From Owenia fusiformis (taxonomy: Eukaryota; Annelida; Polychaeta; Sabellida; Oweniidae): a stretch of 64,000 nt of DNA. The notes below the pieces were generated by a model. It was given only the letters and a program-made list of their open reading frames with translations, did not search any database and had not been told where the DNA came from. Of the stretch, positions 1 to 64,000 are shown in pieces. A program made the position numbers and the translations under genes. The stretch covers positions 28,172,425-28,236,424 of the forward strand of contig CAIIXF020000010.1 in NCBI GenBank assembly GCA_903813345.2, given 5' to 3'. Position 1 is the stretch's first letter. Every line of letters begins with the position of its first letter.

Positions 1-817
1 CATATGCCTTGATAAACGCTCTTTCAAATGTATATGTGTTTGGAAAAATTACTTTCTCAACTTATCCTCAATGTTATCGTTCTAGATGCTAACTTTCACT
101 GAATTAATGGATTTCATAATTTCCTTAATTTTAGAGAACCAGCTTTGTGTTGATCTAGAGCTCAAATCTCAATAATTATTGAAATATAAATCATCATGAG
201 ATAATATTTTTTATTAGTTTAGACTCAAAGGAAGCTTCACTGTTCCTGTGGCTGTTTCCTCCCACATCCAGGGCATTTAGCTAATCCTTCCAGGACATGT
301 CAGGATATATATTTATACTTCCACATGAATCCCCAAATTCATACTGAAACTGCTGCTTCGTATCACATCATTATTTCCTCTAGGCTTTTTGACTTCATAT
401 ATTTCTGAGAATCATTTTATGAGGTTTAATTGCTGACACATATTTTCTCTGTGTTATAAGTGTCTTATATTTTCTGATCTGGAATTTGTACATATTTTTA
501 AGTTCTCACTATTTACTATTATCATTTTCATCTTATTCAGAGGGTGTGATTACTACTAGAGTCTCAGGGTTCTTTATTCCTTTCTTACCCCCCCCCCTCC
601 CTCTTTCCCATATACAGTAAGACATGTGTACAACGAACACCTTTTGTGATGGGTGTTCACCTACAGAGAGGGTAATTTATACAGATATTAGTAGAATATG
701 TGGAGAGGGAGGGTGTCTGTTAGAGACAGAGTGTTCCCTGAAACAGGGTGATGGTGTCCAAATAAGACAGGTTTCACTGTATTTAAAACATGAAGATATC
801 GCAAATGGGAATCTTAC

Positions 818-914
818 CTTGCACCTATGATCAAGGAATCACCATCACTCAATAAAATCTTGAAATAATCTGGGACGGTAGTATTACCAAGGAAACGATG
901 CTCCGAGTCAGGTT
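818..914 (-). CDS. Semaphorin, second coding exon (start of sema domain)
   Basis: Read on the minus strand, this 97-bp exon has a clean acceptor (TTTTCAG at 915-916) and a strong donor (CAAG|GTAAG). It enters in phase 1 and leaves in phase 2. It encodes EPDSEHRFLGNTTVPDYF followed by KILLSDGDSLIIGAR. The pattern of RF.GN, an aromatic, a KLL-like run and L.(V/I)GAR is the first blade of the sema beta-propeller. In semaphorins GAR is normally followed by N, which would be on the next exon. No continuing exon is visible in 1-817, so the remainder of the gene is outside the window. Semaphorins are secreted or membrane guidance ligands that bind plexins. The phase matches exactly the signal-peptide exon at 23841-23988. 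The subclass cannot be set from this piece; the first blade looks like invertebrate class 1/2 or 6. Confidence 0.85.
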
Positions 915-2131
915 CTGAAAACATAAAGAAAAGAAACATAAAATGAGATATTCAATTAATTCCAATCGAATGAATAACAAAATCTAATGTAAGATCAGCC
1001 TGTGGTGAAACAGGATATTGTGTGTTTCTATTACATCCTTTCTTTACAGACTACAAACATACGTCACAATATGTCTCTGTGTTACTGTTAATAGCAACAT
1101 TGATGTAATATCCGAATTCAAAGACAATCTCAAAGAGAATCCCTTACTAATTTTCCTTCTAATATTGTCTACCAAGGACCCTAGGCACATAGTTAGCACC
1201 AGTAGTAATGTCAAGATGGAACCCATTTTATCCGTTCTCAACATTTGAATGGAATATTTCTCCAACTGTAACTTTAAAATCCTTTATTTATTTTGGTTGA
1301 AACTGATGAGATTATCCTCTGTAAATCAGACTCAAAATCACTATTGTAATCCTTATATCACATAAATCCTAGTATTCTGTATAATCAGATCTCTTATCCT
1401 TGTATATGTCACTATATGTTATCCCTTCTTCTGCTAAAAGAACAATGGCGCTAGTTCTAGGAACACAAGACTAACTGGTAAGATCCTGACGTCTACTGTC
1501 CTACACTAATGGAATATGACAACATGTGTTGACCTGACAGCTTCCTTTAGCTGTATATCCTACACACAACACACTAGCAAGACCTTGGCAAGAAGCAGAA
1601 ACACTGAGTATAAGCACTCCTTCTCCTACTGTTTAACTCTCAAACACCTAGTAGCTAATCTAAATCCAATTGAAATCTGCATTAAATGTGAGACTTTACA
1701 CACCGCTGCCACCAGTTATATGTTTGAGGACTCTGTGGTAATCCTATCTCAATAAACCATAGAAAGTGACTCTATAAAATGGTTAGTTGGAAATGACTAA
1801 GTTTTAGGCAAACACTTCATTGGTTGTTTGCCATTTGAGGGATTAACAGAGTATATGTGTACATAACCTGATAAATGGTGATACAAATATATGATTAAAA
1901 GTGAGAGTATATAAAAGTTAGTCAATAATTTACTTATCAGCTACTATTCAACTTTGTTACCCTAGATTTAGGAGTCTGAATAACAGGATTACAAGAGGTC
2001 CTCTGGTATAGGCTAAACAGCCTCTGTCCTGTCATTAATTTGTAAGTCAAGTGGTTCCTAGTAACTATAGTTACCATGCCAACTGTTACTACATGATGAC
2101 AAATACTATGGTAACTATACATGATCAATTA

Positions 2132-2939
2132 CCCCCCTATCACACCAAACTCGTTCTTACCCGTTCTTGCCAGTCCTACGAAAACGTCGTAAAACGGGCT
2201 CAATCTGGCTGTGGTCGGGAAATATGTGTGAAATAATTCGCTTCTTCGTTCTAAAACAGTCTTCAATACGTCCATCTCGTTCGCAGTTCGTTCAGGTCGC
2301 ACCACGTCGGTATGCAACGCCGTAGAACGCGTCCCTTAGTCTAGAAGGTCATCATGACCTGATAACAGAACGGTATGGTCGCAATCGAATTTTGAATCGA
2401 TTCAAAATTCTAAAATCACATTCCCGTCTGAGAACGTTCATAAAGTTCGCAAATAGACCTTAGAAAGTTGCAGCTACGTTCATTCCGTTCGCACACAGTT
2501 TAGAACCAGTTCTGAAGAACGCAGTGGCAACTTGTTTGGTGTGATAGCTATATCTTTGCTAACTCGTTCATAAGCAGTGTTAAATACGTTCTTAATCAGT
2601 TTAAACCCGTTTGCAATGAGTTCTACCTCGTTCTCAACACGTCCTCAGACAGTTCAACTCGTTGTTAAAACGTCCCTAGTAGGATTGAAGTACGACGGTT
2701 CCGTTCGTAGTACGTCCAGCTCGTCGTTAGTACGTTGGCACTCGTTCTAATTGTAGAACGTGACGACCACGAGAACATTTTGAGCATTGTCTAAGTTCTA
2801 GAGGACCTACCCGTTCGAGTACGTTCGATGAAGTTTGTAAATAGATCCCAAACGGTTCTTAGTACGTCCAGTCCGTTCGTACACAGTTGAAGCCCGTTTT
2901 CGAGAACGTAGTGAGAACTAGTTTGGTGTGATAGTAGGG
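2132..2939. mobile_element. Dimeric 808-bp non-autonomous DNA transposon
   Basis: The ends are imperfect inverted repeats of about 26 bp: CCCCCCTATCACACCAAACT at left matches the reverse of AGTTTGGTGTGATAGTAGGG at right. Both are flanked by TA, as for Tc1/mariner-type insertions. An extra copy of the right end (TTGTTTGGTGTGATAG) sits internally at 2532-2547, and about 100 bp before it are repeated about 392 bp later, so the element is a head-to-tail dimer of right halves. The interior is CpG-richer than its surroundings and made of GTTC/GTCC words spaced about 11 bp apart. No transposase frame is present. Confidence 0.75.
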
Positions 2940-3802
2940 TAACCTTGCTTGCTACAAGTTACCACAGTTGATATTACCAGTTATGTAATTCTGTTACTTG
3001 TTCGAGTTACCTTAGTAACACAAATCAGTTCATAGAGCTAGTATAAATCATCACTATGGCAATCAAAATACTATAATAATATTCAAAGTAACCATATTCT
3101 CTAAGGCCAAGACATTTAGTTAGAAGAAATAAGAAATATTTGAACATAATTTCTCATGAAAAGTCTGTTAGCTTTGTTTATTTGTTATAACTGATGGAAC
3201 ATTGTAGCTGTCATGTCAAATGGGGCAAAAGTTCATTAACCCATCAATCTTAAAAATGTAAAACAAACAACTGATTTGTTGATTTTTAGAAGATATGACA
3301 TCACGAGCATTAATATCATCTGGTTAATTCCATTTAATAGAAGAATGCCCATTGATGGCATTTTCAGCAGAAATGCCCAATTGGGCAATGACTGCCCCTT
3401 GAAATACCAAAACTATGCACATTGAAATAAATTTAAATGGGTGATAATGCTATTGCCAAGCCACCAAAACCTGTAAATATATAATACATATAAAAAATAA
3501 AATAAAGTCTTCATGAATTCATATAGTATGTGTTCCTTTTTAGTAAATATCCAGGATCCCACTCTTTACTATCGGAATTCTGGCTATATAAGAGTTAACC
3601 TTCCATTACCTGAAGATTCATCTCCAGCCTTCATCATGATAGAAATTAGCAAAAACAAAATAACTCAAGCAGACTTACAGACAGACATAAGATGAACAAT
3701 CTTAAGTACACCATGACGAGCACCTTAGAATATTTTCAAAAGTGAGTAAATTATGGAATACATAACTTTCACTGGGTTGAATTCATGAAAGGGTTGATTA
3801 AT

Positions 3803-3841
3803 GTTTCAAAAAGTTGTAAATGATTCAAAAAGTTGTAAATG
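3803..3841. repeat. Two-copy 18-bp tandem repeat
   Basis: The unit TTCAAAAAGTTGTAAATG occurs twice in a row. It is a short local duplication in the intron with no evident role. Confidence 0.6.
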
Positions 3842-4186
3842 TATCAACACAGTCAAGTAGTTTAGAGTGCTACTCTGTTATCCTTGGAAAATTTCCACAA
3901 TTCTACTAAAGTCTACATATCCCGAAATATTCAATTTTGTAAAAAATTAACTGAAATCATATCTGGAACACCTGGTTTTTGCCATAAGACTTCATAATGT
4001 TTGTGTATATATTTAATAGGCCTGGAACTGATCATTTTTCGAGTTTATGGGTAAGGGAGGAATACTTTTTTGGCACAGAGCCTAAGTGCCTCACTTTACT
4101 GTTTTAAATGTTAGTATCATCTCATTTTATGATCAGGATAGTTAGTTGTTTGTTTGTAGATGCTACATGTACAAAATATGAAGCAT

Positions 4187-4242
4187 GATTGCTTGCTTGT
4201 TTGTAGTTTACTTGCTTGTTTGTTTGTTGTTTGTTTGTTTGT
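4187..4242. repeat. TTTG/CTTG microsatellite
   Basis: Runs of GTTT and GCTT tetranucleotides, interrupted once. A similar tract occurs at 41060-41098. Confidence 0.75.
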
Positions 4243-7200
4243 CAGTTGGAGAAATCTCTATATGCCATTTCAAAATTCTTTCTTTGCTTAAGATTCATAA
4301 ATTCTAGTCTTGCTCCTTCAAGCCCCTGTGACCCACAACCCCCCCCCCCCCCCAAATAAAAAACTGATTATTTTCGACCCTGATTATATCGATCTTGTTT
4401 AATTCATGAAACCCCATGGCCTATACCAATCCTTTAAATTTCCTATTCTCTGCAAAACTGACCCATGCACCTTGGCGTGACATTAAATGAAGGCAACATA
4501 TAGATAAATTATCACATTAACAACCGATTCAATGTTTCAATTGTTATGTAGCAATTATTTTGAATCATTATATTTTAGGTTCTCTCAAAATCATACCTCT
4601 TTTAATTGGTAACTATAGATGACCGTATTACTCTATAGCTTGGAGTAAAATATTGATGGTTCCTTTGTTTTGTTCATGAAAAATGGGCAATTTGCTTATG
4701 GCTAAACTTTTCAATGTCATTAAAATAGGTGATTAATATTTATATAAATTTGTAGGGTTCAAAGATAGAACTACATCATTGAATACTACACTAAGACAGT
4801 CATTCAAGGAGGATTCAAGTCCTATTATTGTCACCTACAGATTAATTGAGGTATATTATGACTGAGGAAATATATGGATCTAGCAATATAGGGCAATCTG
4901 AACACCTCTCAAAATAAATCTCAGTCTAATGACCAACCATAACAAAAGACCATTCCCAATTACAAAATAAAATTACCTCATTTAAAATGGAAAATCACCA
5001 TTTCGGGGGATGTACATTGGACTTGTGGGCGAATCAAGCATACAACTAAAAGTACAATTGGGCCCCTTTGTTCTTGAATAATCAACAAAGTATTTCCTCA
5101 GTTTCAAAGGCAAAGAAATATGAAATTGAAATACTCAATTATTATGTTAAATTAAAACAAATTATCAATAAACTCTCTAGAAACCTGACACGTATTGCTA
5201 AGCAAGAACATGACATTTCAATATATTCAAACATATTTACGCAAATCTTGCATGTGATTTGTATAATAAGAACCAACAAGGAACTTGAAAATACACATTG
5301 AATATGTCATGTTTTTGGATTACATGCTTGTATTTTGGCAAAGGAAATATTTAATTGGCACTATAGGCTACTATAAATAATCATATATAGTTTGCTAAAG
5401 AGTTCAGGATAAGGTGCTAAAATATTGGAACCATTGAATAGTACATATCAATATTATTGCAAAATAAATGGTTTATTGAACTTACACAATTTGATCTGAT
5501 AAGAGAGAATTTCATTTTTTCTGCAGTCTTCTGTGACAATTCTTATTTTCTGTTTTTTCAAAAACATTTTTACATTAATCGGTTTGTCACTTGTCTTCAT
5601 CAACATAGTATCGCCTTTAGCAAAAACTGTTACAGGATGACAATTGCTCCATTAGAGTGATTTGATATGAAAGGGTTCTTCAAAGAAATGTAACGAAGCA
5701 TTTTCAGATTATAAGTTTATTTAATGTTTCCATAGCAACTACTAATAGCAATTTCCTAGGAAAATAAACTTGAAAGAAAGTTGATTGTTGATAAGGAAAT
5801 CATAGGTATATAGGCATATTATGATTACAGCCTAAGACAATACTAACTGAAAACTGCCACTTTTTCTCAGGCACATGTATTGATCAAAATAATTATCCTC
5901 ATTATGATAATTATACTTGCATTATGATGAGATCTTAAGATAAACAATGACATTAAGGTAGGCAAAATAAGGTTGTTAAGTTAACCTATTTGCAGATGAA
6001 CTCAATATGGAAACTAGATTATTTCTTCTCTTAGGCATACCTTAATATGTGCTGCAACCCTAAAAATGTTCATATTGGTGTTACATTAATTCGACCTTTT
6101 TGAAAGTGCATAACTGGGAGGCAAAGCCCTGGGAGAAAGATGTCTCTTTTGAAGATGATAACAATATCATACATGAGAAGTTTGATAAAGAGAACTGCAT
6201 GATAGAGACAGATAGAGATCATCCATTTGATGATAAGATCCTGTTAAATAAACCACACTTCCTTATCTATAACATTGCCCATTGTAGTTGACATTTTCAA
6301 AGATCTGACCATGTTATTAACTGTAACTATAGATTTGCATGATGTAGCATCTCATACTGTGGTGGTTACCCAAAATGATTGATCTTTTTAATTTACAAAC
6401 AAAATTACAGGGTGATACCAAAAATGTGATCAATCTATTGAACTGCCTTAAACCATTCATTATTCGAAGCTCTGATGAAACAATAATAGAAATCAGGCAA
6501 AATACCTTATGGTTGACCCAAGTTGATAACTATAGTCTCTAATCTTTACATGAAGAAGGCTCTCTCTCTCTATTAAGCCCATGTGCCACCCCCCCTCCTT
6601 ACAAAAAAACTCCACAAGATTAAGGATTCAGATCTGTATAGTACAAGGACTAGTAGAGAGCCTGGTAAACCACAATGAAGTTATAACACATTATGATGAA
6701 GCAAACAAGGAATATAAAGAAAAAGAGCAAGATAACTCTAATGCAGTTCATGAATTTCATTCAAACAGTAAGAAAACTCATAGAAAAACAGGCTCATAGT
6801 GACATTTCAAACATATACTACTGACATAGACATAGCAGCTGGTAAACTAACAGAGAGTGACCCCAATGAGGTGACTGACAGAAGACCATAATGAGTGCTG
6901 ATTAGATGACAACACTAATGGAATAATGGAGAACACAGTTTGAAGGCCACTGAAATTAATATCATGATTCTTATCATGTCATACTTTGTTATCAAACTTT
7001 TATATTTTAATCAGACTCCAATTTGTCAAAAACTGAAACTGATATACCAAAACAATGAATGAATTTCAAGATTAATTGAATATAATTTTTAATGAGATTC
7101 CCAGTATAGATTGCATTCAGAGGTTTCTCAGAACGTATTAATTTTTTGTCAACACAAGAATTGTAAATTGTAAAAGTGGCGTTATAGAATGAATCCTTTA

Positions 7201-7813
7201 TTCTGGTCTAGAAGAAACTAGGTCAACATTGAGAGGGTCGATTTATACCTGGTCTGGTTGGGTGATTCCATAGACCCCTTAATGACTATTCTAACACCCT
7301 CAATGACCCACCTGCCTAATTCTAGGCTAAATTTCAGCACTTACATGGTGCCTATTCATAGAGCACACACTCAGAGCTATGAACCCTCCTCGATTCAAAG
7401 ACTACCCTGAAGTACATGGCATTGTATCTATTCTTTGACCACACTAACTGTGATGCTAGATGCCATTCATAAAACTAAACATAACAAACCAATAAACAGT
7501 TCTCAATACTGCCCTTATTAATACACACAAATATATATGTTTTTTATAACGACTTGAACTCCCTGACTTGATTTGAGTTTGCAGATCTAAGTTCTCCAAA
7601 ATGAATGAGTATCTCTTCTGATATAGATAAACTCCATTTTCTATGAAACATTATATTTTCAATAGATCAGCAATATTTTGCAAGGTGTAAAGTGCCAAGG
7701 TTTGTGGCCAGAGGGTCAAGATTACCTTGACACATCCTTTCACCACCTGTCATGTGTCTCTCTATACCTAGATCAGTCTACTGATGGCACATTTGTGTCA
7801 CTAAAATTCAATA

Positions 7814-8068
7814 TGAGCCAGGCCACAGGAAAAGGGGTCTTATCACAGATTTTTTCAATATTTTGATTTTTTGTTTATCTTAAAAAGCACAAAGAGACCT
7901 TTCAAATGAGCCATGACTTATGTCTTAACAATTTTTCCATGCAGATATAGACCAAAAAAAGTCGGATTTGAATTTGGCACATTTTCCTCTTAATCTTGGG
8001 CACATTTTTGGCTCTGTAGCACAATTTTAATTTTTGTGATAAGACCAGTTTTCCTATGGCCAGGCTCA
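7814..8068. mobile_element. 255-bp MITE with TA target duplication
   Basis: The left arm begins TGAGCCAGGCCACAGGAAAA and the right arm, reversed, begins TGAGCCTGGCCATAGGAAAA. Pairing continues through GGTCTTATCACA, giving about 35 bp of terminal inverted repeat with few mismatches. TA flanks both ends (7812-7813 and 8069-8070), consistent with Tc1/mariner-type integration. The interior is AT-rich and non-coding. Confidence 0.8.
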
Positions 8069-11000
8069 TATAATAAATGATTATGCCATCTTGATTCACA
8101 AGTTTCAGTTGCTTCAGTGTTGTTGTTTAAATCACCTTGGAATTCAAAGATGTGATTATGCCAGATCACTTATTCTCTCCAACCCTATTGCCTATCTAAA
8201 ATGACCCCAAGGACACGTCCCCCCCTAGGAGTAGGGATAGACCCAGAGTCTTCACAAGTGATAAGATCAGGGTGGTCATGGTTTCCCATGTATAATATGT
8301 GGAAATAGAGAAATAAACAAACTGTTCATTATCAGTAGTTTTGTAGACACAGGGAAATGAATGAAATAAACAACATATGGATGACCGATTAATGACATCC
8401 TCTCCATTGCTATTGCCCAAACATCAGAGATTGTCAGGGGAGGGTGAGACTCAATTCAAAACCTAAGTACAAGGAAATCAATGAAGAAGAGCACATTTTA
8501 TTGTCAACTTTAAGTCTTCATTATAGTGATCAGGTTCTCTCATGTCCAGGCACCAAGTTCTTTAACCAGCAGATGGTTCCCTATCTCTGACATGTCATCA
8601 TAGTACCCAATCTACCTTGCACTGAAATCTCACTACAACTAGATTTAAATGCAAACTTAGAGTTGATCTGGTTGAGCTGGTTAGGAATGAAGTCTATGAG
8701 CTTGAAGTTAAATCTCCAAATTATAATGAAACTCCAGAAGATGAAGTATTTCATTCAGATTTGAGGAAGAATTTATGGAAAGTTTCAAGAACAGAGTGCC
8801 ATTCTATGTTTGGGCTCCAAGTCTGCAGACTTTCATATCTCACCTGTAGACACATATAAAACACATGAAGATATTGTCAGACCTCAGTATCCATATCTAG
8901 GGTCAATGTAGCCCTAAAACTCAACAATATTCCAGATGTGAAAAGAAGTGAAGCATGCCTTAGAGCACAGTAAAATACAAGAGGACCTGAATATAATAGC
9001 AGACAGACTTGCTGCAAAAAACATTATTTCATTAGATACCACCTGAATCTTTATATGAGACCCAAAGGCAAAATGGTGCATTTCAGTTTTTGTTTTCATT
9101 ACCCTGTTATTAAAGATATAAAGACCTTCCATGCAAATAATGTTTTTTAACTGACCATCTTGATAAATACCTTAGGCCAAAAAGCTAGTAGTTATTACTT
9201 TAGATGAGTTTCTATTTGAAAAGCAAAATCAAATTTTAAATGTACCCATGCAATATGATAGTGTGTCTCTAAAAAAACAGAACTCCTGACGCTGGGAAAA
9301 TGACTACCATGAGCATGTATTCAAATGTACACATACTCGTCCCTGGTTTTCTGAAGGGATTGAAATGTATGAGATTTGACCAACAAATTACACCAAGGGC
9401 ATTGATTCATTATGTACAGCAAAAGTCTGGTTTATTTCAAGTCATATCCCTAACAAAAACTGGTCATGGTAGTTGGTTAAAAACATCATGAACAAATCTC
9501 CCCAAGGAGTGCATGAACAAACTTTTTCATAATCAGAAACAACTTCTTATGATACAAGCTGATGATGAGACTGCCAAGCATGAAGATAAACATCATCATA
9601 TTGGTGATTCAGATTCTGATGTGTAATAGGGTAATTGGTCAAGTCATAACCCAGCAGTGTTTGGAGTCCCCAATCTGCTCAGTGTTTATAGTCCTTCAAC
9701 TGACATCTGATTCATAAAATGACCAGAGAGTGAACTGGATAATGTACTAGTTAATTGATGGACATAAAGATGTTTGTTCATGTATATGATATGTACTTAC
9801 TTCCTGGCAAAATCAACCCCCCACCCCAAAAAAATGAAAATAATAGAACATTTTCCTAATTATTTGTGTGAGACCTGCCCTAGCAAAAATAATAAATAAC
9901 CCAGAGATCAATATATCAAATATATTCTCCTTCAGGAAACAATGATATTGATGCATAAAGATGACAAAGACATCTTGCAAGATTCAGGAAAAGCCTTGGA
10001 AACCAATCAAGTCATGTGTGACTCTGCTAAGATTGAAGTAATTAGAGTGAAGCCTGACATGACCATTAAAAAATTAAAGAACACAAGTGATGTTTTGATT
10101 TAACTGACAAAACATACACTTTGTCCCTAGAGTACCCCATCAAGAAGGGCTACTAACTAGAAAACCAGAAACAGATAAGCCCAGTGAAAACAGACTGAAA
10201 ATATATGAGCTGTCTTTCTAATAGACAATCAGCTCATCAATGGGAGATAATGCCAAGGAAAACTCAATTTTTTCTCTTGCTTGCCCTTACTCAGAATATC
10301 AGATAATTGTACTTGTAAGTACAACACACTATAAATGTGAAAATAGAAAACACAAAAAATGAAGGTGATATTTTATATTTCCAGTTAACAACACTAAGCT
10401 CGGGTAATAAAGAAATATCCCATTGTTTTGCGATAACTAGTTTTATGGGGGCTCTGATAGGAATTAAAGGCTAAGAGCACATCAGTGTGATGATGATAAT
10501 GTGATTTGGAGACGTGTTGATGTGACCTTAGACACTGGCTAGGATGAAGTTTCTGTCTTAGTTATCATCATACCATTCTTGGACCCTTGTCATATTTCAT
10601 TCTTCAAGTGGCCCCTTGTTATATTTCACCTTTTCAGTAAAAGGCTTCAGTAAAAAGGGACTAGTGACTTTTTTAAACAAAAATAGAAATGAAAGATCTT
10701 ATTTTGGTCACTTTTTATTTAAGCCACCCCGAAACACACTTTTCCTTGTGGGATGCATGTCAGGTCTGTAACATTTCCGAAATGTACTCAGTTATTTCAC
10801 CCAACATGAAATCTTCTTTTTCATTAAGCTGGCCATTTTTGAGGGTTGACCCAGGTTAAATAAACTTTTTGCCAAATGTTTGCTTAATTATTGGCTGATG
10901 AAAACAAAATAAAGATAATCCACACCTCCTCAGTACAAGTTCCTCAGGTCATCTCCTCATGAGCAGAAAGTTAATCAAAAATGTTTTAAAAAATATTAAT

Positions 11001-12442
11001 TTGCTGTTTTAATCAGTAATTAGGCATATGTGACGTTATTGTTTCATTAACATAAGCCAGGGTCTTCAAAACAAGATTTGACACGTGTCAATTATTATAA
11101 TTTTTACATGTATGTAAATGTTCTTTATAAACTCTAGTTCATTCAGGTACAGATATCTTGAAATACCACACTTCGCATATTTTGATTGATGTATAAGTAA
11201 TAATAATTTCTTTACCCCTACATGATAACATAAACTAATTGATTGATTTTGAAATAAATATTAACGCTCATAATGCAAAAAATAAAAAATTTAATATCAC
11301 TTCAGGAGGGTGAGCTGAACCTACTTGAGGTCCTGTTTAAGTTTTAATTAAATTTACCATTAGACCTTAATATGAGGTGAACCACTAAAAAATAATTGAA
11401 CATTAACATGACTCCAATATAGAATTTAAATGGACCAAGGGTTGTGTATTTGAGACAGTGAGCTATGGTGTTTGTACCAAACAAATCATCTTTCTAATAG
11501 GTGATTAGTACCCCTGACATCTGGACAAAGCAGGCAAATAATTTATTCCACCAATAAAATTGAAATAAATCTCAAAATCCTAAAATAAATCTCCCAGCTT
11601 TATACTTATACTGGGGAACTTTGAGTTGCTATCCGCCCCTTGGTCACATTTGCCAAATACAAATATTATTTTTGAAAAGATTTGATCTGGGGATTGAGGT
11701 AGCTTAGATCAAGTCTTGATAATGGCCGATTAGGATCCTAGGAACTCAGACTAGTCTTGCGACAAATGTTTATTTAAGTCTCAATGTATTTAATGAATGA
11801 AGCATTACTTTAATTGTGCCAGGATATATAGAGCTTTTATCCTGCACATGTATCAGAGATTGACCTGATAGCTTCAATTGCTTTGGCCTTTAACTCAAGA
11901 ACACCATTTATAATATCCTATTGGCATATATTTCCGTCCTCGGTGTAGATAACCATCCAAGACAACCTAGACATGTGGGGCATTTTAATCAAGTTTTCCT
12001 TTGAATATGGATTATCACGTCTGTCAAAATTATCAGAAATTTTCCAAGATATCTAGTTGCTATAGTGATAGAAGAAATTGTTTATTCAATCTTCTTTGTG
12101 ATGATGCACAAATATGACATTTAGAGCTCTATGGGACACTGATGCTATGATGGAGATACAGCGAGCAAAATTATATGAGCTTGTACTATCTTTGAAAGAC
12201 ACAAAAGTACAATATATGAATAGAATACAGATTTGCTCATCTAAGAGACATGGAGCTTTGTGTAATGTAGATAAATTCGGACAGCAGCCACCATAACGGC
12301 TGATCACGATTGTGGAGATTTTGACAAACTGTGTAAGAGCGAGTCTGAGTGAGCTTTTAAAGTATACAAATAACACTGCATAGAATCCAATCATACAAGA
12401 TGACCACTTAAGCCAAGAGGTTCATGGTGAAATTATATTCTA

Positions 12443-12958
12443 ATGTTTCTATTAATTGACCCAAGCCGTGCCCAGGACCCTAAATTCAAACCCATTGTTG
12501 ATAAACAGAAACCCAGTCATTTAAATGAAAGAACCCTGGTTCCAAGACTATCAATATTATTGTCATGTCTAACCGATTTACTCCAAAATAAAGCTTATAA
12601 TTCCCTGTCTAAAGTAAATCCAAACAAAAACAAATTAACCCTCAATATAGAGTTTATTCAATCAATTCAACATGGGATTATAGCTTCTAACAAGAAGCAA
12701 GAAAGGGTTAATGCAAAAGAGGCTTTTACTACTGATCAACAAGACAAACATAACCTGAAAACAAGAATCAACTTCGAGTTGGCAACTCAAACAGACCTGA
12801 CCATTTATGTAAATAGTTTTAATCACAATTACGCGTTCTGGTCAGACTTTGCAATTACCCACAATTCCCTACTTAATATATGGGTACCAAGAACGTTGTT
12901 TGATATGTATGCATGTATCAAAAAAAAAATTTTAAAAAACATTTTAACAATAATCTAA
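12443..12958 (+). CDS. Unassigned 171-codon open frame (doubtful)
   Basis: This is the longest single open frame in the semaphorin intron, and its length exceeds what I would expect by chance in sequence this AT-rich. The translation is rich in K, N, Q, L and I, with no signal peptide, no recognisable domain, no transposase or reverse-transcriptase motif, and a lysine/isoleucine tail from an A-rich run. No splice signals or promoter stand out. It may be a chance frame or a worn remnant of a mobile element. Confidence 0.15.
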   Translation: MFLLIDPSRAQDPKFKPIVDKQKPSHLNERTLVPRLSILLSCLTDLLQNKAYNSLSKVNPNKNKLTLNIEFIQSIQHGIIASNKKQERVNAKEAFTTDQQDKHNLKTRINFELATQTDLTIYVNSFNHNYAFWSDFAITHNSLLNIWVPRTLFDMYACIKKKILKNILTII

Positions 12959-14131
12959 ATCATTTGAATGCATCAACGATGTAAGTTTCGTGACTTCAAA
13001 CAAATGTTTATATGACATATATCTAACTCTTAAGGTGAGACTGATGCATTGTTCAAAGTATGTGCCAAAATGACCTTAGATTCAGGCATGATCGTTTTGA
13101 AAGAAGGTATCCCAAGGCATTGGATATACTGGATGTACCACATGGTGCATATCTATCACAGGTTCAGTGTTTGATTACATAAAATGTGTCTCTAGCCTGT
13201 CATCAGGGGCTTGTTTTTAAACTACATGGCAAGTCATCATGATCAGCTATGACCTGTGGGACAAAAAACATATATATTCCAAAATATAACATAATCTTAA
13301 TGAACATCTATCCGCATTTCAAAATCATGATTTGTTCCATTGTTATGATGTGTATTGTTTTCCATAACAATAATTTGAAATGATTATGTTTTAAACGCAT
13401 ATTTAACTTTTAAGTTTGGTATACTTAATGTCAACTTCACAGTAGAGTGGTTGAGGATTGGTTTCTGCAAACTAAACATGAATACTTGGTCAATATTTGC
13501 TGTAAGTTCTGCTTTAAATAACAATGTACAGGTCCCCCATATAACAATTCACAAGCTCTTGCAGTATTTATGTTGTATAGTTTGTTCTCCTACATATAAT
13601 TCACTAACTTTTGTGTGTACCCCTCTGATGGCCGATTCAATGTAAAAGAAACTCATTTTGCATCACAACCATCAAAGTGACAAAAGAGTTAACAATAAAA
13701 CATTTGTGACAAATTGTTGCTAACTTATGATTTTTTCATATTCGAGCATGGTGGGCAAGGTGTAACTGGAAAATCTTTTTAATGCTTCACAGTGTCAACA
13801 ACTGTTATATCATTCATATGTTCAATGAATAACTCATCATGCATGATATTTTTTTCATGTTTTCTTTATTTCATGATAATAAGTCATACAACACAGTAGT
13901 ACAGAGCCTACGCCTAGGCATTATTGGCCCTGTTAAAATTAACTATAAAACAATACAAATATAAAACACGTTTGGTTTAGAAAATAATCAGGAAAACTTG
14001 AAGAACATGATTACTTAATGATGCTCTAAGGCGCATAATATGATAAAGGCTGACACTTTTGTTTCAGTGTTATGATCTAATATTTTATCATTTATGAGGT
14101 AAGATCATCAAATGATCTGTTATCACTGTTT

Positions 14132-14154
14132 GGTGCCAATTATCATTTGGCACC
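14132..14154. repeat. Short perfect hairpin
   Basis: GGTGCCAA and TTGGCACC flank a 7-base loop. The hairpin sits in AT-rich intron sequence next to a smaller inverted repeat (AGATCATCAAATGATCT). Confidence 0.6.
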
Positions 14155-15680
14155 TCTGACCTTGTACACAATCCCTGGATGTCAACTGATTTCTTAAATC
14201 ATGCCCATTTTAAAACAAAACCAAAAACTCTCATGTTTATAAGACCAACGGTAAAGTTAAAATCATTTTATTTATCTCATTTGTTAACGTAAAATATAAA
14301 TTGTGTATACAAAGGTAACTATGTCTTAATTATTCCAGCTATTCCATGTAAAGTTTGTTACTCAACAACGGAACATTTTGGAGGGGCATTGGTCTAAATA
14401 AAAATAATGATGGCTGTCTGTTGTTTATAAATCACTGGCAACTGCAATACAAACAACCCTGTGTTTTTCTTGTGATACTTATGTTGTAAATAGGGTCTAA
14501 TCTTTCCTTGTCTGCTTCCTGCTGGCTGACCAGTTGGCTCTACCAAGTATCCAACCCATTTGGGAAGAGGCCCCAAGGATGTTTTTGTGATTGACAGTTG
14601 TATCTCAATCAAGCAATAACAATAGACAAGATGGGAAAATACATATATTTTGTTGAATAAAGATGATATATACCTCAGACTTCCAATTTGCATGTTTCTG
14701 GTCTTAATAAAGAAGAATGGCTATTACAAATCCAAAACATCACCAATATAAGGCAAACTGTAGATTTTGCATATATTGTGGCCCTAAGACTAAAACAACG
14801 CTCCAAGAATGATTTACATCTATCAACCATATGGACCAAAGTGTGAAACAATATTAGAGATTGAACTTTTAAACAACAATAGACCAAATCGAAAACAGGA
14901 AATGTTCACATTTAAACACAAGCCGTATAATCACAAACATATGATTTTGACAAATGCCAAATGGTGTGTTGCTCCCATCCTATTGTTAGTTTTGACACAC
15001 AATTATACAATTATATCATAATACAACATCTAAAAGTAATGTTCTTACAAATGTCTTCTTGTAGCAAAGGTCAAAAAAACATTAAACCGCAGCTGCTACC
15101 ATGTAAAAAGTTACAATTTTGTAAGTAACAAACCAAATGAGTAAAATGATAAGACACAGCATCAACAAACAAGCACTGTACCAGGTGAACCATACCATGA
15201 AGTAAATGACATTCTAAGTGCAACACTACATCATCAACAAGGAAGATTGACATACACCTATGAAAACACATCACAAACCACTAATCCCAACTCAAACTAT
15301 AAAACAAAATCCATCAATTCAATTAAATTAGCACAAAGTATGACAAGTTCTCTTTTCTAAGAATCTTCAAAAGTTGTGGTTTGAAATAATGCTTTGTCAA
15401 TAGAATAAAATCTACATTTGAGGTAGGGAATTAATGCAGGAAGTAAGTAAATGAATTCCCCTCTTGTTATTTCAGGGTAAAGAATAATGTGACCAAAGAA
15501 ATAAAGCATGACAGGAACTCCTGAGTGTGCAATGATTGACTCATGTTCTAAAAAAGGGATATATATATTTTAACAATAAGTTAAGTTTTGAAGAGATTTT
15601 GGGGTTTGCAAGTTTTTATACTCATTTCTAAAAAGCACTATGTGACTTATATGGATACTAAAGACTGGGGAATATATCAA

Positions 15681-15781
15681 TAGTCTTGCATCAAACCCCT
15701 TGGCCTTTCCCATGCACAATTATCTACATCCCTACACAAAAGTACATGATAGCAGGGGTACACAGGGGCTTGATACAAGAA
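15681..15781. mobile_element. Foldback mini-element, TAGTCTTGC family (diverged)
   Basis: The left end TAGTCTTGCATCAAACCCC pairs with the right end GGGGCTTGATACAAGA. It resembles the ends of the copies at 58062-58164 and 63927-63992 but has drifted, and I see no target duplication. Confidence 0.45.
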
Positions 15782-16056
15782 TAACTTATCAGACCCTTCC
15801 ACCTATTCAAAGGTCTGGGTGACATGAACAAGATGTTTGGAAATCAATAGGTTTCTTGTTAAATGGATATATGAAATACATGTAGATGATGAATCATAAT
15901 TGTAAAATGTAAGATAAAGGTGTACTTGAAAACCTTCATTGATCATTCGATTACCAATGAATGCCACAAAAGCGATGTAATTGAAGCAAACATGAAAATA
16001 TAGCAGTTAAAGAAAAAGGTATTGAACATTTAAATGTCTGAACAGGTCTGTATAAA

Positions 16057-16266
16057 CTATCGTCTTAGTAATGTGATAAAAATACAAAACACCAAAACAG
16101 ACCACAAAACCAGAGGCACCAACAATAGCAATATGGTTTCCATTTTCCTTGAATTATAGCCACATCTAGCATCTAGACACATCTGGCTACCACAACTGAA
16201 TGGTAAGCAGAATTCTGTTGCCCCCTGCACTATAAGACGGACATGTTTCACTTCCACAACAACAAT
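16057..16266 (-). CDS. Possible small membrane-protein exon, unidentified
   Basis: An open minus-strand frame of about 70 codons encodes a Cys-containing stretch (CLPFSCGSQMCLDARCGYNS), then KMETILLLLVPLVLWSVLVF, a clear transmembrane segment, then a short tail ending TLLRR and a stop. The look is of an ectodomain-TM-tail protein. There is no in-frame ATG before the Cys stretch, and the only possible acceptor (TTAAAG just before the frame) is weak. It lies inside the semaphorin intron on the same strand. It may be an exon of an unrelated gene, a decayed copy, or chance. Confidence 0.2.
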   Translation of the reverse strand: MVVVEVKHVRLIVQGATEFCLPFSCGSQMCLDARCGYNSRKMETILLLLVPLVLWSVLVFCIFITLLRR

Positions 16267-18036
16267 ATCACTTTAATACAAGATGATACTGACAATGTTA
16301 AATATGATAATGTTGATGACACAGATGGTGAGCATAAAAATAATTATGGCCAAGTAACCAATAAACATGATGCTGAAGACTTCCATGATATCAAATCAAC
16401 CTACATACTAGTATAGAGTAAAACACTTGTAACTCAAAAATGGCATTCATATCGCAATAAAAAGAACAAAATCATACACACATTGACAAGAAGAGAGATC
16501 TTTTGAGTGCTGACAATCGTTTGTTGAAGTATTGAAGTATATGATGATATATGGTCAGTTGTTGATTACTTTCTATTGTTCTTCAAGATAACATGATCTA
16601 TAAAACTGACATTAAACTGGACATAGCTACAATATAGTAGCACATACACTTGTGAATAACTTTGTATATTATAAAATGAGCAACCGTTGTCATCAGAAAA
16701 CCAGGTTCACAATCATGGAACTAAAGCAGAATTTTCGATCTACATTATTCTAGAATATCAAATTCAAACAAACAAACAGATTTGATCAAACCCGTAAAAA
16801 AGCACTTTTAAAATACTTTGAAAAAATTCATAGAAAATAACTGAACAACTGAACTGAAGACAACTGAAGAATGGAAAGAGAATCTCATTGTTGAAACCAC
16901 ATTGTTTGCTGAAACAAATGATCTTACTCCAAGGACATATTCATGATGAATCTACTTAATAGTAAGATTCCACTTGACTTTTTAACCACCAATCACCCCT
17001 GATGTGTTGACCACTAGGCTGACTCAGAAGATTCAGGAAATATGTCAAGGTCAGTTCACAATATGAATGTTTTCCTGGTAAAGAAGAAATAAACTTGGTT
17101 GGGAAAATCCTGAAGTGGGGTAAAATGGAACATAACTCCCGGAACACTTAATCTCCTTAAAATACTTTCAATCAGAAGTGAGAAAAATAGAATGAGGAAA
17201 AGGCGTAACATAAACAAAGTTCAGGTAAAAATAGTAAAAAAGTCTCAAAATAAACCTGCCAAGATTAAATACTATCAGGGCATATACAATCCTTTAAATG
17301 CTGATGCATAATCTTATCATAGGAACAAATGTGTCACCAGGTAGCTGATTTAAGAGGTCAAATGAACCATTGGTTAAATAAAGGGTTAAACAAACCCCAT
17401 GGTTGCTTAACAGGATAAGTGACAATAACCCAACTCTACAGGTAAACATTGATTTAGATACAATACACCTTTACTTTCTCTCACACGAGAAAAAATGCCA
17501 CAAGAGTCATGTTTTAAAATGCAAAATAAGCTAAGAAATCTGAGAATGTGAAAAGCATTGAACATACAAGCTCAGAGCCAACACTCTAAATTGTACAGAA
17601 GTATCATAAAATCATAAACTTCATTCAAATTTTAGAAAGAAATTATAAGAGATGGGCATAAGCAGACGGCCATTTTCCACGTGGGCAGAGTGTCAATTCT
17701 GAAACTACAATCAGTAATCACATTCTCCCCACTGTTGTTTGCATTATTACACTCCTTACTTATCAAACCAAAGTCAGTTATAAATAAAGCAAATAAATTG
17801 TGTTAAATTAACAAACTTAGATTTCAGTTTCTTTACGATATATTCAATAGATTTCCCGCCATGTGGGTCTCACTTTGGCAAACAACCCAAGTTTCGGTGG
17901 CTCACTTATACTGTATATATTTACCCAGGGGTATATGGACCTAGTGATTACAGAATACAAAGTACTGATGTAACAACAAATACCATCCAAACAACAAATG
18001 CTTTTCAAGCAACAGTCAACAGACATGTACCTACTA

Positions 18037-18107
18037 CACAACATGTGGACAATGTCCATGTAACCAACAAACATGTAGACAATGTCCATGTAATCAACAA
18101 ACATGCA
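18037..18107. repeat. Tandem repeat, about 33-bp unit
   Basis: The motif ACAATGTCCATGTAAYCAAC with ACATGTAG spacing recurs two to three times in direct orientation. This is minor intron satellite sequence. Confidence 0.6.
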
Positions 18108-19114
18108 ATCAAAGCGAATACTGTACATTCAAACAATGCATGTGAGAACAAACCAAATGTAATCATATGTTAAACAAATGATACCAATATTTGAGTAGGT
18201 AATTCAGTTGCAGTCCATTCATATAATGTATTGATCAATGCGCCATGCAATTACATATAACACAATGACATAAAATCAAACCATGTTGAAAGTGGACTTG
18301 AAGCACAGCGCAAACAAGTGACACCAGCCAGCATTATGCTGCGAATACACTCCAACCAATTCCAATATATATAGAATATGCCTAAAAGGCCACTTGAGAC
18401 TTTAGCAATGAGCTGCCAAAGAAAAAGTGCCAGAGGGCATCGATACATCCATAGAAATCTAGGTTCCTCAGTTAGAGTCATTAGATCATTTCCTTCCTAA
18501 TACAACATAGACTTATTAGTATTTACCATGTATTGCTGGCAGGTTATACAATTCAAGAATTATTGCCAAAACACCTAGGGTAATAACAATGTCCAGGGTA
18601 TGATAACTGAGAAGGTATAGTTTTTCACTAACTTCTTTTAGAAAATACAAAAGTCCTTAATGAAACGATATAAACACTAAGCAGTATAGTCACCGTAATG
18701 TATGAGGAAGAGTTTAGTACATGAAACGAGGTACATATCATAATATAAACCATATATCGGTAAATCTTTTCAAATTTGACTTGTTTGATCTTTTCATAGT
18801 TCTATATTTAATAGCTCAAATGTTCTTGAAATCAAACCTCGAAGAAATCTATTAAGCAAAGGATCAATATGTTAACTTTACTTGACCAATCCCTGTTCCT
18901 GTTTAAGTGTAATCTTGCATAACGTTGATAGCTTATCAAAGCTGTTCAATAAATTATTAATAAATGGCTATGTACAAGTGGACATAATATTTATTGAGCT
19001 TTCGAACCACTTGAAACGCTGCCCCAAAGACTTGAAGAGTTACGTGTGGATGCGTGTGTAGTTTGCGGAGGTATCTCTAGTATGCTCTAGAAATAGCTCA
19101 ATCAATATGCATCA

Positions 19115-19140
19115 GAGTTTTAAATTTAAATTTAAAACTC
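19115..19140. repeat. Perfect 26-bp palindrome
   Basis: GAGTTTTAAATTT is followed immediately by its exact reverse complement, with no loop. It lies beside a CpG-richer patch (about 19000-19280, with TCCACGCGTCGCCGG) that stands out from the AT-rich intron. Confidence 0.85.
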
Positions 19141-19494
19141 CAAGAGTACATTATCAATCATTTATTTTAGAGTAAATGAGTCGAGGGTTTCCAGTTGAAG
19201 AGCATTCTCCTCGATGTATATAGCGAAGATTTAGTGCCCAATTCCCCTATTTTGTCCACGCGTCGCCGGAAAGGATTTAACCACAAAAACCAATCGTTTC
19301 AATAGGAGCAGTTGAAGGCAAATTAAGCCCACAATGCTGATAATCCACACAGGATTATTACAACTGTTAATGTAGAAACAAGATCAGACCAAATTCAAAG
19401 CATATATGCTACATGAAAGGGCTTTAGGTATACATGTACTAGCATTGAATATTATACATAGCATTATAACCTTAAACATAAACAATCATAAATA

Positions 19495-20016
19495 TTGTAT
19501 AAAAGAAAGCATCAAATGTTCAAATCGGTTATGCCACTTGCTATGATGAATGAAAAAGGAATACAAAATTTATATTCTCCACCATCAATAAATCAATTGG
19601 TCCATTTTCATATCCCCACAAGTCCTTGCTGTGATAGTGTTGAAGGTGATAAAACTCTTAATGTTCATGATGTTTGTGAGGATACACACAAAACCGGTGC
19701 TGGTGATACTACTAGTAGTATCAACTATAAGGGATGTACACATCCTGCAAATGCATCATGGTGTATATACACATAAGAGAAAACTAATGGATGTGGACAT
19801 TTTAGCTGAAGAACAAAATACAACAACATTTGATTGGAAAACAGATGTGATGTTAAGTCTAATTCAGAATATTTACTTAGTTTCTCTTCCTATGCCATGT
19901 GTTCCAAAGCAAAGAATGAAAGTCTTTACGCAAGTTTCGAACATGAGGAATATCTTACCTTGGTGTATATTACCTTTATTAGCAGATACAAATATAGTAT
20001 ACACGTGTGTTCGTGA
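19495..20016 (+). pseudogene. Possible decayed coding sequence, unidentified
   Basis: Frame 1 is open from 19495 to 19773 and again from 19834 to 20013 in the same frame, separated by three in-frame stops. The translations look protein-like: a Cys/Asp/Thr-rich stretch with CCDSVEGDKTLNVHDVCEDT, and later NESLYASFEHEEYLTLVYIT. An overlapping frame (19631-20041) is also open. I recognise no family. A decayed gene copy is one reading and chance another. Confidence 0.2.
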
Positions 20017-22987
20017 AATAATATTCTACAACCGTTTGTAACAACATAAGCACCTGGTTTCTCAGATGTATACATATGGTAAGGTTGTAATAACACCAAT
20101 TTATGATATATCAATTTGGTCACCCTTATTTCAGCCCATTCCTCTCTCAAATTTGAAAGAACTGTCTCATTTCAGGCATTTCTGTATAATTTTAAATGTT
20201 AGCTACATAATTTCTTCACTGATTTCTTGATGGTTTGTTGATTTTCTAATTGGTTTGAAATTTAAAACGTAAGCACTGTAATACTTTGTACACTGGTTGC
20301 TTACTATGGGGTACCATACCCAATATTGGAAATAAGGCCAGTTGTAAATATTTGGATGCTATTAAAGCATGCCTTGTTGAGCATATCTAATCCCTAGATG
20401 AAAACTGGAGGGAAAGAGTTCCACATGGTCTACCTCTATTTGCTGTACTAGTAAACCACCAAGATGTGTTTTAAATTCATGATTCCACTGTATGAGATGA
20501 GACTTATCATTCCCAACAAGCGCTATCCCTCCAAACACATCTATAGCTAAGCAAGCTTGCATTCTGTCAAATGAAATACCCTAGGGATCAAGATGGATTC
20601 ACTGCACAAACTAATATTTAAATACTTAAATCAATCAAATACAGGCATAATCTTAAAGGTGCAAAATCACCCGAAATTGAAGTATTCCACATGCAGTGAT
20701 TTGAACATTGAAGTGTTTTGAACTGGGTAACATAGTGTAAAAGTAAATGGGTACATAATGTAGAGTCAATGGATCACAACGAGAACAAACAAATTATTTT
20801 AGATATTCTACCCCCTATGACCTATTCAAAGAAACCTATACATTTTCAAGTGATCCGAACAAAAAGCATCATTTCAAGTAATAACACCTGAAAGTTTGTT
20901 TTAATTTCACTTCAAAAGGATCACAATTACAGGTATGTTTTCTCGTTAAGGTATATTTGTTCAATCATACACCTGTGATTTACCTGGCACAGGTAAAAAA
21001 TCTACAAAGGACGGAACAAAATAACATTCTATTCATCATGGGTTAATGTCAAGAAATCACAGGATTGAAAAGTCTTGACCAAACTAAAATCTTAAGATCA
21101 AGTGACCAAAACTGGCATTTGATAAAGACGACAAAATGGAGCTACTCAATCAGTATAAATTGATAAGAATAGATTAATGGTTCATTTCAAGAGATTCATT
21201 TCACTGACCCATAATAAGGTGCTCTCCTATAATTTCAATAATCTGAAATGATTTTAATCTAAAAAAAAAGTAAAATGTTAATGCTAAAGGCAAATTTGAA
21301 AAAATAACTGATAATTTAGCCACACAAAATACGAGTTCAAAAGTTCATTCTATACTTTGAGGCTTTGAAATGAACCAAAGTAGAAAAGAGGGAGGAACGG
21401 GTTACTCAGCTAGAACATTCAGCCTGACTGAATATAGACTTCAAGACACAATTGATAATAGAACACCATTTAGTCTCAAAGTAACCGAAAACCAAGAACA
21501 AAAAGTGACGATTTCAATATGAGGTGTTAAAACGACTCTTACTTTGAAACATCAAAGTAGTAAAAGGTTCAGTTTAATTATTCCACATGTTTAAAAAACA
21601 ATTAATCGTCTAAAATTGAAAGATGTGAAATCTTACTCTAATGGCGGTTATCTTTTCAAAGTGAATGTGTATGACACTATTAACATGACTGGTCATTTGT
21701 GACTGTTTTAAATCACCAGTATAAAAAATTCAGTAACTTTCCAAATCTATCCACATCAGTACCCAAAGCTCAGGTTTAGAGAAATCGACAAGCCTTAAAT
21801 GATAAATGAGAGGAGGAAACAGCTACATTACAACATGCACATATCTATAAATATAGACATTAAAGCATATCATAACTGTTTCCGCAGTAGTCCCATTAAG
21901 ACTGGCCACATTGGGATAATAGGATAATGAATTGTTGAAATATGACAGTTTAAACTCAACTCAGGCCATAGATCGCATGATTTAAACCCAAACATAGGAA
22001 AATATGCTAACAATGCGCCTAAATTGTTTTAATAATAGCTGATCATGATGATGTTTAGTACCTCAACAGAGCATGAACATACTGTTTCTAGTGTTGAAGC
22101 AGCAATGTGAATTCCCTAACAGAAAGGGCTATGAATATTAAATGTTATCATAAGTCAAACTAGTCCCTCTTGACCAATTGGAATTGAAACATTTCCATCT
22201 GCAGATATCGGTACAAAATATGATGATAACCTTTTAAAAAAAAATGAATGAAAGATACATGGCTTAACACATGTAAAGGCAACCCAATCCAACCAGGTAG
22301 AACTTCATCTCAACCAAGCTTATCATATGACCAATCAGATGACAAAACTGCCGCTATGATTCATGGGAAGACCCACCATCCTTTGATACAGGAAGGACAC
22401 TCATCCAAGTGAAACAAAACCGAAATGAACATCAACAGAAACATGACATTTAAATATGTATGCTACATATTTTTACACATTTTAAAAATACTATCTTTAG
22501 CGAACATGATTAACCATTTTCAGCATCATCTGACCATCATTTTCGAAAAAGGATTGGCCACAATAGATATGAATCAATTCAAATATGTGTGCGTCAAAGA
22601 AAGGAAGTAGTGCTTTGAAAGGTGTAAATCTTTAGAGAAATCTATTGTTACAGAATGTCACGTTGCTCATTTAAAATTAAATATGTGAACATCCACTATG
22701 AAAGAAATGAGTAAACATATTCGTAGAATCACCAAAAGAAAACTTATCTACAAATATTAGCTTACGAGAGCAAACATCTTATATCACAAACCGTTCTTAT
22801 ATATCTATATATATTAGGTTAACAATGGTTGAGTATTATCATAACTCCCTAATCCATTTCAAGCCCCTGCTCAATATGATTAGATATTCTCTCATAAACG
22901 AGTGATAAAAGCAAGGATAATGTTATATGGACAGGTATATATCATTACTTTACAACTCTTGTGTTGCTACTGTTTTGCTATAGTTAA

Positions 22988-23276
22988 CCTCTTGACTACC
23001 TGGAGTGACGAGATTTCTTGTCACCTCAGAAATGACCCTGAAACCCAGAGTGACGAGAAAATCTGTCACAAAATTTTTCACTAAAATTGCTCTTATTTGA
23101 ACAATTTTCATCCAATTTACACAAAATTTGTTTTAAAATGTGTAGAAATGTTCTCTGCCGTCTCAAGACTAAGTTGAGCTTCTATAGTTGTATAGGTATG
23201 TTGTAAAATGTCAAATGGTGCCAAAAATGAAAAATTCTCTGGTTTCAACTGATTATAGAGCCTGGGATTCAAGAGG
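22988..23276. mobile_element. 289-bp MITE with TTAA target duplication
   Basis: TTAA lies directly outside both ends (22984-22987 and 23277-23280). The terminal inverted repeat is CCTCTTGACTACCTGG at left against CCTCTTGAATCCCAGG reversed at right. The interior carries two GTGACGAGA...TCTNGTCAC hairpins. TTAA flanks are typical of piggyBac and Kolobok families. No transposase frame is present, so it is non-autonomous. Confidence 0.75.
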
Positions 23277-23840
23277 TTAAGTGAATACGCCGCTGGTTAA
23301 TGTCTTACATTTGTACATACAACCAAACCCCCCCCCCCTCACACCTTCACCCTGAAATGTGTACACATTTGCAGGCTTGGATAACATGGGAGTCAATAGG
23401 ATATTAAGAAACTTCCAAAGTATTCAATTGAGAGATTGTTCATCTTTACCAGTGATTCAGTATTTGTATATTAGCACACATTAACAGCTAGATCTATCTT
23501 CATAATACCATCACAGTAAGGCAATAATAACATAACATGTTTACAGGATATGCAGGTTATATATTTCCATTGTTATTAGTAGCTACTTTTAAAGCCTCAC
23601 TGCATAACACACCCCTCACTGAATTGAAACCCTATTGAAAACACTGAATCAACCCCATGATGTCATACAACCAACTATTTCAGATTGGCCCTATTTTCCA
23701 TGATTTCATAGCATTTCATCTGCCTGCCATCGACTCTATATTCTAAACCACATTTTTCATCTTAAAAACCATCTAAAATAAGCCAAATAAATATATGTAA
23801 GCCTTTATAAAATTGTATAAGGTAAAAGCATGGTACTTAC

Positions 23841-23988
23841 CGACTCTATGTATGAGCGTAGTGGGGGCCAAGTCTACTTGCCATGCAGCAACAGTCTTTG
23901 ATAATGTACACAAGATGGAGATTGAGAGTATAAAATCCCACATTTGCTGCCACCGTATAATATCACTCCGTGTTGATGATTTAATCAT
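23841..23988 (-). CDS. Semaphorin, first coding exon with signal peptide
   Basis: The minus-strand ATG at 23988 opens 49 codons plus one base, ending at a strong donor (GAGTCG|GTAAGT). The acceptor TTTTCAG at 24006-24007 lies 17 bases before the ATG, so transcription starts further right in a non-coding exon. Residues 17-35 form a hydrophobic signal-peptide core (MWDFILSISILCTLSKTVAA), followed by WQVDLAPTTLIHRV. The W-x-x-D-x-x-P spacing is common just ahead of the sema domain. Phase 1 at the donor joins GTC G to AA CCT of the exon at 818-914, giving ...HRVEPDSEHRFLGN. A nearer Met (residue 16) could be the true start. The assignment rests on this splice match and on the sema motif of the next exon. 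Confidence 0.8.
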
Positions 23989-26652
23989 TGTTACTGTCTG
24001 TATTCCTGAAAACATAAATGTATTAATATAAGATGATGTATGATCTTGTCTCATCCAGTCTCCTAAGGAGATAATGTTTCTCCTGGGGGAGTTATTGATT
24101 TCTCCTTCAGTATTAAAGATGTTCCAAAGAATATTCCTCTAAGTTAAGAAAAAACAATTGCCGTACAGCATATGCAATGATGGACCAAATATCTAAACAA
24201 CAGAATATTGACTCTTCCTTTACAAAGACTGAAACCTAGCAACTAATAGCCCTGAATCACATAAAATGTTTTCTCCTGCTTATCCCAGACACTTTTCCTA
24301 TACCATTAAATTAATGTCCTAATGTTCAAGTTTTTCCTTATAATTTGGAATCTCCTCAACATACTTTATTTCCTGGTTCTTCTTTGCTATTCTATTGATG
24401 TTAGTGTTTTAAAACATAAGCACAATTCATTTATCCACAGAATTCCCAGACCTTTAGCTTGTTATTCTGTCTCATCTACTGTCCAGGTTATAATTATGCT
24501 GTCTCCAGGTAAGAAAATACAGTCTGATTGTGCTTTTATTATAGAGACTCACCTGTATGAAGACAATCTCTAATTATCTTATTCCCTTGCAAAAATTCCG
24601 CAATCAACTTCTTAATTTTTTACCCTTTCTCGAAAAAACTTAATCTATTAAGGTTTTTGATTTTTGTAATTACAACCAAGACTGGGTATAACAGGCCTTT
24701 TGCATATTTTATCATATTTTCTCACTTTGTCATAATTGACAAAAAGAAAAGTTTGATTTTTGTGTAAGGGTGCAGGGAAATGAATGGTAAAAGAGCTGTC
24801 ATTATAAATAATTAGCAATTATGCAAGATGTGACAAGAGATTAATTCTTTGAGCATCTACCTAATAAGTGAAACTGTGTTTGTCCCACAATCAATGATAA
24901 TTAAGACAAATTGTTACATGACCAAAAAGTTAATTAGTCAATTTCTTAGTTCAGACATGCATTTTCTCCAATCATTAAGTTGACACGTCTTGGTTACCTT
25001 GGTGACACTTTCTTGATTGCCAGAAAAGTCAGACTCAGACATGAGAAATTGCAACTGATGCGTCTCTTTTACAATTCATTCAAATTTGAGACTAGTATTG
25101 TTCCAAGCCTTTTTTGCAGAACTCCCCCCCCCCTCCAATATACATACCCTGTAGACAAGACGGGACACTTGATACAAAGGCGGATTGGCAACCACAATGC
25201 TCTAATAACAGCCACCTTCAAAACTTTCTTAAAAGAAAACAGAACTGCTAGAGATAATTGGCCATTGAAGATAACAATGTCTCCCATCCCCAGGCTCCTA
25301 GACTAGTAGACCATTATATGGGCCATTTCTCTAATGCTCTCTCTAATATTGAACAACTCCCATGTAATGTACATTATGGGCTCTAACATTGAATAATGGC
25401 TATATAACCACTAACAGTAGAATGGCCATTTTGCAGGTGTTTGTCTCCAGGGTATGGGTATTGTCTTCACATGTTTTGGTTCAACTTTTAATTCTTACAT
25501 CCATCACGTCTTTATTTATACAAAGGTACCCCAACTTCTAAATAGAGTGGATTATGAGTTGACTACATTTAAGTTGAAAATGCAATGAGATTTTATACTT
25601 TATGGTTTAATATTTGGTTAAACCAAATATCACGCAAAAAATGACAAATGGACTTATATTCCAATTGTTGATATGAATATTATTTTCTCGACCCAAAGTG
25701 ACACTAACACATACATGTGACAGGATTATGTTAATTTAGAAAAGTGGGCACACTTAACATTCATTGCAACTTCAAGCTAGGAGATCATTCAATATAACAG
25801 CATGAATATTAAGAATTAAAAAACAAACATATCCAAAACTGTTTATCACCATATCCCTAGATTGCATTTTGGCTGATCTCGGGGCAAAGGTTAGCATTAG
25901 GCACAGGTTTCCCACTGGAGCACACTACAGGCATAATTCGCTAATTGTAATAATTAGACCTAATTAGAGAACACTGTTAGCATTGATTGTACTTTCAAGG
26001 CTGTGTTGTTTGGAAGGATAATATTGCTTGATTGGACCATCTTTAGAAAGAAATAGCTGGAGTCTTGTATCAAGCCCCTGGGGGTGTTTGTGCACTTGTT
26101 TACACCCCCCTCCCTCCCCCAGCACCCCTCAGGTCTCCACTCTTATTGAGACTTGCTATCAAGCCAACTGCTACCCTTTACTTCAAAAGGTCAAATGAGC
26201 ATCATCTTGTTGCATATCTTGAGTTGCTATATTTACAGTCTAACCCATAGGCCCAGGAAAAGGCTCAATTAGAAATGCCTTTGTAGGGCTATGCTTTTGA
26301 CTGTGATGTTACCTCATTAATGATGGCCATGAAATTGCATGCAAGCAAATCATAACTGAATTGCCTAAACCAAGTACCTATTCAATATTCATCCTTCTTC
26401 AAAGGACTTCATTTATGCTTAAATTCATATATTCATATACTTGTAAAATACCCTTGCAGCAAGGATGTTCAATATTGTGCACGGTAAACTATAGAATATA
26501 AAGACAATTGGGTGCTTCCTATTCACTCAATACACTCAGGGCCTATCTGTATACTAGATTAAGATAATCCACAGCCAGGTGTCTCCAGTTGGCCCTCATT
26601 TACCTGTCCTCAGGTGTGTGGCCCTCTACTTTGTGATGTAAATGAGAGTTGC

Positions 26653-26717
26653 ACCTAACCCCCCCCCCCCCCTCCCCTACACCCCCTCCCCTACCCCCCC
26701 CCCCCCCCCCCTACCCC
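26653..26717. repeat. Long C-rich tract
   Basis: Almost unbroken C runs are separated by single T or TA steps. A proline-rich frame across it is an artefact. The complementary strand is a strong G-quadruplex candidate. Smaller poly-C runs occur at about 590, 4339, 23329, 25126, 36092, 39032, 45236, 45446 and 55580. Confidence 0.8.
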
Positions 26718-28317
26718 CATCTTTACCACTATCACAATTGACAGAAAAACTGACCATATTAGAAGGCAGATTTAGTGCAAGAAGAGTATGTGAGTATTTA
26801 AATCAACTAAACCATGTCTTGCATATTACATGAATTAACATGTTAGTATTACATATTATACTCCCACACCCCTACCCCTCCCTGTGTGTTCATGTATGCA
26901 AACATAATGACATTAAGATGTTCTTTGCTCTGGTGGCTCGTTGCCTAATGTTACAGTCTAATGCACAGATTAGCAACTCTAATCTAGCCACACACATACC
27001 ATAGATGTAGTTACTATATTGACATACATGTACTTATGCATACCCTGGGACCTACGTGCTAATAGCTATTACTAACCTCTAACTGAGATGGATAATTTTA
27101 CAGATCTGGTACAGGTAGGATCTTGTTTAACATAAAAATAGCCAATTTTGTTCAACCAAAACTGATAGGGTAAGGCTAGATCAAGGGTCTCCTCGTATTC
27201 AAAGAAGGTACATGAAGCTCACTTTTGAGACACTTTACCAAAGTTTTGAAAAGGGTAATTTCTGAACTGTTGCTGATATTAAACACATCACCTGTCAATG
27301 ATTATGTAAGACTACATCCCTGTGGATTGGTGAAATATGAAGTTTGCATGTAGCTCGAAATATCCAACTATTTTTTAGGCTATCAAACTTGTCAATTTTG
27401 ACATTTATTGCTGTGTTGAAGGGGTTAGATAATAGATTACAGTAAACCAGTATGACTGATCAACATTTCATATGGATGGATACTCAGCAAACGGTACCTT
27501 CTTGCATAATCAATGTCAGGCCCCAGTACATTAGGTTGAAGCTCTCTTTTAAAGAACCAAAATGGAATTATTAGAAAGGGTACATTAAAAGGACCAATGC
27601 AATATTTGAAGTACAAATTATCAAAAATAAGTACTGAATTTGGAACAATTTTTTGGATCACCCTGTATATCTTCAAAATGAAACTAATTAATTTATAAGC
27701 ATTCAACCTATAATATGATTTCATAGTACTGTATTGTTATCTTTAAATCTGGTGACTTCACCTTATTGACAAATGACCTCACTAACAAACAAATCAAAAT
27801 GAAAGTAAACAATGCATCCAAGGGGGAGGGGGATTCAGAAATACAAAACTCACTCGAAAAAATTAATAGAAAAAAAACTAACGCTGCACAAATTAAGGAT
27901 ATTCTTCTGATTTAAAGAGTTTACCAAAAATCCTCATCAACTGGCCACTCTTCACTCTGACTCTTAAAGATTATCTTAACAGTCAATATCTTCACTTTCA
28001 TTTACTTTTCAATTAGCAAAGGTTAGCAGAAAATGTAGTCTCATAATTTTGGGTGAATTAATATCACAATAGGTTCACAAAACTAGATTCTGATTCTTAA
28101 AGAGTGGTGAGTAAGTGAACCTCTTTCAAAGGGTTAATTGTCTTATCTTGCAAGGTCAAATGTGAAGCACACCTGAAGTATATCACCACTCTGACAGAGA
28201 GCCTTTATCTTCATTAGAAGTACAAAAATAACCTTTACCTCATGTCAAAAATGGATAGTTAAATACTGTTTCTTTTTGAAGAAGATCAAATAGCTACTTG
28301 TACTTGTCAAATAAGTA

Positions 28318-28446
28318 CAACAAAATGCCAAATGTTACAAAATATTAAAGACAAAATGCGAAATGCAACAAAATGCCAAATGTTACAAAATATTGAATGT
28401 AACAAAATGCGAAATGCAACAAAATGCCAAATGCAACTAAATGCAC
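28318..28446. repeat. Nested tandem repeat (ACAAAATGCCAAATG type)
   Basis: Words of the form ACAAAATGCSAAATG recur about every 16-19 bp and are grouped into a roughly 51-bp higher unit that includes TTACAAAATATT. About two and a half higher units are present. Confidence 0.75.
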
Positions 28447-28768
28447 CAATAAACTGTTACAAATAAAATGCAGTTAATATGCAACACATACAATGAACGA
28501 TCTTGCTTTTCTAAATCAAAGATGTTTACCTTATCTGCAAAGTTTATAACATCCACTGGTATATCAGAGATTTTGATTTATAATCCTATTCAACGCCAAT
28601 CATGCTTCTGTCTACCAACACTATATTTAAGTAATCCAGTCTAATTCTAAATACACGGATACAGTGATTTAATCCTCGATGTCAATTAACCGGAACTTGA
28701 TTCTGCTACAAGGATAACGTATAATTTCACCTAGATCCAAGATATCTAACTCAAGAAATGAGTTTCAC

Positions 28769-28913
28769 TTTATATACCTGGTGCTGGCTGTATGTTAGTT
28801 GTGTACACAAGGTCTTACAATTCAATACTACGCTAAGTTTACATAGAGCTATCTTTACACACACTCTTAACAGCCTTATGCCCCGTGGCTAGAGCAAGCT
28901 TTAATGTGATTGG
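28769..28913 (-). promoter_or_regulatory. Candidate promoter / 5' UTR exon end of semaphorin
   Basis: On the minus strand a CCAAT box (28909-28913) lies about 135 bases before the sequence CAGCACCAG|GTATATAAAG. That sequence can be read either as a 5' splice donor ending a non-coding exon at 28778 or as a TATA box (TATATAAAG, about 28776-28768). Either reading would start a leftward transcript that reaches the acceptor at 24006. Local GC is above that of the surroundings. No coding potential is claimed. The choice between donor and TATA cannot be settled by eye. Confidence 0.3.
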
Positions 28914-29479
28914 TCAGGCTTACTGATAAACAAAGTCATGTGACCATCGTAATGGGTCAGGGAGCTTTATGGTCAATATACAACTTTCTGTATAACTGAC
29001 ATTTGAGATTTATGTTAAACTATGAACTTGTATTTGGTTTATGTTGAGAATTCTAAAAAATACTAGCCTATGTTTAAAATGAAAATGTTCCATGTAAAAT
29101 CACGATATTTGTAATCATTTCAACGTTAAGTATATCCAGGGGTCTAGTGTATCAAGAAGTAGTTTGTAAGAGTTACAAACTCTCTTGAAAACAATACCTG
29201 ATATGAAATATAAAGTTGATGAATTCAAAGCTGATGATTTTACAATGATCAAAGTATCAAAATATATATAAAGAAACATTCTTAAACATAAAGAAGTATA
29301 GAAATATCCAAATGACATCATTCATAAATCAAAGAAATGCAGGAGCTGTATTCATATAGCATTAACATGCAAATTATCATAAGCACTGCAAGTAAAAATA
29401 GATCTGCAAATGCAATTTCTTTCATTGATGTTGTAAGATCTAGGAGGCAAAAGCGGCAACTAAGAGAGGTGAAATATAA

Positions 29480-29767
29480 AAAGCAACTAATGCTGTGCAG
29501 GGATATCAGGCTGCAAACCCCTGGCAAGATGAACAATATAACAGAATAGGAACACATTGGAAAAAACAATTTAAAAAGCTTCAAGATTTTTTCTGTTCTC
29601 TATATGAGTCCCTCCTGTGTTTCACTAAAAAACTCCCAATTTATTTTTCTAACATATTGCTTATGTGTATAGCTGGTTTTGCAAAGTTACTGGTTTTGAT
29701 AGCTGTTTGGATGACCTTTATTCTTAAGTTGCCATTTATACTTGCCATTTATCTTAGCATAGTATAG
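29480..29767 (+). CDS. Possible terminal exon of an unidentified membrane protein
   Basis: The open frame ends at TAG (29765-29767). It encodes GYQAANPWQDEQYNRIGTHW, a Lys/Phe-rich linker, and two hydrophobic segments (ILLMCIAGFAKLLVLIAVWM and a final FILKLPFILAIYLSIV). A poly(A) signal AATAAA lies about 175 bases downstream (29943). There is no in-frame ATG near the start. A possible acceptor is GCTGTGCAG|GGATATC at 29500, preceded by a branch-point-like CTAAT but with little pyrimidine tract. An overlapping upstream frame (29337-29549, Lys/Arg-rich) is one base out of register, so a frameshifted pseudogene is an alternative. I recognise no family. Confidence 0.3.
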   Translation, partial: KATNAVQGYQAANPWQDEQYNRIGTHWKKQFKKLQDFFCSLYESLLCFTKKLPIYFSNILLMCIAGFAKLLVLIAVWMTFILKLPFILAIYLSIV

Positions 29768-29942
29768 TAGACAGATTGCTTCTTTATTTCATAAATCCAA
29801 TTTTAACATTTCGAAACCTTAAGATTCTATTAGTTGTAATGTTTAAACAAAATATACAAGCACAGAGCCAATTTGGAACAGTGACCTTAAAGCCATGTTA
29901 GTATATATTTCTGTAAGACAAAACCAAAACAATCAGTTAGAA

Positions 29943-29948
29943 ATAAAG
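29943..29948 (+). terminator. Poly(A) signal candidate
   Basis: A canonical AATAAA lies about 175 bases after the stop of the frame at 29480-29767, followed by T-rich sequence. Confidence 0.35.
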
Positions 29949-29949
29949 C

Positions 29950-32900
29950 AATGTTTATTTTAATATTCAGTTGATTTTGGCAGTTTTCAAAGAGGTTTAG
30001 ACCATTGCCAAGAATTTAAAAATTCGCGAGAAAATGTCTAGACCATAACTTTACAAATGCTTAAAAACAATTCATATCAAAATTCTAAAAGTTGTGTGAG
30101 AGAACTTTTCGACCCATTTGCTATAAACTGTATCCATAAAAACAAATTAGATCAGTGTCTAAAAAGTATCAAAAGTTTTGAAAAAATATATTAATCTTGC
30201 TATATATATTACTATAGCTGCTGAGACAGACAATAGCAGGTGGTGTTGCTATGGTAACCATTCCTTGCTAGTTTCAATGATCAATTGCTTTCATTTAAAA
30301 AAGAACATTTCGGTTAATTTAAAAATGTGCAATTATAAAATATCACACATACAATGAAAAGATAGCACTGCAAAGTCAATAAATACTTTTCATTGCACAA
30401 GACGAAAATCATGACATAGATCTTCCTGGACCCAAAGATAAGATGCAATGTTTAGAGAATTTTATTAACAAGGGACTGTTTAATACATGGGACTTGGCTG
30501 ACTTGTAAAGAAACCACAGGCATCTGGGCACACTCCAAAGGCTGGATCATTGGCACCTGTCCCAGAGTCTAGATCTGACCCACAAAAACACACTGACCAT
30601 TCCCCTTGCAGATAATGGGACATTCTCCCTTGCAGAGATTGGGGCATATATCAAATTGAATGTACAAAAATGAGCCTATGCTGCACTTGCTGTGTTCATC
30701 TGACACCATGTCAAAGTCATAAATGTGCAAATTAACAACTATCTGGAACTACCGGACCATTTCATAGTTTAGGCTTGGTTGATCAATGTTTCGGCTAAAA
30801 TGAAAAACAAATGTATAGAAGGAATTGGTGAGGTGATACACACACTAGCTGTGCTGTAAACGTACTGATTAAAACAATATTCATTGAAATGCTTGCAAAT
30901 ATATGTGCAGAAATATTGTGGATAAATTTGAGGCTATATTTTTACTTCTACCTTGACTTGACTTGAGATTTCAACAAGTTGATTTTCTGAAGCTAAAATG
31001 AAGCTGACATATCTGACATATTATTCAATATAACTGATTATATGATTGGCTGTAAATTGATCAAATGTAAAAGTAGAACTCTGCATGCATCATTATTCTA
31101 GATTAACATGTCTAGCCCCCTTGTCTCAGCATCTCTCTAGGCTCCAAGTGACCAGCATCTTCTAATGCATCTTTACAGCATCACTGGTCCAGATGCACTG
31201 CATGACATCTGGATTTCAAGGTGGTCATTTCCAAATAAGGAACATTTGATGAAGTTAAAGGAATGCTTCACTAAAAATTATCAATTGTTCAAGTCAAGTT
31301 CAACTTCTTGTAAACTGTAAACCATTGTTCAAATTCCCCAAATTGTAGGTGTTTTAAACCTTTTTTGATTTTGGAATATAATTTAAATGTGAACTTTTTG
31401 TTTGGGTATGTCTAGGGATTATAAACAAAAAGTCTCATTAACTAACTTTTCATGATCCTTTTAGCATTTGATAGGGACACATTGTTCCAAATCCCGATGG
31501 TAAATCAAGGGATTAATGGGATAAGGACCTTATTAATGGATTTATTTGGAATCATCTGTGTTTGAATTTTGCTCATTTGGTGACCACTTGAATCAATATA
31601 CATAGAGACACCTGGTTGATGGCGAAAACAAATTTGTGAACCACCTTTGAAATGAAACCATGCATGCATCTTTTATATAGTTTTTCATATTTTAGCAGAA
31701 AATTAGCAAGGATTATAGCATTAGCATTATGCATGGCATATTTAGGAGCTGTACATTCTACTTGAAGTCTAATACAGATTTTGACATGCATTGTTACAAT
31801 ATAAAATCATGAATATGTGTGAACATATTGATTTTTAAATATGGAATTACACACTGCTTGCTTAATTCTATTATATTTTGTTTCATATATAATGCTAAGT
31901 ATATTAGTGTGGCTTTGACAAAATATCAAAATATATGGCATTAATGTGAGACCTTTAAATGGCTTAAAAGGTAATTTCGAGTTCATAATGGTAAAGTTAC
32001 TCGCTTGTACATATGCAATATTAGAATAATATTGTGTGCGTTTAGGATAACATCCTTTCTGAGATAGGATGAACATCCTTTAGATAAAATCACCTTTGGC
32101 TATTTCCTATTTCTAATGACCTAATTATTATTATCAATCGAATAATTATAATTGCAATCAAGCAATCAAAACGGACAAGTCCCCCATACCTGCTTACGAG
32201 AAAATACCATTAAATATAATGGTAGAAAAAGGGAAATTTTTACATGGCTTCAAAAACGTAACGTTAAAAATGTTAACTCAATTATTAATATTTGATTATT
32301 CAATTTGTTAAGAATAAGAAATTAGATACTGTTTGCCACAAATGGTCTGCCTTCGAGGGATTTATACTTCTTGACATCCATGATTCTACCTATCTTTCCT
32401 AATATTTAACATTAACATCAGCTGAACAAACTACATAAATACAAAATTATACAGTAGAAAATCCTGATCAAGGTTGAAAATTGAATACAGTATTGAAAAC
32501 CAGCCAATGAAATTGAATGCTCAGGCCCTTTAAATTTTCCGTTCAACTTTCCATTAAAAATTCATGCATTTCTAGTTCATGAACATAATTCAAATTTACT
32601 CACCGATATCTCTTCATATACAGTATCACGAATATCTTAAATCCACGACCTAAACTGTTAAATCCATTGATATATCCCAGAAATGTTCATGAGCAGCTTT
32701 CTGTTCTCTACAGTTGTAAATACTCAGTCGCGAACTGGCAATGGATGTTATTAATGTATCCCATAATGCATCAGAATACACTGACAGACCCTTGCAAATT
32801 ATTCATTCAAATTGCATTTTTAGATAAATACATTCAAGAAATAATTTGTAACAAATGATTTTGATAATTTATCAAATTTAGAACTATTCTAGATCAAAAT

Positions 32901-33530
32901 CAAAAATAGAAACATCCTCATTTAAAAGATTATATAAAAAGTAATCTATAAGAAGTTAAAATATTTTAAGGGAAATGCAAAGGCTTATTCAGGTAACTGA
33001 AAGGGTCTTGCTTTTTACGATTTCAAATGAATTTAATATTTCATTTAATGTTTTAATGGACGAAGTGTGGTAAATTGCCAATCAAGGAATGTGATCAGAA
33101 AGAGGTTTAGGACCATTTTATATTTTCCCTGCAAAAAAGTCCGATTTTATAATCCAGTTCGTTTGACAAGGAAATATTTATTTAGAGCATTTATTGAGAA
33201 GGGATAACAAAACATGGGAAAACAAAATGCCCCGTCTGCCATCATGTTGACATTGATGTGGGACTTTTAATCCTATTTGGGGACAGTTAATCCTGTTAAA
33301 GACAATGGTGTCTGGTGAGCGATGCATATGATGCTAATAAACAGGACAATCATAGTGACAGTGACACCAGTTGACAATAGAGTCAGACAAAGGCATTACA
33401 AGTAAATTCTCACATTTTAAAATGAAAAATTAAGTAAAAATAATCTAGTCTAGTTATTTTTTAGAATAATCATGCTAAACAGCCTTTTGCAATCATTCTA
33501 AGACATAATTTATGTTTTATATGTCTCTGT
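29950..33530. other. Intergenic, no gene seen
   Basis: AT-rich sequence without recognisable exons. It contains one X-box-like RFX motif (30245-30258). The short open frames at 31573-31791, 31807-32076 and 32667-32858 have no domain support. Confidence 0.5.
30245..30258. promoter_or_regulatory. X-box-like RFX site
   Basis: GTTGCTATGGTAAC fits the RFX X-box consensus (GTNRCYATRGNAAC type). The identical 14-mer recurs at 34113-34126. RFX factors drive ciliary genes, but no adjacent ciliary gene is identified here. Confidence 0.35.
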
Positions 33531-33536
33531 ACAAAT

Positions 33537-33616
33537 ACCCTGCGTGCAGAGTCTAGTTAAACTACAGAAGACGAAGCTCTCTTTTAAGAAGTGAAGTCAA
33601 ACGAATGCATAGGGTA
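33537..33616 (-). mobile_element. 80-bp mini-transposon, ACCCT...AGGGTA family, copy 1
   Basis: The element begins ACCCTGCGTGCAGAGTCTAG and ends GAATGCATAGGGTA. It is flanked by the exact 10-bp direct repeat CTGTACAAAT (33527-33536 and 33617-33626). Terminal inverted repeats are ACCCT..GCA. The core AGACGAAGCTCTCTTTTAAG is the best conserved part across copies. The direct-repeat length suggests a Mutator-like origin. Confidence 0.85.
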
Positions 33617-34112
33617 CTGTACAAATGTATTGAGGGGAAAAGTAGCCTAAAAGTGGTTCTCTAAACTGGCGGGCATGGGGACCCTCCTCACATAAACTGA
33701 ACAACAGAAGAAAAACATAAATATAACAATCTCACATTACTGGGCATTATTTTTCTAAATAAGGGCCTCTAAATATTTGGAACTCGTTAAAAAGGCCCCA
33801 TTTTCAGATTTTTGGCTCGTGCTAAACTTGAACCAAGAGCATGGAAATAGCTCATAACATTAATTTCGTGATTATGTTTTCATTATTTTCGTTCATTTTG
33901 TTCAAATAAACAAAACATAACAGCAAGATAGCATCATGTTTTTGCACATGGTGTATCATTATTAACAGATGCCTACACAGTGCAGGTCCTAGATTTTAAA
34001 TCATTTCCACGAGTGTTTACACTAAAATAATGACTCTGGATCAAATTATTGGTGGACCTAGGATAATGTTACCATGGCGATTGCTTTGACAAGATTGAGA
34101 AGACGGCTGTGT

Positions 34113-34126
34113 GTTGCTATGGTAAC
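34113..34126. promoter_or_regulatory. X-box-like RFX site (second copy)
   Basis: The same 14-mer as at 30245, GTTGCTATGGTAAC. A related palindromic site GTTACCATGGCGAT lies about 45 bases upstream. Confidence 0.35.
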
Positions 34127-34387
34127 CGAAACTGACAGCTGTAGTCAAGTTACTGTTTACTTCCAAGGTTTGTTCTTGTTCGGATTAATTGGTAATGGTC
34201 AGTTCTGGATTGAATTGCTAATTTTATTTTTTTAGTTAATATATGCAAAGTTAGATTTAGCATAAATGTCCAATGAACCAAATGGTTGAGGACGAATATG
34301 AAACGCATCTGATCTTATTCTATCCTTCACTACAGAACAAAAACAGCATAACGCACAAGTTCCTTAAAACGGAAATATAGAAATATC

Positions 34388-34420
34388 ATTTGATTGCTAT
34401 TCAATTTATAGCAATCAAAT
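34388..34420. repeat. 13-bp perfect hairpin
   Basis: ATTTGATTGCTAT and its exact reverse complement flank a 7-base loop (TCAATTT). It has no coding context and no U-run, so no terminator role is claimed. Confidence 0.75.
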
Positions 34421-35516
34421 TAATTTAATAATACTTATCAATGTCACACTTACAGAGGTAACAATTACAGGGATTGACAGGTGATTATCCAGGTAAATAT
34501 TGATCCATCCTCAGGTAGATAATTGAGGATCATTTCTTTGAAGTACCAATTCCATTCCTTTAATTAAAGACTTATCTTCAGATAATACACAAGTGTGTGT
34601 GAAATTATCTATTTGGATAGAAGGAAACAAGGATATGAATATGTGCCCATCTGGTGTAAATAAATAGTTTACCAAACGCATTCGAACATGTTTGATTGGT
34701 TGGTATTGATTGATTGATTTCGTCCTCTAATCTGCTTGATTGTTTGGTGGTTGTTTGAATTATTCAAAGTTTAGAAATTAAGAACGAGTTAGGCGAGGAC
34801 ACTAGTCACTACGCTATTCCCATAGTAGTGTCCTTTTGTATTTTTTTAAAAAAAGGAATGCGAACAGTGAATCTTTAGAAGAGACCATTCATAGAAAAGA
34901 TAATTACATCCTTGAAAATAATATGTTAATAAAGAATACTTGAAGTGTTTTGTTATTTTGAAGCGATCTGCATAATTCTAGGTTTATATGACAGAGGGGG
35001 GTGCTGATGTGGTTAAAAGATGTCTCAACTATGACCAAATACGTCAATTTCCATCAGAACATCACGTTCTGAATTACAAAGCTGTATAATATATTAACTG
35101 TTTATTAGTGCCTAGGTATTCATCAACCACTGACTCTGTTATTAAACACCCTAAAGAGTTCATGCTTTCTATAAAATAACTAATATAAGAGGTTTCCCAA
35201 GGACGCAAAACAGGATTTTTATTTTTTAAAGTTTGTTCCCATTGAAGTTGACCAAACAAAGGTTTTCTATAGTCCCCCTTAACCCATTGATAGCCCTGTA
35301 TAAGAATCATGTATCCTGAAAAACTTTTTATAAGTTATTTTATGTAGAAATAAAATGAAAAAGTTCGCAGGTAACTTGTTTTTATGTTTTTAAAAGAAAA
35401 AAATGTATGCAAACATATTAAAATAGGTTTACTTTATTTGGACGGTCCATCGAGCACACGGATATCGTTTTCAAAATATTTCAATCGCACTTAGGAAATG
35501 TGTTTGTGTATAGCTT

Positions 35517-35911
35517 TCAATGGAAATATCAAAAAGTAATTTTGTTTTGACGACAGGCCTCAGATCGTATGCGAATCGCGTGCTATTCGTGAATAAGCGA
35601 AGCAGGGAAAGTGCTTGAGAAATCGATAGATTTTTAAAAAAGGTCAAATGGCACATGTCAGTGAATTTCACTTACCTTTTATTAGTAGCTTGTATTGTAT
35701 TAACATTCCGCCATAGGACAACGTGTAAACGTATACAACATTAAAAGAAAAAAAGCTTAAATGCAATCCCTACCCCGTAGTGTGTTTTGGGTATTATTGC
35801 TGATATTGAAATATTTAAAAAGTAATTTTGTTTTGACGAGTGCCAGAAACGTACGCAAATCGCGTGCTAAGAGTAAGTAAATGAGGTTGTATTAGAAAAT
35901 GAGAAATTTCT
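35517..35911. repeat. Direct repeat, about 100 bp, spaced about 288 bp
   Basis: AAAAAGTAATTTTGTTTTGA followed by CGA...GTAYGCRAATCGCGTGCTA occurs at about 35531-35587 and about 35819-35873, with flanking similarity. It may be an old tandem duplication or two copies of one element. Confidence 0.6.
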
Positions 35912-36073
35912 TGAAAATCAAATGTATTAAAGAATGCACAGGTGCATTTCAGGTATTATACATTGGGTATTTTGGATAATAGGGGCTATGAACTCCGGAT
36001 CGAACTTAGCGAATTGCTTCATCATCTGGTGCAGGAAGGCAAACAAAATTTGGATGCATGCATGGATGTAGTC

Positions 36074-36115
36074 TTGCTTCAAGACTGCGGACCCCCCCCC
36101 CTCCCCCCGCCCCCA
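36074..36115 (+). mobile_element. TAGTCTTGCTTCAAGAC family, left end only
   Basis: The end sequence TAGTCTTGCTTCAAGACTG is followed by a C-rich run. No matching right end follows, so it is truncated. Confidence 0.5.
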
Positions 36116-36443
36116 TTTACTTCACCAACATATCACATCACATTGTGGAGAGGTTTAACTTTTGAGTTGGGGGGTTCTCAAAGCGTCTAATATCTACATG
36201 TATATTTGTGTTGTGTCGAAATGAAATACAATCTATTAATATATTGTCCATTTGATCTAACTGCCATCTTTAAAAGAATCAGTAAACAGGTATCTGGAGT
36301 CCATTCTCATTCGATTGATCACGTCCCACGTCCCCAGCTCATGGAATAAATTGAAATACCCTTGGACTAAGGATGCTCTTGTCTCCCCTCCCAAAGTTCT
36401 CTACAAGTTGTAAGGCGTATCGCGTAACCTCCCTTACTTCATT

Positions 36444-36520
36444 ACCCTTTGCATTCGATTGACTTCACTTCTTAAAAGAGAGCTTCGTCTTCTAGTTAAC
36501 TAGACTCTGCACGCAGGGTA
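36444..36520 (+). mobile_element. 77-bp mini-transposon, ACCCT...AGGGTA family, copy 2
   Basis: It runs from ACCCTTTGCATTCGATTGAC to ACTCTGCACGCAGGGTA and is flanked by the exact 10-bp direct repeat TTACTTCATT (36434-36443 and 36521-36530). It is in reverse orientation to copy 1 and has the same conserved core. Confidence 0.88.
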
Positions 36521-37203
36521 TTACTTCATTATTTTGAGTAGCCAATGGGAATTCAGTGTCATTTTTTCAGTTGTTCCAACCTCTGTTTAGAACCGGTGGA
36601 AACGATAGTGCAAAATCTCCAGTATTAAATCTTTAGAATGATAAAAACAAAGATTAATGCTTTCACGTTAATGACGCCGTACACGAGGGACGCAATCACG
36701 TCATTCTTTGGGGCCGAACCGACCTTTCACTGGCTCAGATCCAAGAGAACCTTTGCTGGATTTCACCGATTGTGTACTTTACTGGGAGATAAGATATCTA
36801 CACCTCTCAACCATGTTACGTAAGAAGATACCCAGACCGTAATCATCTTAAATATTGATCGTCTGTTTATTTCCAAATGAAATTCTTCTAATTCCAATGG
36901 TTGACGCTTTTATTTTTCGATGATAACTTTGTTATATCTAGGTTATATAATGTCTTAGATTATTCGAAATTGGCTATTTCAATAACTGAGTCAGTCAATA
37001 GGAAAAAGCCCACTCTTAGTCAAAATTTGCCATGAGCCCAATTTTTCTTTGGGGGAACTACCCACACGAGGGCCCAGTCCATTTTCATATACTAGTACGC
37101 GTTGTATTTGTTAACAAGAATAGAGTCAGTTACGTATCATAATAACTTACATTGTAACTAACAACTTATTTACTGAATTATGTCCTGTGCCCCGGCCCGT
37201 GTT

Positions 37204-37275
37204 ACCCCTCGTGAAGAGTCTAGTTTTAAACGACGAATGCTCTCTTTTAAGAAGCAAAGTCGAACGAATGTAGCC
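37204..37275 (-). mobile_element. ACCCT...AGGGTA family, diverged copy
   Basis: The core GAGTCTAG...GACGAATGCTCTCTTTTAAG and the tail AAAGTCGAACGAATG are recognisable. The ends are worn and no target duplication is clear. Confidence 0.6.
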
Positions 37276-37670
37276 CCATGGATGGGTAGTCACGTTTTGC
37301 TGCAGATTTGTACTAATATAGTTTCTGCCTTATATGCAGGACTATTCTTCCACATACGTTTCACATTCATCACCAAAAGTAATTAACCCTCACTTAAGTG
37401 ATGATTTATGTCATCCTATCTGTCAGTGCCATCTCCATAGGAACGCACAACAACCAGATGGTCATACAGAAAATATCTGGATGGGTGACTCCTGCACCAG
37501 CCCTGCAAAAGCTGAGTCTAGAACTCATACGCTCCTAAAAATGTGAATTATAAAATATTTGCAGATATCGGGGGAGTCCCAAGGGCACGGGCCCCAAATT
37601 TTGTGGTAATTTCTTGTTTTGCCTCCCCCAATTCCTCGTCAATTCCCAAGATCTTCATTGGGAAAAAGGG

Positions 37671-37720
37671 TGATGACGCTCTCTTTTAAAGAAGCAAGTC
37701 AAACTCTTGCAAAGGTGTGA
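37671..37720 (-). mobile_element. ACCCT...AGGGTA family, partial copy
   Basis: It keeps GACGCTCTCTTTTAAAGAAG and AAGTCAAACTCTTGCAAAGG. The other end is missing. Confidence 0.5.
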
Positions 37721-38029
37721 CAAACCCAAAAAATTATTTTGTTTCAAATGTCTAATGTTTTTGTTTCAAATTTCTAATTGGAGTAATTAGCGAAAATACC
37801 TATACGTTATTTTCCTCTGCCAGTCATTTTTGCTTTTTTACTAAGTTTATGTCGCCATTTCTTCATATGATTGACGATATCATCGAAAAAATGGCTCTCG
37901 ATTATAAACAGCTTACCTTCGTCATGGAAACAATGTACGAAATGTGACATGGGTCTTCACGAGAAGTGACGTACTAATTCGTCATGGCAACCGAGAATTC
38001 GTCATTTTAACAATAGGAGACAGACATGT

Positions 38030-38469
38030 CACAACAATGGAGCAATACAAATGGAGTTTTCATTCCCATGGTGATTTTTTTCCAACTTCAAACATTCAAA
38101 CTTGATTCTCAGTTGCCTGGCGTGGATCAATTTAGTAGTAATATTACTCATTTTTGAAGACAAGAACTGCCAAGGAATCTTAGATATCACCATAATATCC
38201 GTAGTGTGCATCTTTTAACGAAATACTTGGTCCAAAGAGAGCCTTATAGAAATATTTTTACTAAAATGTTCCGCGACAGCCGCAACGGAGGATCGAGTTG
38301 AATAATCTGATAATGACTGCCAATCCTCTTTGGTACAAACCGAGAACTCATCGAAGAATTTGTATGGGGAAATGGAAATCGTCAATAACAAAGATTTAAT
38401 TCTCTGCTCCCTATAAATCAGATACCATTGTTCAATCTTATACAATAGACAGAGGACAATCTTATACAA
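38030..38469 (-). CDS. Two abutting short open frames, unidentified (doubtful)
   Basis: Minus-strand frames 38215-38469 and 38029-38211 are separated by a single stop. The first includes SVCTKEDWQSLSDYSTRSSV, which is protein-like. Sequence to the right (38570-38640) carries a CRE-like TGACGTAA and a GCCATGG palindromic site, so a promoter for a leftward transcript is possible. No family is recognised and no splice sites are clear. Confidence 0.15.
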
Positions 38470-38472
38470 TAA
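38435..38472. repeat. Two-copy repeat CAATCTTATACAATA
   Basis: A 15-base word repeated in direct orientation with about 22-bp spacing. Confidence 0.6.
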
Positions 38473-39962
38473 ATACAGTCAAACAATCCTCTTGAACTCA
38501 TGGATCTTTGGCATGTTTCAAAATATTTAATCCAGGAACAACATTACCAGGTTTTATCAATTTAGGAGATGACGTAATAAGTTGAGATAAAAGAACGGAT
38601 GACTTGGAGTGACAACGCCGTCGCCATGGTTACATCCCGTGAGCTATCTTTCTTTAATTCATCTTCGTTGTGTTGTGTAATATGTTTGACATCTGAGCTT
38701 ATCTCAGTTGTACAACAGACTTACTTTGTTTTACATGTCTCAGAGGATGAGAGATGATGCTAGTGGACATGGCCTGGCTGGTAACGCTAGCTTTTTGAAA
38801 TCGTGCTGCACCCATGGCTTTGTATAGGGCCTCACAGAGGATGCACCCCTAGTTTTTTTTAAAACGCCGTGTCCCTGGATTTTTATAGGGTTTGAGAAAG
38901 GCTGTACCCCAAATTCTGGACCCCCTACCCATCCACTCCACCTACTTGTGGGGGCTATAGGGACTTGTAGCTTTTAGGCTGCAACCCTAGTCTTTGAAAT
39001 CTGTACCCCTAGTTAAAACGATTTTAAGCCCCCCCCCCCCCCCCCCCCCATTGAATTTGCTCCCTCCGTTTTATCAAGCAGCTATCCGCGTTCTTTCGGA
39101 ATAAATCCTGATCAAATTATAAATTAGAATAAGGTTTTGCTCATCTTTCACCAAGCCCCCGTAACCCTACCCCTCCTCAAACTGTTTAGTAACGTTTCCT
39201 GAGCTTATTTATGAATATGTCGGAGTCATTCGAGAATATAAACAGGTGACGTTTCAGATGATACGTTGGTGAGGGCAGAAGGAATGAAGATGATCTGATA
39301 TCTCGATTTCTTTCCAGATAATAAAATCAGGATTGTAGGGGCAACATTGACATGGTTTTCGCAGAGGATTCCTTACAACATTTTTTTCCAAATCTAGAAA
39401 GTAGTAGGAAAACCCGAGTTTTTAACGCGCTTGTCTAACCCGATTTATGAATGGGAGGCCTTGTGTTCAGCGTGTTTAACTTGTTCAAGGGCATTCTTAT
39501 GGCAAAGCCACAAGTATTCATGTCTATTCTAGTAAATTACTTCCTGCATCTTAGCCTAGCTATATTGACTCTCTGAAGCCATTTTCTGAAGATTTTAAAA
39601 GACATAAATAGGGAAAAATCTAGTCGAAATACTAAATAGGTCAAATGGTACTTAAATTGTGAACCTGATACCAAAGACTTTTTTAGGAAAGTTAGACTGA
39701 ACAACAGTTTAATGATTCTCAAAAGTTCAAGTTGGGAGATCTGAATTTAGTTCCATTTTTCAAGGATAAGTCTAAACTATCACGGAACCATATTTGTGAG
39801 TCAACTTCCATACCCGATGGGTGGCATCGCTGCTTCATGCAATGTAGATATTTCCGTAGGTATGTGGAACAATATCATAGATGCATTTTAAAAAAGTACC
39901 CTTTTCAATTTAAAGAGAGTCATACTACTAGGCTCTGTATATCGACGTGATCAACAAGCTCA

Positions 39963-40110
39963 CACATTTGAACTACGGCAACCGTACTGTGGCCGTAGCT
40001 TCCCAAAATATGCAGCATAAAATGTATAGGGATAAGCAGTACGATATCGATTTTCTATATAGAATTTGTGAAGCTACGGCCGCCGAACGTCCGCCGTAGG
40101 GCAAATGTGA
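39963..40110. mobile_element. 148-bp foldback MITE
   Basis: The left arm CACATTTGAACTACGGC...GGCCGTAGCTTC pairs with the right arm GAAGCTACGGCC...GCCGTAGGGCAAATGTG, about 47 bp each with a short AT-rich loop. It is CpG-rich relative to its flanks and non-coding. Confidence 0.75.
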
Positions 40111-41592
40111 CCTAGGCTTTAGTCCTAAACTTTTTTCTCAACGAAAAATATACATATAGTGATGTTTTACCCCGGCTTTTTAAGTAACCTTTCTTACGCA
40201 CGCATATATATTTGACTGATTTTATCTAGCAGACAGACAAGAATATCGCAACATCTGATGGCATTTTTGCCCCATGCATCAGCTAAAAATAGAAAAACAT
40301 AAAGTAAAGATGATTTACAATTTTACGAGAAGCTTTTTGTGAACTACTATCAAAGAAAAGCTTGTAGAAGTTAAGCACTATGTTAAACCTTGATAGTAGT
40401 AAAGCACTTTACAACTTATCTCAATGGTTAAAAAACGCTTGAAAGAAATATATTAAATAACCCAGGCATTCCCACTTCAGCTAAAACGTAGGAATTCTAC
40501 TAGAGATAAGATAGTCCTACAGTCCAATGCTTAGACGAAAAAGTCTCAAACGTACATTTTCCTACATTTTTTAAATTTTTTTCATTGATCCTCCCCTCCC
40601 AAGGGTTGAAGAGTCAACGTTGGGCAACTCTGACCCCTTGATTTTTAACAAAAGTCGGGAATTTTTGTTTGATGAATTTTTGAAATTCGCCAAACAGAGA
40701 GTCCTAAAGGGAGTTGATCTTGCCAAAATTTGAGCCGGGGAGCCGGGGAAACTGACGATTTCATTTCCTGTGTCCATGCGCTGGACTGTCCAGCGAAGTA
40801 ATCTTGAATTCTACTACACAGATACGACTTTTGAGGAACACGTTGTTTTGAAGTGTATTCATAACACGCTAATTTCACATATGTGTCTACACAAAATATC
40901 CGAAAAGGTGAAAGGGCACCACGGAAAGATGATCATCTTCGTAATTGCTAAACCATATGGAGAAAATTAGTGCCTACTATTTATTAAACGCCATTCTTAA
41001 AAACTGAAATAATTTTTGAACTCAATTTATGTTCACCAGGTGGAAATTGTTTGTACGTTCATTTGCTTGTTTGTTTGTTTGTTTGTTTGTTCGTTCGCAA
41101 TAGATCGGCATTGCTAGGCTCATCGCCAAAATTCAACTTCAAACCAACATACATGCACATCAGGTCTTCAGCCTATGACCTTGACATAATTAGAGACTAA
41201 ACAGCTTTATCTACTGCAAATATTTTGGTAACCCTATCTTTCATTTTCACTTTCAACCAAGCATACTTTTCTTACGAATAATTCAAGAATTTACCTTTCG
41301 CCAACACGACTCATCTCTAGTCTGGTTTATCTGACACCGAAGTCATTCTATTTCATTCTTGAGACTAAAACCATCTTTATGTTTAGTAGTAAACGTAATG
41401 AGTGCTATCAAGGTTACTAGTATACGAATAGCCGTGGTATTTTAAGTTGCGTAAAGAAACCTTCCAAATGATCTTAACGGTATTCTTTTTCTCAGAGAGG
41501 TGTGGAGTTTTGAGGGATTTGTTTTACCATATTCTATGGCCACTGAGTGTTGAATTGGCTAGAGCAGAGGCCAGCGACTCAGGAAGATTTGT

Positions 41593-41665
41593 TACACTTG
41601 TATTCGGTTGACTTCGCTTCCTAAACGTGAGCTTCGTCGGCCGGTTTATAACTAGACTCAGCGCG
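41593..41665 (+). mobile_element. ACCCT...AGGGTA family, worn copy
   Basis: The start (TACACTTGTATTCGG) and core (GTGAGCTTCGTCGG) are diverged and the right terminus is shortened. The direct repeat AGATTTGT (41585-41592 and 41666-41673) still flanks it. Confidence 0.65.
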
Positions 41666-42141
41666 AGATTTGTAGTTGTGCGATTTACCCTCTGCTGAAT
41701 TATAATACCCACCTTCTTTCATTGCATCTGGAGGAAAATCATGACTATCAATTCCCAAGAAACTATTTATATTCGTTCGAACATATTTAATTATTGTAAA
41801 AAGTTGTGAAACCTAACAAGGCCCGTTACCAGGGAGCGATCATTCTCAAGCTCTGTCAATTTCTATTAGACTACTCGTAACTGTAATATTGAACTCTGGC
41901 TAAAAGGTCAGGGACACGATTCATTTCTTCTTGGCTTCCTTGTATGTTTTTCATTTGCCGAAATATTGTCGAAGTTAGCGAACGATGTCAGGCTAATAAA
42001 AGAAGTAGAATTTGTAAAAGAAAACATCTCGTAAAATTCATTGTTTGTGTAGAAGTACTTGTATTGAATTACGATGATTATATTTGTAATTGTATTTGGA
42101 TTACGTTTGCACTTGTATTTAGATTGTTTTTTCTTAATATG

Positions 42142-42223
42142 TAACCGTCACCTTCATATGACTTGGCTTCTTAAAAGAGAGCTTCGTCCACTTTAGAACT
42201 AATCTACTTCTGCGCTCAGAGCA
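42142..42223 (+). mobile_element. ACCCT...AGGGTA family, worn copy
   Basis: The core CTTAAAAGAGAGCTTCGTCC is intact but the ends have drifted. The direct repeat TAATATG (42135-42141 and 42224-42230) flanks it. Confidence 0.65.
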
Positions 42224-42516
42224 TAATATGCATCTTTTATCCTTTTTCGAAATCATTCAAGACCAAGTTAGAGTGACCACATATTATTGTTTTAAGAGCC
42301 TCTGCGATAGAGCTGCCAAATCAAGATGTTTTAAAGTGGATGAGAAAAGGAAGTCCATCCAGCTTCGAGAAATGATCGAGCCAACTTAAATCTTTGTGCA
42401 CGCTTTGTTCAATCAATCCACCAAATAAAATTCGCCAACCGTGCGACATGAATGCATAAAATAAAGTAAAAACTTTGGTTCACAACAATATAGAAAATGA
42501 AGCCCAAGAAAATCGT

Positions 42517-42597
42517 ACCCTTTGCATTCGTTTGACTTCACTTCCTAAAAGAGAGCTTCGTCTTCAAGTAGTTTAACTAGACTCTGCATGCAGGGTA
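42517..42597 (+). mobile_element. 81-bp mini-transposon, ACCCT...AGGGTA family, copy 3
   Basis: It runs from ACCCTTTGCATTCGTTTGAC to CTCTGCATGCAGGGTA and is flanked by the exact 10-bp direct repeat AGAAAATCGT (42507-42516 and 42598-42607). This is the best-preserved copy and serves as the reference for orientation. Confidence 0.9.
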
Positions 42598-43547
42598 AGA
42601 AAATCGTCTTACATACAGAACCATATATTTGGGCTGACTATCCGACTGCATTTGTATAAAACTAAGAACGAGAAGTTCAAGAGCATTTCCATTTCGGAAC
42701 TTAACCGTATACAATCCCTCAAGACTCAAACGCTAACAAAGAAGACGATTAGGTAAATCTCTAAATAGATTGTAAACAAGAACAAATCTATAAACAAACA
42801 ATATTGGATAGAGCATCTCATCATCGGACGTTTATCTCTCGATCTCAATAATACGATAATCCCACATGACAGACATGTGTCCACGGGGCCCTGGATAAGA
42901 TGATATCTCCCCTGATAAGTAAACCAACCACCCTTACATACAATTTTCTGCTAGAATAAGCTTATTAAAATACGTATAAGAATCAAGTCTCTGGGAATTT
43001 CTCTGAAAACTGAATACTGTGTATTAATGTGTAATCTTTCAATATTACAAAGAAATTCATCTTGAAAAATATTTCTCCGTTTTTGATACCATTGTTTTCG
43101 AATTGAACGAATCTGAGATAGCAAATGTTGCGTCATTCAACAGCCTCGATGTTACACGATTTCTTCAGTAGTCTACCAGTGAATGCGTATACTGGTGTAT
43201 TTGGTAGTACTTGGGGCACATCTTGACACGATTACTGAGTGTTATCATGAATTCAAAGTCAAGATCAAGCGTCTAGCATTTCCACTACGTAAACTTTGCT
43301 AGTGCGGAGAGTACAAAAGGGGCAGGGGAAACAACTTTTTGGGTTCAGAACATCAAAATTGTATCAACAATTTTGGGTCAAAGAAATTGCACGTTTATTT
43401 TGATTACGAATCTAATTCTCGAAGCACGGTCTTTTATTTCGGCATATCTTAGAAACATGCCTTATTTGCCCCTTTCAAGAAATAGACAAAATAAAAATAT
43501 AAATCCAACATTTCATCCAACACAAGATTTCTTTAACGTTTCATTAC

Positions 43548-43575
43548 AAGAGAAGTCGAACGAATACAAAGGGTA
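43548..43575 (-). mobile_element. ACCCT...AGGGTA family, end fragment
   Basis: Only the terminus AAGTCGAACGAATACAAAGG plus GTA is present. Confidence 0.5.
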
Positions 43576-43672
43576 CAATAGCATATTAAAATAGTGTTTG
43601 ACTGACACGAAGACGATGATCGTGTGTATTATGCCTTGTAAATAGACCCTGTAACTGTACGAGGGGTACTTT

Positions 43673-43882
43673 ATGATGGTAGATGGCAACGCACTGGTAT
43701 CAATCATCTCGTATGAGTTGCCGCCAAAACGTCAGTTAGACCTGATGGCAACCATGCACTCACCGGTCATCATAGATCTCCCAGCAGATGGTAACCAGGT
43801 GGCCTTCATCATTATCAATGCGGTGAGGGGTTCAGAATACGTTATATCCAGAACAAGCTGTGGTCCAGCCTATGCCAGATAG
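43673..43882 (+). CDS. Unassigned open frame, 69 codons
   Basis: The frame starts at an ATG, is GC-richer than its surroundings, and encodes a protein-like sequence (SYELPPKRQLDLMATMHSPV, then IIDLPADGNQVAFIIINAVR). Possible donors lie within it (CAGATG|GTAACC). It could be an exon, with the frame at 44046-44348 as a neighbour. I recognise no family. Confidence 0.25.
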   Translation: MMVDGNALVSIISYELPPKRQLDLMATMHSPVIIDLPADGNQVAFIIINAVRGSEYVISRTSCGPAYAR

Positions 43883-44045
43883 GACTGATTTCTGAAAGGT
43901 TAACGAGATCCCCGGACGAAATCTGTATAAGCCCTTATGTTTCGCACATATCATTTTGCCATAATCATATACACATAGGAAGTGTATTGGACCATTTTTT
44001 GTCTCCGGCAACTGACCACCCACCCCCCCACACCCATATTCCCGT

Positions 44046-44348
44046 TTGTCTACGAAATGTGGATGGATACAGAAGTCCCTTGACTTCCTTGAACAAAAAA
44101 ACTATCTAGTTGAAAGCCCTCTTGCCAGATCCACCCCTGGAAAAGTGTGTGTGTACTATGCAGGTCATTATCACCCAGGTCTGGACCTTGTCTTAGCCCG
44201 AGTGCCTGTTGAAATATCTATCAATGCCACAGATGCTCCTAAAATCAACGAACACTTTCAACGTCGATCGTGTTATTCGACCATCCGGGTCTTTTCAACT
44301 GATGTAGCACTGGAGTCAATATTATTCGGTTGCTCCATAATTCGATAA
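44046..44348 (+). CDS. Unassigned open frame, 100 codons
   Basis: Protein-like translation including CGWIQKSLDFLEQKNYLVES and GKVCVYYAGHYHPGLDLVLA. There is no true ATG at its head (it opens from TACGAAATG in another register). No domain is recognised. It may belong with the frame at 43673-43882. Confidence 0.25.
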   Translation: MSTKCGWIQKSLDFLEQKNYLVESPLARSTPGKVCVYYAGHYHPGLDLVLARVPVEISINATDAPKINEHFQRRSCYSTIRVFSTDVALESILFGCSIIR

Positions 44349-46662
44349 CAATTATGGGTCACGACTGAAAAAATATTTAAGAAAAACAACCTCTTAACAC
44401 ACAAGTTATGACAATCTGTGTAATATGCAACGATATACCTGCCAAACGTCTCAATCCCGAATTTCAAGCTGTGCGTTCACTGGCCCCTTAGATGCAACTT
44501 GTCGCCCCCGTACCGCGATCAACATGTTCAGTGACAGTTAGGTGATGGCCTTATCAAGGGAAACATATATAAGTGATTGGTGACACAGATTTATAGCTAT
44601 TAATTTGGTAGATGGTTATTAGAAATAAGGAGACGCAGCGACCGTTCTCCATATGTCCGTCTATCAATCTCAAACTCCAATCATTATCCATAAATCATAA
44701 GTGATTACTTTAGTCTACAGTATGCTACATAAAATACCATCATTTTCATTTTGACCAGAGACATATCTGTTTTGACAGATAGAAAAACTGTGAAGGCTCA
44801 CACTGAAAGAAATTAGAGTTCTTCTGATAGATGCTTGATAATAGATGTGTATCTTTTCATTATCACGTTTGTTTCAAGTAGAAAGGAGGTCAAAAACGTT
44901 TTTATCGATATTTATATATTGGTGTAGGCTATTGCTATATTCCCTCTTGCCCTGATTTCTGAATAGATGGCGTGTCTAAGAATATCAGGTATGGCAATGT
45001 GTTTTTCTGAGCTTACCTCTTGAGTAGCAGCAAACATAAACACCAAACGTGTTGTTGTCTCCATAGTAATTAACCATATCTGTGTTACCAATTACCAACT
45101 CACTCACAAATCTTCCCGCCATTTCTAAGCAGACAACAATATGTAGCCAGGAGGGGGTGTAGGGTTATTAGGCTTCAAAAACACTACAACACGGTCACCA
45201 TACATAGGCGTAGCCTGGAGAGGGTGTGATCGCACCCCCCCCCCCATAACCAATGAGAATATGATCATTAGATAGAGGAAGAAAATAGCTTCAAAATGCT
45301 TTTTATGTGTAGCTTCTAGCGCAATTTTGAAGGAAGCTACATCAATTTTTGTAAAATTCAAAACAAACCTTAATCTTTTTGGGGTTGCTTGTGCCATGAT
45401 CACACCCCCTGACTAAAAACCGAATTTTTTGGGCAATCGCAGCGCCCCCCCCCCCCTCCCTCCCCCCTAACTGAAAGCTGGATGATAAATGAGGATGGTG
45501 GACAACAAACAAGAAAGGTAGCATAAATCAATCAAACAACGTCTTCCATACCCTAATAACGCCTTAATGAATACCTCCATTCGATTACCCCAAAGTTTCA
45601 ATGATACCCTACTAGCCAAGAAGATGAAGCCCCTTTCTAATCCTCGAATTTGCCCCCTATCTTGACTCTAGAGGCAAAATTGAGGTAAGACTAAGAGAAA
45701 GCAGTAGGGGTCGTTTGGAACAATATGACTCGACTCAGACAGAGACACGATCCACTCAACCTCTGGTAGAAATAAACGAGAAACACGTGTGTCCCAGGTG
45801 ATACATTAACCCATATATCATCCCCTATTTCGACCCAGGGATCCAGTATTGTTTTAATTGGCCCCATAGTGACTTTAATAGCTGACACGTCATTTAATCC
45901 TTGGTTTATCAACGAATGTGAGCTTCCCAACACACATGTACACTCCCTCCAAAAGTGTGGCAACCGAAAGCTGTTCTTATTTGGCAATTCTAACACATAT
46001 ATCAAAGTCATAGTTTGCCGACTTATTGTAATTGAGAAACAAATAAAATGCCTATATTATTTTGATTCAGCATAAACAATTTTTAACATTTTACAGGGAG
46101 TAGGTTTCAGTTTCCAAACTTAGCGAAGCGGGTGTATAAAATAAAGATAGTTCACCAAATGTACCTTTGGCAAATATACTGTGTTACTGCTTACTGCACT
46201 TTTTGACAATGATTAAATATATAATATTGATGCATGAATTATCGTTTAAACAGAAAACTGTACAGCAAACATCGCTCTTTTTGAATATCTAGTCGCGCTT
46301 TCAAAAAGGTAAACCTAAAATATTTTTAAGTGGTAGGGAAGCCTTGAAACAACATTCCTATGAAATCACTTCCTACTATCATATGTATCGTAGCATTCCT
46401 GAGTGAAAGATGCAAGTAGTAGAGTTTAGTAGTATTTACGTCATCTGATCCAATAGAACTGAACTGTAGTAGTGCTACATGTATATTAACAGAGTGATCA
46501 GAAGAACTGAAAGTGTTGTACCGCATACACACAATGCGACTTTTTAGATCTTAGCACGGTGTTCACTATACAGAATAACCGGTTTAGCTTGACACGGTTT
46601 AAAGGGTGACGCATATCGTTTAGCAAATCGAACGCTCGTTTCTGGTGTTGCTCACCGTTTAG

Positions 46663-46670
46663 TATAAAAG
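46663..46670 (+). promoter_or_regulatory. TATA-box core promoter candidate
   Basis: TATAAAAG in a GC-richer context (AGTATAAAAGGCCCGATCCC), with start-site-like sequence about 30 bases on (AATACTCAAGG). It precedes the short frame at 46925-47161 by about 260 bases. Two repeated CGTTTAG words lie just upstream. Confidence 0.4.
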
Positions 46671-46924
46671 GCCCGATCCCGGAATAATACTCAAGGGTTC
46701 ACAGGTTCGAGGTCGTTGTGTCAACACCTCTAACTGTTATATAGCATAAGTATATTATAGATCGTCACACATTTATAAAAGGGTGATTTTTATTTTGACA
46801 AATCAATTCCACATTTATGGTTGAAGTTTCAGGATCTTCTATTTGTGTATAATAAGGAAAAATTGGCATCTAAATTTCCCCATAACGTAATAGCACACAG
46901 CTTGGCATATGAAATATCCTACAA

Positions 46925-47164
46925 ATGAAACAAAGCAAGACAAACCGGTTTCTAATACAAGGATTTATATTGGCTGTTGTACATGTATTCTTTGAACGCA
47001 ATCACTCTTTGGATAACGTTTTCAAAATCATTATAAACGGATTACTTTATCTCAAAGACAATTTCAATAAACTGGATTTTACAGAACTCCCCTTATTTCT
47101 TAAAAATGGACTGATCCAGTTGATTCGCCTGGAGCCGCCATATTGTTTTTATACGGGATGCTAA
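46925..47164 (+). CDS. Hypothetical 79-residue protein
   Basis: A true ATG opens 79 codons (MKQSKTNRFLIQGFILAVVH...) ending FYTGC. Amphipathic and hydrophobic stretches alternate, with no clear signal peptide and no known domain. It lies downstream of a TATA-type promoter. It could be a small gene or a chance frame. Confidence 0.2.
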   Translation: MKQSKTNRFLIQGFILAVVHVFFERNHSLDNVFKIIINGLLYLKDNFNKLDFTELPLFLKNGLIQLIRLEPPYCFYTGC

Positions 47165-47542
47165 TCGGAACCCTTTAAGAAGATTTTAATGTGAAGCATA
47201 CACATTAAAAATGAAAGCTGAACACAATATATCTCATACCCACAATATGACTGCCACCCATATCCACACGGTGACCGAAAGAGATGGACACACGGTACAT
47301 TGACCAATAAAGACTAAAATGGTTTACCTGATTAAGAGAACAGAGCTAGACGTGAACATTTTACTTACAGAATAACCACTGAGCTCACACAAGGTACAAC
47401 ATACACGCACAGAGTAGCCAATAGAGCTGAATTTGATGCATCGCATACACACAAAATAGCATAGAGAGTTGCACGAGAAAGAAGCTAATAGTATTTTAGC
47501 CTTGCATGAACTGAGCTGGTCATCGCAAGGCCCGTAGCCAAT

Positions 47543-47623
47543 ATCCTGCGCGCAGAGTCTAACGAGTTGCAAAGTACAGAACACTCTCTTTAAAGAAGTA
47601 AAGTCGAACGAATGCAAAGGATA
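47543..47623 (-). mobile_element. 81-bp mini-transposon, variant ATCCT...AGGATA ends
   Basis: This is the same family as at 42517-42597, but both termini carry the same change (ATCCT and AGGAT), so the inverted repeat is kept. It is flanked by GTAGCCAA (47534-47541 and 47624-47631). Confidence 0.8.
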
Positions 47624-47986
47624 GTAGCCAAGGGGGTTCCGAATCAATATCATGCATTTTTTCACAATTCTCAGCATTTTTCAAGTGATTTTGAGCCTAC
47701 TTTGTCAACTGTTAAACTGACCCCCCTACCCCTTGGCAAAAGATGGTTACGACGTCGGTAATTTCTCTAAACAATCGAGTTCACAATTGACGACGTTTTT
47801 CTAGCTGCAAGTTAAGAAAACCCATTCTGATTTATCAGAGTCCCTCTTTACCTAACGCTTTTGAGAGAACTATTCCAAAAGGATAGTAAAGGCTGTGGAT
47901 CCCACAATGAAAACAAGGCATTAACATGACAAAATGTCACCACCTAGTTGCTCACAATATTATGAGTTCAAACTTAATATAAGTCA

Positions 47987-50525
47987 GATTTGAATTTCTG
48001 AGAACTTGTAAAGTCAAATTTGAACTTCTGAAAAGATGTAGATGATTTTGAAAAAAAAATTTGGTCAATTTGAAGCAAGTTGAAAACAGACCTTTTTGAC
48101 CTTTTTTGACCTTGAGAAGGTCATTAAAGGTCAAATGTCAAATCTAAAGTCAGATTTGAATTTCTGAGAACATGTAGTTGATTTTGAAAAAAAAATTGTC
48201 AATTTGAAGCAAGTTGAAAAAAGACCTTTTTGACCTTTTTTGACCTTGAGAAGGTCAAATGTCAAATCTAAAGTCAAATCTAAAGTCATATTTGAATTTC
48301 TGAGAACATGTAGAATGTAGATGATTTTGAAAAAAAATTTAGTCAATTTGAAGCAAGATGAAAAAATACCTTTTTGACCTTTTTTGACATTGAGAAGGTC
48401 ATTGAAGGTCAAATGTCAAATCTAAAGTCAGATTTGAATTTCTGAGAACATGTAGATGATTTTGAAAAAAAATTTTAGTCAATTTGAAGCAAGTTGAAAA
48501 CAGACCTTTTTTGACCTTGAGAAGGTCAAATGTCAAATCTAAAGTCAGAATTGAATTTCTGAGAACATGTAGATGATTTTGAAAAAAATTTTTAGTCAAT
48601 TTGAAGCAAGTTGAAAAAAGATCTTTTTGACCTTTTTTGACTTTGAGAAGGTCATTGAAGGTCAAATGTCAAATCTTAAGTCAAATCTAAAGTCAGATTT
48701 GAATTTCTGAGAACACGAAGATGATTTTGAAAATTTTTTTTAGTCAATTTGAAGCAAGTTGAAAACAGACCTTTTTGACCTTGAGAAGGTCATTGAAGGT
48801 CAAATGTCAAATCTTAAGTCAAATCTTAAGTCAGATTTGAATTTCTGAGAACACGTAGATGATTTTGAAAAAAAAATTTAGTCAATTTGAAGCAAGTTGA
48901 AAACAGACCTTTTTTGACCTTGAGAAGGTCATTGAAGGTCAAATGTCAAATCTAAAGTCAGATTTGAATTTCTGAGAACATGTAGATGATTCTGAAAAAA
49001 AAATTTAGTCAATTTGAAGCAAGTTGAAAACAGACCTTTTTGACCTTTTTTGACCTTGAGAAGGTCATTAAAGGTCAAATGTCAAATCTAAAGTCAGATT
49101 TGAATTTCTGAGAACATGTAGATGATTTTGAAAAAAAAATAGTCAATTTGAAGCAAGTTGAAAAAAGACCTTTTTGACCTTTTTTGACCTTGAGAAGGTC
49201 AAATGTCAAATCTAAAGTCAAATCTAAAGTCATATTTGAATTTCTGAGAACATGTAGAATGTAGATGATTTTGAAAAAAAATATAGTCAATTTGAAGCAA
49301 GATGAAAAAATACCTTTTTGACCTTTTTTGACATTGAGAAGGTCATTGAAGGTCAAATGTCAAATCTAAAGTCAGATTTGAATTTCTGAGAACATGTAGA
49401 TGATTTTGAAAAAATTTTTTAGTCAATTTGAAGCAACTTGAAAACAGACCTTTTTTGACCTTGAGAAGGTCAAATGTCAAATCTAAAGTCAGATTTGAAT
49501 TTCTGAGAACATGTAGATGATTTTGAAAAAATTTTTTAGTCAATTTGAAGCAAGTTGAAAAAAGACCTTGTTGACCTTTTTTGACTTTGAGAAGGTCATT
49601 GAAGGTCAAATGTCAAATCTTAAGTCAAATCTAAAGTCAGATTTGAATTTCTGAGAACACGAAGATGATTTTGAAATTTTTTTTTAGTCAATTTGAAGCA
49701 AGTTGAAAACAGACCTTTTTGACCTTGAGAAGGTCATTGAAGGTCAAATGTCAAATCTTAAGTCAAATCTTAAGTCAGATTTGAATTTCTGAGAACACGT
49801 AGATGATTTTGAAAAAAAAATTTAGTCAATTTGAAGCAAGTTGAAAACAGACCTTTTTTTACCTTGAGAAGGTCATTGAAGGTCAAATGTCAAATCTAAA
49901 GTCAGATTTGAATTTCTGAGAACATGTAGATGATTTTGAAAAAAAAATTTAGTCAATTTGAAGCAAGTTGAAAAAAGACCTTTTTGACCTTTTTTGACTT
50001 TGAGAAGGTCATTGAAGGTCAAATGTCAAATCTTAAGTCAAATCTAAAGTCAGATTTGAATTTCTGAGAACACGTAGATGATTTTGAAAATTTTTTTAGT
50101 CAATTTGAAGCAAGTTGAAAACAGACCTTTTTGACCTTTTTTGACCTTGAGAAGGTCAAATGTCAAATCTTAAGTCAAATCTTAAGTCAGATTTGAATTT
50201 CTGAGAACACGTAGATGATTTTGAAAAAAAAATTTAGTCAATTTGAAGCAAGTTGAAAACAGACCTTTTTGACCTTTTTTGACCTTGAGAAGGTCATTGA
50301 AGGTCAAATGTCAAATCTAAAGTCAGATTTGAAGGTCAAATGTCAAATCTAAAGTCAGATTTGAATTTCTGAGAACATGTAGATGATTTTGAAAAAAAAT
50401 TTAGTCATTGTGAAGCAAGTTGAAAAAAGACCTTTTTGACCTTGAGAAGGTCATTGAAGGTCAAAAGTCAAATCTAAAGTCAGATTTGAACTTCTGAGAA
50501 CATGTAGATGATTTAGAAAAAAATT
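47987..50525. repeat. Tandem array, ~134-bp monomers in a 944-bp higher-order repeat
   Basis: About 19 monomers begin TCAGATTTGAATTTCTGAGA and contain GATGATTTTGAAAAAAA, TCAATTTGAAGCAAGTTGAA and one or two TGACCTT words before GAGAAGGTCA. Monomer lengths vary from 118 to 149 bp, but the order of lengths repeats: 48151-49094 and 49095-50038 match monomer for monomer at a constant 944-bp offset. Open frames on the minus strand across it are by-products of the repeat. Confidence 0.92.
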
Positions 50526-50581
50526 GAAGTCAGTCTAAACAGTATTTGTTAAGTTATAGGAAGTTGTAAGAAATTGTTACA

Positions 50582-50648
50582 GACGCCGGACGCCAACCGC
50601 CGGACGCCAACCGCCGGACACCAACCACCAACCGCCGGACGCCGTCGC
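50582..50648. repeat. CGCCGGACGCC short tandem repeat
   Basis: CCGCCGGACGCCAA repeats about four times with small changes. It is GC-rich between AT-rich neighbours and lies just inside the right hairpin of the array element. Confidence 0.85.
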
Positions 50649-50919
50649 AAAAAAAACGGAGACCATAACAATATGTCACCACTTTTGGTGGTGACATAAA
50701 AACCTATTTCATTTGTCCTTTAACAATGTGCAGCGGAGTGATGCATACCAGTGGGTGATATTATGTAACACTTACCTAAATGTCCTCACAAATATGTCAT
50801 GTTTTGGTTAAACGAGAGATTATAGTTACATGAAACAAAATCATTAAAGTAAACAATATGTAACAACATTTGAAGATTAATTTCATCTGCAACATAAATT
50901 TGCTGTTCTTTACGATAAG

Positions 50920-50925
50920 TTTATT
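50920..50925 (-). terminator. Poly(A) signal candidate of the multicopper oxidase
   Basis: AATAAA on the minus strand, about 400 bases after the stop codon at 51327-51329. Other AT-rich hexamers nearby could also serve. Confidence 0.35.
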
Positions 50926-51326
50926 GTTATGAACCATAATATTGTAATTGCAACATTTTAGTAAGATTTTGTTCATAAGTGAAAGAATAACTTATATTTT
51001 TACGTATAGCTATACAGTACGCTTCATAAGTTATACGTTATACGGGAATAATAAACATGAGCTATAAGTGAGTTGCGAAATCTCTCTAATAATAGGGAGC
51101 TTGCAATGTTTTTCACAACCTAAACGGAAAATATTTAATCGATGCATTTGTATGGGCAATTGGTCATACGTATAAGTTGGCGTTTCGATTTTATATGCAA
51201 GCTTAAACTCCCTAGTGTTCCATTCTGGCGCATTGTTATCAGCTTTCAATCTCCATATAACTCCATTACATTTCCATAGAGCTAAGTTAACGTTCATAAG
51301 TGGTATTGTCGATCCCATGGTTACGT

Positions 51327-51445
51327 TCAGACTGTTGAACTCTTCTGTCTCATAAACAGACAGAATATGGTGACGAACTGCAGCAGAATTATACCCAGCA
51401 ATGCACCAACTACGCCCCAGAATATACCCAATGTGTAGGCAGACT
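51327..51445 (-). CDS. Multicopper oxidase, last exon (membrane anchor)
   Basis: The acceptor TTTTCAG precedes AGTCTGCC. Two bases complete a Glu codon with the last base of exon 1. The exon encodes SAYTLGIFWGVVGALLGIIL, continues LQFVTIFCLF, then MRQKSSTV and a TGA stop. This is one transmembrane helix followed by a short basic tail, so the enzyme would be a type I membrane protein with the catalytic part outside the cell. The frame is only visible through the splice, because unspliced reading stops earlier. Confidence 0.85.
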
Positions 51446-51565
51446 CTGAAAATACATGTATTTTCAATGTAAAGTGTAAGGGCTTTCCTCATTCATTTAC
51501 TCAAATTATAAACAAACCCCAATTGCCCCAAACTTATCTTTATCACTTAGTTTATGCCTACTTAC
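51446..51565 (-). other. 120-bp intron of the multicopper oxidase
   Basis: Donor AAAAG|GTAAGT, acceptor TTTTCAG|AG, phase 1. It is the only intron in the coding region. Confidence 0.85.
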
Positions 51566-53591
51566 CTTTTACTGGTATCTGTGCTCCATTGATTTCTCCT
51601 TCGGTCGATTCGGTCGATTCCTCCTCCCCCTCGTTCGTTTGGTCGAATAGGAAGTTATTGCATTTGGGAAAGTTCTTCGGAGATTCAGGGTGCTTTTCAG
51701 GTGCCTCGTCGAAAAACATCGCCATCCCGTCCATGTTGTGAAGCTCGATATGACAATGCATGAACCACGATCCAGGGTTGTTCGCCTTTATCCGTACAAC
51801 AGCATAGCCGCCAGTAGGCACGATGATAGTATCCTTCCGCGGTGGATTGACAAGATTTAGTCCAGGGATGTTATCACCGATCCATGACGAATCACTCCAC
51901 TCGGCATCATTACAGAAGTTCAATTGTTCATCTCCTAAACAATTGACGTCTGCGTTATCACGGATGTGATTTCCTGTCGTGCTGTTGTAGTCCGCATAGC
52001 CCATTTTGAGGACGTAGAAACTGTGCCCGTGCAAGTGAACAGGGTGCGACCAGCCTTTGCCTCTTCCAAGGTTTAAAAACACCATCTGGATAGTGTCGTC
52101 GTATTTCAGTTCCAAGTTACTTGAGCACGCACATATCTTGTCCAACCCACACGAACCAGAGTCACATCCAGTCTCCAGTTCGCTTCGCTGAGAATAAGCA
52201 GAAACCGGTGGACTCTTGAATGCTCGGCCGTTTATGGATCCCGGGGTCCATTTTGTTCCAGGGAATGCGAAATTTAGGAAATGGTTTTGGAACTTGCCAG
52301 GAGTTGAAGCTGGGGGTGGTGTATCAACTTTGTTTTGCAATTGATCAAATCTCAAACATTCGGTAAATGAATCGGACGGGTAGTAGGTAAACGGACAGTT
52401 GATAACAAGGCACTTTTTGTCGACACTGCATTTGGATCTATTACTTGTAATAATGCTGTCCCAATCGGCATTATAGGGAGCATCTCCATAATGCAACACT
52501 GCTTCGAAAATATGGTTCTTTACACCAACTTCAATGGTTTCCCCGCGGATCCAGTAATTTCAAACAGTCGCATCCGTGGTAATCTCAAAATCAAACCTCT
52601 CCCCTGGGTTGATAATGAACGACTCGGCCACAACTGGTTTTACGTCATATCCATCCGAAGCAATAATTGTCAACATATGAGCATCGACTGATACTCTAAA
52701 AGGGTAAAGCGAACCTGCAGCGATCACTCTAAACTTGTATTTTGTACCAGGGGTAACGTTGAATACTTCCAAAGGTGCTCCATTGTGTTCATTTGTTGCT
52801 GGGTCGTACCATCTGCCCTTGCCGTTCACAAGACCAGCGTGGAACTGAAACGTGCTGAAGAAGGCGCCATCAAGAGATTTCGTATTTTTAAATTTTGACC
52901 TACCATGATACAAACCGTAAACCATCTTAAGGTGACCAGTATCTGAGTCAAAGTCGTGGTTCCAATCTGAAATTGCCATCGTGAATTCTTCAGTTGGTGC
53001 TTGATTTTCCTTTGGACGCTCGTGTATGATAAATGCTCCATATAAACCGTTTGTACGTTGCACCCCGATGTGGGAGTGATACCAATATGTCCCTTTATTG
53101 CCTACATTGAATTTATAGGTAAACGTATGCCCTGGGCCTATCGGGCATTGTGTGATGTAGGCAACGCCATCCATGAAAGGGGTCCCTTTTTGGTGCAGCC
53201 CGTGCCAATGTATGGTAAGACCGTGGCTCTTAAGCTTGTTGTGGACATGAACGACAATATTTTGATTCTCGTAGACTTCGATTGCTGGCCCCGGGAGTGA
53301 ACCGTTCACCACCATCACTATCCTGTTTCTTTGCCAAAAGCCATCTGCCTGTATAATGCCCTCTGGGGAGACAGGCTCGCTGTTCTCGGGGTCAGTTACA
53401 TCGTAAGGATAAAACTCCCCTTTATACGGCCAGACTAGGGTCTTGCCTTTCAACATCGTAAGTGCCTCTTCTACTTCCAACCAAAACTCACATTGCTCGG
53501 CTTCTGGTGAGCAAGCTGGCTTTGCGTCTGTACAAGAGAACAATGCTACCAATAGAAGAAACGTTTTCAGCCAAACAACCTCCATTTTCAT
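51566..53591 (-). CDS. Laccase-like multicopper oxidase, main exon, in-frame TGA
   Basis: One 2026-bp exon encodes a signal peptide (MKMEVVWLKTFLLLVALFSC) and three cupredoxin domains. Copper ligands are all present: HWHG (H128, H130), YHSH (H172, H174), HPVHLHGH (H516, H519, H521) and HCHIELHNMDGM (H612, C613, H614, H618). The axial residue is Met (about 623), as in lower-potential laccases. Such enzymes oxidise phenols, catechols or metals and reduce O2 to water. Codon 344 is TGA (52560-52562), between FEITTDATV and NYWIRGETIEV, at a spot where homologues run straight through. The frame then continues 331 codons to a good donor. An acid/Ser-rich linker leads to the anchor exon; about 714 residues in all. 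TTTTTTCCAG just before the ATG suggests a 5' UTR intron. GC is clearly above the surroundings. Confidence 0.95.
52560..52562 (-). other. In-frame TGA codon within the oxidase
   Basis: The sequence reads ACT GTT TGA AAT TAC TGG, i.e. TV-stop-NYW. Frame and family motifs are intact on both sides. Candidate causes are a sequencing or assembly error, a segregating nonsense allele, a young pseudogene, or recoding. I see no convincing SECIS-like structure after the gene by eye. Confidence 0.95.
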
Positions 53592-53599
53592 ATCACCTT

Positions 53600-54853
53600 T
53601 TCTGGAAAAAATAGGAACCAGCCATTAATTCAATGGTACATTAATGCGTTAACTGAGGTTCCATCTCGTGGCTTTAATCAATGTAAACGGAGAATTTACA
53701 GTGTTTTGTGGACACAAAGAAAAATATCTCTTACCAAAATTGGTCCTCCGTAAATGAAGTCCAGTTTCATACGAGTCAGTAAACTAAATATCATCAAAAT
53801 GCATATCTCTAACTCAAACATGAATTTCTCGGATTTTCTTTATCAAAAAGATAAACATTTTAATTGTGGATTATTTCATACCCCGGGTTTCATTCAGGTT
53901 AAGGTCTTGTAGAAATACTTTTATTATGTTATAGTTACTTTTGACGTTTTGACATGCCTGTTGACTGAAATTTTATTGATCAAAATACAAAACAATGTAC
54001 AAACAACTCTATGCATGGTTTTTGCATTTCACTGGCTTGTACGTTACATAGCTCGTTGATTTTAAAACCTTTTCTGACCTTTTCATTTATTGAGCCCATT
54101 GGTTTTCATGCTTGTTTTATCTACCTAGAAGCGTTGTTGATTTTATTCCTTTGTTGTCAATGTCAACCCCATAATGCGCAATGAATATTACAGTTTTCAA
54201 GCTTCCGTTTTCAAAATCATTTTTGAAGAGAACCCCACCTCTGGTCAATCAAATGAACGCTATCATGTTACAGCTAATATCTTTAGACCAATTGCAGATA
54301 TGGGAAGATTTTAACCATAATTCCTGCAGAAAGACGCTTTAACGTCCAACTTTAGCTGATTTACGGTTAAAGTTGAATAGGAGTGGAAGTGTATCGTATC
54401 CCACAGAATCGACTTGCTTTGTCAAAGATTGCATATGCAATCCGTATACGGATTAATTGTTAACTTGATTATACTACGAATGGTATTCTGTAGCTTTGGA
54501 TTGGATCATAATTACAATGTTTCAAAAAGATGAAAAATTTAATTCCCATCGCTTTTTTGTAACATAATGTTACAATATAACATAGTAATAATTATATAAT
54601 TAAAATAAGTTTATTGGCCTCTTGAACTCCTACAGGTACATCGAGATATAAGTCCAATAAAGCAAATAACAAATAAAACATGCATGTACATGCATAGCAA
54701 AACATAATAATTACAATCTGATTTTAACAACCACTAAGTAGCATAAAATGATTTCACGTCAATATTGTTTAGCAATTCTTTGGTAATATTATGAACTCTT
54801 TGTAAAATAATCGCCAATTGTTTAATTAATTGCACATCCGCTCGATTACGCTG
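53600..54853. other. Upstream region of the oxidase, no gene seen
   Basis: AT-rich. It should contain the oxidase promoter and 5' UTR exon, but no convincing TATA or exon boundary was found apart from the acceptor just before the ATG. Confidence 0.5.
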
Positions 54854-55263
54854 GTTACCGAAACGGTTCGTTTCGGTGACAAAATGTCGGAACGTCGAAG
54901 GTACGATTTTTCTTTTTTCCTTATTTCACGCGTTGTAGGCAGAATACCCACGACATTTTTTCTCACAAACGTAAATCAGTATCATATGTTTTAGAAAATG
55001 TACTTGTTTGCGAAAAAATAGCTCAGAAGACAACAGCATGGTCGATTTAGTTCCTCACTTAAGTTACATAAACGGTATTGGTTAAAAGTGCAGATCTTAA
55101 CTGTTTTTCGAAATAAAGTTTATGTTAACTTAAGTGAGGAATTAAATCGACGATTCCGTTGTCTTCTGAACTGTTAGTTCAGGTTTAAATCATCGAGAAA
55201 ACAAAACAACTCGTATCCAGGAAGTTCATCCATTTTGTTACATTGACGTTCCGTCAAAGTAAC
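54854..55263. mobile_element. 410-bp foldback element with palindromic ends
   Basis: Each end is itself a 27-bp near-palindrome starting GTTAC and ending G(T)RAC: GTTACCGAAACG-GTT-CGTTTCGGTGAC at left, GTTACATTGACG-TTC-CGTCAAAGTAAC at right. Both 12-bp arms pair at 11 of 12 positions although the arm sequences differ. Inside, a second inverted repeat of about 52 bp (55021-55073 with 55118-55170; GCTCAGAAGACAAC...CTCACTTAAGTTA) forms a long hairpin. Non-coding. Confidence 0.75.
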
Positions 55264-55558
55264 TAGTTGTGGAACAGTGTGATTGAGAAGAACAAAAAGA
55301 ACGTATTCTTCATTGATATGTTAATTAACTATAATTCATTAATATGTCTTATAAAATATTCAAGACTAGGAGACTGTATTTAAAACGTCTATGAAAAATC
55401 AAAATCTCATTAAATATCTTGTTAAACGTGTCAAATTAAGAATACATTACTTACTGCTAGTAGCCAACACGCATGTGTCCGATCACGATACGAGTCAACA
55501 ATTTTAAATATGTAAGTACCTTGGACTGCGACACAAAAACTATCTAGTTTTATAATTA

Positions 55559-56192
55559 CTGGGTGTCCCGAAAGTATGCCCCCCCCCCCCCCCTAGGCAG
55601 ACATATACCAGTGTTGTCATAGTATGTGTCATATATCATTTTAAAGCTTATCCAAAGTTACATTGATTCGTCAAGTATCATGGTTCAACTCTCAAATGTG
55701 AAAAAAATTACAGGCATTTCAAAATTTAGTGTTTGGTCAAAATTAAGTTCAATTTTCCACCTAATCAATAGTCAATGTGTCCTCCCGGGCCATCTTAACA
55801 GCAGCAATTCTTTTCGGGTCGGATGGATATTGAGTTGGAAAAAGAGAACGATGAGGGTAGAAACTCTAAGGAAACTCTTCTAAAGTGCCTTAACAGGTTT
55901 TAAAAGGGTTATAAAATTCCACACCCCTATTTGAAGGGTTTTAGAGTCATAACTGAAAATAATTGCTACTGTTAACATGGCCAAGGGGGATTCATTGACT
56001 AGTAATGTGGTGTAAAATTGAACTTTATTTTGACAAAACTTTTAAAATGACTAACTTTTTCCCATTTGAGAATTAAACCATGATACTTGGCAAACCAATG
56101 TAACTTTGGATAAGCTTTAAAATGATATATGACACATACTATGAGGACAGTGGAATATGTCTGCCTAGGGGGGGATACTTTCGGGACACCTG
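55559..56192. mobile_element. 634-bp mariner-type foldback MITE
   Basis: Termini CTGGGTGTCCCGAAAG and, reversed, CAGGTGTCCCGAAAG lie inside TA dinucleotides (55557-55558 and 56193-56194). Inverted arms extend over about 220 bp each, with the first 105 bp nearly identical (TAGGCAGACATAT, AGTATGTGTCATATATCATT, AAGCTTATCCAAAGTTACAT). The GGTGTCCC-AAAG start is typical of mariner-like elements. No transposase catalytic motif is seen; the 85-codon frame inside is unassigned. Confidence 0.85.
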
Positions 56193-56209
56193 TATATTGA
56201 AGTGTCACA

Positions 56210-57900
56210 GTTTAACTCAGGTGAAGCGTATAAGGTCTGAAATAATCTATTCACGGGCTTTACCTTGGCAATGAGTTGTATTATTGAATCTTTTCAAAAT
56301 TGTTGTTAACATACTAGCATGGTTATCAAGTCAGGCCTCGGTTTGCTCAAATATATATTATATATATTTTCGCTATCTTTATTGCCATGTAGTCCACGTG
56401 GGTCACACACGATAGAGGCAAAATATTTATATTTTCTGACGTTTTAACAGATATCATAGCTTATTATTTCACATCAAAATAAGGAAAGGTGCAGTAATAT
56501 GCTAACATCGATTAAAGCATCACAAAGGCGTGTGGTATTTAGAAACTAGCCGATGAAAATTCGAACAAACGAAGGTGGTTAGCAAGATACATAATATACT
56601 AGATGCGAGTAGAAATAATCTTGATTTACTTCATTAAATATTCAAAATTCAGCTCAAGGGACATTGATGATAGCTTGTTATTTCTAATTTTTCAAAATGA
56701 ATGCAAAGTTGAGCTAATACATACTGAAGCAGTTCACAACAAGATATCATGATACATCTATCATATATTTGAAGTCTTCATGTAAAATTGCATCAGGAAA
56801 TATGGTTAAAAAGTATTTATCAACTTTGAAAATGTAATTTTCGTTGAAAATGTGACTTCAATGTTACACAAGAACACAAATGTGTACAACATGTCCCCAA
56901 TAGGTTCCAATATATTTTTTATCCTCAATGGCCAACAATAATCATATTCCAGTAAAAAACATCAAAAATAACAAACCAAGTTCAAGAAATGCACATTGAT
57001 GCGTTAAAAGATAAAAAATCTAGAAAAATCTAAGTAGTGGGAAAATGTCATTATCACTATGTGTACCCCCTGGTCTTATTTTATGAGGGGGTACTATGAT
57101 AAGCATTTATATTTTCTGTTGTGCGCCTCCTATCAAATTCAAAATTTCCAGGGGTCATGCATCCATAGATAGTTAGTTGTCATGTTTGATCTTGATTGGT
57201 CAATTGGTAAACCATTAATTACATAATTTAATGCAAAATATTGTAAATATTAAGGATAAACCACTGATCCTCCACAAATAGATGGTAGCTTGTCATTTTG
57301 AATTTTTCAAAATGAATGTAAAGTTTAGCTTAATACATATTAAAGGAGTTAAAAACAAGATACCATGATAAACATATGAATAGGTTGACAATTGGCTTTG
57401 GACCCTATTAATGCTTGATATATAACTACTGCTTGATTTATCACAAAGTGGGCGTGGCATTTTTTGTTATGACGTTTACAAATGATTTCATGTTCACATA
57501 ATAATATTTACAAGGGTCATTGACAGATTAATACATATGTTATTACCCGGTATGGTGAGTATAAACATGTTTTGTCGACGTGGATAGAGGTCATTTCAGG
57601 CAATCCTTATACCTTAATAAATTAATGTTTATTACATTCGTCCTTAAGAACCATTTTAGTGTATGAGCTTTTTAACAAACACAAGTTTGGATGATATTGA
57701 TATGCATTTGCAATAACACAACTTATAATGATGTTTGTCTCTGTTTGTCAGTCTGTCCGCCCGTCTGTCTAATCATTTCCATACTCATTTATTAATGACA
57801 GATTGGTGTTATATGTGACAAAATGGAAATTCCTGACATCTTAGACGCTAGAAGATGTACCAACTAATGCCTTGGTCACATTTGCATGAGCGCTGTTTCA
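56210..57900. other. Intergenic with a diverged direct repeat
   Basis: About 95 bp at 56664-56757 recur at 57282-57374 (TTTTTCAAAATGAATG, then AAAGTT..GCT, AATACATA, ACAAGATA(T/C)CATGATA). No coding sequence is recognised. Confidence 0.55.
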
Positions 57901-57931
57901 ATCTCAATACATCTCAAGCTGCCTAAAATTT

Positions 57932-58008
57932 ATTTTATGGGTAACTCATTTAAATATGAATCGTACCTGCACTATTCCATTCATATTTAAATAAGTTGGT
58001 CATAAAAT
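57932..58008. repeat. 30-bp inverted repeat (hairpin)
   Basis: ATTTTATGGGTAACTCATTT and AAATATGAAT pair with ATTCATATTTAAATAAGTTG and GTCATAAAAT across a 17-base loop, with a few mismatches. Confidence 0.7.
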
Positions 58009-58061
58009 AGTAAGTTAATCCGGTAGCCGACAGGCGTAGTTGCATTCGCGAAAACAAGGTT

Positions 58062-58164
58062 AGTCTTGCTTCAAGACCCTGAACCCCCTCCCATCTACTT
58101 ATATTATACTACTAATTGTAGATAGAAGTAGATAGGGAGGGGCTCCACAGTCTTGAAGCGAGTA
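58062..58164. mobile_element. TAGTCTTGC family foldback element
   Basis: The left arm TAGTCTTGCTTCAAGACCCT with CCCTCCCATCTACTT pairs with the right arm AAGTAGATAGGGAGGGG...AGTCTTGAAGCGAGTA, about 40 bp each. The ends match those of the copy at 63927-63992. Confidence 0.7.
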
Positions 58165-58538
58165 TAAAACTAGATGTCACAAAGATAGGTGCTGTTCAGA
58201 TTTCTGATAAAAATTGGCATGAATTACCCTTTCCAATACTTTGATTTTGCTTCATATACACTCTCAACAAAACAAAATTTGAATGTTGTTGAAATTATGT
58301 TTATTATAAAAATATAGAAAGACAACTAAAATTATATACAACAGCACTTTTATAAAAATTCTACAGTACTTATATTTTCAAACTAAACGATCATAAATCA
58401 TATTAAAGCGTAACCTAAAATGGCATCGTACTAAAACAAAGTGTTAATATGAATATTATACAGTACTTTCATGTTCAACCTTAATTATTATAAAAACCTA
58501 TATGCGTATTAAAATAAAACGTCCAAGGACGTGGAGTA

Positions 58539-58544
58539 TTTATT
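58539..58544 (-). terminator. Poly(A) signal candidate of the TRPM gene
   Basis: AATAAA on the minus strand, about 270 bases after the TRPM stop codon. Confidence 0.45.
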
Positions 58545-58814
58545 GTACCTTCTAACAGAAACTTACCAAGAAATCGACGAGCCAAGTCGTGTTCTAACAG
58601 CTCAATTAATTAGAGTGAAAACATTACTGCAATTAATGATATAATGTACATGTATATTTCAAGAACCTCGTATTGGGTATCAAGTATTGCACAACTACGC
58701 AGGAACCGATTTGAGATCATCGTAACAAACGATTTGGTCACAAGTCGGTGTTCAACGGCACTGAGAATGATTCAATGAATCATAAAATGTGATTGTTCTA
58801 TATATAGTCCAGAT

Positions 58815-58937
58815 TCAGACGCTCCAAGCAGTGACGTCAATCGGCGGTTTGGAGACATCAGGTTTATTTTCACGTTTAGTTAAATGCTGTAGAAGCCTGG
58901 ATATTTCATTTAGACGTCCTTCTAGATGATTTTGTTT
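58815..58937 (-). CDS. TRPM last exon (coiled coil end and stop)
   Basis: Acceptor TTTTCCAG. It encodes KQNHLEGRLNEISRLLQHLT then a Pro-containing tail ending TAWSV and TGA (58815-58817). The leucine heptads continue those of exon 11. The C-terminal four residues WSV with a preceding Ala do not form a strong PDZ ligand. Confidence 0.85.
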   Translation of the reverse strand, partial: KQNHLEGRLNEISRLLQHLTKRENKPDVSKPPIDVTAWSV

Positions 58938-61116
58938 CTGGAAAACAGTTAGAAAAAATTCATGAAAGCTTACAAAATACGGGAAGCCATGGTGTACTAA
59001 GAGTGTACCAGTGACTGTAACATGCGACTTGGTCAGTTCCTAATGGCAGGAGCGTAACCACGATCAAATAGGCGATTGAAGCATTTGATCAAAAAGCGAG
59101 GGAAAATTGAACCAAAGGGAATGTCATGTTGCATCAAAAGGCAACAAAAGGTAAAAATAAATTATTTAATTTTGCCTTATCTATCCTATCTCGTAGCTAG
59201 ATGGAACACCCGGGATGGAACATGTATCCTGTAATTCCTATTGATACGTGTCGCTCCGCTGCACAATCAAACCTCGTTTCGGGTTTAATAGAAACATGAA
59301 GAAACTCAATTTCATTTATTTGGCATCAGTATCCCTATTTACACTACACGCGACATTTCAAGACGTCTTAGCTAAAACGTTTTAGTAAAATCATGTTGAG
59401 TTTACACCACCATTTTCAAGACCGAAATTACGAAAAATGATTGAGTTTACACCTGTTTTTCTAAAACGTCTTAGAGATATGTAGGCATACATGTAAAATG
59501 TAAAAAACAGTTCAACACTGTTTGAAGGATGGTTCAGTCAACATAGCTATTCCTTCCCGCTTTACTTTCTGCTATAAAGAATGCATCGGTTTCAAAAAAA
59601 TATGTCCTAAAGAGAGCATTGTCAAAAGCATGAAAGAGGGCAGGAAGATTTTGTCCATATATTAAGATTATGATATACGCTAGGTGGTGAATTAGTTCTT
59701 CTAGATATTTTTGGATCCCCTTTAACAAAGGGATGAGACAAGAGAAAGGATCACGCTACACATGTAATCAGGAAGTTTCAAATTTTTCGTTCAGCGCAAC
59801 GCATAAAACCGGGCTAAGAGCTCTTAGCTAAAACCGATAGATTTACACTCGCTTGTAAAACGTTTTAACGCTAAGACGTCTTGGCTATGAGTTAAGTCCC
59901 AAAACGTCTTAGCTAAGCGCTCTTAGCCGAGAGCTCTTGAGAAAATCTGGATTTACATTATATTTGTTACAAATGCTCTAAACTTTACCGTGTCAAGGAG
60001 TTCCTCTATTACTTCCAGTCTGCTGGTTATAGAATCCAGTCTTCCATTGGTACACATCATCCTAAAAAGTAGGTGTAATAATAGACTTATAGCCAGACAT
60101 ATAGCCATATTTGTATTTAAAAAACAAGTGCAGATACATGGTTACTTTTTACAGAAAATCTAATTTTCACTAATCAGATGACTTTTGTTGAAATCTCCTT
60201 TTCAGTTTAAAATACTTACTCTTCAGTTGACGTTTTCATCATGTCATAGATACTCTCCTTATGTTCCCGTTTATGCGCGCGCATAAATTCGTCACAGATC
60301 ATATTCTCCCATTCTCTCAGCGACTTTGCATCGTCAGAATTCACCTCTAAAAATCACATCAATGAAGATTTATTTACATTAAAAATCTCACGTTTTGCTT
60401 TCGTCCTTTCTTCACACTTAGCATAATATTGTGATCTTGCATTTTTAATGTCAGTGGCTTAAATGTAACTTGTACAAAGTCGCTCGTATACTAGCGTATC
60501 GTACTGTTTTCATACATTGAAATAAAGTGAATCCAATAAAAAGAGCCAATTTCATCACTTAAACGGCATTTGTCGTTCAGTGCTTGTTTTAGACGAACAT
60601 CGTCTGCTAGTAGTCTTGGCGATTTTCGAGCCCAAACAAAATCCAACCGTAAACTTATACTTAGACATATATTTTGGTACTTGCCAAATTTGTTACTCCT
60701 GCGTTGCCAACATGTTGTCGTCTCTGGGTGTCTGTTACATTTTCCCGCTACAAATCTCATGAGTTGATAAAAGTGTACCAGGATGATAAAAGGTGGCGGC
60801 ACTGGAGGACGGAGTGTGTATTCTCGCACAAAATGATACCATTGGAACTTAGAGACGATATCATGAGACTCACGAATTTTGTTAAAGGTGTAACTGAAAA
60901 GAAACCATGAAAAATGTGTCGGTTATACTGTAAATTACAATTATGTAAGACTGTCACTTCTGAATGGTTACGATATATTAATTTGTGTAGGTTTGCACAA
61001 ACCGTCCAAACCTCCTCCTCTCTACGACGGTAAATTAGTACTTTGAGTATTTGTGAATCTGTGCGAGACCAATACTTCATAAACAATTACATCCTTAGCT
61101 CTGCTCATGATGATGT

Positions 61117-61193
<77 letters not shown>

Positions 61194-63796
61194 TTGACAA
61201 CCATACCTGAACATAGCTATGAGAAGGTTGATCATGAGAACATTAGTGAAGAGCATGTACACCGCCAACATCCAAGGTATGATATATGTGCCTGTCTGAG
61301 TAGGACATTTCAGTTCTGGGATATTACTTGTTCCATTTGAATTGCAGTGATCTCCTCCTAAAGGATGAAAAAGTATGGTATTTAACATTGATGTGAATCT
61401 GTGAATGATGCCAAATTACAAATCTAAATTATTCGTATACAGAACAGATAGCATACAATGTTCCCCAATTAAAAAGAAACAATTTGATATTTTATATGGC
61501 TCGGATTTATTGTCCCGGTCGACGTTCATGTACATGTTGGCGTAATTGGACTTATTGGTCATACACATTTTTGGATCAGGTAAGTACATATACAAGTACA
61601 TATTTTCCAAAGGACAAAACCTAAATTGATATTTTACTTTCTAAATCCTCCAAATCAAGCTCCCCATACATCTGCCAGTATGGCTTCAGAATTATGTGTA
61701 CGAAGAGGTCCCAGCTCAGACTAGGGGCATTTGGGTAGAGAATGGAATGCGAAGATATCCCATATGCTAGCGTGAACACCGATAGTATAATCAGGAAGAA
61801 ACCGACATCGATTATCTGGAAATAAAATTTTAAAATCATGTTTATTACTAATAAAATCGGCACTCTTTCAGTTGCAAAGGAAAAACAGGTCTCATTCTGC
61901 TGAATCATTTTGAATTGACTGGATACTTTTAAATCTTGATTCTTGAAGATGCACATTTTTTATCTGAAATCCTATTCTGATAACTATTAAGAATAATCTA
62001 TTCAAATCTCCAAACCATTTTGTTGATCATGACTATCTTTGGACCCAGTTCGGTGTTCGTGGAACAATTATTCAAGAGGCGAATATAGAAGGTGACCAGG
62101 TCAAAGGCATAGGTAACCCTTGCGGCCTCGAATGTCTTGTTGAACGGGAGAAAACGTAAAACCACGGCGAGGAAGAACAGCCCAATGTTGATGATATCAA
62201 GCCAGTTCCAGCAGTCGCCGAGGTAATGGTAGTGTTTCGAGATTCGGGCCTGGAAAATATTTAGGTGAAAAAACAGTCTTAGGAACTCCAATTTGGTCTC
62301 AGTACTTCCCTTGATAGCTACATTACTTATCATACCTTTTGTAGCATACAAGGTCGCAGCGATCATGTAAAAGGCAAGACTAGATTGACAAGTTATAATT
62401 AACAAGGAAACAAGTTAAAAAAGGGAAAGAGACATCCGGCCTGAAGATGCTATGCTATTAAATTCTAATTTGGTAAATAACAATTGTCTGAGAGACTTTG
62501 ATTTCAATAGCTACATCATAAATAGCCATGGATTTGAGAGGGCGGAGAGATGGGGAGGGAGAATAGGAAGGAAATCTATTTCAATCCACACCTGTCTTAT
62601 TTCCTCTGCTGTAATGGTCACCACCCAAGCTATGATTACTATCTCTAGGTAGCTGCAGGTCGGCTTGAACTGGATCAATAGGAGGTAAGAAAACAGCAGC
62701 AGAAACACTACCTGTGTATACTGCAATGGATACCAAATATATGAATTATTTAAAAAAGTTAGTGTGATGTGGATTATACAAGCATGTAGAATGAAATTCC
62801 AGATGACAGATCCTTCAGTAAAACGATGTCAAATTGTATCCAAATGTTAAATGCGATATGTGTTTCTGCTAAATGCTCTCAAAGCTAAATGGGAAAATGC
62901 TCTCTCAGCTGAATATAGAAAAATGCTCATTAATATCTAATTGATAAATGTTCCCACCTTACAATCTCCCCACGTTTCGTTCAGAGTAATCGACTCGTTC
63001 GGCGGGCCAATGAAAATTTGTCCCTTTCAAATCGATGCATCATGGGAGATATTTATGTATATTACCACGTGAAATCTTATCGCGAATAAGAGTATTGATA
63101 AATGTTCCCAACTTACAAAGTTGTGAATGAATGTTATGTAGGGAGCATTGTAGAAGTAGCTCAGCTTTTCTCTTCGTGTCAGCATAGGCCTGGTAAAAAA
63201 TAAATAAAGCCATTAGTAAAACTACGGCACATGATTTTTAGAATCAGATTCTAAAAAATCCCAAAAGCAAGAGTAATTGATTGGATTGATTTGTCTCCGT
63301 TATGAAATGGTTTGAAGTAACAAGTACATACCTTTGTCGTTCACTGTCGGTGTCATCAGTTCTGGAGTTTTTGTTATCAATTTTATTTGTTGTATTGCCA
63401 TTGATTTCATCTAACTATAAAATACGGTAGTAATAGACATTTGATGGTGTGATCAAGCAAGGTCCAAATGATCAATAATTTCATATTTGGGAAACTAGGC
63501 TATAAGAGTGGGGAATTTACTCTTATATTTGGCAGAACATTTCAAATATTGATTTTAATATGATTGTATGTTGATATTATTTTATTGATCTTCCTTTACC
63601 TCTACTTCCTCATAGGCAACATCTCCACATTTTGTTTCTTTCTGAAAATATATTTGAATGGAATCATTATTACAGATTTGAAATTTGAGCGTTACTTGGG
63701 GTATCTTGTGGCACTATCGTAGACAGAGTGGAATTAAAATGAATTATTTGGTTTATTTACCGGAAATTTAAATGTAGGGTTGCATTCTTCCATCAT
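58815..63796 (-). CDS. TRPM: TRPM-family cation channel, gene-level entry
   Basis: Twelve exons on the minus strand join in phase into 482 codons including the stop: 63761-63796 (tentative), 63600-63641, 63332-63414, 63117-63189, 62592-62720, 62016-62249, 61638-61815, 61207-61357, 60697-60893, 60220-60346, 59989-60061 and 58815-58937. The product holds S1-S6, pore loop (PYWQMYGEL), S6 (YIIPWMLAVYMLFTNVLMIN, then LLIAMF), TRP domain (SYTFNKIRESHDIVSKFQWY) with RPPVPPPFIIL, and a coiled-coil tail. TRPM proteins are tetrameric cation channels of the plasma membrane, normally with a large N-terminal MHR region; that part is not in the window. The pore GE is like TRPM1/3/6/7, while the short coiled-coil tail is like TRPM2/8. 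There is no kinase or NUDT9 domain. Confidence 0.95.
59339..59959. mobile_element. Palindrome-rich repeat in TRPM intron 11
   Basis: TTTACAC words (59339, 59400, 59449, 59853) alternate with self-complementary blocks: AAGACGTCTT (59360 and 59873), CTAAAACGTTTTAG (59372), CTAAGAGCTCTTAG (59814), TAAAACGTTTTA (59856) and an AAGCGCTCTTAG block (59914). The two halves are partly inverted copies of each other. It is probably a degraded foldback transposon. Confidence 0.55.
59989..60061 (-). CDS. TRPM exon 11 (coiled coil, first part)
   Basis: It encodes MMCTNGRLDSITSRLEVIEE and LLDT, with heptad-spaced L/I/V residues. Acceptor TTTTTAG, donor CACG|GTAAAG, phase 0. Confidence 0.85.
60220..60346 (-). 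CDS. TRPM exon 10
   Basis: Acceptor TTTTTAG, donor GAAGA|GTAAGT. It encodes VNSDDAKSLREWENMICDEF and a Lys/Glu-rich helix. This matches the position of the L.WE....Y segment after the TRP domain in TRPM2/8. Confidence 0.85.
60697..60893 (-). CDS. TRPM exon 9 (TRP domain)
   Basis: Acceptor TTTTCAG. The donor is taken as AGGA|GTAACA (phase 1) because it fits the next exon; the open frame runs on past it. The exon encodes SYTFNKIRESHDIVSKFQWY, then HFVREYTLRPPVPPPFIILV. The usual TRPM TRP-box core W-K-F-Q-R reads S-K-F-Q-W here. Confidence 0.85.
61106..61194. repeat. (GAT)n microsatellite, about 29 units
   Basis: Nearly pure trinucleotide repeat in the intron directly after the S6 exon. The poly-His, poly-Ile and poly-Met frames over it are artefacts. 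Confidence 0.95.
61207..61357 (-). CDS. TRPM exon 8 (S6)
   Basis: After a Cys-bearing turret (GDHCNSNGTSNIPELKCPTQ, two Cys, two N-glycosylation-type motifs) comes S6 ending NLLIAMF. Donor TTCAG|GTATGG in phase 2. A long ATC microsatellite starts about 10 bases past the donor. Confidence 0.95.
61638..61815 (-). CDS. TRPM exon 7 (S5 and pore)
   Basis: IIDVGFFLIILSVFTLAYGI is S5, SILYPN follows, and ILKPYWQMYGELDLEDLE is the pore helix and filter. The Glu after Gly in YGEL corresponds to the filter acid of divalent-permeable TRPMs (family knowledge). It ends in phase 1. Confidence 0.95.
62016..62249 (-). CDS. TRPM exon 6 (S3-S4)
   Basis: 78 codons, phase 0. WNWLDIINIGLFFLAVVLRF is S3, YAFDLVTFYIRLL is S4, and LGPKIVMINKM is the S4-S5 linker, all in the TRPM pattern. 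Acceptor TTTCCAG, donor AAATG|GTTTGG (weaker). Confidence 0.95.
62592..62720 (-). CDS. TRPM exon 5 (S1 and start of S2)
   Basis: 43 codons, phase 0 on both sides, acceptor ATTGCAG and donor ACAG|GTGTGG. It encodes VVFLLLFSYLLLI (S1) and IVIIAWVVTITAEEIRQ (S2), the latter with the TRPM-typical EE(I/V)RQ end. Confidence 0.95.
63117..63189 (-). CDS. TRPM exon 4 (pre-S1)
   Basis: Acceptor TTTACCAG, donor CTTT|GTAAGT. It encodes PMLTRREKLSYFYNAPYITF and IHNF. FYNAP is the signature just ahead of S1 in TRPM channels. Confidence 0.9.
63332..63414 (-). CDS. TRPM exon 3
   Basis: Acceptor TTATAG, donor CAAAG|GTATGT. It encodes LDEINGNTTNKIDNKNSRTD, a polar pre-S1 linker, leaving in phase 2. Confidence 0.7.
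63600..63641 (-). CDS. TRPM exon 2
   Basis: Acceptor TTTTCAG, donor GTAGAG|GTAAAG. It encodes KETKCGDVAYEEVE, phase 0 at both sides. It belongs to the linker ahead of S1. Confidence 0.65.
63761..63796 (-). CDS. TRPM exon 1 (tentative, possible start codon)
   Basis: ATGATGG opens MMEECNPTFKFP, ending at donor CCG|GTAAAT in phase 0 with the next exon. An in-frame TAA lies three codons upstream. No good acceptor separates it from the ATG; the only AG (GGAAG|AATGC) lies inside. The second ATG has A at -3 and G at +4, a favourable start context. It is either a start exon of a short channel isoform or an internal exon with a weak acceptor. Confidence 0.4.
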
Positions 63797-63926
63797 TTCA
63801 CAAAATTAAAATTTTAGAATACAGCAATATTATACACTGTAATATCATGAGTCTCACAAAGATAAAATCCCATCGAGTAAAAACAAGAGTAACAAAAAAT
63901 TGTATGCAATTTATTTATTGGCATCG

Positions 63927-63992
63927 TACTCTTGCTTCAAGACCCCACGACTATCTTTAACAACTTATGTAACAAGGGCTTGAGCAAGACTA
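63927..63992. mobile_element. 66-bp mini-element, TAGTCTTGC family, with target duplication
   Basis: Ends TACTCTTGCTTCAAGACCCC and, reversed, TAGTCTTGCTCAAGCCC. TTGGCATCG (63918-63926) at left is repeated as TTGGCATC (63993-64000) at right, cut by the window end, so the duplication is at least 8 bp. Confidence 0.75.
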
Positions 63993-64000
63993 TTGGCATC

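Follow-up and report, generated by a model that had tools for sequence, protein, structure and literature searches.

The window (the whole 64-kb stretch of DNA that was analysed) carries on its minus strand a three-domain multicopper oxidase gene interrupted by an in-frame TGA at codon 344 (52562-52560), inside cupredoxin domain 2, and in this respect the sequence-only reading was borne out. This stop is probably a single, real and recent nonsense substitution, present as a segregating null allele or as a very young pseudogene, and the disabled but otherwise conserved reading frame found here agrees with either. The same data would also fit a sequence error.

The gene runs from an ATG at 53591 to a terminal TGA at 51329-51327 and comprises 714 codons plus the terminal stop, in two coding exons separated by one coding intron of 120 nt. 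The coding part of exon 1 (51567-53591, with base 51566 also being part of the codon that the intron interrupts) encodes a hydrophobic N-terminus and cupredoxin domains 1-3 (PF07732, PF00394 and PF07731). It is followed by the GT-AG intron (51446-51565), with a GTAAGT donor and a TTTTCAG acceptor, and by the coding part of exon 2 (51327-51445), which provides a C-terminal hydrophobic segment, the putative membrane anchor, and the terminal TGA. By eye, two further signals could be read on the same strand: shortly before the ATG, TTTTTTCCAG (53602-53611), which may be the 3' splice site of an intron in the 5' UTR, and, some 400 nt past the terminal stop, AATAAA (50920-50925), which may act as a polyadenylation signal. 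A tblastn search of the window (E up to 1) gave no paralogue of the oxidase, as the gene matched itself only. A large tandem array (48009-50524) begins some 0.8 kb past the terminal stop, with a unit of about 136 bp in 17 copies up to 50333 and units of 265 and 403 bp also called, and a G+C-rich unit of 14 bases, CGCCGGACGCCAAC, is repeated about three times at 50584-50626 in a window that is otherwise A+T-rich.

The identity of the protein is supported on both sides of the stop. The part before it matches Pfam PF07732 (1.8e-42) and PF00394 (9.6e-18), while the exon-1 part after it (330 residues), searched alone, matches Cu-oxidase_2, PF07731 (3.6e-32). When the TGA was read as X, all three families were above cut-off and in order, and the PF00394 match (residues 247-370) spanned the stop. 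Four motifs that we take, from knowledge of the family, to bind copper are found at residues 128 (HWHG), 170 (WYHSH), 516 (HPVHLHGH) and 612 (HCHIELHNMDGM), the last two being located past the stop; the copper ligands and splice sites had been called intact, and the copper motifs and GT-AG sites are all present. An intact signal peptide and C-terminal anchor had also been claimed. Hydrophobic stretches do exist at both ends, one at the N-terminus (mean hydropathy 1.73) and the strongest one near the C-terminus (687-705, mean hydropathy 2.63); they are consistent with a putative signal peptide and a putative membrane anchor. Among PDB structures, laccases and ascorbate oxidase matched best. In NCBIfam, all 8 matches, laccase and ascorbate oxidase included, were under the curated cut-offs, and therefore we claim no specific enzyme name. 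Taken from its sequence, the gene is predicted to encode a membrane-anchored multicopper oxidase, laccase/ascorbate-oxidase-like. It has in common with three-domain multicopper oxidases of the laccase/L-ascorbate oxidase type the domain order and the copper motifs, whereas the C-terminal hydrophobic anchor and the in-frame TGA in domain 2 are its own.

On the minus strand, codon 344 is found in the context GCG ACT GTT TGA AAT TAC TGG, with 343 codons open before it and 370 sense codons after it, across the GT-AG intron. The earlier figure of about 330 codons after the stop therefore holds for exon 1 and falls short for the whole frame. The open frame downstream of the TGA is not due to chance, considering that none of 2000 base shuffles of the post-TGA frame was stop-free and that its exon-1 part alone matches Cu-oxidase_2 as described above.

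We then looked at whether the rest of the gene is decayed. Neither a second stop, nor a frameshift, nor a splice defect was seen in the oxidase gene, in agreement with the previous claim that no second disablement is visible. Third-position composition was similar on the two sides, GC3 being 0.472 before the stop and 0.504 after it, both higher than the G+C of the window (0.351). When the query was aligned with four PDB rows (five rows in all), it agreed with them at 37 of the 45 columns that were fully conserved ahead of the stop and at 21 of 24 past it. A profile search of genome contigs matched at least 594 stretches and gave at least 520 relatives, the best 80 of which were kept, all bacterial or archaeal by title and with 23-34% identity; two of them (L033 and L034) were left out, as no HWHG-containing open frame could be located in them, giving 78 prokaryote rows. 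The oxidase protein itself, scanned against the genome contigs and against viral contigs, matched 22 and 4 stretches respectively, none of which tblastn showed to be a relative, and the relatives kept included no animal orthologue. In the alignment with the 78 prokaryote and four PDB rows, where a column was called conserved if at least 90% of its residues were the same, agreement was 25/30 before the stop and 17/17 after it. Therefore, the half past the stop shows no decay, its conserved columns being matched as well as those before the stop.

A neutral model was used as a rough guide to age. Conditional on one or more disablements, the probability that there was just one came to 0.51 or 0.31 for 0.5% divergence, 0.23 or 0.07 for 1%, and 0.04 or 0.002 for 2%, the paired values corresponding to two assumed indel rates and rate variation being ignored. 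The nonsense change, if real, would thus be young. The main rival explanation, a base error in the assembly with the gene intact in the animal, predicts the same picture, as an intact remainder is expected of a working gene; moreover, the site was chosen for its stop, a selection that enriches for errors and for real nonsense changes alike. We consider this error rather unlikely: by our own estimate, a gene this long would have a chance of about 0.8% of carrying a stop created by error, given a nonsense fraction of 3.9% and an assumed rate of one substitution error per 10,000 bases, and the 64-kb window contains no N.

Under a real nonsense substitution at codon 344, translation would end in domain 2. 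The truncated product would be missing domain 3, with HPVHLHGH and HCHIELHNMDGM, two of the four copper motifs, as well as the anchor, and by comparison with the family such an oxidase should be inactive. A stop placed well ahead of an exon junction leads as a rule to nonsense-mediated decay; codon 344 sits 994 nt ahead of the junction, so that decay is expected and the oxidase mRNA is probably a target of it.

Is codon 344 a position where a special residue could be required? Among the 82 distant rows, a residue is present at this column in 81 (the gap being in L056): Gly in 57, Arg in 14, Asp in 3, Gln in 2, and Pro, Asn, Ser, Lys and Glu once each. These counts are not independent, because the 80 relatives kept include 9 Corynebacterium and 5 Brevundimonas, several of the prokaryote rows being near copies of one another; the low identity of these rows also limits their alignment. 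The four PDB rows have Asp, Asp, Glu and Gly, and the YW beside the stop is kept in all four of them and in none of the 78 prokaryote rows. Nine rows show at this column a GxW stretch resembling the domain-3 stretch; in eight of the nine the true domain 3 occupies its proper position in the alignment, and therefore those rows stand, while L035, the ninth, is doubtful. When these nine rows are left out, Gly is found in 48 and Arg in 14 of 73 rows. The column is tolerant of change, with no sign of a redox site, and as it varies among relatives, a nonsense change arising here by chance would be unremarkable. Gly and Arg, the main residues at this column, have codons one base from TGA.

The same column bears on two explanations in which the TGA is decoded as an amino acid. 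Selenocysteine at codon 344, suggested by a TGA codon in an oxidoreductase, is extremely improbable, considering that Cys occurs in 0 of the 82 distant rows and that the Rfam scans listed no SECIS. Rfam contains a SECIS model, which was absent among the 7 and 8 matches (E up to 10) obtained on 49500-53700 and 45000-51500; at gathering score, the whole window gave zero Rfam matches. The sequence-only reading had pointed to around 50.9-51.3 kb as the place to look for a SECIS, and the scan of 49500-53700 listed none. An ad hoc stem scan returned 5 stems, none of them in the 3.3 kb that follow the terminal stop; this negative is weak because the scan had no positive control, and it is the Rfam scans that carry the argument. 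As for a TGA that the organism reads as a sense codon, or that mRNA editing converts to Trp, the open frame speaks for it and nothing else does. Trp, like Cys, is found at this column in 0/82 rows, and the gene, in which TGG encodes Trp 16 times, itself ends in TGA, therefore leaving a reassigned code without support and making this explanation highly improbable.

Readthrough of the TGA would yield two products side by side, a short protein with two domains and the complete membrane-anchored oxidase. The frame past the stop is indeed intact and conserved, and the available text of PMC4132726 presents UGA as the leakiest of the stop codons. The same text gives CUAG after UGA in four efficient mammalian readthrough genes and CARYYA as the other motif tested. 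The gene studied here has in common with the UGA-CUAG genes a UGA and an open frame after it, whereas the bases that follow its stop are AATTAC, with neither CUAG nor CARYYA, and its stop lies inside a catalytic domain. In addition, no stimulating fold was found in the 120 nt after the stop (z -0.08, 84 of 200 shuffles being at least as stable), and a stop inside domain 2 would give a short form without domain 3. We therefore regard readthrough as quite improbable, and even more so its stronger version, a fixed functional leaky stop yielding a secreted two-domain copper-binding fragment and little full-length membrane-anchored oxidase.

Alternative splicing that skips the stop is also highly improbable. 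When sites were filtered by simple consensus (GT[AG][AT]G donors, and [CT]AG acceptors of 60% pyrimidine or more), one in-frame pair, 1182 nt apart, passed; its use would remove approximately residues 34-427, that is, the matched parts of domains 1 and 2 together with HWHG and WYHSH. Three options had been offered for this stop at the outset, and while a recent change and a sequence error fit all the observations, recoding is left without support. No report of an in-frame stop or of recoding in an animal multicopper oxidase appeared in the titles and abstract openings of the literature matches listed.

A recent nonsense change in this oxidase would resemble segregating loss-of-function alleles and young pseudogenes, in which an otherwise normal gene has lost its function in some genomes of a species. 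Gene presence-absence variation has been reported in mussel, and animal genomes can vary much in gene content (PMC7653742, available text); there the gene is absent, whereas here it carries a nonsense change. In the Kumamoto oyster, multicopper oxidase and laccase are among the genes in regions with selection signals (PMC12021676, available text). The available parts of PMC7653742 and PMC12021676 do not treat a stop in such a gene. If real, the change at codon 344 would be one more gene caught at the moment of its loss, and for annotation the locus should then be flagged and not split into two gene models. A wider importance would require a stop that is conserved and read through, which nothing we found supports.

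Elsewhere in the window, we observed on the same strand as the oxidase a segment of a TRPM-type cation channel (61998-62414), with 6co7 as best PDB match (3.7e-13) and a sub-threshold Pfam match to Ion_trans (15.1 bits for a cut-off of 25). Together with the introns, this segment makes an animal origin of the window probable. The next frame on the minus strand (61621-61959) looks channel-like by eye and has no Pfam match. Near the channel segment, a trinucleotide run of about 30 copies of ATG, with 95% matches, occupies 61107-61197. Finally, an open frame on the minus strand at 23773-24138 resembles a Ty5-type Gag family weakly and below threshold (E 0.049), which may be due to chance.
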